Shown here: piece after piece, positions 1 to 64,000 of the stretch
Layout of the letters: each line of letters begins with the position of its first letter
How positions within the stretch are numbered: the stretch's first letter is position 1
DNA from: Bacilli bacterium
GTDB lineage: Bacteria > Bacillota_I > Bacilli_A > RFN20 > CAG-826
Direction: 5' to 3'
Length of the DNA: 64,000 nt
NCBI GenBank assembly: GCA_024408085.1
Contig: JAKSVH010000004.1
Location: forward strand, 1-64,000
Notes under the pieces: generated by a model
What the model was told of the DNA's origin: nothing
What the model saw: only the letters and a program-made list of their open reading frames with translations
Database searches by the model: none
Position numbers and translations under genes: made by a program

Positions 1-4
1 AGTT

Positions 5-571
5 ATGAATAACGAATTATTACTTAAACTTGAAAGAGTATCTAGAGATAGAGACTTCTTTATTCTAAATAAAAACAGAGTTTATGACTCATACATTTAT
101 TTAGATAATTTACTATCTTCTTATATTGATGTCTGTTGCCATGTCTTCAAGACATTTAAAGTCAACAAAACATCATATATTTATGGTTCAATTGCAACTC
201 TTGCACTTGGTATTGTTGTCTCAAAAGACAAATTCTTCTCTGGATCACTTGGAAGCGATCCAATTGAGAATTTATCTAGAGATTTTTTTCCACTTTTTGT
301 GGATGCGTATAACACCACAACTTTAGTGGAGTCAAAAACCCAAAGCCATATGGTTAAGGGTTATATTGAAGAATTTAATAAAGTTAACTCTAAAGCTGTT
401 AAATACACTCCTGGCGCAGTAGATGCTTATATAACTACTGAGGTTCCAGATGTGGTGAAAGCCTATCTAAATCAAATTGTTCGTTATTGTGTGGACCACA
501 AATTAGAACAATTTGAAGAAAAGGATGTAATTAACGAATTACTTCCATATCTCAAAAATATTGCGTTCTAA
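5..571 (+). CDS. Hypothetical protein, possibly 5'-truncated by the window edge
   Basis: A 188-aa open frame whose first ATG lies four bases inside the window, so the true start and ribosome binding site cannot be judged; the frame is open to the edge (GTT ATG). The protein is mostly helical in character, with a moderately hydrophobic stretch near residues 58-75 that is too short and mixed to call a membrane segment with confidence, and a charged C-terminus. I do not recognise the family. It is followed by a hairpin region and then a TerB-like gene, so it probably belongs to the accessory island that runs to 6542. The coding call rests on ORF length and AT-biased codon use like its neighbours. 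Confidence 0.6.
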   Translation: MNNELLLKLERVSRDRDFFILNKNRVYDSYIYLDNLLSSYIDVCCHVFKTFKVNKTSYIYGSIATLALGIVVSKDKFFSGSLGSDPIENLSRDFFPLFVDAYNTTTLVESKTQSHMVKGYIEEFNKVNSKAVKYTPGAVDAYITTEVPDVVKAYLNQIVRYCVDHKLEQFEEKDVINELLPYLKNIAF

Positions 572-575
572 TTTA

Positions 576-607
576 TTGAAACAATATTAAAAATAAGTTA
601 ATATAAT
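576..607 (+). promoter_or_regulatory. Possible promoter in front of a hairpin RNA
   Basis: TTGAAA (576-581) and a perfect TATAAT (602-607) are separated by 20 bases, longer than the usual 17, so the -35 box is doubtful. Initiation about 7 bases downstream would start an RNA exactly at the first of two hairpins (612-680). Confidence 0.3.
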
Positions 608-636
608 TCTCGTTAGATGATTGACCTATCTAACAA

Positions 637-682
637 AGCAGAAACTCTTCATCCTTTCAGAAGAAGTTCTGCTTTTTTTGTT
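637..682 (+). terminator. Intrinsic terminator after the first gene
   Basis: AGCAGAA...TTCTGCT arms with an imperfect inner stem are followed by a run of seven T. An extra small hairpin, GTTAGAT/ATCTAAC, lies just upstream at 612-634. It can terminate the gene ending at 571, or end a short independent RNA. Confidence 0.6.
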
Positions 683-722
683 TTCATAACTTTGTTATTA
701 TTTTGGTAAGGAGAAAACAAAA

Positions 723-1154
723 ATGAACATTAGACAATTAATGGTTGAATTTTCAAAGAAGAGTGGAAACGAGCTTCGCGATATTTGTAGAGAGAATCTC
801 GAAAAGCTTCAAGATTTCTTTGAGAAGAAAAATTTAAATCAAGAGTACAGAAGTGCTTACTCTCAAGGATTATGGAGATTATTTGTCTCTGCAGACGGAC
901 GCACTAGAGGAGATGAATACAATTTATTCATTTACTCTATTGGATTTGAAAAGGAAGAATTTAGTCAAGATGCGTTCTTTGAAATGACTGATAAAGGAAG
1001 AGATCCTGATTTCATTAATTGGTTTGTAAGAGAAACAAATAAGTTCCCTGTTGAAGTTCAATATGCTGTATGCACTATTGGCGTTTGCATTATGAGCGTT
1101 GATGAAGATGTAACAGACGATGAAGTTAAACTTCTCGAAAGACTTCTTGCATAA
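723..1154 (+). CDS. TerB-like protein
   Basis: 143 aa, all-helical and without a signal peptide. It shows the two-fold pattern of the TerB/DjlA N-terminal fold: a helix followed by an acidic turn (LFVSADGRTRGDEYNLF, about residues 52-68) and a repeat near the C-terminus (MSVDEDVTDDEVKLLERLL, about 124-142). TerB-like domains are known as metal-binding or membrane-associated adaptors in tellurite/stress and some immunity systems; a biochemical role cannot be read from the sequence. The start at 723 has a good Shine-Dalgarno sequence (AAGGAG at about 708-713). A second protein of similar helical layout is encoded at 3737. The function in this island is unknown. Confidence 0.6.
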   Translation: MNIRQLMVEFSKKSGNELRDICRENLEKLQDFFEKKNLNQEYRSAYSQGLWRLFVSADGRTRGDEYNLFIYSIGFEKEEFSQDAFFEMTDKGRDPDFINWFVRETNKFPVEVQYAVCTIGVCIMSVDEDVTDDEVKLLERLLA

Positions 1155-1168
1155 CTAAAAAACAAAAA

Positions 1169-1214
1169 TATCCGGGATTTTATAGGCATTTCTCTTAAAA
1201 TTCCCGGATGTTTT
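1169..1214 (+). terminator. Strong hairpin terminator between 723-1154 and 1224
   Basis: ATCCGGGA (1170-1177) pairs with TCCCGGAT (1202-1209); the stem extends inward through TTTTA/TAAAA with one bulge, and GTTTT follows. It ends only about ten bases before the next start codon, so it may also hold back translation or transcription of the gene at 1224. Confidence 0.7.
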
Positions 1215-1223
1215 AAAAAAATT

Positions 1224-1622
1224 ATGAGTAGCAATTTTGATTATGTTTCTATGCACAGCATCTTTGTGATGACATTTTTAAAGAAAGACAATACAGAGAT
1301 TGATGTCGCGGATTCAGAGTACGATGATAAATACATCATCGATGATTTAAGATTTAAAAAAGATTATCTAAATTCAGTGATTAAATTTGATAAGCTTGAG
1401 GATGGTCTTAAACAAGTATTTTTGAAAAATAATGGTCCTGAATTTATTTTGGAATACATAAAAATTGGACTTGAACAAAATATAGTCAAAATTGAAGATC
1501 TAAAAAGTATATCTGTATTCATGGGTTCGAATAATCCAAACTGTGGATTACACGAAAGAGAAAGTATTGAAATTGATTTAGTTAAGAAAACAATTGAAAC
1601 TGAAAGTTGGGATGAAAGATAG
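1224..1622 (+). CDS. Hypothetical protein upstream of a HicB-like antitoxin
   Basis: 132 aa, acidic, soluble, with no recognised motif. The start at 1224 has no Shine-Dalgarno sequence because the preceding bases belong to the tail of a strong hairpin; an internal Met at residue 10 is an alternative start. The gene is followed after two bases by the HicB-like gene at 1625, so the two are very probably co-transcribed and coupled. HicB is normally paired with a HicA toxin of about 60 aa with a conserved His; this protein is twice that length and I see no HicA pattern, so calling it a toxin would be a guess. Confidence 0.55.
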   Translation: MSSNFDYVSMHSIFVMTFLKKDNTEIDVADSEYDDKYIIDDLRFKKDYLNSVIKFDKLEDGLKQVFLKNNGPEFILEYIKIGLEQNIVKIEDLKSISVFMGSNNPNCGLHERESIEIDLVKKTIETESWDER

Positions 1623-1624
1623 TT

Positions 1625-1870
1625 ATGAGTAAGACTTACATTGCAATATTTGAAGAAGCCAAAGAAGGTGGCTATAACGTTACTTTTCCTGATATCTTTG
1701 GTGGAGTTACATGTGGTGATTCTTTTGAAGATGCAGTTTTTATGGCTAAAGATTTACTTTTAATCATGTTAACTTCTGCAAAAGGACAATGTTTTGAACC
1801 ATCAAGTAAAGAGAAAATGGAAAAACTATTTCCAGATAAAAAGCTAGTGGAAATATCTGTAGAGATTTAA
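1625..1870 (+). CDS. HicB-like antitoxin-family protein
   Basis: 81 aa with the typical HicB partial RNase-H fold start: YIAIFEEAKEGGYNVTFPDI, then GGVTCGDSFEDAVFMAKDLL, matching the family pattern of 'EGGY.V.FPDl.G..T.Gds.eeA...A.e.L'. HicB proteins normally neutralise the mRNA interferase HicA and often autoregulate through an added DNA-binding domain. Here the C-terminus is short and has no obvious ribbon-helix-helix or HTH, and no HicA is adjacent. It is therefore an orphan or has an unusual partner, the 132-aa protein two bases upstream being the only coupled candidate. The family call is fairly safe; antitoxin activity is inference. Confidence 0.75.
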   Translation: MSKTYIAIFEEAKEGGYNVTFPDIFGGVTCGDSFEDAVFMAKDLLLIMLTSAKGQCFEPSSKEKMEKLFPDKKLVEISVEI

Positions 1871-1899
1871 TTCATAATTAAATTTGGGAGATAACAATT

Positions 1900-3606
1900 A
1901 TGAAAATAGGTTATTTAAGCGGTTATAATTACTCCGCAAAAGCTAAAAAAGACATTGAGGATTTTCTTTCAATTAGTGAAGAAACTCAATATGTTGAAGA
2001 AACAAATTTAATTGATTTGGTAAAGAAACTTAAAAGCAAAGAATTTGCTTATATTATTCTTCCATCCAGGCTTACTTACACAAATGACATTTCGCCTGTT
2101 TGTTTAGATTTGATACTCCGTTGCTATGGAGAAGGTATTAACGAAATCTTTTCAAACGTTGATAAAGGAAGTGTTTTTAATCCTGTCGACTATAAAAATA
2201 GTGAAACAGTAACATTTGGAAACAAACACTATATAAGTTCTACAGATTTTGATGATATTAGTGAAAATAAACGCAACCATCTTGAATACAAAGTATTTAA
2301 ATTAAATTCTTATAAAACTCCTTGGTATTCCAAAGTACTTAATTTCTTATTAGCAAATCAATATGGAAGAGCCATTTTTGATGTTATATCAATATTAATA
2401 TCAGCAGCAGTTATTGTTTACCTTATTTTAAATGCTGTTGGTGTATTTGGAGAATTTGAACTTGGCGGTCAAATTGCTTCTGCAGTTTTACTTGCAGTTC
2501 AAGCTGCTATTAAAGTTTTCCAATTTGAAAAAATAGCAGAAAAGAAAATTATTAAAGGTTACTGGCTATATTATTCATTTGAGGACACATACGAACTTGG
2601 CAATTACGTTCCAAAAGGATTTACAACAAGATTACTTGAAATTAAAAATCGCGGTGATGAACTCTCTATGCAATGTGGTTTTGCTGGTAGCGACACATTA
2701 TTCTGGGAATCATGTGAAATCAATTATGACTATAACCCATCAAGTAGAATTGCAAGAGGATTCTACGCTTACAATGCAAACATTGTAAATGCAAAGGGAA
2801 AAAGGCCTGAAGGAACTTGTATGTTTAAAGGAAAGCTTGAGAAAAATGAAAATATTAAATACATGGATGGATGGTTTTCTGGCAGAGGTACAATGATTAA
2901 TGGCAGAGTCAAATATGTTAGAGTCACCAAAGAAGATTATGAAACCCTTTGCACTTCATATCCAGATAGATCAACAACATTTGATGGTTCAGCTATCGTG
3001 GTAGGAATTTTTGGAAACGCAGGAAGCAATACAGATTTTGCGTTTGATAAAGAATATGCCTCATTGGAAATTTTCCAAAAGAATAGAGTAATTAAAAAAT
3101 ACTATGATTCATTCGAAACACTTTATTGTGATTTGCTTGCTGGAAGAGTAAATAGAATCGTAGTTCCTATTTTAAACAAGGAAGAAGGCATTCCTTGTAA
3201 GGTATTTAACGAACATTCCACAGTTAAAGAAATCTTCTTAAGGGATTTTAAATTAATCCCAGATTCAAATAAAAAAGTTTTGATTAACTATGTTTTATGT
3301 TCTTCTATTAAAGATTATAAAATTAATGAAAAGACAAGATTTTTGTCTAACAAAATGGGTATTGCCCAATGTTGCGATTTTACCAAAGGTAAAGAAGTGA
3401 TAGATAGTTATTCATCTACAAGTGAAGCTGCTCGTTCAATGAGCTTAGGCGAAACAAGTAAAGACGATGTTGTTATTTGTAACGAAATGGCTGCTAACAT
3501 TTATAACTTGTATTGTCTAAAAGATGGCGATACAAGAATTAATCCTGTGAATAAAGGTGTTAAAAACATTACCGAATTTGTAATGCTAGAAAAAGCCAAA
3601 AAATAA
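1900..3606 (+). CDS. Membrane protein fusing prephenate-dehydratase-like lobes with a Cap15-like 2TM/beta-barrel region
   Basis: 568 aa. Residues 1-135 start KIGYLSGYNYS and contain AYIILPSRLTY, resembling the first lobe of prephenate dehydratase (PDT). Two hydrophobic helices lie at about 163-185 and 190-210. Residues about 220-345 are beta-rich (KGYWLYYSF, FWESCEINYDYN, GWFSGRGTMINGRVKYVRV), a pattern like the S-2TMbeta/Cap15 receptors of CBASS immunity. Residues about 366-568 follow a full PDT domain in order: GIFGNAGSNTDFAF, RIVVPILN, LSNKMGIAQC, SSTSEAA (about 505-511), NEMAANIYNL and ITEFVML. The catalytic TRF motif reads TEF (558-560), so the domain is probably a ligand sensor and not an enzyme. 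The start at 1900 has a GGGAGATAAC ribosome site. No cyclase/CD-NTase gene is seen next to it. Domain assignment is by eye; function is inferred. Confidence 0.7.
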   Translation: MKIGYLSGYNYSAKAKKDIEDFLSISEETQYVEETNLIDLVKKLKSKEFAYIILPSRLTYTNDISPVCLDLILRCYGEGINEIFSNVDKGSVFNPVDYKNSETVTFGNKHYISSTDFDDISENKRNHLEYKVFKLNSYKTPWYSKVLNFLLANQYGRAIFDVISILISAAVIVYLILNAVGVFGEFELGGQIASAVLLAVQAAIKVFQFEKIAEKKIIKGYWLYYSFEDTYELGNYVPKGFTTRLLEIKNRGDELSMQCGFAGSDTLFWESCEINYDYNPSSRIARGFYAYNANIVNAKGKRPEGTCMFKGKLEKNENIKYMDGWFSGRGTMINGRVKYVRVTKEDYETLCTSYPDRSTTFDGSAIVVGIFGNAGSNTDFAFDKEYASLEIFQKNRVIKKYYDSFETLYCDLLAGRVNRIVVPILNKEEGIPCKVFNEHSTVKEIFLRDFKLIPDSNKKVLINYVLCSSIKDYKINEKTRFLSNKMGIAQCCDFTKGKEVIDSYSSTSEAARSMSLGETSKDDVVICNEMAANIYNLYCLKDGDTRINPVNKGVKNITEFVMLEKAKK

Positions 3607-3641
3607 TGTTGCTACTAAATAGCGCATCTTACTTAAATTCG

Positions 3642-3677
3642 AGCCGATTGAGAAAATTTCTCAACGGCTTTTATTTA
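3642..3677 (+). terminator. Intrinsic terminator
   Basis: AGCCG-ATTGAGAAA-ATTT-CTCAA-CGGCT forms a long stem followed by TTTATTTAT. It closes the transcript of the 568-aa membrane protein. Confidence 0.8.
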
Positions 3678-3679
3678 TA

Positions 3680-3708
3680 TTGAGGGAAACTTAAATATTT
3701 GATAAAAT
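3680..3708 (+). promoter_or_regulatory. Sigma-A-type promoter for 3737-6542
   Basis: TTGAGG (3680-3685), a 17-base spacer and TAAAAT (3703-3708), placed directly after the upstream terminator. It leaves a leader of about 25 bases with CTGGAG before the ATG at 3737, so the TerB-like/nuclease pair forms its own transcription unit. Confidence 0.6.
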
Positions 3709-3736
3709 TTAAGTTAACAAATCTGGAGTTATACTT

Positions 3737-4432
3737 ATGGAAGAGAACAAAAATTTAGAAGAAGTATACGATCAAAAAGAAGATTTAAGTGATCACTTTA
3801 CAACATTTTTTACAGTCGCAAAAAGTGAATACGATAACCTCGTTAAATTCATGAATGAGTATGTCTTTTCATTATTTAATGAAGGGGAAGCTTTTAGAGG
3901 CAACACGGAATATTTCAAAGAATATTCATTAAAGTCTTTCGATATTCTTCTTCAATATTCTGTTCTCCAACTCGCTATCAATGATGGAAAACTCATTGAT
4001 GAGCGAATTGAAATTGTTGAAGGAATCGCTATTCACGATTCTCTTCCACATATGATTGAAGCAAAGCTTCCTCATTTCAATTGGATGTCATTCACAAGCG
4101 GAACAAGAGAAGAAGCTTATGCTGCACTTGGAATGGTTTACGAAGCAATTGGTGACAACATCAAAGACTTCTCGTCTAAGTTAAACTTACACAAATATGT
4201 TAGTGGTGACACACTTGAAAGTTTCTACGTATGTGTCAAGCACCTTCTTGAAGTCATTATGGCTTCTTCAGGTGAATATAATGAAATTAAACCAGAAGAT
4301 TCCTGTTTAATCCTTGACGTTATTAAACCTCAACTTGAATACCATGAAGAAGTCAAAGATGACAAACTTTATCCAGTTCAAGAAGGAATCGAAACTATCG
4401 ATATAAATTATGATAACAAAAAGCATAATTAA
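3737..4432 (+). CDS. Helical protein, probably TerB-like
   Basis: 231 aa, soluble and helical. The segment VLQLAINDGKLIDERIEIVEGIA (about residues 76-98) is the helix-acidic turn-helix seen in TerB folds; a second, weaker copy is near ASSGEYNEIKPEDSCLILDVI (about 175-195). No catalytic motif is visible. The next gene overlaps its 3' end by 23 bases, so the two are translationally coupled and the protein probably works with the nuclease downstream. It shares this layout with the 143-aa protein at 723. The family assignment is tentative; the coupling is directly visible. Confidence 0.55.
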   Translation: MEENKNLEEVYDQKEDLSDHFTTFFTVAKSEYDNLVKFMNEYVFSLFNEGEAFRGNTEYFKEYSLKSFDILLQYSVLQLAINDGKLIDERIEIVEGIAIHDSLPHMIEAKLPHFNWMSFTSGTREEAYAALGMVYEAIGDNIKDFSSKLNLHKYVSGDTLESFYVCVKHLLEVIMASSGEYNEIKPEDSCLILDVIKPQLEYHEEVKDDKLYPVQEGIETIDINYDNKKHN

Positions 4433-6542
4433 AGATTATGTTGCAAGAAGATGCCCTTATCTCGCTAAAGCATCTTTAGATGATAATACTCTTCTTAGAC
4501 TCATTGAGTCTTATTTAGAGTTTGGCTCTAAAGAGGATTTAGAAGAAGCTATGGGCGATGATGCTACTGATGATGGCGATGATCCAAATCTCGAAAAGAC
4601 ATTTGATATCATCGAAATCATGAAAGATTATCCATATCTTCGAGAAGATATTGAAAAACTCATCATTAAGCATCAACAAGAAAATCCTCTTTATGGATTA
4701 CTTAAGAAATACGAAGATACTCAGGTAACTGCAAGGTTATCCAGAAGATACATTGAACTTATTTATGGTGCAGAAAATTGTCGTAGATGTGACATTAATG
4801 ATTTTGGAGTGGAAACCACTAACCAAAAATACATTGTCGAGAAAACTAAACAATATCTTAAAGATCCAACTGTCAAAGTTATCTTTGAAGGACAAGTTGA
4901 ACATAATGATTTAAGAGCAAGATTTGATGTACTCGTGAAAGAAGATAACGGAACCTTTACTCTTATTGAGGCCAAAGGTTCAAATTCACCTTTCACTCAT
5001 CCAGGTAAAGATAAAGAAATTGATACAGGAATCAAAATGCCGTATTTATACGACCTTTTATTTCAGTACTACATTTATATCAAAGAAGGCCTTAACATCG
5101 CTAGATTGGGCTATTTACACCTAAATAGAGAATTTAAATTCTCTTCTAATGATGTTAATTACCCAAATTTGAGTGATGAAGATGTTAATAACCTTTTTAG
5201 GTTATCTTTTGACCTTAATTTAAAAATTAACAAAGAAGAAACTGAAATTGTTCCAATAATTACTTACTTTGATTCAGATGCCTATCAAAAGATAGACAAA
5301 GACGGAAACCCAAAAATTACTCCAATTGAAGAAATTATTGCAGACATTAGGTTTATCGGAACAAAGTTTGAAATTAATCCTAAAAAACATTACGAATGCT
5401 GCAAAGGCGGAAAATGTCCTTTCTTACTTTCGTGTTTTGAGGATGCAGATGATCCAAATTCTATCTTCAAACTTTCTAGATGGGGAAGCTATGGTGGTTC
5501 TTGGTCACGTTCAAAGAAGCTTATTGAAGCTGGAATTGAACACATTAGTGATATTCCAACCTCAGTAGTGAACGAATACAAAGAAGAAAGCGAAAAGGAT
5601 GGCGTTATTAAGTATGGAAACGCTAGAAATCAAATCAAATTCCAAACCGAATGGTTAGGAAAAGGATTTGAATACGTTATCCATATGGATTTAATGAATT
5701 CAATCCTTCATAGAGATTATTTAAATGATAACATTGATTATCTTGTTTTCTTTGACTTTGAATCTATTCAAAATCCAGTGCCTCTCATGAGAGATGCTCA
5801 TCCATGGCAACAAGTTGTTACTCAATACTCAATGCATATTGTAGGAAGAGGTTATGATTTAACTAAACACGATTTCGCAAAAGGCAGGGGCGGAAACTGT
5901 TCTCACTATGAATTTATCGGTCATCCATCTGAAGATGGTTATACAAACCCTGAATTTGCATTATTTAAGACGCTCAGAAACCAATTAATAGACTTCGGCA
6001 TTAAACCAATGGCCAAGAACTACAAAGTAGTTGTATTTAACCAAAACTTTGAGAAAACTAGAATGAACGAGTTTGTAAGATTCTACACATCTCATCCTGA
6101 TGTAGACGCAGACCTCATTAATTTTGTGCAAAACTTTAATGATAACGTTGTAGACTTACTTGATTTCTTTACATCTGGCTCTTTCTATGGCACAAAATTC
6201 AACGGAAGAGGCTCACTTAAGGTTGTTCAACCAACATTATGTGATGATGAAGATGTTCAAGCCTATTATGATTCCATTAACTTGCCATTTGATTTAAGAT
6301 TTTCACTTGATTATCACAAGGAAGGCGCTCTTGTTTATAACGGTGGCATTTGTTTAGACCTTTTTAAGGCTTTACTTGTGAGAAATCATATTGATCCAAC
6401 CGATAACGATCCAGATGAAAACGATATGCTTGGACAAGCCCTTGCGTATTGTAAAATTGACTCCTGGGGAACAGTCATTATTTATGATGTTATTAAGCAC
6501 GTAAGCGATGGCAAAATTAAGCTAAAAGCGAAGATACTTTAA
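4410..6542 (+). CDS. DUF2779-type dual nuclease: PD-(D/E)XK plus DEDD 3'-5' exonuclease
   Basis: 710 aa. After a charged N-terminal region the sequence shows a PD-(D/E)XK core (E at GQVEHND, D173 in RARFDVLV, E187-A-K189), then a Cys cluster CCKGGKCPFLLSCF (about 330-345) that resembles the iron-sulfur clusters of RecB/AddB/Cas4-type nucleases. A DEDD exonuclease fold follows: FFDFES (D449, E451), a second motif near VVFNQNFEKTR and YCKID (D684) as the last acidic motif. Proteins of this build are annotated DUF2779 in many Mollicutes and other bacteria; their role is not established. It overlaps the TerB-like gene by 23 bases. No helicase is present in the window, so it is not an obvious AddAB subunit. 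A defence or repair role is plausible but unproven. Confidence 0.75.
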   Translation: MITKSIIKDYVARRCPYLAKASLDDNTLLRLIESYLEFGSKEDLEEAMGDDATDDGDDPNLEKTFDIIEIMKDYPYLREDIEKLIIKHQQENPLYGLLKKYEDTQVTARLSRRYIELIYGAENCRRCDINDFGVETTNQKYIVEKTKQYLKDPTVKVIFEGQVEHNDLRARFDVLVKEDNGTFTLIEAKGSNSPFTHPGKDKEIDTGIKMPYLYDLLFQYYIYIKEGLNIARLGYLHLNREFKFSSNDVNYPNLSDEDVNNLFRLSFDLNLKINKEETEIVPIITYFDSDAYQKIDKDGNPKITPIEEIIADIRFIGTKFEINPKKHYECCKGGKCPFLLSCFEDADDPNSIFKLSRWGSYGGSWSRSKKLIEAGIEHISDIPTSVVNEYKEESEKDGVIKYGNARNQIKFQTEWLGKGFEYVIHMDLMNSILHRDYLNDNIDYLVFFDFESIQNPVPLMRDAHPWQQVVTQYSMHIVGRGYDLTKHDFAKGRGGNCSHYEFIGHPSEDGYTNPEFALFKTLRNQLIDFGIKPMAKNYKVVVFNQNFEKTRMNEFVRFYTSHPDVDADLINFVQNFNDNVVDLLDFFTSGSFYGTKFNGRGSLKVVQPTLCDDEDVQAYYDSINLPFDLRFSLDYHKEGALVYNGGICLDLFKALLVRNHIDPTDNDPDENDMLGQALAYCKIDSWGTVIIYDVIKHVSDGKIKLKAKIL

Positions 6543-6589
6543 AGGTAAAATATCTAGGAATTTGCGTGGAAATCTCCGCAAAACCCCAA

Positions 6590-6616
6590 ATAAAAGGGAC
6601 GATTAAGCTTCGTCCC
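6590..6616 (-). terminator. Terminator of the EAL gene/small ORF transcript
   Basis: Read on the minus strand, GGGACGA-loop-TCGTCCC is followed by TTTTATTT. The stem includes the stop codon of the 45-aa ORF (6603-6605). Confidence 0.75.
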
Positions 6617-6740
6617 AATGTCTCTCCCACTTGTCATATGGCTTGTGGGCTTTTTTATACTCATAATCAAGTTCGTCAATCATATCTTGATCAGCTTTTG
6701 AGATAGTTCTTGGCGTCTCGTTTTTCCTCTTTTTTTTCAT
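6603..6740 (-). CDS. Small basic/charged ORF of 45 aa
   Basis: An ATG at 6740 begins one base after the stop codon of the EAL protein and opens a 45-codon frame: it starts MKKKRKNETPRTISKADQD and ends KWERHWDEA. The product is very charged, has no hydrophobic segment, and has two Trp near its end. There is no strong Shine-Dalgarno sequence at ideal distance (AAAGGA is about 14 bases upstream), so translation would rely on termination-reinitiation. A minus-strand terminator overlaps its stop codon, which supports a transcript ending exactly here. I do not recognise it. The main doubt is that the same bases also form a plausible terminator for the opposite strand. Confidence 0.5.
   Translation of the reverse strand: MKKKRKNETPRTISKADQDMIDELDYEYKKAHKPYDKWERHWDEA
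6626..6656 (+). terminator. Possible plus-strand terminator for the nuclease gene
   Basis: CCCAC...GTGGG (6626-6649) followed by a run of T (6651-6656). It lies inside the small minus-strand ORF, so the T run could alternatively be that ORF's Lys codons read backwards. Confidence 0.5.
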
Positions 6741-6741
6741 C

Positions 6742-8631
6742 TTATTTTTGATGTCCTTTCAAGAACTCAAGGTATTCATCTTTTGGAAGTGGTTTTGAGA
6801 AATAGAATCCTTGGATATAATCAATTCCTGCTTTTGTAATAATTTCGACTTCTTCTTTTGATTCAACACCTTCTGAAACGACTTTGAGTTTCATATCGTG
6901 AGCCATCTTAATAATTGCATTGACGACAGCTTTTGCTTTTTCGTCCTTCATGAAGAGTTGTGTAAGTTCCATGTCAATCTTAATTACTTTGATAGGCATT
7001 TCGATTGCGTACATAAGGTTAGAAGCACCTTTTCCAAAGTCATCAAGAGCAAATTCGAATCCTGAATCAATTAATTGATTCATATTGCTTAGCATATTTG
7101 CTTTAACTGATGAGAATGCTGTTTCGGTGATTTCAAAAGAAATCATGCTTGGCACAATGCCCTTTTCTTTTGCTATTTCTGCAAATTTCTTTGCGAGTTC
7201 AATATTGTCACATTGGACTGCTGATAAGTTGACGTCAATGTTTTGAACACCAAGACTTTCAATTTTATCTTCGTTATAGAAATCGCAAACTTTTCTATAA
7301 ACGCGTTCACCTAACAAGGCAACAGAACCAGTTGATTCAGAGACTGGAATGAATGCGCCTGGAGACATTAAAGAACCATCTGAATTTCTAATTCTACAAA
7401 GAGCTTCTGCAAGTTCAAAAGTCTTTTCTTTTGTGTTGTAAATCGGTTGGTAAAATACCTCAACTCTATCTTCATCTAGCGCCTTTAAAATTTCATTATT
7501 AACAAGGTCCAAAGAATTGAATTTATCCACGAATTCGCGGGAAATTTCATTGATTTCTCCAGTTTTTTCTCTAAATTGTTGTCTTGCAAAAGTCATCAAT
7601 CTTGTTAGGTTGTAAGTGTCATTAACTCCATTAAGACCAGGTATGAAAAGAATGAGAATATTTTTACTAACTTGTCTTTCTTGAGCAACCTTAACAATGT
7701 CTTTGATTGCGTTAATAATTAGTTCTTTATTATCAGCAACAATAGCGATTCCAACATTGAATGTTTTGAAGATACGAATCTTTCTATTTTTAGAAGCATA
7801 ATGGATTAACTTTTTAACTTCTTTTTGGATGTCAACGCCTTTGCCTTCCATCGCTGATGTTGAAGTAACTGAAACATCAAGAATACAAAGTTCTTTTTCT
7901 TTTTCGAAAACGTAATCTAAGTATTCATTAAAAGCAGAGCTTGAATAACATTCAAGAGCTCTATCAATATGTGCGTCTGGGTTCTCCATAACAATATAAA
8001 GAATAAGCAAACCGACAGCCATTGCTAAGCCAACAAGAAGCAAAGCATTATTAAATGCTTGAACACCAGCGGCACTTATCCAAATAATGTGTGAGAATAA
8101 AACTGCAAAACCACGTCTTCTGTTTCTGTTTCTTAAAACGTATATTGCAACAATAATTGAAGAGAAAATATAGAATAGAGCACAAACATATGTTGTAATA
8201 ACAGCAGGTCCTTGTGTAAACATTTCTTTTTCTGAAATATAAACAACCTCGATAGGTAAAACGCCAATTATAATAGACATTACTAAAGTAATGCCAACCA
8301 TAATAAAGCATAGTCTATTGTGTCTTTTCTTAGTCGAGTTAAGATCAAGACAAACATAGCAGAAGTTTGTCCAACCAACCCAAAGCATAGTAATTAAATA
8401 TGTTTTACATATTGCTTCTACTAAATCATTTAGGCCCTTTGAATTATCTGGAGTGTACCAGTTTTTAATTGCAACACATGAAAGTGCATCAAAGAATAGA
8501 CAGATAATAACAATTACAATTGTTCTTAAAAATGAAGAAGTGCCTTTCAAGGTAAGTCTTCTAGTAGTCATAAACAACACTAAAAGAACTACTGCGATTG
8601 CTAATCCGTAAATCTGGTTAATTACGTACAT
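6742..8631 (-). CDS. Membrane-bound EAL-domain cyclic-di-GMP phosphodiesterase with degenerate GGDEF
   Basis: 629 aa from the ATG at 8631; a GTG at 8706 extends the frame but lies upstream of the apparent promoter. The N-terminal third (about 1-215) holds seven or eight hydrophobic helices. A GGDEF-like domain follows without a GGDEF signature (FNVGIAIVADNKELI), so it should not make c-di-GMP. The C-terminal EAL domain (about 385-625) has QPIYN, the AEALCR (EAL) motif, DDFGKG, KIDMEL, SEGVES and QGFYFSKP, the acidic and glutamine residues of active phosphodiesterases. It should hydrolyse c-di-GMP at the membrane in response to an unknown signal. A TATAAT sits seven bases before the ATG with no Shine-Dalgarno sequence, suggesting a leaderless mRNA. 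Confidence 0.9.
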   Translation of the reverse strand: MYVINQIYGLAIAVVLLVLFMTTRRLTLKGTSSFLRTIVIVIICLFFDALSCVAIKNWYTPDNSKGLNDLVEAICKTYLITMLWVGWTNFCYVCLDLNSTKKRHNRLCFIMVGITLVMSIIIGVLPIEVVYISEKEMFTQGPAVITTYVCALFYIFSSIIVAIYVLRNRNRRRGFAVLFSHIIWISAAGVQAFNNALLLVGLAMAVGLLILYIVMENPDAHIDRALECYSSSAFNEYLDYVFEKEKELCILDVSVTSTSAMEGKGVDIQKEVKKLIHYASKNRKIRIFKTFNVGIAIVADNKELIINAIKDIVKVAQERQVSKNILILFIPGLNGVNDTYNLTRLMTFARQQFREKTGEINEISREFVDKFNSLDLVNNEILKALDEDRVEVFYQPIYNTKEKTFELAEALCRIRNSDGSLMSPGAFIPVSESTGSVALLGERVYRKVCDFYNEDKIESLGVQNIDVNLSAVQCDNIELAKKFAEIAKEKGIVPSMISFEITETAFSSVKANMLSNMNQLIDSGFEFALDDFGKGASNLMYAIEMPIKVIKIDMELTQLFMKDEKAKAVVNAIIKMAHDMKLKVVSEGVESKEEVEIITKAGIDYIQGFYFSKPLPKDEYLEFLKGHQK

Positions 8632-8638
8632 AGCACTT

Positions 8639-8666
8639 ATTATACACATAAAACATAGTTTTGTAA
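8639..8666 (-). promoter_or_regulatory. Promoter of the EAL gene, leaderless type
   Basis: On the minus strand: TTACAA (8666-8661), 16 bases, TATAAT (8644-8639), then seven bases to the ATG at 8631. Transcription would begin at or next to the start codon. Confidence 0.65.
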
Positions 8667-8726
8667 GCAATAATAATACTTGAGATGGAATTTGTGGAAA
8701 AATCACCTTATTTGTGATTTAATATA

Positions 8727-8850
8727 TACACCATAAAGAGACGGCGAGAGACAAGCTCTAAGACCCGTCAGCAACCTGCATATAGTAAGGTGCTAAAGCT
8801 TGGTAGATGGGTTATTTTTTATTACTTTGCCCATCTTGTATGGGCTTTTA
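8727..8850 (+). ncRNA. SAM-I (S-box) riboswitch with terminator expression platform
   Basis: The core AAGAGACGGCGAGAGAC, ACCCGTCAGCAACCTG, AAGGTGCTAAAGC and GGTAGATGGG follows the S-box consensus order (AGAG..GG.GAGGGA, GCAACC, GGUGC, AGAUG). The hairpin GCCCAT (8829-8834)/ATGGGC (8840-8845) plus TTTTA is the terminator; GATGGG (8806-8811) can pair with CCCATC (8830-8835) as antiterminator, or with CCAT (8731-8734) as P1. This gives the usual logic of SAM present, gene off. A second 9-base match, CCATAAAGA (8731-8739) to TCTTTATGG (8854-8862), is unexplained. Confidence 0.85.
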
Positions 8851-8886
8851 TCTTCTTTATGGCTTCGACATAAGGAGGAAAATGAT

Positions 8887-9159
8887 ATGTCAAAAGAAAT
8901 TAATAAGGCAATTTTTCAAGAAGGCCATGCTATTTTTGTGAGCAACAAAAAAGAGCAAAAAGAATTGATCAAATTTTTAGAAGAACTTGGATTCAAATTA
9001 ATGTTTGAAGAGTTAAGAAATGATCGTAAGTTACATCCGTGTTGGTGTGTTCAAGGAGAATCATTTGGACTTATTGGAACGCAAGCTCTTAGAGGTATAA
9101 AAAAAGAAAAAATCTTCCAGAATTTGGGAGATTTTCGCTCATGTTCTCGAATATTTTAG
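8887..9159 (+). CDS. Orphan 90-aa protein under SAM riboswitch control
   Basis: The ATG at 8887 has an excellent AAGGAGGAA site (8872-8880); a longer in-frame version from 8800 would start inside the riboswitch and is rejected. The product is a small soluble alpha/beta protein: an N-terminal stretch with FVSNKKEQKELIKFLEELGF, then KLHPCWCVQGESFGLIG with two Cys, and a basic tail ending in CSRIF. I recognise no family. Because S-box riboswitches normally control methionine/cysteine synthesis, transport or SAM recycling, a role in sulfur or methyl metabolism is the natural inference. The gene converges with the XRE regulator and their stop codons overlap (9156-9159). Confidence 0.75.
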   Translation: MSKEINKAIFQEGHAIFVSNKKEQKELIKFLEELGFKLMFEELRNDRKLHPCWCVQGESFGLIGTQALRGIKKEKIFQNLGDFRSCSRIF

Positions 9160-9770
9160 TTATTTTTTCTTAACTTTCTTAATAAGATAATAGACGCTTG
9201 TGCAGGTACACCAATAAGGAATAAGAACCAATAATTTTGACCTTGGAATAAAAGGTTGACGTAGATTGATGCAAGTATTGTCCAAATGAATGCAGAGAAG
9301 AAAATGTATGACCATTTTGATCCTTTAAAATATCTTGTAACAAAGTATGTAAGAACTAAAAATGAAGCCGGAACAGCATAAACAAATGAAACCCACCATC
9401 TATTAGTAGAGGAGTCAGCTGTACCAAGTCTCATATAACCAACTGCATAAACAACAGCGGCAATAAACCAGATGACAGAAACGAACAAAGCCATAAAGAT
9501 CATTTTTTCTTGCGGCTTAACTACCTTTCCTTTTTCTGATTCATAGTCTTTTGAGGACTTGTGTTGGGTGCAAATATAGTCAAGTGAGACACCATAAAAG
9601 TCAGCAATTTGCTTTAAGGTTTCAACACTTGGAATTACTGTGCCCATTTCCCATTTTGAGACGGTTTTATCGCTATAATTGAACTTCTCTCCGAACTCTA
9701 ATTGGGTTAATTTTGCTCTCCTTCTTAGGTAGGTGAGGTTCGTTGCGATGATTTGATCTAATTTTTCCAT
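9156..9770 (-). CDS. XRE-family transcriptional regulator with C-terminal membrane domain
   Basis: 204 aa from the ATG at 9770. The N-terminal HTH_3 domain is clear: LTQLEFGEKFNYSDKTVSKW, then SVETLKQIADFYGVSLDYI (residues about 5-65). After a charged linker come about four hydrophobic helices (about 87-200) ending LLRKLRKNN. Such membrane-tethered XRE proteins are common in Firmicutes and Mollicutes and are thought to sense membrane or extracellular cues; the signal is unknown. Upstream in-frame Met codons exist (residues 26 and 30 of the longer frame from 9875), but a TAAAAT box ends eight bases before 9770, so a leaderless start here is preferred. Dyads between this gene and the divergent 9948 gene could be its operators. 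Confidence 0.85.
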   Translation of the reverse strand: MEKLDQIIATNLTYLRRRAKLTQLEFGEKFNYSDKTVSKWEMGTVIPSVETLKQIADFYGVSLDYICTQHKSSKDYESEKGKVVKPQEKMIFMALFVSVIWFIAAVVYAVGYMRLGTADSSTNRWWVSFVYAVPASFLVLTYFVTRYFKGSKWSYIFFSAFIWTILASIYVNLLFQGQNYWFLFLIGVPAQASIILLRKLRKNN

Positions 9771-9778
9771 ACAACAGC

Positions 9779-9806
9779 ATTTTAGCATATTTTCAGCCAT
9801 TTTCAA
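9779..9806 (-). promoter_or_regulatory. Promoter of the XRE gene, leaderless type
   Basis: On the minus strand TTGAAA (9806-9801), 16 bases, TAAAAT (9784-9779), then eight bases to the ATG at 9770. Confidence 0.65.
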
Positions 9807-9831
9807 TGAAAAAATGCGATTTTGAGTGGTG

Positions 9832-9895
9832 GTGAGAGAATATTTTTCTCCAAACTCTCTGATTTTGAGAGTCAACTCTCTTCTCTCTCCTTTTG
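9832..9895 (+). promoter_or_regulatory. Cluster of GAGAG/CTCTC dyads between divergent genes
   Basis: The intergenic DNA contains several copies of GAGAG and CTCTC in inverted order: GAGAGAATATTTTTCTC, then ACTCTCTGATTTTGAGAGT (perfect 6-base arms), then ACTCTCTTCTCTCTCC. The arrangement is what overlapping operator sites would look like, and the nearest regulator is the XRE gene. Binding is inferred. Confidence 0.45.
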
Positions 9896-9947
9896 GTTCC
9901 AGACATTATAGAACATACGCCTTGAATCCGTGTACACTATATGCGCT

Positions 9948-10874
9948 ATGAAAAAGAATTGGTGGATTTATCCTGTAGTAGTGGCTTGTGCTGTTGCAGT
10001 TGGAGCCTCAGTCGGAGTCATCATTAAAAGATTCATTGTTGACCCTGAACAAGAGATTATTGGCTTCAATCCAAATGCATGTAAACCAGACGCTGAAGCA
10101 TTGTTTAAAAAATTTAGCAAAAGCAGTGATCCAAAATCTGATTTAAGACCTTATGAACTTGTGCTTTATGCCCAAGAACAATATAAGAGTGCTGAAAACT
10201 CAACTTCATATTGTTATGGCATTGCAAATGCTGTAGCTGTCGGGTTAAATGTTGAACAATACATTAGAAGTGCTCAAGTTAGAAGCGGTAATAACTACTA
10301 TGAAGAACAAGTTTCCAAATCATCCCAAGTAGCGTGTTCTAAAAGAATGTATATTAATGATGGTTCAGATAAAACCATTCTCTATAAAGAGAAGGAAAAA
10401 GGAAAATACATTCAGATTGATGACAATATCACAACTAGTCAGTATGAACTTCAAAAAGAATGTACTCCAAGCGAGTATAAAGAATTATACGGACGTGAAT
10501 TGCCTGATATGTTCATTTATATAATTCATCAAATAACCGTTGAGACCGAAAACCTTAAAGAGGTTGATAATGGTTATGAAATTGAATTGGTGCTTAAACC
10601 AGCACAAGGCGGATATAACTACAGATACCAAATGGTAGCAGTATCCGACCTAGAAGGAATGCCGTCATTCAAATCCATTAAGTTAACTTATCTCTTATCA
10701 AAAGACTTTGTCTTAAAAGAGTTAACAGCGGACGAACAATTCGTCGCTGCAAAGATGGGATTTAATGCTGACACTCATAACGTACTTAATTATAAGTACT
10801 TCCAAGGAAAGACTTACAAAATTCCTAAAATAGATGAAGATTTTGATTACAAAACATTGAAGGAGGGAAATTAA
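9948..10874 (+). CDS. Hypothetical exported or membrane-anchored protein
   Basis: 308 aa from the ATG at 9948; an in-frame GTG at 9930 overlaps the likely -10 box (TACACT, 9933-9938) and is not chosen. One N-terminal hydrophobic helix (about residues 3-25, IYPVVVACAVAVGASVGVII) acts as signal anchor; the rest is a polar extracytoplasmic domain rich in Lys, Glu and Tyr, with no recognised motif. There is no lipobox Cys. The next gene follows after one base with its ribosome site (GGAGGG) inside this gene's end, so the two large exported proteins are made together. No ribosome site is visible for 9948 itself, consistent with a nearly leaderless transcript. Function unknown. Confidence 0.75.
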   Translation: MKKNWWIYPVVVACAVAVGASVGVIIKRFIVDPEQEIIGFNPNACKPDAEALFKKFSKSSDPKSDLRPYELVLYAQEQYKSAENSTSYCYGIANAVAVGLNVEQYIRSAQVRSGNNYYEEQVSKSSQVACSKRMYINDGSDKTILYKEKEKGKYIQIDDNITTSQYELQKECTPSEYKELYGRELPDMFIYIIHQITVETENLKEVDNGYEIELVLKPAQGGYNYRYQMVAVSDLEGMPSFKSIKLTYLLSKDFVLKELTADEQFVAAKMGFNADTHNVLNYKYFQGKTYKIPKIDEDFDYKTLKEGN

Positions 10875-10875
10875 T

Positions 10876-13800
10876 ATGAAACTAGAAACAAAAGAAAGAC
10901 TTAAAAGAGCAGGTAAATTAGGTATCTGTATTTTAGCATTAGTTGGTGGTTTAGCTTCTACCTACTTTTTAGTTCCTAAAAGAACTGAAATTATTGACCT
11001 CGGAGCTGAGGGAATGCAAGAAACCCCAATTCAGGAAACATATTTCGAAAGATTTGTTACTAGATTAACATCTGCTGCAGACGTTGATAACGAAGAAACA
11101 TTTGATACTCTTAAAGCAGACTTTAATAACTTTGAAATTGCTTGGGATACCAATGTAATAAAAATTGATGGTAACTTAATGTTCTCAATGATCAACTTAA
11201 ATAATTTATCATTATCATTGGATGTTGACGTTGATTATAACAGTAAGGTTACTGATGTTGCTTTAGCATTTGTTAATAAAACAGCATATTTAGCAATTAA
11301 AGATTTAAGACTCAAACAATCGTTTGTTGAATACACAGATCCAAGCATTTTTGACTTTGGCGATTTATATGACAGAGTTTACTCTGAATTCTTTGATCCA
11401 GATAACGAAGAAGGATTAAGAATTAATTTTGATATTACAAAAATACTCGGTTCATTAGTTGGTGGTATTGATCTCTCCTCATTAATGAGTGGTGGTACAG
11501 ATTTAAAGATTAACGAAACAGTTCATGATGATGCCGTCACAATTAACCTTGATATCGGTTTACCAGCTGATGAGGGTGAAGAAGCCACAAACATTAACAT
11601 TGTTATTGAACTTGGTAAAGAAAAATTAGACTTAAGAAAAGTTGACTTAGGAACCATTAAAATCGGTGGCGTTACTATTAAAGGACAACTCGATTGTGTC
11701 TCATCACCAGATTTGAAAATTTTAGGTCTAGATGATCCAGATTATCCAAGAAAACGTGGTGAATTCACTGAAATTATCAATTATTCTAGATGGATAGATA
11801 AAATCTTTGAATTATTAAAAACAAGACAAATTGGCTTAGATGTTTACGCAGACGTTAAAACACATGAAGGCGATAAAGTTACCAATTTAGGCTATGTTGA
11901 TATTGATGCTGATTTAGATGCATCAGGTTTCTTTAATTTATCAGACTTTGATTTATTGGGAGCGATCTCGGGAACAGCTGACTTTAATACTGTTCTTATC
12001 GAAGATGGCTTAGAAGATGTCGACAATAAAGTTACTGGCTTACTTAATAAGTTTGATTTCAATGTTGGACTTAAATTAGGCAACATAGTTGACGGTGAGA
12101 AAGTTGATTATTCAAATCTCAGTTTAGCTTACTACACAAACGAAGAAGGCCACAATGCTGGTTTCATAACATTTAATGAAGAAAACGATAATGCTGTTAT
12201 GAAAGCAAAGATTGATGTCCAAACAATTAACTGTTTGATCTCAAAAATTGGCAACCTTATCGATTCTTTGAATAGCGAAAAAGTTAAATCAGTTAAAAGA
12301 AATGCCGCCGGAGTTGAAGAAGAACAAGAAGTCGGCTTCTTTGATTTCATTACTTCAAGCCCACTTTTAACTGCAATTTACGATGGCCATTATGAAGGAA
12401 TTTTAGATGTCCTTGAAACATTAAAATCTACTGAAAAAACCATAGAAATTGGCTTAAATCTCTCATCTTTAGGTTTTGGAAACAATGCAAAAGTCTCTCT
12501 TGTTTTAGATGCAAATGAAGACAGTGATGTTGCAACAAAAGTTATTTCAATTAAGGCTGAAAATGTTTTCCTTAATGAACTTGAAATTAATGCTGAAATT
12601 AACACCCGTGCTTACTCATCAAGCGCACTTGAAAAGGTCGATGCAAATAAGAATTCATATGATAATTTGAATTTCTTACCAGGTGTATTTGATCAAGTTC
12701 AAGAAATCATTGATACAAAACGAGCAGCATTCATTCTTGGTGGTGACATCAAAGATGAAAACGGCATTGGTTTTGATTTTGATGGTTGGGCTCAATTAGA
12801 TTATGGAACAAACAATGGATTTGGTTCCATTAAGTTTAATGAATACAAATCAAACAAAGATGTTATATCAAACGACCATAAGGTCGATATTTCAATCGAT
12901 AACTTTGGTGATGATCACGCAAAGAACAACATGCTTTTCCAATATGGAAACCCAAAACTTGCAGGTGAAGGTTCAACACCATTAAGAGGAAGATTTACCT
13001 TAAAGACATTTGATGACATTATTGATCTAGTTATGAACCTTATTAAGGCTCAAGATAGACGTTTCATGAAGTTCTTAGACGATATTTTATCTGAAATCAG
13101 AGCTTCATTACTTGTTTCAATTATTGAATCAAAAGATTACTTACAATTATCCAAATCTTCGTTTATTAAGAAGATAGCACAAAGTGCTGATGGTAAATAT
13201 TTAGACATTGTTATTTCTAAAACGCTCATCCCATTAGATTTAGTTGATAGTGATATTCAACTTCAATTAGAGTTCAAGGGTGAAGGCGAATCAAGAAAAC
13301 TCAAAGGCATCAATATTGTTGATCTTCAAATTGGTGAAAAGAAAGTCAATGTTAACATTGCTTTAGAAGCATATAATCCAACAAAGGTAAATCCTGTTGA
13401 TACAACAGCATCATTTATGAATTTCTCTGATATTTCAACTTTGTTGACCTTTGGTATTAATACAATGGAATTAAATTACTACCACTTAACAGGCAAAATC
13501 TCTCTTAGTGCTTTAGCAGTTATTAATTTCAACTTAGATGTTGATTTCCATATCTACGTCAAAGACGAAACTACAAAAGTTTACGGTAAGATCAATGATA
13601 TTCCAGTTCTTGGGGATATCTTTGGCTTAGCTGATGTCGATACCGAATTTGTTTTCGAGCCAGATCATGATGCATCCAATAATGACATTGGTGGATATTT
13701 CTACATTTTACGTTCTGAGAACCATATTGGTTCTGTATCTGATAAACAATACTACTACAAGAGTGATTCAAAGAATTTTGTTGATAACATTCTCAATTAC

Positions 13801-14274
13801 CTTTTAGCAGATGTCTTGGGCATTGATCTTGTTTCGTACTTTGATTTATCAGACCTCGATATTGGTGGAAATGCTGGCGAAGTCAACCCAATTTATCAAG
13901 ATATGTTTGATGAAAACGGATTTGTTTACACACAAAAGGGAAACAAGCATACATGGGATGTTGCAGTTGATTTAGGTGTTGCAACTGGAAACAGCTCATT
14001 TAGTAAATTAAATGCAAAATTAGATGGCGTTGAAGTTGATGGCAAAGGTTACTTCTCACATCTTGAAGCAAACACAACTATCATTTCAATTTTGAAAGTT
14101 GGAGCTAAGTTAGATTTGGTTAATCCAGATCCATCAGTTCATAATTGGCCAAATGCTATTGAATCAAGATATAGCAGAATCGTTGGTTACTACTCAACAT
14201 TGACTGCAAAACAACAAGAAAGCATGTTCAATATTGTTGACAAATACTACAAGTGTAATCTTGGTACAATTTAA
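10876..14274 (+). CDS. Large exported beta-rich repeat-like protein
   Basis: 1132 aa. An N-terminal positively charged segment precedes one hydrophobic helix (about 11-32, LGICILALVGGLASTYFLVP), with no cleavage Cys. The long remainder alternates Asp/Asn-rich turns with short hydrophobic strands such as 'LDVDVDY', 'INFDITKILGSLVGGIDLSSL' and 'GLKLGNIVDG', suggesting a long extracellular beta-solenoid or lipid-transfer-like fold with related segments repeated several times. There is no C-terminal anchor and no enzymatic motif. It is coupled to the 308-aa membrane protein upstream and ends at a strong terminator, so the two form a dedicated surface operon next to thyA. I do not recognise the family. 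Confidence 0.75.
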   Translation: MKLETKERLKRAGKLGICILALVGGLASTYFLVPKRTEIIDLGAEGMQETPIQETYFERFVTRLTSAADVDNEETFDTLKADFNNFEIAWDTNVIKIDGNLMFSMINLNNLSLSLDVDVDYNSKVTDVALAFVNKTAYLAIKDLRLKQSFVEYTDPSIFDFGDLYDRVYSEFFDPDNEEGLRINFDITKILGSLVGGIDLSSLMSGGTDLKINETVHDDAVTINLDIGLPADEGEEATNINIVIELGKEKLDLRKVDLGTIKIGGVTIKGQLDCVSSPDLKILGLDDPDYPRKRGEFTEIINYSRWIDKIFELLKTRQIGLDVYADVKTHEGDKVTNLGYVDIDADLDASGFFNLSDFDLLGAISGTADFNTVLIEDGLEDVDNKVTGLLNKFDFNVGLKLGNIVDGEKVDYSNLSLAYYTNEEGHNAGFITFNEENDNAVMKAKIDVQTINCLISKIGNLIDSLNSEKVKSVKRNAAGVEEEQEVGFFDFITSSPLLTAIYDGHYEGILDVLETLKSTEKTIEIGLNLSSLGFGNNAKVSLVLDANEDSDVATKVISIKAENVFLNELEINAEINTRAYSSSALEKVDANKNSYDNLNFLPGVFDQVQEIIDTKRAAFILGGDIKDENGIGFDFDGWAQLDYGTNNGFGSIKFNEYKSNKDVISNDHKVDISIDNFGDDHAKNNMLFQYGNPKLAGEGSTPLRGRFTLKTFDDIIDLVMNLIKAQDRRFMKFLDDILSEIRASLLVSIIESKDYLQLSKSSFIKKIAQSADGKYLDIVISKTLIPLDLVDSDIQLQLEFKGEGESRKLKGINIVDLQIGEKKVNVNIALEAYNPTKVNPVDTTASFMNFSDISTLLTFGINTMELNYYHLTGKISLSALAVINFNLDVDFHIYVKDETTKVYGKINDIPVLGDIFGLADVDTEFVFEPDHDASNNDIGGYFYILRSENHIGSVSDKQYYYKSDSKNFVDNILNYLLADVLGIDLVSYFDLSDLDIGGNAGEVNPIYQDMFDENGFVYTQKGNKHTWDVAVDLGVATGNSSFSKLNAKLDGVEVDGKGYFSHLEANTTIISILKVGAKLDLVNPDPSVHNWPNAIESRYSRIVGYYSTLTAKQQESMFNIVDKYYKCNLGTI

Positions 14275-14303
14275 CAAAATATCCGTGAATTTACGGGGAA
14301 ATT

Positions 14304-14330
14304 GCCGGGAAATCCCGGCTTTTTCTTTGT
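14304..14330 (+). terminator. Intrinsic terminator of the 9948-14274 operon
   Basis: GCCGGGA-AA-TCCCGGC (14304-14319) followed by TTTTTCTTT; a GC-rich perfect stem in an AT-rich background. Confidence 0.85.
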
Positions 14331-14403
14331 CTTGAACACGTGAAAAAGCGATAAAAATACAACCGTCATCGGTTTAATATAATTAAAAATTTACTGATAA
14401 CAG

Positions 14404-14431
14404 TGGAGTTTATTATATAAACTGGTATACT
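14404..14431 (+). promoter_or_regulatory. Promoter of thyA-folA
   Basis: An extended -10 element, TGG-TATACT (14423-14431), lies 16 bases after a weak TGGAGT -35 box. The start is about 16 bases before the ribosome site AAGGAGA. Confidence 0.55.
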
Positions 14432-14453
14432 ATTCACCAAGGAGATAACTTTT

Positions 14454-15284
14454 ATGTCACGTGCAGATGAAATTTTTGTAGCAAACATGAAGGAAATTCT
14501 TGAGACTGGTTTCAGTGATGAGAAGCTTCCAGTTAGACCACATTGGGAAGACGGAACACCTGCTCATACAATCAAGAAATTCTGTATTGTTAATCGTTAC
14601 AACTTACAAGAAGAATTACCAATTTTAACAATTAGAAGAACAGCATTTAAATCATGCTTAGATGAACTTCTTTGGATTTGGCAAAAGAAATCCAATAACA
14701 TCCATGATTTGAAATCTCATATTTGGGATAGCTGGGCTGATGAAACTGGTTCAATAGGCAAGGCCTATGGATACCAATTAAGTGTTAAACATCATTATCC
14801 TGAAGGAGATTTTGACCAAGTTGATAGAGTCCTTTATGATTTGAAACACAATCCGCAATCAAGAAGAATCATGACAAACATCTACAACTTCCAAGATCTT
14901 CATGAAATGCACCTTTATCCATGTGCTTACTCAATGACATTCAATGTCACTGGTGACACATTAAATGGCATTTTAAATCAAAGAAGTAATGACATGTTAA
15001 CTGCAAATAACTGGAACGTTTTACAATATTCATTATTGTTAATAATGTTTGCTCAAGTTTCAGGATTAAAACCTGGCACACTTGTACACGTTATTGCAGA
15101 CGCCCACATCTACGATAGACACGTCGACTTAGTAAAGAAAGTTATCGCAAAGCCTCAACATAAAGCTCCAACCTTAAAGGTTAATCCAAATGTTAAAAAC
15201 TTCTACGATTTCAAAGTTGAAGACTTCGAACTTGTAGATTACGAATACGAAAAATTAGAAGAAAAGATTCCGGTGGCTATTTAA
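14454..15284 (+). CDS. thyA: Thymidylate synthase
   Basis: 276 aa. Makes dTMP from dUMP using methylene-tetrahydrofolate in the cytoplasm. The family landmarks are present in order: an N-terminal RTAFKSCLDELLWIW segment, SRRIMTNIYN (phosphate-binding Arg pair), the catalytic Cys in LYPCAYSMTFNV, ILNQRSNDM, NWNVLQYSLLLIMFAQVSG and the C-terminal ADAHIYDRHVDL. The Cys context PCAYS differs from the textbook PCH, as in some phage and Mollicutes-type ThyA variants. Its own promoter and AAGGAG site precede it. folA starts two bases after the stop, so the enzyme that oxidises folate and the one that re-reduces it are co-expressed. Confidence 0.95.
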   Translation: MSRADEIFVANMKEILETGFSDEKLPVRPHWEDGTPAHTIKKFCIVNRYNLQEELPILTIRRTAFKSCLDELLWIWQKKSNNIHDLKSHIWDSWADETGSIGKAYGYQLSVKHHYPEGDFDQVDRVLYDLKHNPQSRRIMTNIYNFQDLHEMHLYPCAYSMTFNVTGDTLNGILNQRSNDMLTANNWNVLQYSLLLIMFAQVSGLKPGTLVHVIADAHIYDRHVDLVKKVIAKPQHKAPTLKVNPNVKNFYDFKVEDFELVDYEYEKLEEKIPVAI

Positions 15285-15285
15285 T

Positions 15286-15780
15286 ATGATTATTTCAATT
15301 TTATGTGTCGACAACAAATACGGTATTGGCAAAAAGAACGGCCTTCTTTTCAACTTACCACTCGACATGAAACACTTTAGACTTGAAACAAGAGGCCACA
15401 AGGTTTTCTTAGGCGAAAATACCTTACTTTCTTTTCCAGGAGGCAAGCCACTCGGAAATCGAGAGCATTTCGTTTTAAGTGGTGATCCAACCCACAATTA
15501 CGAAGGTGTCGAAAACATCCATAATTTTGAAAAATTCTTACAAATTCTCCAGGATTTTGGTAAAAAAGAAGATGTTTACGTCATTGGCGGAGCATCCGTT
15601 TATCGTCAAACTTTACCATACGTCGATAAGGTACTTTTAACCAAAGTTGACGCTGATGGAGAAGCAGAAGTTTTCTTCCCAAATCTTGACTTAGATCCAG
15701 CTTTCAAATGCGTTGATGAAGGCGTTCCAATGCAAGATGGAGACTACACGATTAGATTTTGCACATACGTTAGAATATAA
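15286..15780 (+). CDS. folA: Dihydrofolate reductase
   Basis: 164 aa, the normal length. It reduces dihydrofolate, produced by ThyA, to tetrahydrofolate with NADPH. Motifs: an N-terminal MIISILCVDNKYGIGKKNGL loop, LPLDMKHFRLET carrying the conserved acidic and NADPH-contact region, LGENTLLSFPGGKPLGNRE, and VYVIGGASVYRQTLPYVDKV, the classical GG cofactor motif. It follows thyA by one base with no independent promoter and ends in front of a terminator. The substitution of the usual GRKT by GENT is a small local oddity. The assignment is secure from the overall order of motifs and the thyA pairing. Confidence 0.93.
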   Translation: MIISILCVDNKYGIGKKNGLLFNLPLDMKHFRLETRGHKVFLGENTLLSFPGGKPLGNREHFVLSGDPTHNYEGVENIHNFEKFLQILQDFGKKEDVYVIGGASVYRQTLPYVDKVLLTKVDADGEAEVFFPNLDLDPAFKCVDEGVPMQDGDYTIRFCTYVRI

Positions 15781-15814
15781 AATAAAATCAGTCCTTAAAA
15801 TTTACTAATTAAAG

Positions 15815-15846
15815 AGTAAGTATTAGTTTAATACTTGCTTTTTTTA
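15815..15846 (+). terminator. Terminator after folA
   Basis: AGTAAGTATT (15815-15824) pairs with AATACTTGCT (15830-15839, one G-T) and runs into a tract of eight T. Confidence 0.8.
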
Positions 15847-15868
15847 TATTTTGGGTATATGGTTATAT

Positions 15869-15883
15869 CACCTAGTAAAGGTG
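15869..15883 (+). promoter_or_regulatory. Hairpin hiding the ribosome site of the surface nuclease gene
   Basis: CACCT (15869-15873) is complementary to AGGTG (15879-15883), which is the core of the AAGGTGG ribosome site for the ATG at 15894. A short stem could limit translation. Only five pairs, so it is tentative. Confidence 0.3.
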
Positions 15884-15893
15884 GATTGTCGAT

Positions 15894-18800
15894 ATGAAGA
15901 AGTTAAGAAAATCATTAATAGTTTTAGGACTTAGTGCAACCGCAATTTGTGGTTTAGGCTTTATTGCAGGTTCTACCAAAGAAGCTATAGAAACTCATGC
16001 AACTGCTCATGTTGATAATTTTGAAGAATATGACTGGCAAAATTATTCTGGTTCATACTACAGTTTTATTAAACCTAATTTAACTAATGGTTTGAACGGA
16101 ACTTTAAGAACTACATTAACAGAAAATATTTTGCCAAAAGCTTGGTATACATATAGTTCGTCTGGCGAAACACACTTGTCATCGATATTACAAAAAGCCG
16201 ATGAAGATCCAACAAATTCAAATAATATGATTTATTTTTACACTAGAGATAGTGTTAAAAAGAATGCTGCTAGTACCTGGAATAGAGAACACGTGTGGCC
16301 ACAAAGTTTATCTGGCGGATGCTGGGGAACTAGTGCTGGTGGTGGCTCAGACTTGCTCCATATTCGTCCTACATATGAAAAAACTAATAGTACTAGAGGC
16401 AATCTTCTCTATGGAGAATTTAGCGGTGGAACACAGTGCACTTACGAAGGTATGACTTATGGGTATAAAAGTGGTGGTTATTTTATGCCTCTTCCTTCCG
16501 TAAAAGGTGACGTTGCTAGAGATCTTATGTATGTCTGGACAGCATACAAAAATAAATATGGAAATTTACCGAATGTAACTAATACAATTGACAGCTATAA
16601 CACTTTATTAAAATGGCATACAGAGGATAAACCAGACATCATGGAAGCGCACAGAAACGATGTTTCTGAGAGTTCGTTACAAAAAAACAGAAATCCATTT
16701 GTTGATCATCCAGAATATGCTTGGAAAATTTTTGGTGATTCTGTGTCAGCTTCTGTTAAGAGTGCGTGTATGGATGCCTATCCAGATTCTACTACACCAA
16801 CAGCAAAAACCTTAACATCAATTTCTGTTTCAGGTACTGCTAATAAACTTGTTTATAATGCTGGAGAATCATTTCAAACAGCAGGTTTAACAGTTACTGC
16901 AAGTTATAATGAAGATGGTGTTACAACAACCGAAAATGTTACTGGTAAAGTAAGTGTTTCACCAAACCCATTAACTGCCGGAACAACTAGTGTTACTTTA
17001 TCTTATACTTTTGGTTCAACCACAAAAACTACAACCTATTCTGGTATTACTGTTTCTAATCCTGTTTCGAAAACATTAAGTAGTCTTTCTGTTACAGGAA
17101 TTCCAACAAAGTCTACATATAAAGTCGGTGATGCCTTCAACATGAATGGTTTAACTGTCACTGCTAATTTTAGTGATGGTAGTAAAACAAACGTTGCAAA
17201 CAATGATGTTGCGGTTACTCCAAGTATCATACAAGCAAATACAACAAAAGTGACATTCTCATACACATACGAGGGTATAACAAAAACCGTTGATTTTTCA
17301 AATTTCATCGTGGAAACCTCAACATTTTACGGTACAGCTGATGATCCATTAACTGCAACTGAAGCAATGAGTATCATCCGTAATGAATGTAAAACCGCTG
17401 GCACTTTCACTAATGAACAGATTTATTGTAGAGCGACAATCTCATCATTTAGGGATAAAGACACCACTAATAATCGCCTACGTCAAGTTGTTGTTGCTGA
17501 TGACGAAACTGATATTCTTATTTTTACACTTAATATGAGTGTTTCTTCTTTAGCAAGTGTAGAAGTTGGAGATGAAATCCTTTTCCATGGTTACGGTGCA
17601 AATTATGGCGGCACTTTGGAATTCACCTATAGAAATTTGAGTGATGGCACTTCAGCCGATGTTATTTGCGATAAGTTTTATAACAAAATTATTCCAGTTA
17701 CTTCAGTAACTTTTGGAACGATAGATACAAATGTTTATACTGGAGATGTTGTTGATTTGCCAGTTGTTGTTTTGCCACAAGATGCAACGGATAAAACTTT
17801 AAGATTTACATCTTCAGATCCTTCTGTGGCAACAGTCGATACCAATGGACAAGTTACATTCTTAAAGGGTGGCATAGTTACATTTACGGCAAGTTCAGTT
17901 TCAACTTCCGGAAAATCATCTCAAATAACATTTAATGTTCAAAATAAATATGTTCCTGTTGAATCAATTAGCGTTTCTCCAACAGGTGGCGAAGTTGATG
18001 TTGATACAACTCAACAACTTTATGTTGTTGTTTCTCCAGTAACTGCTACTAACAAAAATGTGTCATACACATCTAGCGATACAAGTGTCGCAACTGTTAA
18101 TAGTAATGGATTAGTTAGTTTTGTTGGAGCTGGCGAAGTTGATATTACAGTAAGAGGCGCAGACAGCAAAGTTGCTGTTGCACACTTTACAGTTGTTGAA
18201 CCAGTAGTAATTATTGATGTTAGAGAAATTAATCTTTCTGAATCATCTGTTTCTTTAGAAGTTGGTGAAACAAAAGAACTTGATTATGAATTAGTGCCTG
18301 AAAACGCAACTGATAAATCAGTTATGTGGACTTCTAGTAACAACGAAGTTGCAAGGGTTTCAGATGATGGCGAAATCACTGCTTTTAAAGCAGGTACTGC
18401 AACGATTACTATCAGCACTCTTGATAAGTCAATTTCGGATACTTGTTTAGTTACTGTTATTGATAAACCTCAACCAGTTACTAAAACTTTAGTTGAAATT
18501 GTCGTTGCAAAAAATCCAGATAAGACAACTTATGAATTAAATGAACCATATGATGAAACTGGTTTAGTTATTGAAGCACATTATCTTGATGGATCTTCTG
18601 AAGACGTTACCAATCAGTGCGAATCAAATAAAGATAGTGTTAAGACTTCAAGCGTTGGACTTTCCAGAATTAATTACATCTATAAAACATTCAGTATTTT
18701 CGTTAATATTTATGTTTTGGACAATCAACCAACCGAGCTAAAAATTACAAAAAACCCGTTAAAACTCAATTATTTTGCTGAAGAAGAGTTCTCTACAATT

Positions 18801-19406
18801 GGCTTAGAAGTTAAGGCTGTTATTGGTGGAATTGAGACAATTGTTACCAATCTTGTTAATATCAGTTATGACTTCGAAAGTGAAAATAAATTTGTAACTA
18901 TCGAATTTGGTGGTCTTACACAACAAATTGAAGTCACAATTGAGACCGGAACAATTACTGTCGAACATAAAGCAGTCGATTACACTTATGTGTTTGAAGA
19001 TAAATTAGGGGAAACTGCCAAGGATAAAGTCACATTAGATTCTTGGAAAGTTCTTGAATATTATTACAACTCACTTGATGATGCTACTAAAGAAGCACTC
19101 AAATCAGTTGTTACTGCATATGGTAATGGCGAAGTCAGTGCTGCCGAAGGCAATGCTGAAAAACTTAAAGAATGTGTCTCTGATTACGACGAGATTTATT
19201 TACTACATAAAGACGAAGGCTTTAACGACTTTATGAAGAGAAGTCCAAAAGCCCCAACCCCAACCCCAACCCCAGATCCAACTCCAAAACAAGGAATTGA
19301 TCCTGTTATTTTGGTTGCAATTATTGGTGGAGTTGTTGTCTTAATTATTTTAATAATTGTCATCTCCGTGTCAGCATCAAAGAAAGGCAAGAAAAAACAT
19401 GCATAA
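15894..19406 (+). CDS. Surface-anchored endonuclease I with OB-fold and Ig-like domains
   Basis: 1170 aa. Signal peptide at about 1-36. An endonuclease I domain (about 45-290) has the metal/His site NREHVWPQSL (His132), GGGSDLLHIRP and NSTRGNLLYGE. Next come two Ig-like modules starting TLTSISVSG and TLSSLSVTG, an OB-fold nucleic-acid-binding domain beginning YGTADDPLTATEAM (about 480-600), and further Big2-type modules (for example TSSDPSVATVDTNGQVTFLKGG). A helical domain, a Pro-Thr spacer and a C-terminal membrane helix with tail KKGKKKHA finish it. It should cut extracellular DNA or RNA at the cell surface; the anchor is a membrane helix, not a sortase motif. The next gene overlaps it by eight bases. 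Confidence 0.88.
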   Translation: MKKLRKSLIVLGLSATAICGLGFIAGSTKEAIETHATAHVDNFEEYDWQNYSGSYYSFIKPNLTNGLNGTLRTTLTENILPKAWYTYSSSGETHLSSILQKADEDPTNSNNMIYFYTRDSVKKNAASTWNREHVWPQSLSGGCWGTSAGGGSDLLHIRPTYEKTNSTRGNLLYGEFSGGTQCTYEGMTYGYKSGGYFMPLPSVKGDVARDLMYVWTAYKNKYGNLPNVTNTIDSYNTLLKWHTEDKPDIMEAHRNDVSESSLQKNRNPFVDHPEYAWKIFGDSVSASVKSACMDAYPDSTTPTAKTLTSISVSGTANKLVYNAGESFQTAGLTVTASYNEDGVTTTENVTGKVSVSPNPLTAGTTSVTLSYTFGSTTKTTTYSGITVSNPVSKTLSSLSVTGIPTKSTYKVGDAFNMNGLTVTANFSDGSKTNVANNDVAVTPSIIQANTTKVTFSYTYEGITKTVDFSNFIVETSTFYGTADDPLTATEAMSIIRNECKTAGTFTNEQIYCRATISSFRDKDTTNNRLRQVVVADDETDILIFTLNMSVSSLASVEVGDEILFHGYGANYGGTLEFTYRNLSDGTSADVICDKFYNKIIPVTSVTFGTIDTNVYTGDVVDLPVVVLPQDATDKTLRFTSSDPSVATVDTNGQVTFLKGGIVTFTASSVSTSGKSSQITFNVQNKYVPVESISVSPTGGEVDVDTTQQLYVVVSPVTATNKNVSYTSSDTSVATVNSNGLVSFVGAGEVDITVRGADSKVAVAHFTVVEPVVIIDVREINLSESSVSLEVGETKELDYELVPENATDKSVMWTSSNNEVARVSDDGEITAFKAGTATITISTLDKSISDTCLVTVIDKPQPVTKTLVEIVVAKNPDKTTYELNEPYDETGLVIEAHYLDGSSEDVTNQCESNKDSVKTSSVGLSRINYIYKTFSIFVNIYVLDNQPTELKITKNPLKLNYFAEEEFSTIGLEVKAVIGGIETIVTNLVNISYDFESENKFVTIEFGGLTQQIEVTIETGTITVEHKAVDYTYVFEDKLGETAKDKVTLDSWKVLEYYYNSLDDATKEALKSVVTAYGNGEVSAAEGNAEKLKECVSDYDEIYLLHKDEGFNDFMKRSPKAPTPTPTPDPTPKQGIDPVILVAIIGGVVVLIILIIVISVSASKKGKKKHA
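19252..19273 (-). repeat. Telomere-like G4 repeat on the minus strand
   Basis: Four runs of four C separated by AA on the plus strand (runs at 19252, 19258, 19264 and 19270) encode the Pro-Thr spacer before the membrane helix. The minus (template) strand reads GGGGTT repeats and is an ideal intramolecular G-quadruplex sequence. Confidence 0.7.
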
Positions 19407-22400
19407 AAGTAGATTACTTTTATTACTTGGAACTTCTTTAACGTTGATGTTAGGAAGTTTTAGTTTTCTTGACTTTTCTAGTGAAGACATTAAAGCTGCA
19501 AATGAACCAATTGTTTGTGTAGAAGAAAAAGACTTAACAAAACCTATTGAATGTCATGCCGATTTTATTCCTCAAGACACTAAATATTCAGCAGATCAAA
19601 AAGTTCATTTAGAGCATATCGGAAACATCACAAAAGTTTGGGATAAATATCAAGGAGAAAATGTTAGAATTGCTGTAATTGATACTGGTATTGATGGCGA
19701 TCACCCAGATTTTTATGATGAATACGGAAACTGCACAATTGATTTTGAAAACGCAGCGTTTTTTGCACACGTTACTCAGCAATCAACAGCGCATTATACA
19801 GTTGTTAAACCTGTTAATGGTTATTGGCCTGCAGGAACAACTTTGCTAGATTTTCCTTATCCTGGTGACAATTTAGGTTATTACTTTAGTAATGTTTTTT
19901 ATCAAGGAAAAGCTTTTGTTGGTCATGAACCAATTGTAGATTCCGATTCTCCATATCACGGAACAAACGTTGCAGGAACAATAGCAGCTTATGCACACAA
20001 TAACACTGACATTGGATGTGTTGGTGTTGCTCCAAAAGTTCAAATTGTTCCTTTAAAAGTTGATTTTTACATGGACACAATTGGTAGAGCATTAAAGTAT
20101 TGCTATGACTTGAATAGTGATGACAATGAAGAAAATGATATTGATGTTGTAAATATTTCTATTTGTGGGTCAGAAACTCATACAGATATCACTAGTTATA
20201 CTGCTTCATTAATAAGCCAAGGAACAATTGTTGTTGCTTCAGCCGGAAACTCGAATGCTTCAACACCAGCTTATCCAGCTGCTGAACCTGATATTATTGG
20301 TGTTGGTGCTTTAGCTGAAGGATCCGATACATCAAAAGCAACTTATTCTAACTTTAATGATCCAAACGCAACTTCATCAACATCCACAAATAACGTTGAA
20401 GTTGTTGCTCCTGGAACAGTTTATGTACCTGATTACCCGCAATCATATGATAAAGTTAGTGGGACATCTTTTGCATCTCCAATTATTGCTGCAGCCGCAG
20501 GTCTTTGGAAACAAAAGAATCCTTCCGGAACATTCTCTCAATTTAGAACTGCATTACACAACAGCTGTATTGATGTTGGTGATACTGGTTGGGATACAAC
20601 TTTTGGCTATGGAAGACTTTGTATTGACCAATTAATTGGTACATCAGATATTGTTGATATTTCAAGTTTATCAATGCAGTCTACTGGAACAGTAGCCGTT
20701 AATAAAACATTAACTTTAAATCCTGCATTAAATCCATCAAATACTGATTGTGATGATTTTAGATGGTGGTCTGATGATCCTTCTATTGCTACTGTTAGCG
20801 TTGATGGCGTTGTTACCGGAATTAAGACTGGTTCGACTAAAATTCATGTTAAATCATTAACTAAACCAGATGATTCAAGTTGTAAAGCAGAATGTACCGT
20901 TACAGTTACTAGTGCTGGAACAGATTACTATAGTCCAATCACTGCAACGGATTCCGCTGGTTTATCAGCACAATTGCAAGATTTAATGTTTGCAACACAC
21001 AAGAAGTATACTTCTTATAATGATTGTAAAAACCCAACTTATTATTATGCAATGGAACCAGGCTCAAATAGTAGTTCCATTATGGAATTCTATTCACAGT
21101 CTGATATCGGAAAATCTTGGGGTTCTGGAGCTGTTGGAACTTGGAATAGAGAACACGTATGGTGCCAATCTTTAACAACTCCACCAAATTCGACAACAAG
21201 ACTTTGGGGTGAAAATGGTGGTGGTTCAGATTTACATCACTTAAGACCTGTTGAATCTACATTAAACTCAACTCGTAACAATTCTCCTTATGGAATTATT
21301 GCAACTCATAACTCGAGTACAGAAAAATATCCAAAGATTGATAAAAATACATATTCAACACACTTAGGTGGTTGGAAATCTGGTGATGTATTTGAACCAA
21401 TAGATTCTGTTAAAGGTGATGTTGCAAGGATTATAATGTATCTTTATACACACTATGCAACTGGCGCTGGAGGAAGTACATCTTCTAGTTATAAAGGAAA
21501 TTTACAATTAACCAGCATTATGGCTCCTAGCTCACTTGCTGAGTGCAAGCAATTACTTTTGACTTGGCATAATGCAGACCCAGTAGATGACGGAGAAATG
21601 GTTAGAAATAACTATGCTGCATCTATTCAAGGCAATAGAAATCCATACATTGATCATCCAGAATATGCTGATATTGTTTTTGGCACTGGAAAAACCATTT
21701 CTTCCATCTCTGTTACCACAAGTGCACACAGAACATTTGATTTTGATGGAACATTTGTTGGAGAAACAGTTTATGCATATTATTCAGATGGGACATCTGC
21801 AAATATTACAAGTAGTGTAACTTATAGTGGTTACGATATGAAAACCGCTGGAACACAGACAGTCACAGTTTCTTATGGTGGACAAACAGATACTTATTCT
21901 ATTACTGTTGGTCAACCGCAAGTAACAAGCTTATCTTTAAATAAATATACTGCCGATTTGGATGTTTATAGTACTCCTAAAACAACATCAATTACTGCTA
22001 CAGTTAGCGCTCAAACAGGTGCTGATAAAACAGTAAATTGGTCAATAATTGATGATGATGGTGTTGTATCTTTGAACACCTCTACAGGAAATAGCGTTAC
22101 AGTTACTGCATTAAAAGCAGGTACTGCAACTGTTAGAGCAACTGCAGGAAGCATTACAAAAGACTGTGTCTTTACTGTTACAGATTCTACACCAACTTAT
22201 GTAACATCGATTCTTGTTAGTGGAACTAATGAATTAACAGTTGGCGGAAATACAACACTTACTGCGACTGTATCCCCAGATGATGCAACAACTAATACAG
22301 TAACATGGGCATCATCAGATACCAGTGTTGCAACAATTACATCAGGTGGTAAAGTAACAGCCGTTGCTCCTGGAACAACCAATATTACAGCTACAGCAAA

Positions 22401-23637
22401 AGACGGAGGTGGTGTTGTTTCGAACACATTTGTAATTACAGTTAAAGCAAAAGTAACTGTTACTGGAATGTCTTTTGTTGATTTGCCAGAAGAACTTGAT
22501 TTTGGTTCATATGATGGAACATATCATGTTAAAGTGCAAAAAGATTTCAGTGATGGTACACACGAATTAATTGAAAGTGGATTTGGCGCACAATCTAAAC
22601 TTGAAATTGATACAACTAAATTAGGAACCGCCACAGTTAAGGCAACCTATACAGGCCTAACAACACTAAATGGCACAGTTAGAGTTACAAACCATAACTC
22701 TTCTCAAGAATCTCATACTGTTGAAGGTGGTGATGTTACTACAACAATTACTAATAAGACATTCTATGATAATGGAAACACCGTCATTAATGGTGAAACA
22801 TTTGTTTTAGATTCTGACACAAGTTACTTTAATTATGCCGAGAGAGGCCAACAAATCGGATCTAGTGGTGATCCAATAACAAAAGCGAGTATTGTAAAGA
22901 GAAATCAAATGAGAGTCACTAAGGTAGTTGTTAATGCTTCTGGCGGTTCAGGAACAAATGCAGTTATAAAAGTAAAAGTTGGCAACATTTATTTCACAGT
23001 TAATAGCGCTGCTAGTGCATCTGCAGCTCAGGCATATGCGGCTGACGCAGAAACAAGTGCTTCCTTAACTAGTACAGCATCAAATTATGAATTTATTGGT
23101 GACGCAACAGGAGATATTGCAATTGAATATGAACAAAGTTCATCGACTGCAATCTTCTTTAAGAGTTTAAGTGTTAAAACCGAAACTACAACTATTGATT
23201 CATTTACAGGTGTAGAACAAGCTGAAGCTTGGGCTAATTACTTTATTGAAAAAACTCGTGGTACAAATGGACCATGCTTATTATCAAATGAAACATCAAA
23301 AGTTAATGGATTAAAAGCTCTTTGGGAAGATGTTAAGTACGAATATGAAAATATGACTGGTGATGGAAAAGATGCATTCTGCGACCCAACAACAAGCACC
23401 TTAATCCACGATTGTTTAGTTCATTATCAATTCATTGTGTCTTCTTATGGTTCAAAAGGATCATTAACTGACTTCGTTAAGGATAGCAATAACGATGCAC
23501 CACAAGTAGTTAGTAATGCCCATAGAATTATTAATGAAGTGTTTAACGATTCATCCATTATGATTGCATTAATTTCAGTTGTTGGAATTGCTGCAATAGG
23601 AGTGTTCGTTATTTACAAAAAACGCAAAGAAAATTAA
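19399..23637 (+). CDS. Surface-anchored subtilisin-like protease fused to endonuclease I
   Basis: 1412 aa from the ATG at 19399; the longer frame from 19357 lies inside the preceding gene and lacks a signal peptide. Residues 1-33 are a signal peptide. The S8 protease domain (about 75-410) carries the triad D95 (AVIDTGIDG), H187 (HGTNVAGT) and S357 (GTSFASP). A Big2 module follows, then a complete endonuclease I domain (about 525-760) with NREHVWCQSL (His586), GGGSDLHHLRP and NSTRNNSPYG, then several Ig-like modules, a carbohydrate-binding-like beta domain, a helical juxtamembrane domain and a C-terminal membrane helix with tail YKKRKEN. One polypeptide therefore carries protein- and nucleic-acid-degrading activities on the cell surface. 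Its start overlaps the previous stop (ATGCATAA), so both are coupled. Confidence 0.9.
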   Translation: MHKSRLLLLLGTSLTLMLGSFSFLDFSSEDIKAANEPIVCVEEKDLTKPIECHADFIPQDTKYSADQKVHLEHIGNITKVWDKYQGENVRIAVIDTGIDGDHPDFYDEYGNCTIDFENAAFFAHVTQQSTAHYTVVKPVNGYWPAGTTLLDFPYPGDNLGYYFSNVFYQGKAFVGHEPIVDSDSPYHGTNVAGTIAAYAHNNTDIGCVGVAPKVQIVPLKVDFYMDTIGRALKYCYDLNSDDNEENDIDVVNISICGSETHTDITSYTASLISQGTIVVASAGNSNASTPAYPAAEPDIIGVGALAEGSDTSKATYSNFNDPNATSSTSTNNVEVVAPGTVYVPDYPQSYDKVSGTSFASPIIAAAAGLWKQKNPSGTFSQFRTALHNSCIDVGDTGWDTTFGYGRLCIDQLIGTSDIVDISSLSMQSTGTVAVNKTLTLNPALNPSNTDCDDFRWWSDDPSIATVSVDGVVTGIKTGSTKIHVKSLTKPDDSSCKAECTVTVTSAGTDYYSPITATDSAGLSAQLQDLMFATHKKYTSYNDCKNPTYYYAMEPGSNSSSIMEFYSQSDIGKSWGSGAVGTWNREHVWCQSLTTPPNSTTRLWGENGGGSDLHHLRPVESTLNSTRNNSPYGIIATHNSSTEKYPKIDKNTYSTHLGGWKSGDVFEPIDSVKGDVARIIMYLYTHYATGAGGSTSSSYKGNLQLTSIMAPSSLAECKQLLLTWHNADPVDDGEMVRNNYAASIQGNRNPYIDHPEYADIVFGTGKTISSISVTTSAHRTFDFDGTFVGETVYAYYSDGTSANITSSVTYSGYDMKTAGTQTVTVSYGGQTDTYSITVGQPQVTSLSLNKYTADLDVYSTPKTTSITATVSAQTGADKTVNWSIIDDDGVVSLNTSTGNSVTVTALKAGTATVRATAGSITKDCVFTVTDSTPTYVTSILVSGTNELTVGGNTTLTATVSPDDATTNTVTWASSDTSVATITSGGKVTAVAPGTTNITATAKDGGGVVSNTFVITVKAKVTVTGMSFVDLPEELDFGSYDGTYHVKVQKDFSDGTHELIESGFGAQSKLEIDTTKLGTATVKATYTGLTTLNGTVRVTNHNSSQESHTVEGGDVTTTITNKTFYDNGNTVINGETFVLDSDTSYFNYAERGQQIGSSGDPITKASIVKRNQMRVTKVVVNASGGSGTNAVIKVKVGNIYFTVNSAASASAAQAYAADAETSASLTSTASNYEFIGDATGDIAIEYEQSSSTAIFFKSLSVKTETTTIDSFTGVEQAEAWANYFIEKTRGTNGPCLLSNETSKVNGLKALWEDVKYEYENMTGDGKDAFCDPTTSTLIHDCLVHYQFIVSSYGSKGSLTDFVKDSNNDAPQVVSNAHRIINEVFNDSSIMIALISVVGIAAIGVFVIYKKRKEN

Positions 23638-23653
23638 TTAATTCAAAACATTA

Positions 23654-23684
23654 AAAATCCCGCGAATTCAGCGGGATTTTCATA
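23654..23684. terminator. Bidirectional terminator
   Basis: AAAATCCCGC-GAATTCA-GCGGGATTTT is a perfect 10-base stem with T runs on both sides. It serves the plus-strand surface operon and the convergent minus-strand gene ending at 23701. Confidence 0.85.
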
Positions 23685-23700
23685 TGCTTTCCTGAATATT

Positions 23701-24633
23701 TTAGATTTTCTTAACAATTAAATTAATAAGTTTTGGAACGTAAATTGAACCAACAGAAACAGCCAATGAGATGCCTGCTGAGATGAGTGAAATTTTTGAA
23801 ATACTTAATCCTTCAACTTCTGCAGATAAAGCGAACTTACAAACAAGAATAGAAAGAACGATTCCGAGTGCAATTCCGATTGTGGTGTAGATAAGTAAGA
23901 AATATTTTAAACCTTTGTTAACTTCTTTGTTTTGTTTATATACAACACTGTAGATTGAATAACAAAGAACCCCAAAGAACACAAATGCTAACACGAGTAG
24001 GAATGCAGCAATTGATTGCTTGTTATAGATTTGATAAATTCCAGTCATAATGCCAAAAGACATTAAGATTGAGAAAATTGAGGTGAATAAGTAGTCGATT
24101 GTGAATTTTCTGAATCCAAGTTTGCTGCCTTCTGCATCAAACACATCTTTTTCTTTATTTTCGAGTGCGAGAATTGGAAATTCAAAGTCAACATCATTTA
24201 AAGCTTCAGAAAGCTCTTCAAAACTGAATTTGAATTTGCCGTTTGGAAGGTAACTGCAATAAATTTCTTCATATTCTGAAACAATTTTAATTAAATTTTT
24301 AATTTTATTAGTTTGAGTTTCTTTTGTAGGTTCAACATCGTCATGTAGAGCAGAGATTTTTGAGAGAATTTCTTCACGGATTTTGTCATCCATTTTTCCT
24401 TTCTCAAAATTGAACAAGAATGATCCAACTTCAGCGACGTTAATTTTGAATTGAATAACATCAAAAATTGGCAAATTCATTGATTTAATAATCAATGTTG
24501 AGTTTGAATTTTTGATATTTTCTCTTCCTAAAATTTTGACTAATTTTGGGTCATCAATTTTGTTAATTTTATCAACAAAATTGAATGTATTTTCTTTCTC
24601 TTCAAACTTTAAAATGAGCTCTTTAGTTTTCAT
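23701..24633 (-). CDS. Hypothetical membrane protein with cytoplasmic N-terminal domain
   Basis: 310 aa. The first about 170 residues are soluble, charged and Lys/Glu/Phe-rich with no motif I recognise; then four hydrophobic helices (about 182-200, 208-230, 243-265 and 280-305) end in LINLIVKKI. The start is the ATG at 24633, followed upstream by an AT-rich stretch shared with the promoter region of the divergent surface nuclease at 24735. There is no ribosome site of good match. It is sandwiched between two surface-nuclease genes on the opposite strand, so a role in their secretion or regulation is conceivable but there is no direct evidence. Confidence 0.7.
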   Translation of the reverse strand: MKTKELILKFEEKENTFNFVDKINKIDDPKLVKILGRENIKNSNSTLIIKSMNLPIFDVIQFKINVAEVGSFLFNFEKGKMDDKIREEILSKISALHDDVEPTKETQTNKIKNLIKIVSEYEEIYCSYLPNGKFKFSFEELSEALNDVDFEFPILALENKEKDVFDAEGSKLGFRKFTIDYLFTSIFSILMSFGIMTGIYQIYNKQSIAAFLLVLAFVFFGVLCYSIYSVVYKQNKEVNKGLKYFLLIYTTIGIALGIVLSILVCKFALSAEVEGLSISKISLISAGISLAVSVGSIYVPKLINLIVKKI

Positions 24634-24697
24634 GCTTTCAATTTTAAATTAATTTTAAAAAAATCTCCACAATAGAATGTCAAAATTTGTAATTTTG

Positions 24698-24725
24698 TTG
24701 AAAACTATACTAAGAATGCTATTAT
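24698..24725 (+). promoter_or_regulatory. Promoter of the 1754-aa surface nuclease, leaderless type
   Basis: TTGAAA (24698-24703), 16 bases, TATTAT (24720-24725), then nine bases to the ATG at 24735. No Shine-Dalgarno sequence is present. Confidence 0.6.
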
Positions 24726-24734
24726 AAGTGCCTA

Positions 24735-27700
24735 ATGAAAAATAGCAATTTTATTAAAAATTCTATCATTGCATTACTTCCAATTTCGTTCGCATTGGGA
24801 GTTATTTTTGTTGATAAAACTGTGAAAGCTTCTCCTGTTGATGCTTTCGATTATACATCCCTCAGTAAGATGGATATTAATTTAAATGACACATCTTCCG
24901 AGGACATTAGAAACTATTATTCAGATTTGAATAATTTAGCTACTGCAGACAAAAAAGGCACAAAACTATTAGAAAACTTAAAACCAATTCTTGCAGAAGG
25001 TCAAAAATACTTTTCATATGATTCAGGAAAGGAATCTATTTGGAGACTTTATGAAATAAGTGATCGTGATTGGGAAAAATCACCTGCATCAGAAGTTAAA
25101 AATGGCACATACGATAAAACAACCAACATTATTAAAGGTTATACTTTTGCTGCTGGCAAATCTGATGAGACCAAAAACCCATATGTTCATGCTCTGTATA
25201 TGAACAGAGATATTGATAATCCAGTAAAAGCTTGGGGAAATCATGAACAAGATGGTACTGGCATTAACCAAGAACATATTTGGGCAAAATCACATGGTTT
25301 TGATAGTGCTGGAAGTGGAACTTCCGGTGGTGCTCGTGGTGACCCAATGCATCTTTGGGCTGGTAACGGATGGGCAAACAACGTCCACTCAAACTATTAT
25401 TTTGGTTATGTCGATTTAGATGGCGATGTAACTGATGCAAATACAAGATATCCAGATACAGTTGGCCATAATTATAAAGGCAAATCTTTAACTTTGGGCA
25501 GCGGGACAGTTTTTGAGCCACAAGACTCTGATAAAGGTGATATTGCAAGAGCCATATTTTATATGGCAGCTAGATATAATAACTATGCTGGCGCCACAAA
25601 AGATATTGATGGCAATGATCCAAACCTCATTTTAAGTAACACAATTGATAATAGAACTGGCACTTCTGGTCCAAACGACCCATTTTCAATGGGTGTTTTG
25701 TCAGACTTACTTGAATGGAATAAGATTGACCCACCTGATGAATATGAAATTCATAGAAACAATCTTTTGTATACAAACTTCACACATAACAGAAACCCAT
25801 TTATTGACTTCCCAGAATGGGCAGACATTGCTTTTGGTGATTCCTCTAGAAGTGCTGATCCTGAACACGACAAAATAAACGGAAGTTCAACCGAGAAACA
25901 ATTATTAAGTATTTCAGTTACAACAAATCCTGACAAAACTTCATATTTGGATACTGAAACTTTCAGTCCAAACGGCATGGTTGTTAAAGCAAATTACGAT
26001 GACGGAACATCAGTTCCTGTTACCGGTTATACTTGGTCACCAAATGGAGTACTTTCAACATCGGTTACTAAGGTTACAATTTCATATGGCGGAAAGACCG
26101 CAGATGTAAATATCACCGTAAAATCATCGGTAATTCACCCAAATTCCATAACAATTTCGCCAAATTCGTTTGAATTAGAGAGCGGCTCTTCAAGACGTTT
26201 AACAGCCACAGTTTTACCTACTGATACAACAACAAAAGGAGTTACCTGGACCTCAAGTAACACTGATGTTGCAACTGTATCTAGCACTGGTTATGTAACT
26301 GCTGTTGGACCTGGTACCGCGACAATTAAAGCAATAACAAAAGATGCAGCTAGCTCCGTATTTGGAAGTGCAACAGTTACCGTTCCAGAACCAATTGTTT
26401 TGGATAGAATTGTTTTAAGTGGAAATTACAAAACTTCTTTCTATCAAGGTGATAGTTATTCAAATAAAGGAATAACAGTAACTGCTTACCTTAAGCAGGG
26501 CAGTGTTGATGTAAGCAATGAAGATGTAACTGAATATACTGAATTCTATGGTTTCGATTCTAGCACAGTTGGAAATTGCACGGTCTACGCTTATTACCAA
26601 GGTAAATACACAAGTTATAACGTTACAATTGAAGAAGTTCCTGTTGAAGAAAACACTGTAAACTTCTCTTTCCCAAGTTATGAATTTGAAAACGGACAAA
26701 CGATTAGTTCAGTTTCAAGCGGTGATTATACAATTACATTTTTTGGTCCAGAAACATCTGCAGCCTACTACGATACTGGTACAGGCATAAGAGTTTATCA
26801 CGAAAACTCATTTACTATTGCTGGTAGCAAAAAGATTGTAGAAATTTCCTTCACTTACGGTAGCGGAGATAAGAGAGGTACAAATGTTTACAATGTTGAT
26901 AAAGGAATAGTTGATCCTGAAACAGGTCATTGGACTATGGCAGATGGAGCAGATTCGGTAACATTTACTTTATCTGGATCAACAAGTGGTCATAGACGTA
27001 TTAAAGAAGTTAAAGTCGTTTACGATGACTCCAAAGACGCTGCAAAGTCATTACTTTCCATTACAATTGATGGAACTCCAAAAACACAATTCTACAAAGG
27101 CGATGCTTTTGATCAAACAGGTCTTGTAGTTAATGCCCACTATAGTGATTTTACAGTTGTTGATGTAACTTCTTCAGTAGTTATTACAGGTTTTGATTCA
27201 AGCACCACAGGCTATAAAAAGCTTACTGTTTCTTATACAGAAGGTGAATTTACTAAAACATCTGGTTACCAAGTTAAAGTTAACAGCATCAGCGTCATTT
27301 CAATTGATTTGAGTGGTGAATATAAGACCGAATTCATTCAAGGCGAAACATTTACCTATGAAGGTTTAGTTATCACTGCTCACAACAATAACGGCACTAC
27401 TTTTGATGCCTCAGATAAATGCACAATCTCTAATCCAGACATGACAACTGTTGGCACAAAAACAATTACTGTAACTTACAAACTAAACGTTGATGCTTCA
27501 TACACAATTTCAGTTGTTAAAGATCCAGCTCAAACTGTAAATGTATCAAAAACAATACATAGTATTGCGTCTGAAAATTCGTGGATAAGTTCAACAAAAT
27601 ATACAAGTTTTGATTTGGACGATGTTGTTAATATTTCAGTTGCAGGCGGATCTAATTCTGGAAAATATTATACAAGTGGTTATGAATGGAGAATTTATCA

Positions 27701-29999
27701 AAGTGAATCTCCAGTTTTGAATATTTCTGTTGATGAAGGTTATAAACTTAACGAAGTAATCATTGGCTTTACAACCGCTAATAACGGAGCATTGTTATTT
27801 AAAAATTCTCCTGTTAATTCTGGTGATTCAATTACAACTAGTTGTGGTTCTGTTTTCTTCTACGTAGGAAATAGTTCTAGCGGAACAAGTGGACAAGTAA
27901 AAATTACGTCTATTGAAGTAACTTATAGTGGTGGTACTCCAAGTTCTAGAGTACTAGAAGATATTAGTATTAGCGGTTCTTATCAAACTTCATATTTTGT
28001 CGGTGATCAACTTAATACAAGTGGTTTAATAACCACAGCCCAATTTAGTAATGGTTTATACGCTAAAGTAGAACCTGTATTTTCAGGTTTTGACTCATCA
28101 GTTGCTGGCAATAAAACAATTACTGTTTCTTATAGTGAGAACAATGTCACTAAGTTTGATTCTTATTTAATCACTGTAAGTAATGTTGTTCCGGTTGAAA
28201 TTGTTTTATCAGGTAATTACAAGAAAACATTTATCGAAAATGAAGATTTTACCTACGATGGTTTAGTTGTTGTTTGTAATTATAATAATGGCGATAGTAA
28301 CCAAGTAACCAATTATGACGTAAGTGGTTATGATAAGACTAAATTAGGCAGTCAAACAATTACTGTTTCTTATGTTGAAAAAGGAACAACTTTAACTAAT
28401 ACCTACACAGTTACAGTTGTTGCTGCCACTCCAGTCTCGTTAGAAATTGAAAGTAAACCATCAAAGACTTCCTACTTTGTAGGTGATGAATTTTCTGGTG
28501 CTGGAATCGTTGCAAAATGCACATTAGACAACGGAAGTGTTATCGATGTTTCAGATGACGTCACATTTAGTGATTATGATATGGACGAAATTGGTGAACA
28601 AACTGTAACAGTCAGTTATGCTGATGGAAACAAAACAGTAACCGACACTTATTTGATTACTGTGAATGCTGTTTTACTTGATCACATAGTGATTACTTCC
28701 AAACCATCAAAGATTTCTTACTATGTAGGAGAAGAATTAAATACTGTCGGTTTAACGATCGAGGCATACTACAACAACGGCAGCCATAAACAGGCAATTC
28801 CAACTAGTATTAGTGGTTATAACAAGAATCAAACTGGTAAACAAACTGTTATCGTTCATTTAAATGAATTAGGTATAGAAAAAACGGCAACATTCGATGT
28901 TACTGTTAATGCGGTTGTTGCAGAATCAATCGTCTTATCAGGAGAATATAAGACTTCCTACATTGTAGGAGACACCTTCTCAAGTGAAGGATTAATTGTT
29001 ACAGCTAAGTATAACAACAAAACAGAAGCACAAGTTACACCAACAAGCATCGTTGGTTATGATATGCAAAAAGCCGGTGTTCAAACTGTAATAGTTTATT
29101 ATGGCGATCTTTCTGCAACTTACAATATAACCGTTGAGGAAGTTCCTGTTGTTTTGTCGAGTATCTCTCTTTCTGGGGACTACCAAGAAGAGTTTATGTT
29201 GGGCGATGATTTTAATTCTGACGGATTAATCGTTACAGCTCATTACGACAACGGTACAAGCAAGGTAGTTGAACCTACTTCAATCAGCGGTTATGACATG
29301 TTTGAGGAAGGCGTTCAAGAAGTCCTTGTTGAATACGAAGAAAACGGGAAAACAATGGAAAATACCTATGAAATCTCGGTTATTTCACCTATAACTCTCT
29401 CTTCAATTAAGCTTTCTGGAACATACCAAAAAGAGTTCTACACAGGTGATGATTTTAGCTATGAAGGATTAAAGGTTACTGCAGTTTATTCTGATGGCAC
29501 AACCAAGGATGTTAACTCATTTGAAGTAAGCGGATTTGACTCAACAAAAGTTGGTTATCAAACAATTAAAGTTTCTTATGAAGAAGATGGAACTACGGTT
29601 TCTACAACTTACACCGTAAAATTAATTCAGCTACAAGTTTCATATATTGAGTTAAGCGGAAACTACAAGACTGAATATGAAGTCGGTGAAGCTTACTCAA
29701 TGGAAGGCTTAGTTGTTACAGCTTACTATAACAACTCAACAAGTAAGGTTGTTTCACCAAGCTCAATTAGTGGTTATAAAGGCACAAAAGCTGGAAATGA
29801 AATCATTACGGTTTCCTATAAGGAAAATGGTATTGAAGTATCAACGCGATATGTTGTTAAAATTACCGACAAAGAAACACCAGTTCCACCAAAAGAAGAA
29901 ACAAATCTTCCAGTTATTGTCGGAGCTGCCGGTGGTGGAGTAGTTGGACTTGGTGCTATAATTACAATTATCTGTGTTGTTTTAAAGAAGAAACACTGA
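24735..29999 (+). CDS. Giant surface endonuclease I with about twelve tandem Ig-like modules
   Basis: 1754 aa. Signal peptide at about 1-32. The endonuclease I domain (about 70-385) has NQEHIWAKSHGF (His181) and ARGDPMHLWAGN followed by NNVHSNYYFGY, a variant of the motif in the two sister proteins. The remainder is a string of about twelve related modules of roughly 80 residues, each built as 'LSG-Y-t-F--Gd-F---GL-VtA-Y-nG-----v----SGYD----G-qtvtVSY', plus one Big2 module and two longer beta-sandwich inserts. A Pro-rich spacer, a C-terminal membrane helix and the tail VVLKKKH anchor it. The modules probably act as a stalk pushing the nuclease away from the membrane or as adhesins. Ends with TGA, and smpB follows at once. 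Confidence 0.88.
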   Translation: MKNSNFIKNSIIALLPISFALGVIFVDKTVKASPVDAFDYTSLSKMDINLNDTSSEDIRNYYSDLNNLATADKKGTKLLENLKPILAEGQKYFSYDSGKESIWRLYEISDRDWEKSPASEVKNGTYDKTTNIIKGYTFAAGKSDETKNPYVHALYMNRDIDNPVKAWGNHEQDGTGINQEHIWAKSHGFDSAGSGTSGGARGDPMHLWAGNGWANNVHSNYYFGYVDLDGDVTDANTRYPDTVGHNYKGKSLTLGSGTVFEPQDSDKGDIARAIFYMAARYNNYAGATKDIDGNDPNLILSNTIDNRTGTSGPNDPFSMGVLSDLLEWNKIDPPDEYEIHRNNLLYTNFTHNRNPFIDFPEWADIAFGDSSRSADPEHDKINGSSTEKQLLSISVTTNPDKTSYLDTETFSPNGMVVKANYDDGTSVPVTGYTWSPNGVLSTSVTKVTISYGGKTADVNITVKSSVIHPNSITISPNSFELESGSSRRLTATVLPTDTTTKGVTWTSSNTDVATVSSTGYVTAVGPGTATIKAITKDAASSVFGSATVTVPEPIVLDRIVLSGNYKTSFYQGDSYSNKGITVTAYLKQGSVDVSNEDVTEYTEFYGFDSSTVGNCTVYAYYQGKYTSYNVTIEEVPVEENTVNFSFPSYEFENGQTISSVSSGDYTITFFGPETSAAYYDTGTGIRVYHENSFTIAGSKKIVEISFTYGSGDKRGTNVYNVDKGIVDPETGHWTMADGADSVTFTLSGSTSGHRRIKEVKVVYDDSKDAAKSLLSITIDGTPKTQFYKGDAFDQTGLVVNAHYSDFTVVDVTSSVVITGFDSSTTGYKKLTVSYTEGEFTKTSGYQVKVNSISVISIDLSGEYKTEFIQGETFTYEGLVITAHNNNGTTFDASDKCTISNPDMTTVGTKTITVTYKLNVDASYTISVVKDPAQTVNVSKTIHSIASENSWISSTKYTSFDLDDVVNISVAGGSNSGKYYTSGYEWRIYQSESPVLNISVDEGYKLNEVIIGFTTANNGALLFKNSPVNSGDSITTSCGSVFFYVGNSSSGTSGQVKITSIEVTYSGGTPSSRVLEDISISGSYQTSYFVGDQLNTSGLITTAQFSNGLYAKVEPVFSGFDSSVAGNKTITVSYSENNVTKFDSYLITVSNVVPVEIVLSGNYKKTFIENEDFTYDGLVVVCNYNNGDSNQVTNYDVSGYDKTKLGSQTITVSYVEKGTTLTNTYTVTVVAATPVSLEIESKPSKTSYFVGDEFSGAGIVAKCTLDNGSVIDVSDDVTFSDYDMDEIGEQTVTVSYADGNKTVTDTYLITVNAVLLDHIVITSKPSKISYYVGEELNTVGLTIEAYYNNGSHKQAIPTSISGYNKNQTGKQTVIVHLNELGIEKTATFDVTVNAVVAESIVLSGEYKTSYIVGDTFSSEGLIVTAKYNNKTEAQVTPTSIVGYDMQKAGVQTVIVYYGDLSATYNITVEEVPVVLSSISLSGDYQEEFMLGDDFNSDGLIVTAHYDNGTSKVVEPTSISGYDMFEEGVQEVLVEYEENGKTMENTYEISVISPITLSSIKLSGTYQKEFYTGDDFSYEGLKVTAVYSDGTTKDVNSFEVSGFDSTKVGYQTIKVSYEEDGTTVSTTYTVKLIQLQVSYIELSGNYKTEYEVGEAYSMEGLVVTAYYNNSTSKVVSPSSISGYKGTKAGNEIITVSYKENGIEVSTRYVVKITDKETPVPPKEETNLPVIVGAAGGGVVGLGAIITIICVVLKKKH

Positions 30000-30009
30000 G
30001 GTGAATAAG

Positions 30010-30471
30010 ATGGATGGAATTAAGATTCTAGTTAACAACTCTAAAGCCAAGTATCTCTATTTCTTAGAGGATTTTTTGGAGTGCGGAATTGAACTGAAAG
30101 GATCCGAAATTAAATCTATTCGTAAAAATGGAGCTTCCTTGACAGATTCTTACATAGTAATTAAGAATGATGAAGCATTTATTCTTAACATGCATATTGC
30201 TCCTTATGAACACGGAAATTCATTTAATCATGAACCAAATAGAACACGTAAACTTTTATTGCATAAAAACGAAATTCTTAAGATGGGTAAAAAGGCAAAA
30301 GAAAAAGTTATGACAATTGTCCCAACAAAAGTTTATCTTAAGAAGGGTAAAGTAAAAGTTGAGATTGCTTTAGCAAAAGGTAAGAAATTATACGATAAAA
30401 GAGAAACCATCAAAAAGCGTGATGATGAACGCATGATGGCGAAGATGAAAAAAGGATTTGAAAAGCAGTGA
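30010..30471 (+). CDS. smpB: SsrA-binding protein SmpB
   Basis: 153 aa from the ATG at 30010, preceded by GAGGTG; the in-frame GTG at 30001 is that ribosome site itself and is rejected. SmpB binds tmRNA and delivers it to stalled ribosomes for trans-translation. The conserved N-terminal core is evident: NNSKAKYLYFLEDFLECGIEL, LKGSEIKSIRKNGASLTDSY, and NMHIAPYEHGNSFNHEPNRTR, followed by the RKLLLHKNEI segment and the basic C-terminal tail KKLYDKRETIKKRD that inserts in the decoding centre. The tmRNA gene itself is not in the window. The gene starts ten bases after the surface nuclease stop. Confidence 0.96.
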   Translation: MDGIKILVNNSKAKYLYFLEDFLECGIELKGSEIKSIRKNGASLTDSYIVIKNDEAFILNMHIAPYEHGNSFNHEPNRTRKLLLHKNEILKMGKKAKEKVMTIVPTKVYLKKGKVKVEIALAKGKKLYDKRETIKKRDDERMMAKMKKGFEKQ

Positions 30472-30490
30472 TTATTCACTGCTTTTTCTT
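30462..30490. terminator. Shared terminator containing both convergent stop codons
   Basis: AAAGCAGTGA (30462-30471), loop TTAT, TCACTGCTTT (30476-30485): a perfect 10-base stem. The smpB TGA is the inner end of the left arm and the opposite gene's TAA begins in the loop, so the two genes abut with zero spacing inside one hairpin. Confidence 0.85.
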
Positions 30491-31023
30491 TCGAGTTTTC
30501 CTGCTTTCATAATCGGCTTGATAAGCAGTGGAATTAATATGATATAAACAATTGATGTTGCAATACTTGCAGCAGCTCTTGTTAACATTGTTATTGCAGT
30601 TAACACTGATGGGTAATTCATAATCACTCCATCAACGTAGATTACGATTGAATTTGAAACGGTAACAGCAATACCAGAAAGTATTACCGTTAAGACCCAC
30701 CATTTTTTGTTTTCAAACACATCTTTTTTGCGCATCATAAAGCCTACAATTAATGCTCTGAAAACGTGTGGTAAAATCCATAAAGCAGTGGTTGGTGTTA
30801 ATCCATAAGCAGAAGTGAGTTGTGCGATAAATTCGCCGAAAATCGCCACAAAAACCCCATCCAATGGTCCAGAAACACATGAAACAAAGACGAGTGGTAA
30901 ACCCTTAAAAGTGATCTCTTGTCCAGGCAAACGAATCGAGATAAAAGATAACCCAATATAGAGTGCTAAATTGAGAGCAAGAAATGTGATTCTAAATACT
31001 GGTCTTTTATTTGCGAGTCTCAT
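30472..31023 (-). CDS. ECF transporter S component, FolT-like
   Basis: 183 aa with five or six hydrophobic helices. The pattern ITFKGLPLVFVSCVSGPLDG followed by VAIFGEFIAQL and LWILPHVFRALIVG is typical of energy-coupling-factor substrate-binding subunits of the folate/vitamin type, which work with a shared EcfT and two ATPases encoded elsewhere. The substrate cannot be fixed from the sequence; folate would fit the organism's thyA/folA dependence, but this is inference. On the minus strand an extended -10 box TGC-TATAAT (31075-31067) lies about 43 bases before the ATG. It ends within the hairpin shared with smpB. Confidence 0.85.
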   Translation of the reverse strand: MRLANKRPVFRITFLALNLALYIGLSFISIRLPGQEITFKGLPLVFVSCVSGPLDGVFVAIFGEFIAQLTSAYGLTPTTALWILPHVFRALIVGFMMRKKDVFENKKWWVLTVILSGIAVTVSNSIVIYVDGVIMNYPSVLTAITMLTRAAASIATSIVYIILIPLLIKPIMKAGKLERKSSE

Positions 31024-31066
31024 AAAAATTTATACCAACTTTTTACTTCTAAAATCGACGAGACAA

Positions 31067-31075
31067 ATTATAGCA
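31067..31075 (-). promoter_or_regulatory. Extended -10 promoter element of the ECF S-component gene
   Basis: TGCTATAAT on the minus strand, with no convincing -35 box. It would give a leader of about 37 bases. Confidence 0.55.
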
Positions 31076-31105
31076 CTATCTTATTAAATTAAAAATATTT
31101 TTTAT

Positions 31106-31136
31106 GCGCCCGCAGTTTCAAGGTTAAACTGAGCGC
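31106..31136 (+). other. GC-rich stem-loop upstream of the 31209 membrane protein
   Basis: GCGC-(CCG)-CAGTTT-loop-AAACTG-A-GCGC stands out in an AT-rich intergenic region; GCGCGCG continues after it. No T run follows closely, so it is not a standard terminator. It may be part of the 5' leader of the gene at 31209. Nature unknown. Confidence 0.45.
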
Positions 31137-31208
31137 GCGCGAGGCAAAAATTTTTACTTTTTGAAGCAAAAATATTTTGTTAAACTCAATATTAGCGAGG
31201 TGAAATTT

Positions 31209-31892
31209 ATGAAAAAATCAAAACTCATCATTACAGTCTTAATGCTCGGTGGCCTTTGGGGCTTACTTGAAGCAACTTTAGGAACTCTTTTACACTTAGA
31301 TGCATTTGATTCAATTATTTTTGCATCAACAGCAGTTATGTTCCCAATTGCTTATATGATTTGTGGTAGAGCATATAAAGTAACTGGCAAAGCCAGAACA
31401 GCCTTATATGTTGGTATTATTGCCGCAGCAATTAAAGCTATTTGTTTCTTCTTTGTTCCAATGGTTAATAAAGTTATTAACCCAATGGTCGCAATTATTA
31501 TGGAATCTGGAATTATGGCTGCAGCATTCGCGGTTACAAAACCAGAAAAGATTTGTTCATTAAAATCATTTGTTACTTTCATGGTTGCATCGACACTTAT
31601 TAGAACAGTTTATGTTGGCTACTCAATGGCAACAGCAGTCCCATTCCAAAGTGCATACATTGCTGATGGAATTGTTAACTGGAGCAAGATCATTGAATAC
31701 GTTGTTACAATGAATGCAATCTCATTTGCTTATTGCGCTCTATACATGGGAATTGGTGTTGGAATTAAAGCACTTGAAAAGCGTCCAAATTTCGCAAAAT
31801 TCACTGCAAAAGTCCAACATTTTGCCTATTCACCAGTCTTTGCAGCAGTCATGATTTGTGCAGCAGTTGTCTCCACAATCTTCTTAAAATAA
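31209..31892 (+). CDS. Polytopic membrane protein of unknown function
   Basis: 227 aa from the ATG at 31209, which has a GAGGTG ribosome site; the longer frame from 31161 has none. Six hydrophobic helices are visible, beginning LIITVLMLGGLWGLLEATLG and ending VMICAAVVSTIFLK. The size and helix density are those of an ECF S component or small permease, but I do not see a diagnostic motif. It has its own terminator and sits directly upstream of the purine-degradation operon, so a purine or cofactor (for example molybdate-related) transport role is possible; nothing in the sequence proves it. The leader contains an unusual GC-rich hairpin. Confidence 0.75.
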   Translation: MKKSKLIITVLMLGGLWGLLEATLGTLLHLDAFDSIIFASTAVMFPIAYMICGRAYKVTGKARTALYVGIIAAAIKAICFFFVPMVNKVINPMVAIIMESGIMAAAFAVTKPEKICSLKSFVTFMVASTLIRTVYVGYSMATAVPFQSAYIADGIVNWSKIIEYVVTMNAISFAYCALYMGIGVGIKALEKRPNFAKFTAKVQHFAYSPVFAAVMICAAVVSTIFLK

Positions 31893-31914
31893 TTGTTTAA
31901 AAATTAATTAAAAT

Positions 31915-31945
31915 AAGGATTGCCACAGAGGCAGTCCTTTTTTGT
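31915..31945 (+). terminator. Terminator before the purine operon
   Basis: AAGGATTGCC (31915-31924), loop ACAGA, GGCAGTCCTT (31930-31939, one G-T), then a T run. It separates the membrane protein from the operon that follows. Confidence 0.85.
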
Positions 31946-31959
31946 TGTATAACAAATTA

Positions 31960-31988
31960 TTGAAACCTCTAACATATGCGTGTAAAAT
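31960..31988 (+). promoter_or_regulatory. Promoter of the purine-degradation operon
   Basis: TTGAAA (31960-31965), exactly 17 bases, TAAAAT (31983-31988). Initiation near 31995 leaves about 20 bases with GGGAG before the ATG at 32015. No further internal terminator is seen until 48091, so about 16 kb may be one transcript. Confidence 0.7.
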
Positions 31989-32014
31989 ATAAGCACACAC
32001 ATGGGAGAAACTTA

Positions 32015-32584
32015 ATGGTAGGAATCATCCTCGCGGGCGGATGTTCAACCCGCGCCAAAGTTAATAAGCTCCTCCTGGAGGTAGATCGTAAACCTCTTAT
32101 TCGTCATACAATTGACTCAATAAGAAACTACGTTGATGAAATCCTTGTTGTAACTGGAAGATATAATGATGAACTCGTTCCTCATTTATCTGATGTTAAG
32201 GTTATTTACAACAAGGATTTTTCTTTAGGCATGTTCACATCAGTGCTTGCTGGCGCACGCGCAAGCAAGGGCGATGTGCTCATACTCCCAGGCGACATAA
32301 CAAATGTGAATAATTTAACAATTGAAGCTTTGCTTCACGGAAACAAGGATATCCGCATTCCTTCTTATGAAGGAAAGACAGGACACCCTGTTTATATTTC
32401 TAAGAAATATGTTGAATTATTGTGTGAAGAATCAATTGATTCTAAACTCTGTGATTTTATTTCTAAACACAATGATGTAGTGGAAATAATTCCAGTAGAT
32501 GATCCATTTATCAATTTTGATATTGATACAATTGAAGATTACAACAAATTCATTGAATTACAAAGAAAGGAACTTACTTTATGA
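32015..32584 (+). CDS. MocA/MobA-like molybdenum cofactor nucleotidyltransferase
   Basis: 189 aa from the ATG at 32015; the ORF continues upstream to 31976, but that start lies ahead of the transcription start. The N-terminal nucleotide-binding signature VGIILAGGCSTRAKVNKLLL, VLILPGDITNVN and GHPVYISKKY define the family that adds CMP or GMP to molybdopterin for molybdenum hydroxylases. As first gene of the operon it would mature the cofactor of the two xanthine-dehydrogenase-type enzymes encoded downstream. The usual GD(M/Q)P acidic motif reads GDIT, a variation to note. The next gene overlaps its stop (ATGA). Confidence 0.85.
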   Translation: MVGIILAGGCSTRAKVNKLLLEVDRKPLIRHTIDSIRNYVDEILVVTGRYNDELVPHLSDVKVIYNKDFSLGMFTSVLAGARASKGDVLILPGDITNVNNLTIEALLHGNKDIRIPSYEGKTGHPVYISKKYVELLCEESIDSKLCDFISKHNDVVEIIPVDDPFINFDIDTIEDYNKFIELQRKELTL

Positions 32585-33348
32585 AAGCAAAATCTTTCCT
32601 AAGAGCATCTTCTTTAGAAGAGGCTTACAAGTTAGTCAAAGAGTCTCCTCGTAACAAAATTGTTGCAGGTGGCCTTTGGTTAAAGAAAGGAAACGCAGAT
32701 GTCGACACACTAATCGATCTCTCACTTCTTGGTTTAGAGAAGATTGAAGACAAGAAAGATTATGTTGAAGTCGGCGCAATGGTTTCCCAAAGAGAACTTG
32801 AAAAATCTCCACTCGTACCAGAAGTTATTAGAGAAGCAACTAAAGCTATTATGGGCCCAGCATTTAGAGAAATCGCAACTGTTGGTGGTTCAGTTTATGG
32901 CAAGTATGGATTCTCTGATATCATTACAGTTTTACTTGCTCATCATGTGGAACTTGTCTTTTATCCTGAAGCAGTCATTACGCTTGATGAATATGTCAAA
33001 AAACCTGGGTTTTACGATGGAATTTTGACAAATATCCGTATTTTCAAGGATAAAAACAAAGCCTACTTTAAGAAGGTAGAAATTACAGCTTTAGATTATC
33101 CAATCCTTAATGTTGCAGTCGTGAAAGGCAAAGAATACAAGGTCGTTGTTGGTTCACGTCCTTTAGTTGCAGCACTTTGTGAAAATTCAACGAAATACTT
33201 AAATGAGGGTGGCAAAGATTTTGCTAAAGCTGCTGAACTTGCAGTTGAAGAACTTAAGTTCGGAGATAGCATTGCTACTAAAAGTGCTTATCGTAAACAA
33301 CTCGCACTCACATACGTAAGACGTGCTCTTGAGGAGGTATCTAAATAA
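32581..33348 (+). CDS. Molybdenum hydroxylase, FAD-binding subunit (set 1)
   Basis: 255 aa, shorter than the usual about 285. It belongs to the CO-dehydrogenase/xanthine-dehydrogenase medium-subunit family that carries electrons from the 2Fe-2S protein through FAD. The first FAD signature reads KIVAGGLWLKKGN in place of the common AGGTDL, and the second reads IATVGGSVYGKYGFSD in place of ATIGGNL..AS..SD. Both glycine-rich loops are present but divergent, so FAD binding is likely and altered. It overlaps its neighbours by four bases on one side and one base on the other, giving the subunit order FAD, 2Fe-2S, Mo. Confidence 0.85.
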   Translation: MKAKSFLRASSLEEAYKLVKESPRNKIVAGGLWLKKGNADVDTLIDLSLLGLEKIEDKKDYVEVGAMVSQRELEKSPLVPEVIREATKAIMGPAFREIATVGGSVYGKYGFSDIITVLLAHHVELVFYPEAVITLDEYVKKPGFYDGILTNIRIFKDKNKAYFKKVEITALDYPILNVAVVKGKEYKVVVGSRPLVAALCENSTKYLNEGGKDFAKAAELAVEELKFGDSIATKSAYRKQLALTYVRRALEEVSK

Positions 33349-33800
33349 TGTTAGTCAAATTCAACCTTAATGGTTTAGACGTTGAAATCAACGTCAAACC
33401 TGGAGAGTATCTCTTAGATACACTTCGTAACTACGGAGTTAAATCCGTTAAAAAAGGCTGTGATGGTTCCTCATGCGGAGCATGTACAGTTTTAGTAGAC
33501 GATAAACCAGTTTTATCTTGTTCACTTTTAACTGCAAAAGTTGAAGGTCACAAAGTGATGACTGTTGAATCAATCCAAGATGAAGCAGCAGCACTTTCTG
33601 AATGCTTCTCAAGAGAAGGTGCAGACCAATGCGGATTCTGTAACGCAGCATTCGCACTCATGGTGCACGCACTAAAGAAAGAAAATCCTCATCCAACCGA
33701 TGAAGAAATCAAAGATTACATGGTTGGAAACCTTTGTAGATGCACAGGTTATCAATCTCAACAAAAAGCAATTAAAGCTTTCTTAGGAGGTAAGAAATAA
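33348..33800 (+). CDS. Molybdenum hydroxylase, 2Fe-2S subunit (set 1)
   Basis: 150 aa, the standard length. Two 2Fe-2S clusters are visible: the plant-ferredoxin-type cluster GCDGSSCGACTVLVDDKPVL with a further Cys in LSCSLL, and the helical cluster QCGFCNAAF with GNLCRCTGYQ. It passes electrons from the molybdenum site to FAD. The residue after CGFC is Asn where Thr is usual. Its start overlaps the stop of the FAD subunit and its own stop overlaps the molybdenum subunit, so the three are produced together. Confidence 0.93.
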   Translation: MLVKFNLNGLDVEINVKPGEYLLDTLRNYGVKSVKKGCDGSSCGACTVLVDDKPVLSCSLLTAKVEGHKVMTVESIQDEAAALSECFSREGADQCGFCNAAFALMVHALKKENPHPTDEEIKDYMVGNLCRCTGYQSQQKAIKAFLGGKK

Positions 33801-36115
33801 TGAAAAAGAATTTCAAAGTTGTTAATAACTTAACTCCTTCCGTTGACGGAAAAGGCTTAATGCAAGGTCGCGGTGTTTACACCGATGACTTAGCTCCACA
33901 AGGCGCTTTAATTGTTAAGATCTTAAGATCTCCACATGCATTCGCTAGAATTAAATCTATCGATGTCAGTGAAGCTGAAAAGTATCCAGGCGTTGCCTGT
34001 ATTCTTACAAAAGATAACGTTCCTCACGTTTCATTTACACGTGCAGGCCAAGGTTATCCAGAACCATCACCATACGACAAGTTCATCTTAGATGAATATG
34101 TTCGCTATGTCGGTGATGAAGTTGCCGCTGTTGCAGCAGTTGATGAAGAAACTGCTTTAGCAGCTATGAAATTAATCAAAGTCGATTACGAGGTTTTAGA
34201 ACCAGTTTTAGACTTTGAAAAAGCATTCGAAAACAAATCAGTTATCCACCCAGAAGATGGCATTCACGATATGTTCCCAATTGGTTTTGAACCAAAGAAG
34301 AACGTCGCAGCAGCCTACGAGATGGAAGTTGGTAACGTTGAAGAAGAATTAAAGAAATCTGAAGTTGTTGTCGAAGACACATTCTATTCACAAGCACAAG
34401 CTCACGCTATGATCGAGCCTCACACTTGTAACGCACGTTTAGACGAGCATAATAGACTTGTTGTTTACTCAACAACTCAAACTCCATATCACATGCGTAG
34501 AATCATCTGCAAGACTTTGGGTCTTCCAGTTGATAGAGTTAGAGTCATTAAACCAAGAGTTGGTGGTGGCTTTGGTGGAAAGCAAGCTTTCCATGGGGAA
34601 ATGTTTGTCTCCCTTGTTACTTTAAGAACCAATAGACCTGCAAAATGTGTTTACACTCGTGAAGAAGTCTTTGGTTGTTCATACACAAGACACCCAATGA
34701 GAATTTCTCTTAGAGTTGGCGCAAACAAAGATGGCGTTATTAACGCAATCGATTGTAGGACACTTTCTGATACAGGTGCTTATGGTGAACACGCATTGAC
34801 AGTCTTTATGATTGTTGGCTCCAAGGTTTTACCACTTTATAACAAAGTTAAAGCTGTTAAATTCGGTGGTAAAGTTGTTTACACCAACCACGTATCTGCA
34901 GGCGCATATCGTGGATACGGCGCAATTCAAGGTAACTACGCTGTTGAGTCCATCATAGATGAACTCGCAGAAGCTCTTCACATGGATCCAATCAAACTTC
35001 GTGAGATTAACTCCATGAAAGAGCAAGAAACTTCACCAATCTTTAAGATTATGGGTGAAGGTACCGAAGGTACAGAAATGATTATGGAATCCTGCAAGCT
35101 TCCATATTGTATTAAACGTGGTAGAGAACTTATGGATTGGGACAAGAAATACCCAGTTAAGAAAGTTGGAGACCACAAGATTAGATCAGTTGGCTGTGCC
35201 ATTGCTATGCAAGGTTCAGGAATCCCATTCTTAGACATGGGTTCTTGTACAATCAAACTTAACGATGGTGGCTCTTACATGGTTACTGTCGGTGCAACTG
35301 ATATTGGACAAGGTTCTGATACCGTTATTTCTCAAATTGTTGCAGAAGCACTTCAAACAACCATGGACAAAGTCATTATCTATTCATCTGATACAGACTT
35401 AACTCCATACGATTGTGGTGCTTATGCTTCATCCACAACTTATGTTTCTGGCAATGCTGCATATAATGCAGCTTGCAAGATGAGAGAAAGACTCATTAAA
35501 GAAGCAGCAGTTGAACTTAAAGCAAAACCAGATGATGTTGAATTTGATGGTAAAGTCTTCAAAGCTGGAGATAAAGAAATCTCCTTAGTTGATTTATCAA
35601 CTGGAAGACTTTACAACAACGATACACATCAAATTGCAGTTACAGAATCATACCACGGACACGTTTCTCCACCTCCATTTATGGCAGCATTCGGAGAATT
35701 CGAATTTGATACCGAAACTTATGAATACAAGATGATTAAGTACGTTACAGTTACGGATTGTGGCACAACAATCAACCCAGCATTGGCCAAGGGCCAAGTT
35801 GAAGGCGGTATTATCCAAGGTTATGGTATGGCTTCTTCAGAAGCAGTTATCTATAACGAAAAAGGAAAACTCCTTTCAAATACATTTGATACTTATCACA
35901 TTCCAACAGTTAAAGAAGTTGGAGAACTTGTTACCGAATTTGCTGATTCTTATGAACCAACAGGTCCATTCGGTGCTAAGTCAGTTGGTGAAATTGGTAT
36001 TGATACTCCACCAGCAGTTTTATGCAACGCTGTTTATAACGCCTTTGGCGTAAGAATTCATCACTTACCAATTACTCCAGAAAAGATTTTCGAGGCAATG
36101 AAGGAAAAGAAATAA
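33800..36115 (+). CDS. Molybdenum hydroxylase, molybdopterin-binding catalytic subunit (set 1)
   Basis: 771 aa, full length for XdhA-type subunits. Landmarks: N-terminal GRGVYTDDLAPQGALIVKIL, the molybdopterin-contact RVGGGFGGKQAFHGEM, AYRGYGAIQGNYAVES, ATDIGQGSDTVISQIVAEAL and the catalytic-Glu segment GAKSVGEIGIDTPP. The enzyme hydroxylates a purine-like heterocycle. AYRGYG differs from the AFRGFG of the second copy and of bovine xanthine oxidase, so the two paralogues probably act on different substrates (for example hypoxanthine/xanthine against urate or an intermediate). Whether the molybdenum carries selenium cannot be read from this gene. Confidence 0.92.
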   Translation: MKKNFKVVNNLTPSVDGKGLMQGRGVYTDDLAPQGALIVKILRSPHAFARIKSIDVSEAEKYPGVACILTKDNVPHVSFTRAGQGYPEPSPYDKFILDEYVRYVGDEVAAVAAVDEETALAAMKLIKVDYEVLEPVLDFEKAFENKSVIHPEDGIHDMFPIGFEPKKNVAAAYEMEVGNVEEELKKSEVVVEDTFYSQAQAHAMIEPHTCNARLDEHNRLVVYSTTQTPYHMRRIICKTLGLPVDRVRVIKPRVGGGFGGKQAFHGEMFVSLVTLRTNRPAKCVYTREEVFGCSYTRHPMRISLRVGANKDGVINAIDCRTLSDTGAYGEHALTVFMIVGSKVLPLYNKVKAVKFGGKVVYTNHVSAGAYRGYGAIQGNYAVESIIDELAEALHMDPIKLREINSMKEQETSPIFKIMGEGTEGTEMIMESCKLPYCIKRGRELMDWDKKYPVKKVGDHKIRSVGCAIAMQGSGIPFLDMGSCTIKLNDGGSYMVTVGATDIGQGSDTVISQIVAEALQTTMDKVIIYSSDTDLTPYDCGAYASSTTYVSGNAAYNAACKMRERLIKEAAVELKAKPDDVEFDGKVFKAGDKEISLVDLSTGRLYNNDTHQIAVTESYHGHVSPPPFMAAFGEFEFDTETYEYKMIKYVTVTDCGTTINPALAKGQVEGGIIQGYGMASSEAVIYNEKGKLLSNTFDTYHIPTVKEVGELVTEFADSYEPTGPFGAKSVGEIGIDTPPAVLCNAVYNAFGVRIHHLPITPEKIFEAMKEKK

Positions 36116-37419
36116 TGAACGATTTAACGATTAAAAACGGATTAGTCTACCTAGAAGGTAAATGGGTTAAAACCAATTTATCTGTTTTAGGCGAGAAAAT
36201 CGTTTATATCGGAGATGAAATCAAAGAAGCTAAAGAAGTACTCGACGCCGAAGGGCTTAATGTCCTACCAGGCTTAATTGACCCACACGTTCACTTTGAA
36301 CTTAACTGTGGTAGAGTCACTTCATGCGATGATTTCTATACCGGTAGTGTTGCTGCCGCCTATGGCGGAGTAACTACTATCGTTGATTTCTTAGACCCTA
36401 CAAGTAATGCCAAGGATTTAGAAAAGTCTTACTACGATAGAATTGCTTTAGCAAAGAAATCAGTAGTTGACTATCATATGCATGCATGTATTAAGAATCC
36501 AAACGGCGATCTTGAAGAATACGTTAAAACCGTTAAAAAGCTCGGTATGAAGACAATTAAGTTGTTTACAACTTATTCTGATACCGGACGTAGAACATAC
36601 GATAAAGACATCAAGACATTACTCGAACTTTCAAAGAAATATGACGTAATGATTGAAGCTCATATCGAAAATGACAACATGATTGATCTTGGAGAAAGTT
36701 ATACTTTCAAAGATCTTCCTGTATCACGTCCATCACTTTCTGAAACAAGCGAAGCTCTTAAGTTAGCAAAGCTTGTTAGAGAAGTAGGTGGAAACTTCTA
36801 TATGGTTCACTGTTCAAGCGGCGAAACACTTAAAGCTTTAAAAGAACAATTTAGCGACATTCTTAATAAGAATTTTATTGTCGAGTCTTGTCCTCAATAC
36901 TTTGTATTTAACAATTCAGTTCTTGAAGAGGAAAATGGCAAACTCTTCACATTTGCTCCTCCTCTAAGAAGCGAAAGAGAAAGACAACTTTTAACAGCTT
37001 ACTACACAGACGTTATGTGCATTGGAACAGACCATTGTGCATTTATGTCAAAAGAGAAAGATTATCCGCGTCTCATGGGCTTCCCACTTGGCGTTGGAGG
37101 AATTGAACATAGCTTCTCAACTATGTATAAAAGATTTGGTGATCCGATCATTGAAAAAATGTCAAAAAACACTGCAATTCTCCAGGATTTCTCTACAAAA
37201 GGCGAACTTTCTGTGGGTAAAGATGCTGACATTTCAATCTTCAAAGAGATACCAGATTACTTCGAAAAAGAGAACCACGGAACATGTGATTATTCAATCT
37301 ATGATGGCATCCTTGGAGCAGGTGAGTTCCAACACGTTATCATCCGTGGCAAGTTCGTTTTGAAAGATAGAAAACTTGTTCCACACATTGGAAAAGAAAT
37401 TATATGCGGGGTGAAATAA
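36115..37419 (+). CDS. hyuA: Hydantoinase/dihydropyrimidinase-type cyclic amidohydrolase
   Basis: 434 aa. It opens a cyclic amide (hydantoin, dihydropyrimidine or a purine-derived ring). The binuclear metal site is complete: GLIDPHVHFE (HxH), the carboxylated Lys in MKTIKLFTTYS, His in MIEAHIEN, His in YMVHCSS and Asp in IGTDHCAF. A HyuA-like enzyme is a constant member of the gut-bacterial purine-degradation clusters, and here it lies between the first molybdenum hydroxylase and SsnA with one-base overlaps. The exact substrate cannot be seen. Symbol given by analogy with those clusters. Confidence 0.88.
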   Translation: MNDLTIKNGLVYLEGKWVKTNLSVLGEKIVYIGDEIKEAKEVLDAEGLNVLPGLIDPHVHFELNCGRVTSCDDFYTGSVAAAYGGVTTIVDFLDPTSNAKDLEKSYYDRIALAKKSVVDYHMHACIKNPNGDLEEYVKTVKKLGMKTIKLFTTYSDTGRRTYDKDIKTLLELSKKYDVMIEAHIENDNMIDLGESYTFKDLPVSRPSLSETSEALKLAKLVREVGGNFYMVHCSSGETLKALKEQFSDILNKNFIVESCPQYFVFNNSVLEEENGKLFTFAPPLRSERERQLLTAYYTDVMCIGTDHCAFMSKEKDYPRLMGFPLGVGGIEHSFSTMYKRFGDPIIEKMSKNTAILQDFSTKGELSVGKDADISIFKEIPDYFEKENHGTCDYSIYDGILGAGEFQHVIIRGKFVLKDRKLVPHIGKEIICGVK

Positions 37420-37420
37420 T

Positions 37421-38713
37421 ATGAACGCTATTATTAACGCAAGAATTTATGACTATGTAACCTACATTGAAAACGGCTACCTTGTTTATGATGACAAGAT
37501 TGTCGAAGTAGGTGACATGAAAAACTTCAAAAACAAAGGTTACGACAGAGTCGAAGATTTTGGTGGCGACTTACTTATGCCAACATTTGTATGCGCACAC
37601 TCACATATTTACTCAATCTTTGCTCGTGGTTTAATTCTTCCATTCAACCCAAAGAATTTCCAAGATATCCTAGATCAAATGTGGTGGAAGTTAGATGCTG
37701 AGTTAGTTAACAAAGAAACTTATTACTCTGCAATTTGTGCAGGTGAAGAGTTCTTACTTAATGGCGTTACTTTAGTAATTGACCATCACGCATCAGGAGA
37801 AATCCTCGGTTCACTTAAAGAACTTCGCAAAGCATTTGTTGGACCACTTAAAATGCGTGGAATCTTCTGCTTTGAAACCTCTGACCGTTACGATGTAAAA
37901 GCTTGCCTAAAAGAGAACTCTAGCTTTGCTAGAAAGTATCCAGGTGAAGGATTATTTGGAATGCACGCTTCAATGTCAATTTCAGATAAGACCCTTAAGA
38001 GTATCGCAAAAGTTCAAAATGGTGTTCCAGTTCACGTCCACGTTTCAGAATCTGAAATGGATGAAGAAGATAGCTATGCTAAATATGGAAAATCAATTAT
38101 TGAAAGATTTGATGAAGCAGGAATTTTGATTCCAAACTCACTTATCGTCCACGGTGTTCATCTAAGTGATGAAGAACTTGATATCATTGCAAAAAATAAA
38201 TGTTATATGGTTGTAAATACAACCTCAAATATGAACAATGCAGTTGGTTTACCATATGTAAAGAACTACATTGATCACAATATTCCAGTCATGGTTGGAA
38301 ATGATGGTTTAAATTCCAACATGGCAAGTGAATACATGAACGTTTTGTTCTCTGGACATGTAAGAGCAGGTTCTCCAACCGCACTTGGCGTTGGTGATGT
38401 TCAAAAAATGATTAGAAACTCTTACAAATATGTTGGAGATAGATTAGGTGTAAAACTTGGTGAATTTAAGTCTGGTTATGAAGCCGACTTCATGAGAGTT
38501 CAATACACTCCATTTACCAAGATGGACGAGACTAACGCACTCGGCCACATCGTGTTTGGATTGTTCCCAAATTTCAAACCAAGCGATGTCTACACTTATG
38601 GTAAAAAACGCGTGAAAAACTACAAAATCACCAGCAAATCCCTAGTAAATCAAGTTATTGAGGCTAGAAAATATGCTGATAATTTATGGACCAAAGTTAA
38701 AGGAGGAAAATAA
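37421..38713 (+). CDS. ssnA: SsnA-like amidohydrolase
   Basis: 430 aa, the normal SsnA length. It is a member of the deaminase/chlorohydrolase amidohydrolases with FVCAHSHIYSIFARG (HxH), PVHVHVSESEMDEED, LIVHGVHLSDEEL and VGNDGLNSNMASEY (the catalytic Asp). SsnA is found next to ygfK and xdhD in E. coli and in the anaerobic purine clusters; it is thought to remove an amino group or open a ring from a purine breakdown intermediate. It follows hyuA by one base. The family assignment is good, the reaction inferred. Confidence 0.87.
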   Translation: MNAIINARIYDYVTYIENGYLVYDDKIVEVGDMKNFKNKGYDRVEDFGGDLLMPTFVCAHSHIYSIFARGLILPFNPKNFQDILDQMWWKLDAELVNKETYYSAICAGEEFLLNGVTLVIDHHASGEILGSLKELRKAFVGPLKMRGIFCFETSDRYDVKACLKENSSFARKYPGEGLFGMHASMSISDKTLKSIAKVQNGVPVHVHVSESEMDEEDSYAKYGKSIIERFDEAGILIPNSLIVHGVHLSDEELDIIAKNKCYMVVNTTSNMNNAVGLPYVKNYIDHNIPVMVGNDGLNSNMASEYMNVLFSGHVRAGSPTALGVGDVQKMIRNSYKYVGDRLGVKLGEFKSGYEADFMRVQYTPFTKMDETNALGHIVFGLFPNFKPSDVYTYGKKRVKNYKITSKSLVNQVIEARKYADNLWTKVKGGK

Positions 38714-38715
38714 CA

Positions 38716-39813
38716 ATGGACATATCTACAAAGTTTGACGGATTAGTACTTGAAAATCCACTTATGCCAGCTGCAGGACCAGTTGTTGGCGATGCAGAAA
38801 AAATGCTCTGGTTAGAGAAGGTTGCAGGTTGTGGCGCAATTGTTGCAAAAACTATTTCAACAAAAGATGCTCACATTCCACACCCATGTATTTACGGTGA
38901 TCGTGATTACATCATGAACTGTGAACTCTGGACAGAATACAGCAAAGAAAAATGGATTAATGAATTTTTGCCTTTCTATAAGAAAAACTCAATTGGTAAA
39001 CCACTTATTATTTCGGTTGGTTATACCAAAGAAGATATGGAAGTGTTAATTCCTTTACTCGATGAATTCGCAGATGCATTCGAAGTTTCAACTCACTACG
39101 TTGGAAATGACTTAAATCAATTAGGCGAAACAGTCGCAACAATTAGAAGACTTACCAAAAAGCCATTCTATATGAAGATATCTGCTCATATGCCAGATCC
39201 AGAAGGATTTGCCCACACAATTAAAGTTAATGGTGCAAATGGTGTTGTCGCAGTTAACTCTCTTGGTCCATCAATGAAAATTGATATTGCTAATAGAGAG
39301 ATTATTTATGGAAATGCTAAAGGATTTGCATGGACCTCTGGACCATACATTAAGAATATTGCTTTAGCAACAGTCTATACAATTAAGAAAGCAGAACCAT
39401 CCTTAACCGTTATTGGTGTTGGTGGTATTGCTTCAGCAAGTGATGTCATCGAATTCTTACTCGCAGGTGCAAGTGCAGTTCAAATGTTATCTGCAGCAAT
39501 GCTCCGTGGAAAAGAACTCTATGCCAAGATTATTGCTGACCTCCCAGCAACACTTGAAAAGTATGGATTCAAATCAGTCGAAGATGTTATAAAGACAGGT
39601 TTACATCAAGAACTTCGCTATGAAATAGGCGAAGCCCCAACAGTTGATGCTACAAAATGTAGCAAGTGTGGCACATGTGCCAGAATCTGTCCTTATTTCG
39701 CAATAGAAATGGACGGAACTCCAAAGTTCAATTCTGAAAAATGTTTCAGATGCGGTCTTTGTGTTAGTAAATGTCCAGTCAAAGCACTTACTTATCACAA
39801 GGGGGCTAAATAA
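38716..39813 (+). CDS. Dihydroorotate/dihydropyrimidine-dehydrogenase-like protein with two 4Fe-4S clusters
   Basis: 365 aa. A FMN-binding dihydroorotate-dehydrogenase barrel (about 1-300; GLVLENPLMPAAGPVVG, KPFYMKISAHMPDP, VIGVGGIASASDVIEF and MLSAAMLRG) is followed by a bacterial ferredoxin domain with two clusters (CSKCGTCARICP and CFRCGLCVSKCP). This is the architecture of PreA/DPD C-terminal halves. In the known purine cluster the large oxidoreductase YgfK occupies this niche; no YgfK is seen here, so this protein probably performs the equivalent reductive step, taking electrons from ferredoxin or from the hydroxylases. No PreT partner is adjacent. Four cluster Cys per motif are intact. 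Confidence 0.87.
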   Translation: MDISTKFDGLVLENPLMPAAGPVVGDAEKMLWLEKVAGCGAIVAKTISTKDAHIPHPCIYGDRDYIMNCELWTEYSKEKWINEFLPFYKKNSIGKPLIISVGYTKEDMEVLIPLLDEFADAFEVSTHYVGNDLNQLGETVATIRRLTKKPFYMKISAHMPDPEGFAHTIKVNGANGVVAVNSLGPSMKIDIANREIIYGNAKGFAWTSGPYIKNIALATVYTIKKAEPSLTVIGVGGIASASDVIEFLLAGASAVQMLSAAMLRGKELYAKIIADLPATLEKYGFKSVEDVIKTGLHQELRYEIGEAPTVDATKCSKCGTCARICPYFAIEMDGTPKFNSEKCFRCGLCVSKCPVKALTYHKGAK

Positions 39814-41909
39814 TGGACAAATTTAAAACTTCCACAGCGAAGGTAGACTTTCCTGAAAAGGTTCGTGGTGAAGCAAAGTTCACTGATGATATTAGCTTCC
39901 CAGACATGCTTTTCGCGAAGACTGTTAGATCTACAGTAGCTCGTGGAAAAATTAAGAAGATAACACTTCCTAAAATGCCAGAAGGATATCACTGGTTCTG
40001 TGCAGATGACATTAAGGGCGAAAACGTCGTTAATATTATCTTCTCAGACTGGCCAGTCTTTGCAGCAGGAAGAGTTAAATTTATTGGGGAATCCATAGGT
40101 ATTTTTGTTGGAAAAGACAAGGAAATCCTGGATAAATTGGCTTCTGAGATCAAAATTGATTATGAAGAAGAAACCCCTGTTTATGAGTTAACTGAAAGCT
40201 ATATTCACAAGGCATTTAAGAAGGGTGATTACGAGGCTGCAAAAGCTAAAGCAGTTAAGGTAATCAAACATACTTACGAAACAGGTTATCAAGAGCAAGC
40301 TTACTTAGAGAATCAAGGCATCATTTGTTACTTTGATGAGAACGATAAACTTACACTCACAGGTTCAATGCAATGTCCGTTCTATATTAAGCGTGCAGTT
40401 ATGAGATCCTGCGGACTTAAAGACGACGAAGTTAGAGTAATTCAACCAGCAGTCGGTGGAGCCTTCGGTGGTAAAGAACACTATCCATCAATGATTGGCT
40501 CACAAGTAGCAGTTGCAGCTATCGCCCTTCATAAACCAGTTAAGATGTGTTTTGAACGTGCTGAAGACATTACTTTCACAACAAAACGACATCCTTCACA
40601 TAGTGAATACGAAGCATTAATTGATCAAGACAACAACATTTTAGGATTAAAGATTAGAGTTGGATTAAATGGCGGAGCATACAAAGGATGCTCTGGCGTT
40701 GTCCTTTCTCGTGCTTTAATTGCTTCATCAAATGCTTATGTATTTGAAAACTTAGATGTTGTTGGAGATGTCTATATGACAAACACAACTCCAACAGCAG
40801 CATTTAGAGGTTTCGGTTCTCCTCAAACAATCTTTGCAATGGAAATGTTTATTCATCACGTTGCAAAAGAACTTGGAGTTGATCCTCTAGAGCTTAGATT
40901 TAAATATCTTGCAAAGCAAGGTGATGTAACTGCAAATAATGGTCATTTCCATGATCCAATTGTTCTAAAAGAACTTATGGAAAAGGCTATGAAGATGTCA
41001 GATTATAAACGTAAGCTAAAAGCTTACTCAAAACCAGGCTGCAATAAAGGCATTGGTATGTCCATTTTCCTTCATGGCTGTGGATTTACTGGTTCAGGCG
41101 AGTCAGATATCATCCACGGCAAAGTAAAACTTGTTAAAGATGAACACGACCACGTTTATTGCTATGCAGCACCAGTTGACTTTGGTCAAGGCAACCGCAC
41201 AACACTTAAGAAGATTGTTTCAAATACCTTAGGTCTCCCAGAAGATCAAGTCTCATTTGAAGCACCTGATACAGACCATACTCCAGACTCTGGACCAACA
41301 GCTGCATCACGTACAATCATTATTGTCGGCTTCTTATTTGAGAAGTGTGCAAAACACTTAAAAGAAATTTGGAAGAGCGGAGAAAGACAAGAATATGTCG
41401 AACCTTATGTTGGACCAAGCTACATCCATTGGGACGAAGATACAATGCAAGGTGATGCTTATCCAGGTTATTCTTGGGGTGTCAACATAGTTGAAGTTGA
41501 ATTCAATCCAGTTACATATCAAGTTTCAGTCTTAAATACTTGGTCAACATATGATGTTGGTAGAGTTGTAGATGAAAGAATTGCTGTAGGTCAAGCTGAT
41601 GGAGGATTACTCCAAGGTCTTGGCTATGGCTACTTAGAGGAAATGAAATGTGTTGATGGAAGAATGAGAAATAGAAACTTATCTGATTACATTATTCCAA
41701 CATTTGAAGATGCTCCTCATATGGAAACAGCATTCATCGATAATCCATTTATTTATGGTGCTAACGGAGCAAAGGGTATGGGTGAGCTCACATTGGTTGG
41801 TGGAGCACCTGCTGTTGCACTCGCAATTGAGAACGCAATTGGCCGAAAAATCTCAAAAATCCCTGCAAATCCTGAATATCTTATGGAGGTTATGAAACAT
41901 GAAAATTAA
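39813..41909 (+). CDS. Molybdenum hydroxylase, molybdopterin-binding catalytic subunit (set 2)
   Basis: 698 aa, shorter than set 1. Motifs: VRGEAKFTDDISFPDML at the N-terminus, AVGGAFGGKEHYPSMIG, the substrate-channel AFRGFGSPQTIFAMEMF, VDFGQGNRTTLKKIV and GAKGMGELTLVGGAPAV with the catalytic Glu. AFRGFGSPQ is closer to true xanthine dehydrogenases and to XdhD than set 1 is. The reduced length comes partly from a compact C-terminal region. It leads the second three-gene set in the order Mo, 2Fe-2S, FAD, opposite to set 1, which argues for separate acquisition and not local duplication. Confidence 0.91.
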   Translation: MDKFKTSTAKVDFPEKVRGEAKFTDDISFPDMLFAKTVRSTVARGKIKKITLPKMPEGYHWFCADDIKGENVVNIIFSDWPVFAAGRVKFIGESIGIFVGKDKEILDKLASEIKIDYEEETPVYELTESYIHKAFKKGDYEAAKAKAVKVIKHTYETGYQEQAYLENQGIICYFDENDKLTLTGSMQCPFYIKRAVMRSCGLKDDEVRVIQPAVGGAFGGKEHYPSMIGSQVAVAAIALHKPVKMCFERAEDITFTTKRHPSHSEYEALIDQDNNILGLKIRVGLNGGAYKGCSGVVLSRALIASSNAYVFENLDVVGDVYMTNTTPTAAFRGFGSPQTIFAMEMFIHHVAKELGVDPLELRFKYLAKQGDVTANNGHFHDPIVLKELMEKAMKMSDYKRKLKAYSKPGCNKGIGMSIFLHGCGFTGSGESDIIHGKVKLVKDEHDHVYCYAAPVDFGQGNRTTLKKIVSNTLGLPEDQVSFEAPDTDHTPDSGPTAASRTIIIVGFLFEKCAKHLKEIWKSGERQEYVEPYVGPSYIHWDEDTMQGDAYPGYSWGVNIVEVEFNPVTYQVSVLNTWSTYDVGRVVDERIAVGQADGGLLQGLGYGYLEEMKCVDGRMRNRNLSDYIIPTFEDAPHMETAFIDNPFIYGANGAKGMGELTLVGGAPAVALAIENAIGRKISKIPANPEYLMEVMKHEN

Positions 41910-42369
41910 TTTTAATATGAATGGAAAACCTGTTGAAATTGATGTCGATCCATCCATGAGATTCCTTGATGTTGTTAGAGACGTTTTACATCTCAACGGC
42001 ACTAAAGAAGGTTGTGGTGAAGGCTCATGTGGAGCGTGTGTCGTTTTGATGGATGGTAAATCTGTTAACTCATGCTTACTTCCTGTTGCAAACGCAATTG
42101 GTCATGACTTCGTCACAATTGAAGGTTTAAAAGAAACAAAAGAATTTGATATTTTACAACAAGCATTTGCTGAAATGGGTGGTTCACAATGTGGTTTCTG
42201 TACTCCAGGAATGATCATTGCAGCCTACTCACTTCTCAAACACAACCCTTATCCAACCGAGGCACAAGTTAGAGAGGAAATGTCAGGTAACCTTTGCAGA
42301 TGTACAGGTTATCAAGCAATTGTTGAAGCAGTTTTAAAAGCTGCTAAGAAAGGAGCAGGATTATGGTAG
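41899..42369 (+). CDS. Molybdenum hydroxylase, 2Fe-2S subunit (set 2)
   Basis: 156 aa. Cluster-binding motifs GCGEGSCGACVVLMDGKSV with VNSCLLP, and QCGFCTPGMIIAAYSLL with GNLCRCTGYQAIVEA, all Cys present and the usual Thr after CGFC. It overlaps the molybdenum subunit by 11 bases and the FAD subunit by seven. It is more canonical than its set 1 counterpart (CGFCN). Confidence 0.94.
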   Translation: MKINFNMNGKPVEIDVDPSMRFLDVVRDVLHLNGTKEGCGEGSCGACVVLMDGKSVNSCLLPVANAIGHDFVTIEGLKETKEFDILQQAFAEMGGSQCGFCTPGMIIAAYSLLKHNPYPTEAQVREEMSGNLCRCTGYQAIVEAVLKAAKKGAGLW

Positions 42370-43214
42370 AAAAATACATTCCAGCTTCCAAAAAAGAAGC
42401 ATTAGAAGTCCTTTCTAAGCATGATTGCTACATTGTAGCAGGTGGTTCTGACCTTATGGTCATGAAGAAAAACACTGCAGGTTTAGCACCTAAGTTTGAT
42501 AAAGACATTTTATACACATCACACATTGATGAATTAAAAGGTATTTATGAAGATGAAGCAGGAGTTCATGTCAAAGCTGGCACAACTCTTGATGAAGTCT
42601 TAAATTCAAAACTTGCACCTGCATTATTAAAGAAAGCAGTTAGCCAAGTTGCTTCAGCAAACATTAGACACTTTGCAACACTCGTTGGAAACCTTGCAAA
42701 CGCATCTCCAGCAGGTGACACAATTGTTGTTGATTTCTTACTTGATGCAAAAGTTAAACTTGAGTCAGTTGGTGGTGAAAGAATTGTTGACGTCGAAAAC
42801 TTTGTTCTTGGCGTTAGAAAAATTGATCGTCACCCAGATGAATTAATCACTGAACTTATCTTCCCAAAACTTGATTATTCAGGTGATATGTGGTGGAAAG
42901 TTGGCTCAAGAAAAGCCGACTCAATTTCAAAGGTCATGGTAGCAGGATATTGGGGAATTCGCGGAAAAATCGTCGAGAAATTCGCATTATCTTTCGGTTC
43001 TGTCTCAATCAAAGCAGTCCGCTCACATGACATCGAAAAAGAGATTATTGGCTTATCAGTTTCCGAATTAAAAGCTCGTAAAAATGAGTTCATTGAGAAG
43101 TATGGAAAGATTGTTACTCCAATTGATGACCAACGTTCAAATGCTGAATATCGTCATAAAGTTGCAATGAACATCGTTTCAGAATTTATCGACAAAGTCG
43201 TAGGAGGTAAATAA
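42363..43214 (+). CDS. Molybdenum hydroxylase, FAD-binding subunit (set 2)
   Basis: 283 aa, the normal length. The FAD motifs are canonical: CYIVAGGSDLMVMKKN and IRHFATLVGNLANASPAGDT; the C-terminal CODH_FAD domain is complete through SIKAVRSHDIEKEI. It would accept electrons from the 2Fe-2S subunit and deliver them to NAD or another carrier. Its intactness contrasts with the shortened set 1 FAD subunit. It ends on the first base of the threonine-synthase-like gene. Confidence 0.92.
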   Translation: MVEKYIPASKKEALEVLSKHDCYIVAGGSDLMVMKKNTAGLAPKFDKDILYTSHIDELKGIYEDEAGVHVKAGTTLDEVLNSKLAPALLKKAVSQVASANIRHFATLVGNLANASPAGDTIVVDFLLDAKVKLESVGGERIVDVENFVLGVRKIDRHPDELITELIFPKLDYSGDMWWKVGSRKADSISKVMVAGYWGIRGKIVEKFALSFGSVSIKAVRSHDIEKEIIGLSVSELKARKNEFIEKYGKIVTPIDDQRSNAEYRHKVAMNIVSEFIDKVVGGK

Positions 43215-44458
43215 TGAGTTATATTAAAGGTTATCGTTGTACGATTTGTGGTGCCGAATTTAAAGAAGGCGAAGTAGGTTTAACCTGTCCTCACTGTGGT
43301 GAAAAAGGCATCCTTGACGTAATCTATGATTACGATGAGCTTAAAAAAGTACTTACCAAAGAATACTTTTCTAACAACCGTAATTACTCAATGTGGCGTT
43401 ATGCGCCTATCATGGGAATTAAAGAAGATCACATTGATGAAATGTTAAGAGTTGGATGGACTCCACTCTATCACGCAAGAAATTTAGAGAAAGAATTAGG
43501 TGTAGCAAAGCTATACGTTAAAGATGATGGCTTAAATCCAAGTGGTTCAAGTAAAGACAGAGCATCTGGCGTCGCAGTCTTAAAGGCTGTTGAAGCTGGA
43601 GCAAAAGTTATTGCTTGTTCTTCTACAGGTAACGCCGCATCAAGCTGTGCTTGTCAAGCAGCTCATATGGGACTCAAAGCAGTTATTTTCGTCCCAAAAA
43701 GAGCACCTATTGGCAAAGCCACACAAATTTGTTTATACGGTGCTACTTTAGTGAAAGTTGATGGCGACTATAAAGCCGCATTCCAACTTTCTAAAGCTGC
43801 TATCGATAAATACGGTTGGTACAACCGTAATGCTGCCATAAACCCATTCATGGTCGAAGGTAAGAAGACAGTTTCTATGGAAATTGCCGAACAACTTAAC
43901 TGGGAACCTACTGATTGGGTAGCTGTATCTGTTGGTGACGGGTGCACAGTTGGTGGCGTATACAAAGGATTTATGGAATTCCATAAGTTAGGTTTAATTA
44001 AACGAATTCCAAAGATTCTTGGTGTTCAATCTACTGGATGTTGTCCATTTGTTATTTCAAGTGAAACAGGTGAACCACTTAAAGAAGCAGACGAAAACAC
44101 TCTTGCTGACTCTATTGCAGTTGGCATCCCAAGAAACCCTATTAAAGCACTTAATGCAATTAAATTTAGTAATGGTGCTTGGGTTTCAGTGCCTGATAGT
44201 GATATCATTAAAGCAATGGGTTTACTCGGAAGAACCGAAGGTATCTTCGGTGAACCTGCCGGTGTTGCCGCAATTGCAGGCATCAAAAAGGCTGTTGAAT
44301 TAGGTATCATCAAACCTAATGAAACAGTTACTACAATCGTGACTGGCAATGGTCTAAAAGACCCAGTCAACGGACAAAAGGCGGTATCCATGCCTGATCC
44401 ACTTGAACCTAACATGGACAAATTGGATGAGTATTTAAGACAAAAAGGAGCAATTTAA
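43214..44458 (+). CDS. Threonine-synthase-like PLP enzyme with zinc ribbon
   Basis: 414 aa, fold-type-II PLP enzyme. The N-terminus has a zinc ribbon (YRCTICGAEF and LTCPHCGEKG). The PLP Lys lies in PSGSSKDRASG, the phosphate loop in SSTGNAASSCACQAA, and a Gly-rich loop in SVGDGCTVGG. True threonine synthases form threonine from phosphohomoserine, but embedded in a purine operon beside YgeY/YgeW and another PLP enzyme, the substrate may instead be a diamino or amino-acid intermediate. No threonine-pathway gene is nearby. Such threonine-synthase-like genes recur in these clusters; the exact reaction is unsettled. Confidence 0.85.
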   Translation: MSYIKGYRCTICGAEFKEGEVGLTCPHCGEKGILDVIYDYDELKKVLTKEYFSNNRNYSMWRYAPIMGIKEDHIDEMLRVGWTPLYHARNLEKELGVAKLYVKDDGLNPSGSSKDRASGVAVLKAVEAGAKVIACSSTGNAASSCACQAAHMGLKAVIFVPKRAPIGKATQICLYGATLVKVDGDYKAAFQLSKAAIDKYGWYNRNAAINPFMVEGKKTVSMEIAEQLNWEPTDWVAVSVGDGCTVGGVYKGFMEFHKLGLIKRIPKILGVQSTGCCPFVISSETGEPLKEADENTLADSIAVGIPRNPIKALNAIKFSNGAWVSVPDSDIIKAMGLLGRTEGIFGEPAGVAAIAGIKKAVELGIIKPNETVTTIVTGNGLKDPVNGQKAVSMPDPLEPNMDKLDEYLRQKGAI

Positions 44459-44459
44459 T

Positions 44460-45830
44460 ATGTCAAAAATTCCATTTGGACCTACGTATGATGAAATGTT
44501 AAATCCATCACACCAAGATCCTAAAGTCAGAGCAGAAGCTCTCAAAGCAATCAAGACAAACGAACTTGACCCGATTAACCTCTTTAACATCACATGGAAG
44601 AATGATAAGGATGAGGTTAATAAAATTGTTCTTCCAAAGGAACTTACAGGTGTAGACGCAAATATCGTTGTCTTACTTGGTAAGTATTTCCCATCTGGAT
44701 CACACAAAGTTGGTCCAGCTTATTCAACACTCATGGAAGGATGTGTTGATGGCGAAATTATCCCAGGAAAACACACAATTCTTGGCCCTTCAACAGGCAA
44801 CTTTGGTATTGGCGTTTCTTACATCACAAACTTGATGAAATATGATGCAATCGTCATTATGCCAGACAACATGTCAAAAGAAAGATATGAACGTATTTCA
44901 AAATACGGTGCAAAACTTGATTTGACACCAGGTTCAGAATCAGACGTTATTCTTACACTTGAAAGAACATACGAACTCAAGAAGAACCCAATGAATAGAA
45001 CTTTAGCTCAATTTGAGCTCTTACCAAACTATCGTTTCCACAGACACGTTACTGGTAATTCCTGTATCGAAGCTGTCAAAGGTATTGGTAATGGTCGTAT
45101 CGCATGTTTCTGTTCAGCACCAGGCTCAGCCGGTACTTTAGCAGCAGGCGACCAAATTAAAGTTGCATTCCCAGAATGTAAAATTGCAGCTCTTGAACCA
45201 CATGAATGTTCAACACTCACCAATGGTGGTTTAGGACAACACAGAATTGAAGGTATTGGCGATAAGATGATTACTCTTATTCACAACGCCTTAACAACTG
45301 ACTTCATCACCCAAATCATCGATGATGATTGTGTCCGTGGTTTAGCAGTTATCCATGAAGGTAAAGAAATCCTTAAAGCTCATGGTGTTCCAGCAAAAGT
45401 TGCAGATTCAATGGTAGACCTCTTTGGTGTCTCCGGTATTTGTAATATTCTTGGAGCTATCAAGATGGCAAAATATCTCAAACTCGGTCCAAACGACAAC
45501 GTCGTTACAATCGCAACCGACTCATTTGATAGATATCCATCAGTCATTAAGAACCTCCATGATAGAGAACTCGAAGTTACTGATCACGTTTTAGAGAGAT
45601 GGTTCAACGACGTCTTTATGGGCGCTGATGGTTCCTATATCCTAGATACACGTGGAGCAGAAGCTAAAGAAAAACTCTTCAAACAAAAAGAATCAGACTG
45701 GTTAAAATTCGGCTACAAACAAGAATATCTTGATGCCATGAGAAAACCAGAATTCTGGGAAGCAGAATACAACAAAGTCTTCGAATACGATAAGAAGATT
45801 AAAGAAATGCGTGGAAAGGAAATCAAATAA
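44460..45830 (+). CDS. PLP-dependent fold-type-II enzyme at the YgeX position
   Basis: 456 aa. The PLP Lys is in [11 protein letters not shown], the phosphate-binding loop in [14 protein letters not shown], and a second Gly-rich segment in [14 protein letters not shown]. In other purine clusters this slot is held by YgeX, 2,3-diaminopropionate ammonia-lyase (about 400 aa), which makes pyruvate and two ammonia. The present protein keeps the fold but its sequence is only distantly YgeX-like, with an N-terminal cap and a longer C-terminal region. I therefore call it YgeX-equivalent by context only. It abuts both the threonine-synthase-like gene and ygeY. Confidence 0.8.
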
Positions 45831-47050
45831 TGAAAGTTTCATTTGAAGAAATCCTCAAGAAAGCCGAATCATATAAGGCTGATATGACAAAATTCCTTCG
45901 TGACATGGTTAAGATTCCATCAGAATCATGTGAAGAAAAAGATGTCGTTCTCCGCATTAAAGAAGAAATGCTCAAAGTTGGTTTCGACAAAGTCGAAATC
46001 GACCCAATGGGCAACGTAATGGGCTATATCGGCCATGGTAAACACCTCATCGCAATGGACGCACATATCGATACAGTCGGTATTGGCGAAATTAAGAACT
46101 GGAAGTTCGATCCATATGAAGGTTTTGAAGATGATGTCTACATTGGTGGACGTGGAACTTCAGACCAAGAAGGTGGTATGGCTTCAATGGTCTATGCAGG
46201 TAAAATCATTAAAGATTTAGGCCTCGAAGATGATTACACACTTCTTGTAACAGGTACTGTTCAAGAAGAAGACTGTGATGGTCTTTGCTGGAAATACATT
46301 ATTGAACAAGATAAGATTAAACCAGAATTCGTTGTTTCAACTGAACCAACAAGCTGCCAAATCTATCGTGGTCACCGTGGACGTATGGAAATCAAAGTCA
46401 ACGTTCGTGGTATTTCCTGCCATGGTTCTGCACCAGAACGTGGCGACAATGCTATTTACAAAATGGCAGACATTATTAATCAAATTAAGGAACTTAACGA
46501 AACAGGACTTGCCTATGATCCATTCTTAGGAAAAGGTACTGTTACAATTTCCCAAATCTTCCATAAATCACCAAGCCGCTGTGCAGTCGCTGATGGTTGC
46601 TGGATTTCACTTGATAGACGTTTAACAGTTGGTGAAAACGATAAAACATCAATTGCAGAAATCGAAAACTTACCAGCAGTTAAAGCTGCTAAAGCAGAAG
46701 TCACAATGTACGATTATGAACGTCCAGCCTATACTGGATTAGTTTATAAACAAGAATGTTACTTCCCAACATGGGTTATTCCAGAGGAATCAATCTACGT
46801 TCAATCCTTAAAACAAGGTTACGAAGGATTATTTGGAAAAGCTCCAGTTATTGATAAGTGGACATTCTCAACCAATGGCGTCTCAATTTGTGGACGTTTT
46901 GGAATTCCTTGCTTAGGCTTCGGCCCAGGTGATGAAAAAGAAGCTCACGCACCAAATGAAAAGACACGTAAACAAGATCTTGTCATCTGTGCAGCTTTAT
47001 ATGCAACAATTCCAGGTCTTTACCTCGAGAATTTAGCAAAACAAAAATAG
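45830..47050 (+). CDS. ygeY: YgeY-family M20 metallohydrolase
   Basis: 406 aa, normal for YgeY. M20 peptidase/deacetylase motifs: [13 protein letters not shown] (metal His, Asp), [17 protein letters not shown] (bridging Asp), [10 protein letters not shown] (catalytic Glu pair) and [15 protein letters not shown] introducing the dimerisation lid, with [13 protein letters not shown]. YgeY is part of the selenium-metabolism/purine gene set and is required for urate breakdown in gut bacteria; it probably cleaves an amide-linked intermediate. It starts on the last base of the preceding gene. Confidence 0.92.
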
Positions 47051-47061
47051 GAGTATAGAAA

Positions 47062-48072
47062 ATGGAAAAAATCGAACCAAGATTCGCTGGTCGTCATCTT
47101 ATTACCTTAGAAGATTTTACTAAGGAAGAAATCGACTACATGCTCAAAGTATCCCATGAAATGAAGGATGCTTTCTATGCTAACGAACCAATGCCTTTCT
47201 TAGAAGGCAAAACAGGTTTCTTGATGTTCTTTGAACAGTCAACACGTACAAGAAACTCATTTGAATCAGGTATGGCACAATTAGGTGGCCACGCCACATT
47301 CCTTGATACATCAATGATGCAAATTGCTCATGGTGAATCAGCAAAAGATACTGCAGTTATTCTTTCTTCATTCGGTCACATGATTGCTTGTAGATATTGT
47401 AACTGGGGACTCGGAAACAAATACATCCGTGAAATGGCCAAATGGTCAACAGTTCCTATCATTAACTTACAATGTGATTTATATCACCCAATGCAAGCAT
47501 TAGCAGACTTAATGACAATCGAAGATGAATTTGGAAAAACAAAGAACTTAAAGGTCTCTGTTATTTGGGCAATGGCCACAACACACAAGAAACCAATTTC
47601 AGTTCCAGTTTCACAAGTTTTACTCTTCCCAAGATACGGAATTGATGTCACATTAGCATACCCAGAAGGATATGATTTACCAGACTGGGTTATTGAAAAA
47701 GCCCGCAAAAACGCCGCTGAAAATGGTGGATCTCTCACTATTACTCACGACATGGATGCAGCTTATAAAGATGCTGATGTTGTCTTCCCAAAGAACTGGG
47801 GTTCATGGGTCACCAACCAATCAACCACAGTTGTCGATGATGCACTCCTTGCCTTAAAAGCATGGAAATGTACACCAGACAAAATGGCTCTTGCCAAACC
47901 AACCTGCCGTTACATGCATGCACTTCCAGCAGACCGTGTAAACGAAGTTGTTGATGAAGTTATTGATGGACCACAATCAGTTGTCTATCAAGAAGCTGAG
48001 AACAGAATCCACACAGCTAAAGCTGTTATGGCATTATTTGTTCACGACAAGATCCCATCAGATAGACGTTAA
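47062..48072 (+). CDS. ygeW: YgeW-type knotted carbamoyltransferase
   Basis: 336 aa. Carbamoyl-phosphate loop FFEQSTRTRNSFESG, the second-substrate and knot region SAKDTAVILSSFGHMI, YHPMQALADLMTI (in place of the usual HPxQ), TTHKKPISVPVSQ and the C-terminal MHALPADRVNEVVDE. In purine degradation YgeW is thought to recover carbamoyl phosphate from a ureido intermediate, from which a kinase would make ATP. It is about 60 residues shorter than the E. coli protein. Last gene of the operon, with a GGAG ribosome site and a terminator right after. Confidence 0.9.
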   Translation: MEKIEPRFAGRHLITLEDFTKEEIDYMLKVSHEMKDAFYANEPMPFLEGKTGFLMFFEQSTRTRNSFESGMAQLGGHATFLDTSMMQIAHGESAKDTAVILSSFGHMIACRYCNWGLGNKYIREMAKWSTVPIINLQCDLYHPMQALADLMTIEDEFGKTKNLKVSVIWAMATTHKKPISVPVSQVLLFPRYGIDVTLAYPEGYDLPDWVIEKARKNAAENGGSLTITHDMDAAYKDADVVFPKNWGSWVTNQSTTVVDDALLALKAWKCTPDKMALAKPTCRYMHALPADRVNEVVDEVIDGPQSVVYQEAENRIHTAKAVMALFVHDKIPSDRR

Positions 48073-48090
48073 TTGCTCTAAATATAAATT

Positions 48091-48121
48091 AGCGGGGTTA
48101 CTTCGTAGCTCCGCTTTTTTA
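48091..48121 (+). terminator. Terminator of the purine operon
   Basis: AGCGGGG...CTCCGCT stem (one G-T pair) followed by a run of seven T. Confidence 0.85.
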
Positions 48122-48122
48122 T

Positions 48123-48150
48123 TTGCGTTTATGCCTATATGTGTTAGAAT
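48123..48150 (+). promoter_or_regulatory. Promoter of sdaA, leaderless type
   Basis: TTGCGT (48123-48128), 16 bases, extended -10 TGT-TAGAAT (TAGAAT at 48145-48150), then nine bases to the ATG at 48160. No Shine-Dalgarno sequence. Confidence 0.6.
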
Positions 48151-48159
48151 AACAGCACT

Positions 48160-49422
48160 ATGAAATCAATCCGTTATTTATACCGTATAGGAAATGGTCC
48201 ATCCTCTTCGCATACAATTGGACCTTCAAGAATTTCAAAATATGCTGTAAAAAACTTCCCAAATGCAGATCATTTTGATGTTACATTATTTGGATCTTTT
48301 GCTTTAACTGGCAGAGGTCACATGACTGACAAAGCTATTGTCACTTCGTGTGCTCCAATCCCAACAAACATTTATTTTGATTACAAAACTAAAACACAAC
48401 ATCCAAATACTGTAAAGTTTGATGTTTATAATAAAGACGGAACTCATGAGATTTTATGGGCAACTTCACCTGGTGGTGGTTCCATTCGTATCGGTGACGA
48501 AAAGAGTGCACCAGAACCAGAAATTTATAAAGAAAAGAACTTTGCTGAAATTCGTAAAGTTTGTGAAAAGAATAACTGGACTTTAGTTGATTACGTAGTA
48601 AATCGTGAAGGCGAAGAAATCTTTGATTACCTTGGAGAAGTTTATGATGCAATGATGGCCGCTATCGATAGAGGTCTTAAGGCAACCGGAGAACTTCCAG
48701 GTAAACTTCATGTTCAACGTAGAGCCAGAGATTTCCTTAAATCACTTTATGTTGATGAATCCGAAGTCGGAAACTCATTTAGAATGATGTATGCTTATGC
48801 ATTTGCTGTCAGTGAAGAAAATGCATCAGGTGGAGTCGTTGTTACTGCTCCAACATGTGGTTCTTGTGGTGTTTTACCTTCGGTAATGAAATACTATGGT
48901 GAGAAGTATAAAAAACCAAGACAAACAATTCTTGAGGCTTTAGCGGTCGCTGGAATTATTGGTAACGTTATTAAGTATAATGCTTCTCTTGCAGGTGCTG
49001 AAGCAGGCTGCCAGGCTGAAATTGGTTCAGCTTGTTCAATGGCTGCTGCAGCTTATGCTTATCTCAAAAAAGAAGACATTGATGGAATTGAGTGTGCTGC
49101 TGAAGTCGCTATGGAACACTCACTTGGTTTAACTTGTGACCCAGTCGGCGGTTACGTTATCATTCCATGTATTGAAAGAAACGCTATTGCTGCAATCCGT
49201 GCAGTTGCAGCTGGAAGACTTGCAGAATACGCTCACGCATCAAATGCTGTCTCGTTTGATACAGTTGTCGAAACAATGTATAAGACCGGAAAAGATTTGA
49301 ACAAAAGATATCGTGAAACAGCTAAAGGTGGACTTGCTGAATCGTTCATGAAAGCTATGAAAAATGCTCCTAAAACACCAACACGTCCAAAACATAAAAA
49401 GCGTATTATTGACGCAAAATAA
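48160..49422 (+). CDS. sdaA: L-serine ammonia-lyase, iron-sulfur dependent, single chain
   Basis: 420 aa: beta domain (MKSIRYLYRIGNGPSSSHTI, FGSFALTGRGHMTDKAI) and alpha catalytic domain fused in one chain. The oxygen-sensitive 4Fe-4S cluster Cys lie in APTCGSCGVLPSVMKY, AGCQAEIGSACSMA and LTCDPVGGYVIIPC. It turns L-serine into pyruvate and ammonia. It stands alone directly after the purine operon with its own promoter. As 2,3-diaminopropionate also yields pyruvate, it complements an amino-acid/purine fermenting lifestyle. cysS begins 12 bases after its stop. Confidence 0.93.
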   Translation: MKSIRYLYRIGNGPSSSHTIGPSRISKYAVKNFPNADHFDVTLFGSFALTGRGHMTDKAIVTSCAPIPTNIYFDYKTKTQHPNTVKFDVYNKDGTHEILWATSPGGGSIRIGDEKSAPEPEIYKEKNFAEIRKVCEKNNWTLVDYVVNREGEEIFDYLGEVYDAMMAAIDRGLKATGELPGKLHVQRRARDFLKSLYVDESEVGNSFRMMYAYAFAVSEENASGGVVVTAPTCGSCGVLPSVMKYYGEKYKKPRQTILEALAVAGIIGNVIKYNASLAGAEAGCQAEIGSACSMAAAAYAYLKKEDIDGIECAAEVAMEHSLGLTCDPVGGYVIIPCIERNAIAAIRAVAAGRLAEYAHASNAVSFDTVVETMYKTGKDLNKRYRETAKGGLAESFMKAMKNAPKTPTRPKHKKRIIDAK

Positions 49423-49434
49423 TGGAGAATTGCT

Positions 49435-50766
49435 ATGGAAATTAAAGTTTTTAACTCATTATCAAATAGTGTTGAAGTATTAAAACCAATCAGAGAAAAT
49501 GAAGTCTCCATTTATTGCTGTGGACCAACAGTTTATGGTGATGCACACGTTGGAAATATTCGTCCTGTTATTGTGTTTGATACACTCAGACGTTTTTTAG
49601 AATACGTTGGTTACAATGTTAAACTTGTCTCTAACTTCACTGATGTTGATGACAAGATTATTAAAAAAGCAGTGGAAGAAGAAGTTTCTGAATCTGTTAT
49701 TACTGATCGTTACATTAAAGCCTACAAAGAAGTTCTTAGTAAGCTCAATGTTAAACAACATTATAAAAATCCAAGAGTCACCGAATATATGGGTTTCATC
49801 ATTTCCTACATTGATGACCTTGTAAAAGCTGGTGCTGCATATGAAATTGATGGAGATGTATTCTTTAGAATAAGCTCAATCCAAGACTATGGTGAATTAT
49901 CAAATATCAAAATTGATGATTTAGTTGTTGGCGCTCGTATTGAAGAAAACTCTAAGAAAGAATCACCATTAGATTTCTGCTTATGGAAGAAAACAGATGT
50001 TGGCATTCAATGGGATTCCCCTTGGGGAAAAGGCCGTCCAGGATGGCACACAGAATGCTGCGTTATGATTGACTCCATCTTTGATGGAAAGATAGATATT
50101 CATGGTGGTGGATTTGACTTAAAGTTCCCACACCACGAAAACGAAATTGCACAAGCAAAAGCACATGATCACAATAAGATTGCTAATGTTTGGATGCACA
50201 ATGGTTTCGTTAATTTTGGAAATGAGAAAATGTCAAAGTCTTTAGGCAATGTCGTTTTAGCTAAAGACGCAATTGCAAAATATGGCGGAAACGTTATGAG
50301 ACTTCTTATTTTAGAAACTCATTATCGTGCTCCAGTTTCATTTACTGAAGAAACAGTTCAATCAACTGTTAATGAATTAGAGAAAATTAAGAAAGTTTAT
50401 AACCAATTAGCAGTGGGAATTCAAGTCAATCATGGAGACCTAAAATCAGGTACTCCAGAAGTGGCTGATTTCTTAGCTGCAATGGCTGATGATTTAAACA
50501 CCTCAAATGCCCTTGCTGCACTCTTTGAAAAGGTTAAACTCGCAAACGTAGAATTGCGCAAAAATCCGCAAAATCTCCAGGAAATCTCCAATATTTTCGC
50601 ATCAATTAATGCAATGCTTTCTATTTTAGGAATCGTTTTAGATGCTCCAATTTTAACTCCAGAATTAGAGAAGATTTATGCTGAATATTTGAGACTAAAA
50701 TCCGAGAAGAAATTTGAAGAATCTGATAAGCTCAGAAACGTGTTAATGGAGAACAAAATTATCTAG
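49435..50766 (+). CDS. cysS: Cysteinyl-tRNA synthetase
   Basis: 443 aa class I synthetase. HIGH-equivalent TVYGDAHVGN with zinc Cys in YCCGPTVYG, SPWGKGRPGWHTECCVM and HHENEIAQ (remaining zinc ligands), and NEKMSKSLGN (KMSKS). The start at 49435 has a GGAG site. It opens the conserved Bacilli block cysS-rlmB-sigH position-rpmG-secE-nusG. The C-terminal helical extension is short, as in small genomes. Confidence 0.96.
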   Translation: MEIKVFNSLSNSVEVLKPIRENEVSIYCCGPTVYGDAHVGNIRPVIVFDTLRRFLEYVGYNVKLVSNFTDVDDKIIKKAVEEEVSESVITDRYIKAYKEVLSKLNVKQHYKNPRVTEYMGFIISYIDDLVKAGAAYEIDGDVFFRISSIQDYGELSNIKIDDLVVGARIEENSKKESPLDFCLWKKTDVGIQWDSPWGKGRPGWHTECCVMIDSIFDGKIDIHGGGFDLKFPHHENEIAQAKAHDHNKIANVWMHNGFVNFGNEKMSKSLGNVVLAKDAIAKYGGNVMRLLILETHYRAPVSFTEETVQSTVNELEKIKKVYNQLAVGIQVNHGDLKSGTPEVADFLAAMADDLNTSNALAALFEKVKLANVELRKNPQNLQEISNIFASINAMLSILGIVLDAPILTPELEKIYAEYLRLKSEKKFEESDKLRNVLMENKII

Positions 50767-50768
50767 TT

Positions 50769-51509
50769 ATGAAAAGTGGGAATAGAAATTCAAAAAGTAG
50801 TGTAGAATTAGTGTATGGAAGATTGCCTTCACTTAATACTTTATCGCAAAGTAAAGTAAAAGCAATTTATCTTCAAAAAGGTTTTAAAGACGAAAAAATC
50901 CTTGCAGAAATTCAAAAGACTAAACTTTCCCCTAAGTATTTAGATTTGAATGCTCTTAACGATTTAGCAAGAGGCGGAAACCATCAAGGTATTGTTGTCG
51001 AAGTTGCTCCTCATGAGTATTCATCTTTAGATGAAATAATCAATTGTTCCAAGAAGAGCGAACATCCTTTAGTTCTCATTTTAGATGAGATTGAAGATCC
51101 ACATAACTTTGGAGCAATTTTGCGTTCAGCAGACGCATTCGGTGTTGATGGCGTTATTATCAAGTCACGCAATCAAGTACCACTTAATATGACGGTCGCC
51201 AAAGTTTCAACTGGCGCAATTGAGTATGTAAAAGTCGCAGTTGTCAATAATTTAGTTTCAGCAATCAATAAATTAAAAGAAAATGGTTTCTGGATCTACA
51301 CTGCTGATGGAAGCGGTAAAGACAATTATGAAGCCCTTGATTACTCAGGACCAACTGCTTTAGTAGTTGGTAGTGAGGGTCATGGAGCATCTAGACTTGT
51401 AATGGAAAACTCTGATTTTATTATAAAAATTCCTATGAAAGGACACGTAAATTCACTTAACGTTTCAGTGTCTGTTGGAATTTTATTATCCAGAATTGTA
51501 AACAAGTAA
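50769..51509 (+). CDS. rlmB: 23S rRNA (guanosine-2'-O-)-methyltransferase RlmB
   Basis: 246 aa SPOUT methyltransferase. An N-terminal L30-like substrate-binding region (VYGRLPSLNTL, LARGGNHQGIV) precedes the knot: ILDEIEDPHNFGAILRSADA (motif 1), LVVGSEGHGASRL (motif 2) and IPMKGHVNSLNVSVSVGILL (motif 3, SAM knot). It follows cysS by two bases, the classic arrangement, although the mini-RNase III gene that usually separates the two is missing. Confidence 0.93.
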   Translation: MKSGNRNSKSSVELVYGRLPSLNTLSQSKVKAIYLQKGFKDEKILAEIQKTKLSPKYLDLNALNDLARGGNHQGIVVEVAPHEYSSLDEIINCSKKSEHPLVLILDEIEDPHNFGAILRSADAFGVDGVIIKSRNQVPLNMTVAKVSTGAIEYVKVAVVNNLVSAINKLKENGFWIYTADGSGKDNYEALDYSGPTALVVGSEGHGASRLVMENSDFIIKIPMKGHVNSLNVSVSVGILLSRIVNK

Positions 51510-51543
51510 AGATAAAATCTTCCTCTGGAAGGAGGAAAGAAAT

Positions 51544-52146
51544 ATGCAGAAAAATATTAGTGCTCTTTTTATTGCTGCCAAAAGCAATGAAGGAGCCTTA
51601 GAAGTTTTGACAAATGAACTTTTAAGCTATGGCAAATCAGTTGCAAAAAGCATCATGCATAGGTACAACGTTTTCAACCTAGTTGTTGAAGATATTGAAG
51701 ATTACATCTTGTTCGTTATTAAGCGTATTTATGATAATTTCGAACCAAACATTAAAAATTTTAATGATTATGTAACTTTTGTAATGTACAGACGTTTAAC
51801 AAGTAAAATACTTGAAATGTGTTCTGTAAGCACATCACAAGCGACATCTTTAGATGAAGAATTAGATGAATCCTATTCATTTTATGACATTATTGAAGAC
51901 AGAAATTGCCCATCAATTCCTGACACAATTTCATATAATGAATTTCAATTAAGAATGTCTTCGCCAAATGCAGATGATGACCAAACAGAAACTAAGAAAA
52001 AGAAAGTTTTTGCATTGGAACAACTCGGTTATTCTGGAAGAGAAATCATGAAGATGATGAGATTATCTGAAGGTACTTATCGTTATATTAAAACACTTAT
52101 TAAGAACGATATTGAAATCGAGAAATTCAAAATGGATATTAAATAA
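51544..52146 (+). CDS. Divergent sigma-factor-like protein at the sigH locus
   Basis: 200 aa. In Bacilli the gene between rlmB and rpmG is normally sigH (with yacP). The protein keeps a sigma-like plan: an N-terminal helical region (YGKSVAKSIMHRYNVFNLVVEDIEDYILFVIKRIYDNFEPN, about 28-67) like sigma region 2, NDYVTFVMYRRLTSKIL, and a C-terminal helix-turn-helix QLGYSGREIMKMMRLSEGTY (about 160-180) like region 4. Conservation of core sigma residues is weak. It may be a rapidly evolving alternative sigma factor or a relic used as a regulator. The ribosome site GGAGGAAAG is strong, so it is expressed. Confidence 0.65.
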   Translation: MQKNISALFIAAKSNEGALEVLTNELLSYGKSVAKSIMHRYNVFNLVVEDIEDYILFVIKRIYDNFEPNIKNFNDYVTFVMYRRLTSKILEMCSVSTSQATSLDEELDESYSFYDIIEDRNCPSIPDTISYNEFQLRMSSPNADDDQTETKKKKVFALEQLGYSGREIMKMMRLSEGTYRYIKTLIKNDIEIEKFKMDIK

Positions 52147-52180
52147 CTTCTGTGCTAATATATTAGCAAGGAGTTTTATT

Positions 52181-53005
52181 ATGTCAGAATGTACTCATGA
52201 TTGTGCCAATTGCTCTCAAGGTGATTGTGCATCAAGAAAAATTGAAAAATTAAAACCAAATGAAAGCACAACAATTAAACATTGTTATGCAGTAATTTCG
52301 GGTAAGGGTGGTGTAGGTAAAAGTTTAGTCACTTCTTTGCTTGCATCAGCCATGAATAAGAAAGGCTACAATGTCGCAGTTGTAGACGCAGATATTACTG
52401 GTCCATCAATTCCTCAAGCATTCGGTCTAAAAGGAAAGATGGCAGAGTCTGATGAAACAACAATTTATCCAGCTTTATCAAAGCACGGAATTAAGATTAT
52501 GTCAGCTAACTTACTTATGCCTGATGATGAGTCTCCAATTATCTGGAGAGGCCCAATGATTGCTGGCTTTGTCCAACAATTATATACAGATGTCACCTAT
52601 GGTGATGTTGACTATATGTTCATTGATATGCCTCCAGGAACTGGTGACGTTCCACTCACAATTTTTCAAATGTATCCAATTGATGGAATCATCATTGTCA
52701 CAACTCCACAAGACTTAGTTTCTATGGTTGTTAAGAAATCCATTAACATGGCAAAAATGATGTACATTAACACATTAGGAATTGTCGAAAACATGGCATA
52801 CATAAAATGCCCTAAGTGCGATGAAAAGATTAGAATTTTTGGTTCAGAAGAATCTAAGAATGAAATCGAAAAATCTGGCATAAAAGTATTGGCAGAATTG
52901 CCAATTGATCCATTATTGTCTCAATTAGTGGATAAGGGCGAGATCGAGGAATACGAGACCGACGCCCTTAATCCACTTCTTGAAATTTTTGAGAGTGAAA
53001 AATAA
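52181..53005 (+). CDS. Mrp/NBP35-family iron-sulfur carrier ATPase
   Basis: 274 aa from the ATG at 52181 (AAGGAG site at about 52169-52174); the longer frame from 52112 overlaps the previous gene and lacks a site. A Cys-rich N-terminus (CTHDCANCSQGDCASRK) as in NBP35-type proteins is followed by the deviant Walker A VISGKGGVGKSLVTSLLAS, DADITGPSIPQAFG, and IDMPPGTGDVPLTIF; CPKC (about residue 214) is the bridging-cluster CXXC. It binds and transfers Fe-S clusters, useful for the many Fe-S enzymes of the purine operon and SdaA. Not a usual member of this locus. Confidence 0.9.
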   Translation: MSECTHDCANCSQGDCASRKIEKLKPNESTTIKHCYAVISGKGGVGKSLVTSLLASAMNKKGYNVAVVDADITGPSIPQAFGLKGKMAESDETTIYPALSKHGIKIMSANLLMPDDESPIIWRGPMIAGFVQQLYTDVTYGDVDYMFIDMPPGTGDVPLTIFQMYPIDGIIIVTTPQDLVSMVVKKSINMAKMMYINTLGIVENMAYIKCPKCDEKIRIFGSEESKNEIEKSGIKVLAELPIDPLLSQLVDKGEIEEYETDALNPLLEIFESEK

Positions 53006-53015
53006 GTCAATTTAT

Positions 53016-53044
53016 TTGACTTTGTATTTTTAGTAATGTATGAT
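53016..53044 (+). promoter_or_regulatory. Promoter of rpmG-secE-nusG
   Basis: TTGACT (53016-53021), 17 bases, TATGAT (53039-53044). The -35 box is also the right arm of a small AAGTCAA/TTGACTT hairpin that may weakly terminate mrp transcripts. Confidence 0.65.
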
Positions 53045-53077
53045 TACAGCACAAGATGTTAAATAGGATAACGTTTT

Positions 53078-53224
53078 ATGAGAAAGAAAGTTATTTTAAT
53101 TTGCCCTGAATGCCTTAGTAGAAATTACACAACTACTAAAAAAGAAGGCACGACTGAACGTCTTGAATTAATGAAGTTCTGTCCACATTGCAACAAGCAA
53201 ACATTGCATAAGGAAAGTAAGTAG
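53078..53224 (+). CDS. rpmG: 50S ribosomal protein L33
   Basis: 48 aa, with the zinc-binding Cys pairs intact: CPEC near residues 9-12 and CPHC near 34-37. The sequence runs [17 protein letters not shown], a middle [14 protein letters not shown] and the end [10 protein letters not shown]. It makes part of the large ribosomal subunit. The ribosome site AGGATAAC is modest. secE starts 11 bases after the stop, as in all Bacilli. Confidence 0.93.
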
Positions 53225-53235
53225 GAGGAATAACT

Positions 53236-53436
53236 ATGGGTGTAAGAAAATATACCAAGGAAGTTATTAAAGAAGGCAAACGCGTTCGTTGGCCTAAGAG
53301 AGAAGCATTTTTAGCAGCTCTTATTACTACAATCGTAATTTGTGTATTCTGCGCATTAATCCTTTCTTTAGAAGACTTAGCTGCCGGTAAGGTAATTGAA
53401 GCTTTAAAGAATGTTTTCGCAGGACTCAAAGCATAA
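53236..53436 (+). CDS. secE: Preprotein translocase subunit SecE
   Basis: 66 aa with one membrane helix (about 24-46, AFLAALITTIVICVFCALILS) preceded by the conserved VIKEGKRVRWPKREA segment that contacts SecY. Very strong ribosome site (AGGAGGAA). It stabilises SecY and is essential for export, including the giant surface nucleases of this window. Confidence 0.95.
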   Translation: MGVRKYTKEVIKEGKRVRWPKREAFLAALITTIVICVFCALILSLEDLAAGKVIEALKNVFAGLKA

Positions 53437-53451
53437 TAAGGAGATAAAACA

Positions 53452-54012
53452 ATGGAAGAAAAAGAAGAATTAGGCGAAAAGCATTGGTACATTGTTACCA
53501 CTTATTCTCAACACGAGAGAAAAGCTGCTGAAAACCTTAGAAAAAGATTTGATCAACTCGGAATGGGTGATTTTATCACCAACATTTTAGTTGCTGAACA
53601 AGAAGTTCCAGTTTTAAAAGATGGATTGCCAACTGGCAAGACAAAAATGAAAAACTTATTCCCAGGAAACATTTTTGTTGAAATGTTCATGACAAATGAA
53701 AGCTGGTATCACGTCCGTAATACTCCAGGTGTCGTTGGTATCGTTGGTTCATCCGGTGGTGGACAAAAGCCAACTCCAGTTTCAAAAGAAGAAATTGAAC
53801 CAGTCCTTAAACGTATGGGCATCATTGATTCAACAATGTACGACCATTACAACATTGGCGACTTGGTCAGAGTCATTAGAGGACCACTTGAAGGCACTGA
53901 AGGCAAGATCTTATCCATCAATAAGGAGACAGGTGCTTGTAGAGTTGAAACAATCTTCTTCGGTCGTTCAACTCCAGTCGATGTAGATTTCTCAGAAATT
54001 GAACGTCTATAA
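53452..54012 (+). CDS. nusG: Transcription termination/antitermination factor NusG
   Basis: 186 aa. NGN domain (KHWYIVTTYSQHERKAAENL, LFPGNIFVEMFM, WYHVRNTPGVVGIVG) and C-terminal KOW domain (YNIGDLVRVIRGPLEGTEGK). It binds RNA polymerase and couples transcription to translation. Normal place after secE. A strong terminator follows, so in this genome nusG is cut off from the ribosomal protein operon by the metal cassette. Confidence 0.96.
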   Translation: MEEKEELGEKHWYIVTTYSQHERKAAENLRKRFDQLGMGDFITNILVAEQEVPVLKDGLPTGKTKMKNLFPGNIFVEMFMTNESWYHVRNTPGVVGIVGSSGGGQKPTPVSKEEIEPVLKRMGIIDSTMYDHYNIGDLVRVIRGPLEGTEGKILSINKETGACRVETIFFGRSTPVDVDFSEIERL

Positions 54013-54032
54013 TTGATACAAAATTGATAATT

Positions 54033-54060
54033 AACACACTACATAGTAGTGTGTTTTTTA
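54033..54060 (+). terminator. Terminator after nusG
   Basis: AACACACTAC-ATA-GTAGTGTGTT, a perfect 10-base stem, followed by a T run. Confidence 0.88.
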
Positions 54061-54075
54061 TTTACAAAAAATCTA

Positions 54076-54104
54076 TTGACTATATGAACAACTATTCATA
54101 TAAT
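54076..54104 (+). promoter_or_regulatory. Promoter and operator of the ArsR/P1B-ATPase cassette
   Basis: TTGACT (54076-54081), exactly 17 bases, TATAAT (54099-54104), only four bases before the ATG at 54109. A perfect inverted repeat, TATATGAA (54081-54088)/TTCATATA (54095-54102), fills the spacer and covers the -10 box. This is the typical operator of SmtB/ArsR/CadC repressors, so the cassette should be self-repressed until metal binds. Confidence 0.8.
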
Positions 54105-54108
54105 AATA

Positions 54109-54480
54109 ATGATGAACTTTGAAAGAATTAATATTCAAACTATCAGAAAAATGGAGCAATTATTGAAGGTTGTTTCTGATCAAACACGCCTAAAAATAAT
54201 GGTTTCACTTGTAAACGAGAGGGAATGCTCTTGTTGTTGCAGCGAACTTAACTGTTGCAGCAAATGTAGAGTCCTTTCTTGTATGATTGAGAAGTCTGTT
54301 TCCGAAATTGTCGAGGCTACAGGTTGTTCTCAATCACTTGTATCGCATCAATTAAAGATTTTAAGAGATGCTGACATCGTCAAAACAAGAAGAGATGGCT
54401 TAAAAATCTATTATTCTTTAAAAGACGGGCACGTAAAAGAGCTTCTAAACGTAGTAAAAGAACATGTGGAGGAAAGATAA
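54109..54480 (+). CDS. ArsR/SmtB-family metal-sensing repressor with Cys-rich insert
   Basis: 123 aa (121-122 if the second ATG at 54112 is used, which would be the first codon of a leaderless mRNA). Winged-helix DNA-binding features: SDQTRLKIMVSLV, then VSEIVEATGCSQSLVSHQLKILRDADIV and RRDGLKIYYSL. Between helix 2 and the recognition unit lies an unusual segment with eight Cys in 19 residues (Cys 40, 42, 43, 44, 49, 50, 53 and 58), which must bind soft metals such as Cd, Pb, Zn or Cu. It overlies its own operator and is followed by the efflux ATPase, translated from a site near its end. Confidence 0.9.
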   Translation: MMNFERINIQTIRKMEQLLKVVSDQTRLKIMVSLVNERECSCCCSELNCCSKCRVLSCMIEKSVSEIVEATGCSQSLVSHQLKILRDADIVKTRRDGLKIYYSLKDGHVKELLNVVKEHVEER

Positions 54481-54481
54481 T

Positions 54482-56641
54482 ATGTCAAAAAAGGTTGTTT
54501 ATCACATTTCTGGATTCGATTGCGCCAACTGTGCAGCTAAAGTTGAGCGCTATTTGAACAAACAAGAAATTATTCACTCAGCAACAATCGATTTTTCGAA
54601 TGAAAGGTTGTATATCAACTATAAGGATGAACCGCTTCAAACAGATGACTTAATTAAACTCATTAAAGAGGTTGAAGACGATCCATTAAGAATTGAAAAA
54701 TTACAAGCCGGAAGAAACGTCAAAAATTCATTCCTTAATAAACACTTCTATTTCATGCTTGGAAGAATCGCTTTTTCCGCAATTTTAATGCTCGTCACAA
54801 GATTGGCAATTCCTGAAAATATGTACGTTTTGCAGGCGATTTTGTATGGAATTGCCGCATTTGTTTGCTTATATGATATTGTTTGGAGAGTAATAAAAAA
54901 CATCATAAAATTGCGCAATCCAATCGACATGAATTTGCTTTTAACATTGTCAACAGTTGGCGTTTTTACTCTTTCAATTTTAGTCACAAAAGGAGTAATG
55001 GAACCAGGTAATTTTGAAGTCGATTTGATGGACGGAGTAATGGTTATTGTTTTATTCCAAATCGGTGAATTATTTGAGCACATTGCAACCGGCAAATCAA
55101 AAGATGCAATTTCAAATGCAATTGACCTTCGTGCTGATACAGCAAACTTAATTACTGACAACAAAGTTGTAGAAGTAAAACCTGAAACACTTAAGGTTGG
55201 AGACAAAATCATTGTTAGAATTGGTGAAATTGTTCCAGCAGATGGAGAAATTATTGATGGACAAGGCACACTTGATGTTTCTTCATTAACCGGCGAGCCA
55301 ATGCCTGTTGATGCGCTTGTAGGTCACAATGCTTTAAGTGGATCAATTTTAAGAAGTGGTTCTATAACAATTAAGGTCAATAAAGTCTTTGCAGATTCAA
55401 CCATTTCTAAGATTCTTGAACTTGTTCAATCAAGTGGTGAAAGAAAGGCAAAAGCTGAGAAATTCATTACAAAATTCGCACGAATTTACACTCCAGTTGT
55501 ATTTTTGACTGGTATTTTATTTGCCGTAATTAGTGGATTGGTTAGCCACATTTGGACCCAATCAATCTTTGGCGGTTTAGCCATTCTTGTTGTCTCTTGT
55601 CCATGTGCAATTGTTATTTCTGTTCCTCTTGCTTATTTCGCTGGAATTGGACTTGCATCACGTCGTGGTATTGTTATCAAAGGTGCCAACTACTTAGATT
55701 CTCTTTGTAAAGTTGGAACTTTGTTTATAGATAAGACTGGAACTCTCACTTATGGAAATTTTGAAGTAAGCGAGTTAGTTCCAGTCGAAGTAAGTGAAAA
55801 AGAATTAGAGACTGCTCTATTAGCTGCAGAATCACGTTCTAATCACCCAATTGCTAAAGCAATATGTTTGCACAAAAACGTTTCTTCATTAGCTCTTTTA
55901 CAAAAGAATTATGAGGAAGTTCCAGGTCTTGGGGTTAAGACTGAGTTTGAAGGGAATGTCATTTTAGCAGGCAATGTTGATCTTCTTAAAAATGAAGGAA
56001 TTGTTGTGAAAGAAGCTGATGTTGGTGGTACAGCAATTTATGTTGCAAAAAACGGAAAGTACATTGGTCATGTTGTGCTCAAAGATGTTGTTAGAGATAA
56101 AGCAAAATTATTGGTCAAAAAGTTAAACGAAATGGGCATTAAAATTGTCTTACTTTCTGGTGATAAAGAAACCACAGTTAAAGAGGTTGCAGATGCCGTT
56201 GGAATCAAGGAATATCATGCCAAACTTTTACCTCAAGATAAGACAAAATATGTGGAAAAAGCTATAGATTTTGCTGAAAAAGGCCACTTAATTGCGTTTG
56301 CAGGCGACGGTATAAATGATACCCCATCAATCATCAGAGCAGACGTAGGTTTTGCTATGGGCGGAATCGGTTCTGATGTTGCTGTAGAGAACTCTGATGT
56401 TGTCATTATGCAAGACCATCCATTAAAGATTTATGACTCAATCAAAATTGCAAAGAAAACAAAGTTCGTCGCAATCTTTAATATTGTGTTCGCATTGCTT
56501 ATTAAAGTAGTGGTCATCTCGTTAATTTTGGCTGACGTTTTAGGCAAGGCATCCATGCTCGTAGCCGTACTCGCAGACACAGGCTTAACCGTGCTCCTTA
56601 CACTACATTCTTTATCATTAATTTATAGAAAAATTAAGTAA
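54482..56641 (+). CDS. cadA: P1B-type heavy-metal-exporting ATPase (CadA/ZntA-like)
   Basis: 719 aa from the ATG at 54482, with GGAGGAAAG before it (the frame opens at 54464 inside the repressor gene). N-terminal heavy-metal-associated domain with SGFDCANCAAKVERY; membrane helices; actuator loop SSLTGEPMPV; ion-binding SCPCAIVIS; phosphorylation DKTGT; HP motif SNHPIAKA; hinge GDGIND; and a conserved Asp in the last helix pair, VLADTGLTVLLTLHSL, as in Zn/Cd/Pb exporters (P1B-2). It pumps divalent metal out at ATP cost. The repressor upstream controls it and a terminator closes the cassette. Confidence 0.93.
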   Translation: MSKKVVYHISGFDCANCAAKVERYLNKQEIIHSATIDFSNERLYINYKDEPLQTDDLIKLIKEVEDDPLRIEKLQAGRNVKNSFLNKHFYFMLGRIAFSAILMLVTRLAIPENMYVLQAILYGIAAFVCLYDIVWRVIKNIIKLRNPIDMNLLLTLSTVGVFTLSILVTKGVMEPGNFEVDLMDGVMVIVLFQIGELFEHIATGKSKDAISNAIDLRADTANLITDNKVVEVKPETLKVGDKIIVRIGEIVPADGEIIDGQGTLDVSSLTGEPMPVDALVGHNALSGSILRSGSITIKVNKVFADSTISKILELVQSSGERKAKAEKFITKFARIYTPVVFLTGILFAVISGLVSHIWTQSIFGGLAILVVSCPCAIVISVPLAYFAGIGLASRRGIVIKGANYLDSLCKVGTLFIDKTGTLTYGNFEVSELVPVEVSEKELETALLAAESRSNHPIAKAICLHKNVSSLALLQKNYEEVPGLGVKTEFEGNVILAGNVDLLKNEGIVVKEADVGGTAIYVAKNGKYIGHVVLKDVVRDKAKLLVKKLNEMGIKIVLLSGDKETTVKEVADAVGIKEYHAKLLPQDKTKYVEKAIDFAEKGHLIAFAGDGINDTPSIIRADVGFAMGGIGSDVAVENSDVVIMQDHPLKIYDSIKIAKKTKFVAIFNIVFALLIKVVVISLILADVLGKASMLVAVLADTGLTVLLTLHSLSLIYRKIK

Positions 56642-56665
56642 AGTTAAATACAATGTATTTATAGA

Positions 56666-56698
56666 AAGTTTTGTTGGGTAATCTAGCAAAACTTTTTT
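56666..56698 (+). terminator. Terminator closing the metal cassette
   Basis: AAGTTTTG (56666-56673) pairs with CAAAACTT (56687-56694), followed by TTTT. Confidence 0.8.
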
Positions 56699-56707
56699 AA
56701 AATTTTC

Positions 56708-56736
56708 TTTACACGCACATACCTATCATATATAAT
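56708..56736 (+). promoter_or_regulatory. Promoter of the rplK-rplA operon
   Basis: TTTACA (56708-56713), 17 bases, perfect TATAAT (56731-56736). It gives a leader of about 125 bases before the rplK start. Confidence 0.75.
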
Positions 56737-56741
56737 ACACA

Positions 56742-56832
56742 CGCACTTTGTTCGCTGAATGAGAGAGCGCGCAAGTGTTATATACGTATCGTGGAAGGAC
56801 CAAACGATCGGTCCAAAATAGACCACGACACG
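56742..56832 (+). ncRNA. Structured rplK leader, probable r-protein autoregulatory RNA
   Basis: Two stem-loops follow the transcription start. Stem 1 is CACTT...CGCT/AGCG...AAGTG (about 56744-56776). Stem 2 has an outer TCGTGG (56789-56794)/CCACGA (56823-56828) and inner GGACC/GGTCC (56797-56801/56810-56814), with an asymmetric AAAATAGA bulge. In bacteria the L11 operon is repressed by L1 binding its leader, so an L1 (or L11) binding site is the natural guess. Confidence 0.5.
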
Positions 56833-56867
56833 GACAAATCTAAAGGAAGAAAAGGAGGAAATGTCAC

Positions 56868-57278
56868 GTGAGTAAAAGAATCGTCAAAGTTGTTAAGATG
56901 GAACTCCCAGGCGGCGAAGCTAAACCAGGACCAAAACTTGCTTCAGCAGGTGTCGTCATGCCAAAGTTCTGTACAGACTTTAATGCAAAGACTGCAGACA
57001 GAAAAGGCGAAATCGTTCCAGTCATTATTACAGCTTATGAAGACAAATCTCATGACTTTGTAATCAAGACTTCTCCAGTTGCAGGATTAATCCTTAAAGC
57101 AGCAGGTGTCAAAAAAGGTTCAGCAAACCCAAAAGTTATCGTTGGATCAATCACCAAAGCACAACTTAGAGAAATCGCAGAATACAAGTTACCAGACCTT
57201 AACTGTGACGACGTTGAATCAGCAATGAAGATTGTTGAAGGTTCATGCCGTAACATGGGTATCTCAGTGAAAGACTAA
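56868..57278 (+). CDS. rplK: 50S ribosomal protein L11
   Basis: 136 aa starting at GTG 56868. An ATG seven bases upstream is out of frame and too close to the ribosome site (AAAGGAGGAA, 56851-56860). Conserved N-terminal PGGEAKPGPKLASAGVVMPKF replaces the usual PAGKANPAPPVGPALG with several changes; VPVIITAYEDKSHDFVIKT, SPVAGLILKAAG, LPDLNCDDVESAMKIVEGSCRNMGI are standard. It forms the GTPase-associated centre. The divergent N-terminus, normally the thiostrepton/termination-factor face, is noteworthy. Confidence 0.94.
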   Translation: MSKRIVKVVKMELPGGEAKPGPKLASAGVVMPKFCTDFNAKTADRKGEIVPVIITAYEDKSHDFVIKTSPVAGLILKAAGVKKGSANPKVIVGSITKAQLREIAEYKLPDLNCDDVESAMKIVEGSCRNMGISVKD

Positions 57279-57280
57279 TT

Positions 57281-57961
57281 ATGAAATTCGGTAAGAACTA
57301 CAAAAAGGTCGCAGAACTCGTAGATTCCACAAAGGTTTATTCCATTAAGGAAGCATGTGATCTTGTCAAGAAAACATCAACCGTCAAATTTGACGCAACA
57401 GTCGATGTCTCATTCCATTTTAATGTTGATACCACACAAGCAGATCAACAAATCAGAGGTACTCTCATACTCCCAAACGGAAACGGAAAGAGCAAAAAGA
57501 TTTGCGCAATCACATCCAAGGTTGAGGATGCAAAAGCAGCCGGTGCGGATTTTGCCGGAGGCAAGGAATTAATTGAAAAAATCCAAAAAGAGAATTGGTT
57601 CGAATTCGATGTAATCGTCGCTACACCAGAAATGATGGGCGAACTTGGTAAAATTGCTCGTATTTTAGGTCCAAAAGGCTTAATGCCAAACCCAAAAGCA
57701 GGAACAGTTGCACCAGATATTGCTAAAGCAATCAAAGAATTCAAACTTGGAAAAGTTGAATACCGTCTCGATAAAGATGCAAATATGCATTTATCAATCG
57801 GTCGTGTTAGCTTCGACAGTGCCAAACTCGTAGAGAACCTTGAAGCATTAGTCTCAACACTCTTAAGAGTGAGACCAGCTGCTGTAAAAGGTATCTACAT
57901 CAAAAATGCCGTTGTACATACTACAATGGGCCCATCAATTCACTTCGCAATCGGCGAATAA
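57281..57961 (+). CDS. rplA: 50S ribosomal protein L1
   Basis: 226 aa, normal length. VDSTKVYSIKEACDLVKKTS, DATVDVSFHFNVDTTQADQQIRG, LPNGNGKSKKI, the loop LGPKGLMPNPKAGTV and the C-terminal VKGIYIKNAVVHTTMGPSIH. It binds the L1 stalk of 23S rRNA and is the usual autorepressor of its operon. It follows rplK by two bases. Confidence 0.96.
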   Translation: MKFGKNYKKVAELVDSTKVYSIKEACDLVKKTSTVKFDATVDVSFHFNVDTTQADQQIRGTLILPNGNGKSKKICAITSKVEDAKAAGADFAGGKELIEKIQKENWFEFDVIVATPEMMGELGKIARILGPKGLMPNPKAGTVAPDIAKAIKEFKLGKVEYRLDKDANMHLSIGRVSFDSAKLVENLEALVSTLLRVRPAAVKGIYIKNAVVHTTMGPSIHFAIGE

Positions 57962-57975
57962 TTGATTAACGAGCA

Positions 57976-58046
57976 CAATATATCTAAGACAGTAACGGCC
58001 ACGGGGCTTAATAATGTTACCGAGGTGTATTAAAACCAATATATTG
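57976..58046 (+). ncRNA. Ribosomal protein L10 leader
   Basis: A closing stem CAATATAT (57976-57983)/ATATATTG (58039-58046) encloses the conserved L10-leader sequences CTAAGACAGTAACGGC, GGCTTAAT and GTTACCGAGGTG, including the kink-turn-like GAGG. The L10-L12 complex binds this RNA to repress rplJ-rplL. Confidence 0.88.
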
Positions 58047-58084
58047 GAGCCTCAAATTGACTATTAAAAAAAGGAGGTAGAACA

Positions 58085-58573
58085 ATGAATCAAGAAACTC
58101 TCAAGTCCAAGAAAGAGATCGTTGCTAAGATTTCCGATTCCTTCAAAGAATCAGCATCTATGACAATTGTCGAATACCGTGGATTAACAGTCGCTGAATT
58201 AAGCGAACTCAGAAAGCAACTTAAAGCCGTTGGTGCATCATTCAATGTTTACAAGAACACACTTGTTACAAAAGCAAGCGCAGATCTTGGTTACAGTGAA
58301 CTTGACCAATACTTAACTGGTTCAAATGCCTACGTCTTCTCCAAAGAAATCAATGCTGGACCAAAAGTACTTGCAAAATTTGCTAAGAAAAATGAACTCT
58401 TAGTAATCAAAGCAGGTTTAGCTGAAGGTAAAGTCATGGATGCAGCAGGAATGAAGACAATTGCATCATTACCAGACAAGAACGGTTTATTATCCATGTT
58501 CTTATCGTGCTTAAATGCACCTATCCAAAAATTCGCTGCTACAGTCAAAGCAGTTGCGGATAGCAAAAATTAA
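58085..58573 (+). CDS. rplJ: 50S ribosomal protein L10
   Basis: 162 aa. N-terminal rRNA-binding domain (SMTIVEYRGLTVAELSELRKQLK, FNVYKNTLVTKA) and C-terminal helix that carries L7/L12 dimers. The ribosome site AAAGGAGGTAG is very strong. It is controlled by the L10 leader directly upstream. Confidence 0.95.
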   Translation: MNQETLKSKKEIVAKISDSFKESASMTIVEYRGLTVAELSELRKQLKAVGASFNVYKNTLVTKASADLGYSELDQYLTGSNAYVFSKEINAGPKVLAKFAKKNELLVIKAGLAEGKVMDAAGMKTIASLPDKNGLLSMFLSCLNAPIQKFAATVKAVADSKN

Positions 58574-58594
58574 TGCCTATAGGAGGAACTTATT

Positions 58595-58972
58595 ATGGCA
58601 AAGTTAACAAACGAAGAAATCATTGCTTCATTAAAGGAAATGTCAATCGTTGAATTAAACGATCTTGTCAAAGCCGTTGAAGCAGAATTTGGCGTCACTG
58701 CAGCAGTCGCAGCAGCAGGCCCAGCAGCAGCTCCAGCAGAAGAAGAAGCTGCAAAAGGACCAACAGACGTTACATTAGTTCTTAAAGCATGCGGTATGCA
58801 AAAAGTCGCAGTCATCAAAGCAGTTCAAGCAATCACAGGTCTCGGACTTATGGATGCAAAGAAACTTGTTGATGGTGCACCATGCAACATTAAAGAACAC
58901 ATTTCACCAGTCGAAGCAGAAGAACACAAGAAAGCTCTTGTTGCTGCTGGTGCAGAAGTTGAAATTAAATAA
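58595..58972 (+). CDS. rplL: 50S ribosomal protein L7/L12
   Basis: 125 aa. N-terminal dimerisation helices ([17 protein letters not shown]), Ala/Pro-rich hinge (about 38-55) and C-terminal factor-binding domain ([34 protein letters not shown]). It recruits translation GTPases to the ribosome stalk. Confidence 0.96.
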
Positions 58973-59005
58973 TTTATTTAATTCAATTCTTATCCGTATC
59001 TAAAG

Positions 59006-59605
59006 ATGTCTCATTATTTTGAAAATGATGAAACCTTGGAATCAAGTCCAAGAAATGTTTACTACGTCTTTAATGACGTAAATTTCTCTTTAGAATCGGA
59101 TACCGGTGTTTTTTCCAAGAATAAATTAGATAAGGGAAGTGAGCTTCTCATTGAGACGCTCCTTCCCCTTGATCTTGGATCAAACTTACTAGATCTTGGA
59201 TGTGGAATAGGCCCGATAGGCTTAACATTGGCATATTTCCACCCAGGGTTAAACGTCACTTGTTCAGACGTTAATATGCGCGCGCTAGGCTTGTGTAAGC
59301 GCAACGCAGCCACGCTCAAGTTAGGCCAACGAGTCACTGTCCTTCAAAGTGACATCTATACAGAGATTGAAGGAAAATTCGATTCAATTGTGAGTAATCC
59401 ACCTATTCGTGCTGGTAAAAGAGTTACCTACGAAATCTATAGAGGTGCATTATCTCATCTAGTTGATGGCGGTTCACTTTATGTAGTTATAAGAAAGCAG
59501 CAGGGTGCGATGTCCGTAAAGACCTACCTAGAAGAGCTGTTTGGAAACGTAGCTGTTCTAGCTAGGGAAAAAGGTTATTACATCCTTAAAGCTTCAAAGA
59601 AGTGA
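59006..59605 (+). CDS. rsmC: RsmC-like 16S rRNA guanine-N2 methyltransferase
   Basis: 199 aa class I SAM methyltransferase: LLDLGCGIGPIGLTLA (motif I), NVTCSDVNMRALGLCKRNA, and the catalytic SNPPIRAG. Short single-domain form, as is normal in Bacilli where this gene lies between rplL and rpoB. There is only a weak ribosome site (TAAAG). It ends in TGA, which helps show that UGA is a stop in this genome. Confidence 0.9.
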   Translation: MSHYFENDETLESSPRNVYYVFNDVNFSLESDTGVFSKNKLDKGSELLIETLLPLDLGSNLLDLGCGIGPIGLTLAYFHPGLNVTCSDVNMRALGLCKRNAATLKLGQRVTVLQSDIYTEIEGKFDSIVSNPPIRAGKRVTYEIYRGALSHLVDGGSLYVVIRKQQGAMSVKTYLEELFGNVAVLAREKGYYILKASKK

Positions 59606-59625
59606 ATTGAAAGGAGCCAATTTAT

Positions 59626-62600
59626 ATGAGCAAATCATACAAGGATTACCCAGTACTTCCAACCGGTAGAATTAACTTCTCCAAAATTTCAGGAAGTCTT
59701 GAGTTACCAAATCTTGTAGAAATTCAAACAGATTCCTACAAATGGTTCTTAGAAAAAGGCATTCAAGAAGTCATGAACGAAGTCTTCCCAATTGCCTCTT
59801 ACACAGAAACATCATTTATTGATTTCATTTCTTGTGAGTTAAGAGAACCAAAGTATTCATACTTAAAATGTAAGGAACACGATTACACTTACTCATCAAA
59901 ACTTTACGTTAAATTACGTTTACGTAACGTTGGTGATGGTGAAATGAAGGAAGAAGAAGTCTTCATGGGTGATATCCCACTTATGACTGAATCTGGAACA
60001 TTCATCGTCAATGGTGCAGAAAGAGTTATTGTTTCCCAAATCGTTCGTTCACCAGGTGCATACATTTCAACTGAAATGGATAAATCCGGCAAGATGATTT
60101 ACAATGCCGACTTAATCCCATCACGTGGCACATGGTTAGAATTCGAAACTGATCAAAAAGGATTAATTAATGTCCGCATCGACCGTCAAAAGAAGATGCC
60201 AGCAACCATTATTCTTAAAGCTTTAGGTCTTGATGATCCAAAGATGTTAAGAAAACTTTTTGGTAGAAATGAAATGCTTGAAGCAACAGTTGAAAAGGAC
60301 AAAGACATTGTCACTCCATTTGATGCTTTAGTTTACATTTTCAAGAAGTTAAAACCAGGCGAGCCAATTACTCCAGAAGGTGTTGCAAACTTCTTAATCC
60401 AAAAATTCTTTGATCACAAACGTTATGACTTAGGTAGAGCCGGACGTTATAAATATCGTAGCAAACTCGGTATCTATAACCGTTTAGCAGGTCGTTACCT
60501 TGCAGAGAATTTAGTCTCCGCAGATGGCGAAATTGTTAAGATGAAAGGCGAATACATTTCCAAGTCAGACGTCTTACACCTCATGGATGAAGAATTCTTT
60601 GAAAAAGGAGCCCATGAGACAACAATTAAAGCAAATAAAGCCCTTATTGAAGCACTTGATAGAGCTGCTCCAAAAGGTAAAGCTGATCCAGAAATCGCTC
60701 AAGGATTCTCTGGTAAAGTCAATATGGTTAAAGTCTACGTCGATGAAAAGATGGATGAAGTCCAAAACGTCGTCGGTACAGATCTTAACCTCACAGTTGA
60801 ATGTCTCACATTCTCCGATATCATTGCTATTTTCTCTTATTTAATGAATATTATGGCAGGATTCGGTGATGTCGATGATATTGATAACCTTGGCAACAGA
60901 CGTATTCGTTGTGTTGGTGAATTAATTCAAACACAATTTAGAATTGGTCTTACCAAGATGGTCAAAACCGTTCAACAAAAGATGTCCATTTCTGATATGA
61001 AGACTTCTTCAATTAAATCATTAATGAACATCAAACCATTAACATCCACAATCCGTGAATTCTTTGCAAGTTCACAACTTTCACAATTCATGGATCAAAC
61101 AAACCCACTTTCAGAGTTAGCAAATAAACGTCGTATTTCCGCTTTAGGTCAAGGCGGTATTACCCGTGATAGAGCATCTATGGCTGTCCGTGACGTTCAC
61201 CCAACACACTACGGTCGTATTTGTCCAATTGAAACTCCAGAAGGTCAAAACATTGGTCTTATTAATAACTTAGCTACATACGCAAAAGTTAACCAATACG
61301 GATTTATTGAAACTCCATACCGTGTTGTTGAAAAAGGCGGTAAAGTCACAGACAAGTCTGTCTATTTATCAGCAGATATGGAACGCGATCACTATATCGC
61401 ACAAGCTAACGTTAAGATTGACGAAAACGGATTCATCAAAGATGAAGAAGTTGTCGCACGTCACAATGGCGAAAACGTTTTAGTTTCACCAGAATTAATT
61501 GACTACATCGACGTTAGTCCAAAACAAATCGTTTCTATTGCTGCTGCATGTATTCCATTCCTTGAGAACGACGACGCAAAGCGTGCTCTTATGGGTGCTA
61601 ACATGCAACGTCAAGCCTTACCACTTCTCCGTCCAGAAGTTCCATATGTTGGAACAGGCGTTGAACACAGAGTCGCAAAAGATGCAGGTTTAGCAGTTAT
61701 TTCTGCATCAGAAGGTACTGTTGAATACGTCGATTCAAGACAAATTGTTGTCAAAGAAGCAAAAGGCAAACGTGTCTATGATTTACAAAAATTCCAACGT
61801 TCAAATCAAGGCACATGTATTAACCAACACGCTATCGTCAAAGTTGGCGATAAAGTTAAACCAGGCGATGTAATCGCAGATGGTCCATCCATGAAGAATG
61901 GTGACCTTGCATTAGGTCAAAACGTTACCATCGCATTTATGACCTGGGATGGTTATAACTACGAAGACGCTGTCATTATGTCTGAGCGTCTTGTCAAAGA
62001 TGATGTCTATACAACAATCCACATCGAAGAATACACAATTGATTGCCGTGACACAAAACTTGGTCCAGAGGAAATTACTCGTGATATTCCAAACGTTTCC
62101 GAAGAAGCACGTGCTTACTTAGATGAAAACGGCATTATTCTTAAAGGTGTTGAAGTTAAAGAAGGCGACATTCTTGTTGGTAAAACAACTCCAAAAGGAC
62201 AAAGTGAACCAACTCCAGAAGAAAAACTTCTCATGGCCATCTTTGCTGAAAAGACAAAAGATACAAAGGATTCCTCATTACGTGTCCCACACGGTGGTGC
62301 AGGTATCGTTGTAGATGTTAAGATCGCTACAAGAGAAAATGGCGATGAACTCCCTCCAGGAGTTAAGAAATCCGTTAGAGTTTATATCGCTCAAAAGAGA
62401 AAAATCTCTGAAGGTGATAAGATGTCAGGACGTCACGGTAACAAAGGTGTTATTTCACGTATTCTTCCAGTCGAAGATATGCCATACCTTGCCGATGGTA
62501 CTCCAGTTGACATTATGTTAAACCCACTCGGTGTTCCATCTCGTATGAACATCGGTCAGATTCTCGAAATTCACTTAGGTCTTGCTTGCCAAAAACTTGG

Positions 62601-63246
62601 TATTAAGATTGCTACACCAGTTTTCGACGGTATTAGCAACGAAGAAATCTATGATTTAATGGATAAAGCTGGACTTGATAAAGATGGTAAGACCGTCTTA
62701 TACGATGGCCGTACTGGTGAAAGATTCGATGAAAGAATCTCCGTTGGCGTTATGTATATGATTAAGCTCGTCCACATGGTTGATGATAAGATTCACGCCC
62801 GTGCAACAGGACCATACAGCTTAGTTACACAACAACCACTCGGTGGTAAAGCTCAAAACGGTGGTCAAAGATTCGGTGAAATGGAAGTCTGGGCTCTTGA
62901 AGCTTATGGTGCTTCCCACACATTACAAGAAATCTTAACCATTAAATCCGATGATAGAGTCGGTCGTAGAAAAACCTACGAAGCAATTATTAAAGGACAA
63001 GACATTCCTGAACCAGGCATTCCTGAGGCATTCAATGTTCTTGTTAAGGAATTAAGCGCACTTTGTATGGATGTTAGACTTGTCGACAAAGACGGTCATA
63101 AGATCGATACTGAAGCCCTCGCAAGAGAAGCTCAAAAAGAAGAGCGTAAGATTAATTCATCTATTCGTAACCTCACTGGTGAAAACCACAGTGATGAACT
63201 CGGTATTGTTAGCGATGAAGATGCTAACGAATACCTCGAGAAATAA
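59626..63246 (+). CDS. rpoB: RNA polymerase beta subunit
   Basis: 1206 aa. All landmark segments are present: [16 protein letters not shown], the rifampicin pocket [19 protein letters not shown] (about 484-502), [43 protein letters not shown] and the C-terminal [20 protein letters not shown]. Asn500 stands where E. coli has His526, and GQGG replaces GPGG. Mollicutes carry the same Asn, which makes them naturally rifampicin resistant. AAAGGAG ribosome site; rpoC follows 18 bases after the stop. Confidence 0.98.
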
Positions 63247-63264
63247 GGAAAGGAGATTTAGATT

Positions 63265-64000
63265 ATGTTTGACGTTTCAAAATTAGCTGGAATTCAAGTT
63301 GGTCTTGCTTCTCCTGACCGTATTCGTGAGTGGTCACATGGTGAAGTTACCAAACCAGAAACAATTAACTACCGTTCACAAAAACCAGAAATGCAAGGCT
63401 TATTCTGTGAAAAAATCTTTGGACCTTCCAAGGACTATGAATGTCACTGTGGTAAGTATAAAAAGATCAGATACGCAGGCATGGTTTGTGAAAAGTGTGG
63501 TGTCGAAGTTATTTCTAAAGATGTTCGTAGAGAAAGAATGGGTCACATTGAACTTGTTTCTCCATGTACCCACATCTGGTACCTCAAAGGTATTCCTTCA
63601 AGAATTTCTTTAATTCTCGACATTCCTCCAAAACAACTCGAAGAAGTTGTCTACTTCGTATCACATATCTGCTTAAATCCAGGTAACTCAAAAGTATTAA
63701 AATACCGCGAATTCCTTGATGAAAAGACCGCAAGAGATGTATTTATTGCAGTCATCCAAGAAATTACTCCATTAATTGAACCAGGTTCACTTGATGCAGA
63801 AAAAGCAGAAGATATGGTTAAGAAACTTGCTCTTCCACAAGAACCATTTGATTTCTTAACAACAGCAAGATTCATTAGCAAATACACCGGCGCTGAATTC
63901 GGCGAAGGTGCAGAAGCAGTGAAGAGACTCTTAAAAGAAGTCAATCTTGAAGAAGATTTCTTAAAAGTTTCTGAAGAAGTTAAAACCTCAACTGGACAAA
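63265..64000 (+). CDS. rpoC: RNA polymerase beta' subunit, 5' part
   Basis: Runs off the window end without a stop; 245 codons are visible. It begins [20 protein letters not shown] with AAGGAAAGGAG upstream. The N-terminal zinc-binding site [19 protein letters not shown] and the following [19 protein letters not shown] and [13 protein letters not shown] are those of RpoC. Confidence 0.97.

Follow-up and report, generated by a model that had tools for sequence, protein, structure and literature searches.

Architecture of the gene and its product

What might a protein do in which lobes resembling prephenate dehydratase (PDT) stand around two membrane helices and a beta domain? The question is raised by an open reading frame of 568 amino acids at positions 1900 to 3606 of the plus strand in the window (the whole stretch of 64,000 nucleotides analyzed here). 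The order of the parts in this protein is firm; its function is what we infer. The frame as a whole is supported by full-length homologues at approximately 30–35 % identity. It is preceded by a Shine-Dalgarno-like GGGAG (1886–1890, 9 nt 5' of the ATG, read directly) and followed, 3' of the stop codon, by a strong hairpin and a T-rich tail resembling an intrinsic terminator (3641–3670; −15.9 kcal/mol, z −4.8). The parts of the gene given below and the HicB-like ORF upstream also lie on the plus strand.

In every intact copy the parts follow the same order, namely a PDT lobe I, two membrane helices, a beta domain of about 130 residues and a full PDT-like domain. The earlier note had proposed this fusion, with PDT lobes around a 2TM/beta unit, and it is kept in all seven intact genes.

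The N-terminal lobe (residues 1–85; 1900–2154) resembles PDT lobe I and is not followed by a lobe II. When compared with a profile of 29 PDTs using hhalign, it aligned with lobe I separately from the C-terminal domain (94 %, E = 1.9 × 10−7), and in the shuffle control at most one of at least 216 shuffles scored as high for the lobes of seven out of seven members. A Pfam scan of the N-terminal fragments alone gave no match. Because Pfam alone is blind to the lobe, its identification as a PDT first lobe, already suggested in the earlier note and borne out here, rests on the profile comparison. Membrane helix 1 (residues ~154–180; 2359–2439) was located by hydropathy and by the structure model. 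Helix 2 (residues ~188–212; 2461–2535) was located by the model; in the window protein its hydropathy stays below the threshold, yet hydropathy detected it in the relatives, so that two helices can be retained as first read. The net charge on the N-terminal side of helix 1 is positive in all members, which agrees with an N-in topology.

The C-terminal PDT-like domain

PF00800 was the one Pfam family found in the protein (residues 368–567; E = 5.4 × 10−13; 49.6 bits against a curated cut-off of 25.2; profile positions 1–180 of 181). The whole C-terminal domain (residues 366–567; 2995–3600) was also aligned with the 29-PDT profile (hhalign 99 %), and a match to PHROG 10727 was confined to the PDT region. 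The TRF motif of PDTs is replaced by T-E-F in the window protein (residues 558–560; 3571–3579, read directly), as had been noticed from the sequence, and reads T-E-F, T-T-F or T-K-F across the seven members.

A set of 22 TRF-bearing PDTs served to define conserved positions. Of these, the family keeps G372, A381, P423, N426, Q490, N556, T558 and F560 and has lost the Arg of TRF and the Glu of PIEN. The 22 references were picked for having TRF, so that these three letters are bound to be conserved among them. The cleft-type residues N426, Q490, N556, T558 and F560 are invariant across the family, and the cleft seems to have been kept with an altered tuning. The expression "dead PDT" used for this domain in the earlier note is too strong: Thr, Asn and Gln are still there, and what has gone is the Arg and one Glu. 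Aromatic amino acids are bound by the ACT domain, and the protein contains no such domain.

No second PDT was found in the five carrier genomes tested out of eight (G000, G289, G317, G461 and G466), and therefore the gene does not serve these cells as the enzyme of the Phe pathway. In the tree (FastTree), the family grouped with L040 and L066, two PDT-like proteins that stand alone and lack the Arg of TRF (support 0.95). Stand-alone PDT-like proteins of 186–187 aa without ACT and with T-E-F or T-S-F for TRF were seen at L089 (6265–6828) and L090 (2638–3198).

BacA/AerD-type proteins are prephenate decarboxylases acting on a prephenate-like compound, and the window protein might be a membrane-tethered enzyme working on such a compound in their manner. 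The invariance of the active-cleft residues N, Q and Thr would fit this, as would the T-x-F of L040 and L066 together with their grouping. We consider it very improbable, since the Arg and Glu named above are lost, no biosynthetic neighbours were recognised and the PDT is less conserved than the beta domain.

The beta domain and the Cap15 question

The beta domain (residues 215–341; 2542–2922) is the most conserved part of the family. An AlphaFold model built from seven sequences predicted eight antiparallel strands with low confidence (mean pLDDT 56), and the structure models as such are weak (pLDDT 46 and 56). Neither the full-length model nor that of the mid-domain had a Foldseek match at E ≤ 0.001; the best barrel matches had E ≥ 0.06, GrlR and lipocalin folds appeared weakly, and no Cap15 entry was among the fifty matches listed.

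The segment had been described in the earlier note as of the S-2TMbeta/Cap15 kind. The low-confidence prediction of eight strands would agree with that description, whereas kinship with Cap15 lacks support from PF18153, hhalign and shuffles. For the comparison, nine Cap15-type proteins were used, one (L019, a Bacilli Cap15) from a CD-NTase operon of the same class and others from plasmids. None of seven members matched PF18153, even with E values up to 10 allowed (a true Cap15 control scored 69.7 bits), hhalign of the family against Cap15 gave 1 %, and the scores of a Cap15 profile on the barrel were mostly within those of shuffles. The sole in-register signal was that of the family profile on L019 (5.9 bits), which was equalled by 3 of 328 shuffles. 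In addition, GWFSGRGT in the window protein resembles GYYFTGRKT in Cap15. Because these tests of homology were all negative or marginal, we treat the resemblance to Cap15 as an analogy of layout; homology is not supported by sequence.

The earlier note had also reported that no CD-NTase is adjacent, which holds, and no PF18144 (CD-NTase/SMODS) match was found anywhere in the eight carrier genomes using a single weak model, for which the positive control reached only E = 0.001. No gene for mCpol/OptS, the partner of OptE, was recognised among the neighbours. A true Cap15/S-2TMbeta relative, in which the barrel still binds a nucleotide and the PDT lobes are added control, would account for the shared succession of two helices and an eight-stranded beta domain, for the marginal L019 match and for the similar motif. 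The unmatched PF18153, the hhalign and profile results and the unmatched SMODS synthase speak against it, and we regard it as improbable.

Distribution and gene neighbourhood

The gene was present in 8 of 279 genomes of the order that were examined, with seven copies intact and one decayed. The relatives are approximately 31–35 % identical to the window protein and show the same layout; G289, G461, G466 and G317 come from the same taxonomic family, and G738 and G739 from a second family of the order. The decayed copy (G737) is split into several frames (L048, 8517–10262) and lies between uppS and frr. The named carrier records are uncultured Bacilli/Firmicutes genomes. No carrier was found in the samples of the class and the phylum outside the order, where sampling was thin, and it is on this basis that we call the family narrow. 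Matches outside the order (L018, L080 and L085) were rejected as membrane-helix artefacts. Close relatives were absent from the scanned viral contigs, phages and plasmids. PADLOC gave no convincing match; its Csx27 and CARF matches were dropped (E = 0.01, single-member).

In the window, an orphan HicB-like antitoxin ORF (1625–1870; PF15919, E = 8 × 10−7) ends 29 bp upstream of the gene and is possibly co-transcribed with it; such an ORF was not seen beside the homologues. A DUF2779 protein is encoded downstream (4410–6542), with a partial match to the UU173 family. The neighbours in G737, G738 and G739 are housekeeping genes (mraZ, whiA/clpP and uppS/frr, named by eye from the sequences). In genus g33, an rRNA operon precedes the gene, with its 5S rRNA immediately upstream (L005, 485–596; L008, 7–118; L009, 475–586). 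The G289 copy, with AAA_21, RloB, Schlafen-group helicase and HNH genes within 10 kb, is the sole one near defence-like genes. No consistent defence-gene neighbour was found across the homologue loci. The neighbourhood thus offers an immune role, as proposed in the earlier note, the one G289 locus, and is otherwise mostly made up of housekeeping genes or the rRNA operon.

Selection and exchange between species

Purifying selection acts over the whole gene (dN/dS 0.09–0.13). Among the three copies of genus g33 (L010, 190–1902; L012, 667–2379; L011, 658–2370), the beta domain shares 95–98 % amino acid identity and the PDT lobe down to 63 %. The high conservation of the beta domain reflects constraint, because its synonymous sites differ as much as those elsewhere.

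By two flanking genes, G461 and G466 are sisters (proportion of synonymous differences 0.25–0.26). Their copies of the gene, however, differ at 0.49–0.77 of synonymous sites in every segment and share 63 % amino acid identity in the PDT. When G461 was compared with G317, the flanking genes gave synonymous differences of 0.45–0.63. Within the gene the values were 0.10 (PDT), 0.30 (N-lobe), 0.38 (barrel), 0.42 (helices) and 0.73 (linker), and every segment except the linker is closer than the flanking genes would predict. On the 3' side, G461 and G317 stop being nearly identical about 35 bp after the stretch encoding the protein; further out, G461 is like its sister G466. Exchange between species of the genus therefore appears to have affected nearly the whole gene, with which the breakpoint agrees; this covers three genomes and was drawn from segment comparison. 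The signal is strongest in the PDT, slight in the barrel and helices and absent in the linker, which suggests a mosaic. A swap of the sensor lobes alone was considered and rejected, as the segment-by-segment comparison with flanking genes showed nearly the whole gene to be affected. The position behind the 5S rRNA may favour exchange between operon copies.

A non-immune role has to be weighed against these data. The protein could be a physiological membrane regulator, an accessory protein that senses a nutrient or metabolite (in auxotrophs, for example, their aromatic or amino-acid status) and adjusts a transporter or the envelope. A solitary gene mostly amid housekeeping genes, tested carriers without a canonical PDT and the PADLOC result are all in keeping with such a regulator. 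Its presence in so few genomes of the order, its exchange between species and its decay in one of them are less easily explained in this way, and we hold the regulator to be a doubtful but serious candidate.

Proposed function

The reading we prefer, tentatively and with somewhat less than even confidence, is a self-contained ligand-gated membrane sensor-effector. The soluble parts would all be cytoplasmic. The PDT-derived clamshell would bind a small molecule other than prephenate, and the extra N-terminal lobe would perhaps complete or dimerise it. Opening or closing of the clamp would alter how the two-helix/beta unit packs or oligomerises, and this in turn would change membrane integrity or conductance.

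A stress- or phage-triggered effector would be the likeliest role, because of the sporadic presence, the interspecies exchange and a sensor that evolves faster than the constant beta domain next to it. Immunity as a role is plausible and unproven; the distribution and the exchange fit an accessory, possibly immune, gene. The small-molecule-gated immunity or stress effector put forward in the earlier note fits the same two observations and gains little from the gene context. A bolder version, rather unlikely at present, is an innate immune receptor encoded by one gene: a repurposed metabolic enzyme domain, varied by interspecies exchange, would directly detect a small molecule linked to infection and set off a membrane-disrupting barrel, and no second-messenger synthase would take part.

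Should the PDT clamp indeed gate the membrane part, a single chain derived from a biosynthetic enzyme would be receptor and effector at once, and the ligand-sensing folds of bacterial membrane effectors would extend beyond nucleotide receptors. The variable PDT lobe beside the constant beta domain makes the question of gating directly testable by domain swaps. A search of a limited literature collection for PDT linked to CBASS- or Panoptes-type systems returned nothing relevant, and no paper describing the architecture was found there, in line with the earlier note, which did not know of it either.

Comparison with known systems

With prephenate dehydratase (PF00800), the family shares a fold that is complete by sequence and the G, P, N, Q and N-x-T-x-F residues. 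It differs from that enzyme in lacking the Arg of TRF, the Glu of PIEN, ACT and a chorismate mutase domain, and in being fused to a membrane anchor and a beta domain with an extra N-terminal lobe I. The stand-alone L040 and L066 (186–187 aa) have the T-x-F and form the nearest PDT branch, but are without a membrane or beta domain.

S-2TMbeta effectors are oligomerising membrane disruptors under cyclic-nucleotide control, according to the Panoptes and CBASS papers (PMC12657230, PMC12657218). With Cap15 (CBASS), OptE/2TMbeta (Panoptes) and S-2TMbeta, the window family shares two helices and, after them on the same membrane side, a beta domain that is probably eight-stranded. The helices directly precede the putative barrel as in Cap15/S-2TMbeta, though here they are themselves preceded by a PDT lobe. 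In contrast to those effectors, the family has no detectable sequence homology to them, no synthase partner was found, and it bears large extra sensor domains on both sides.
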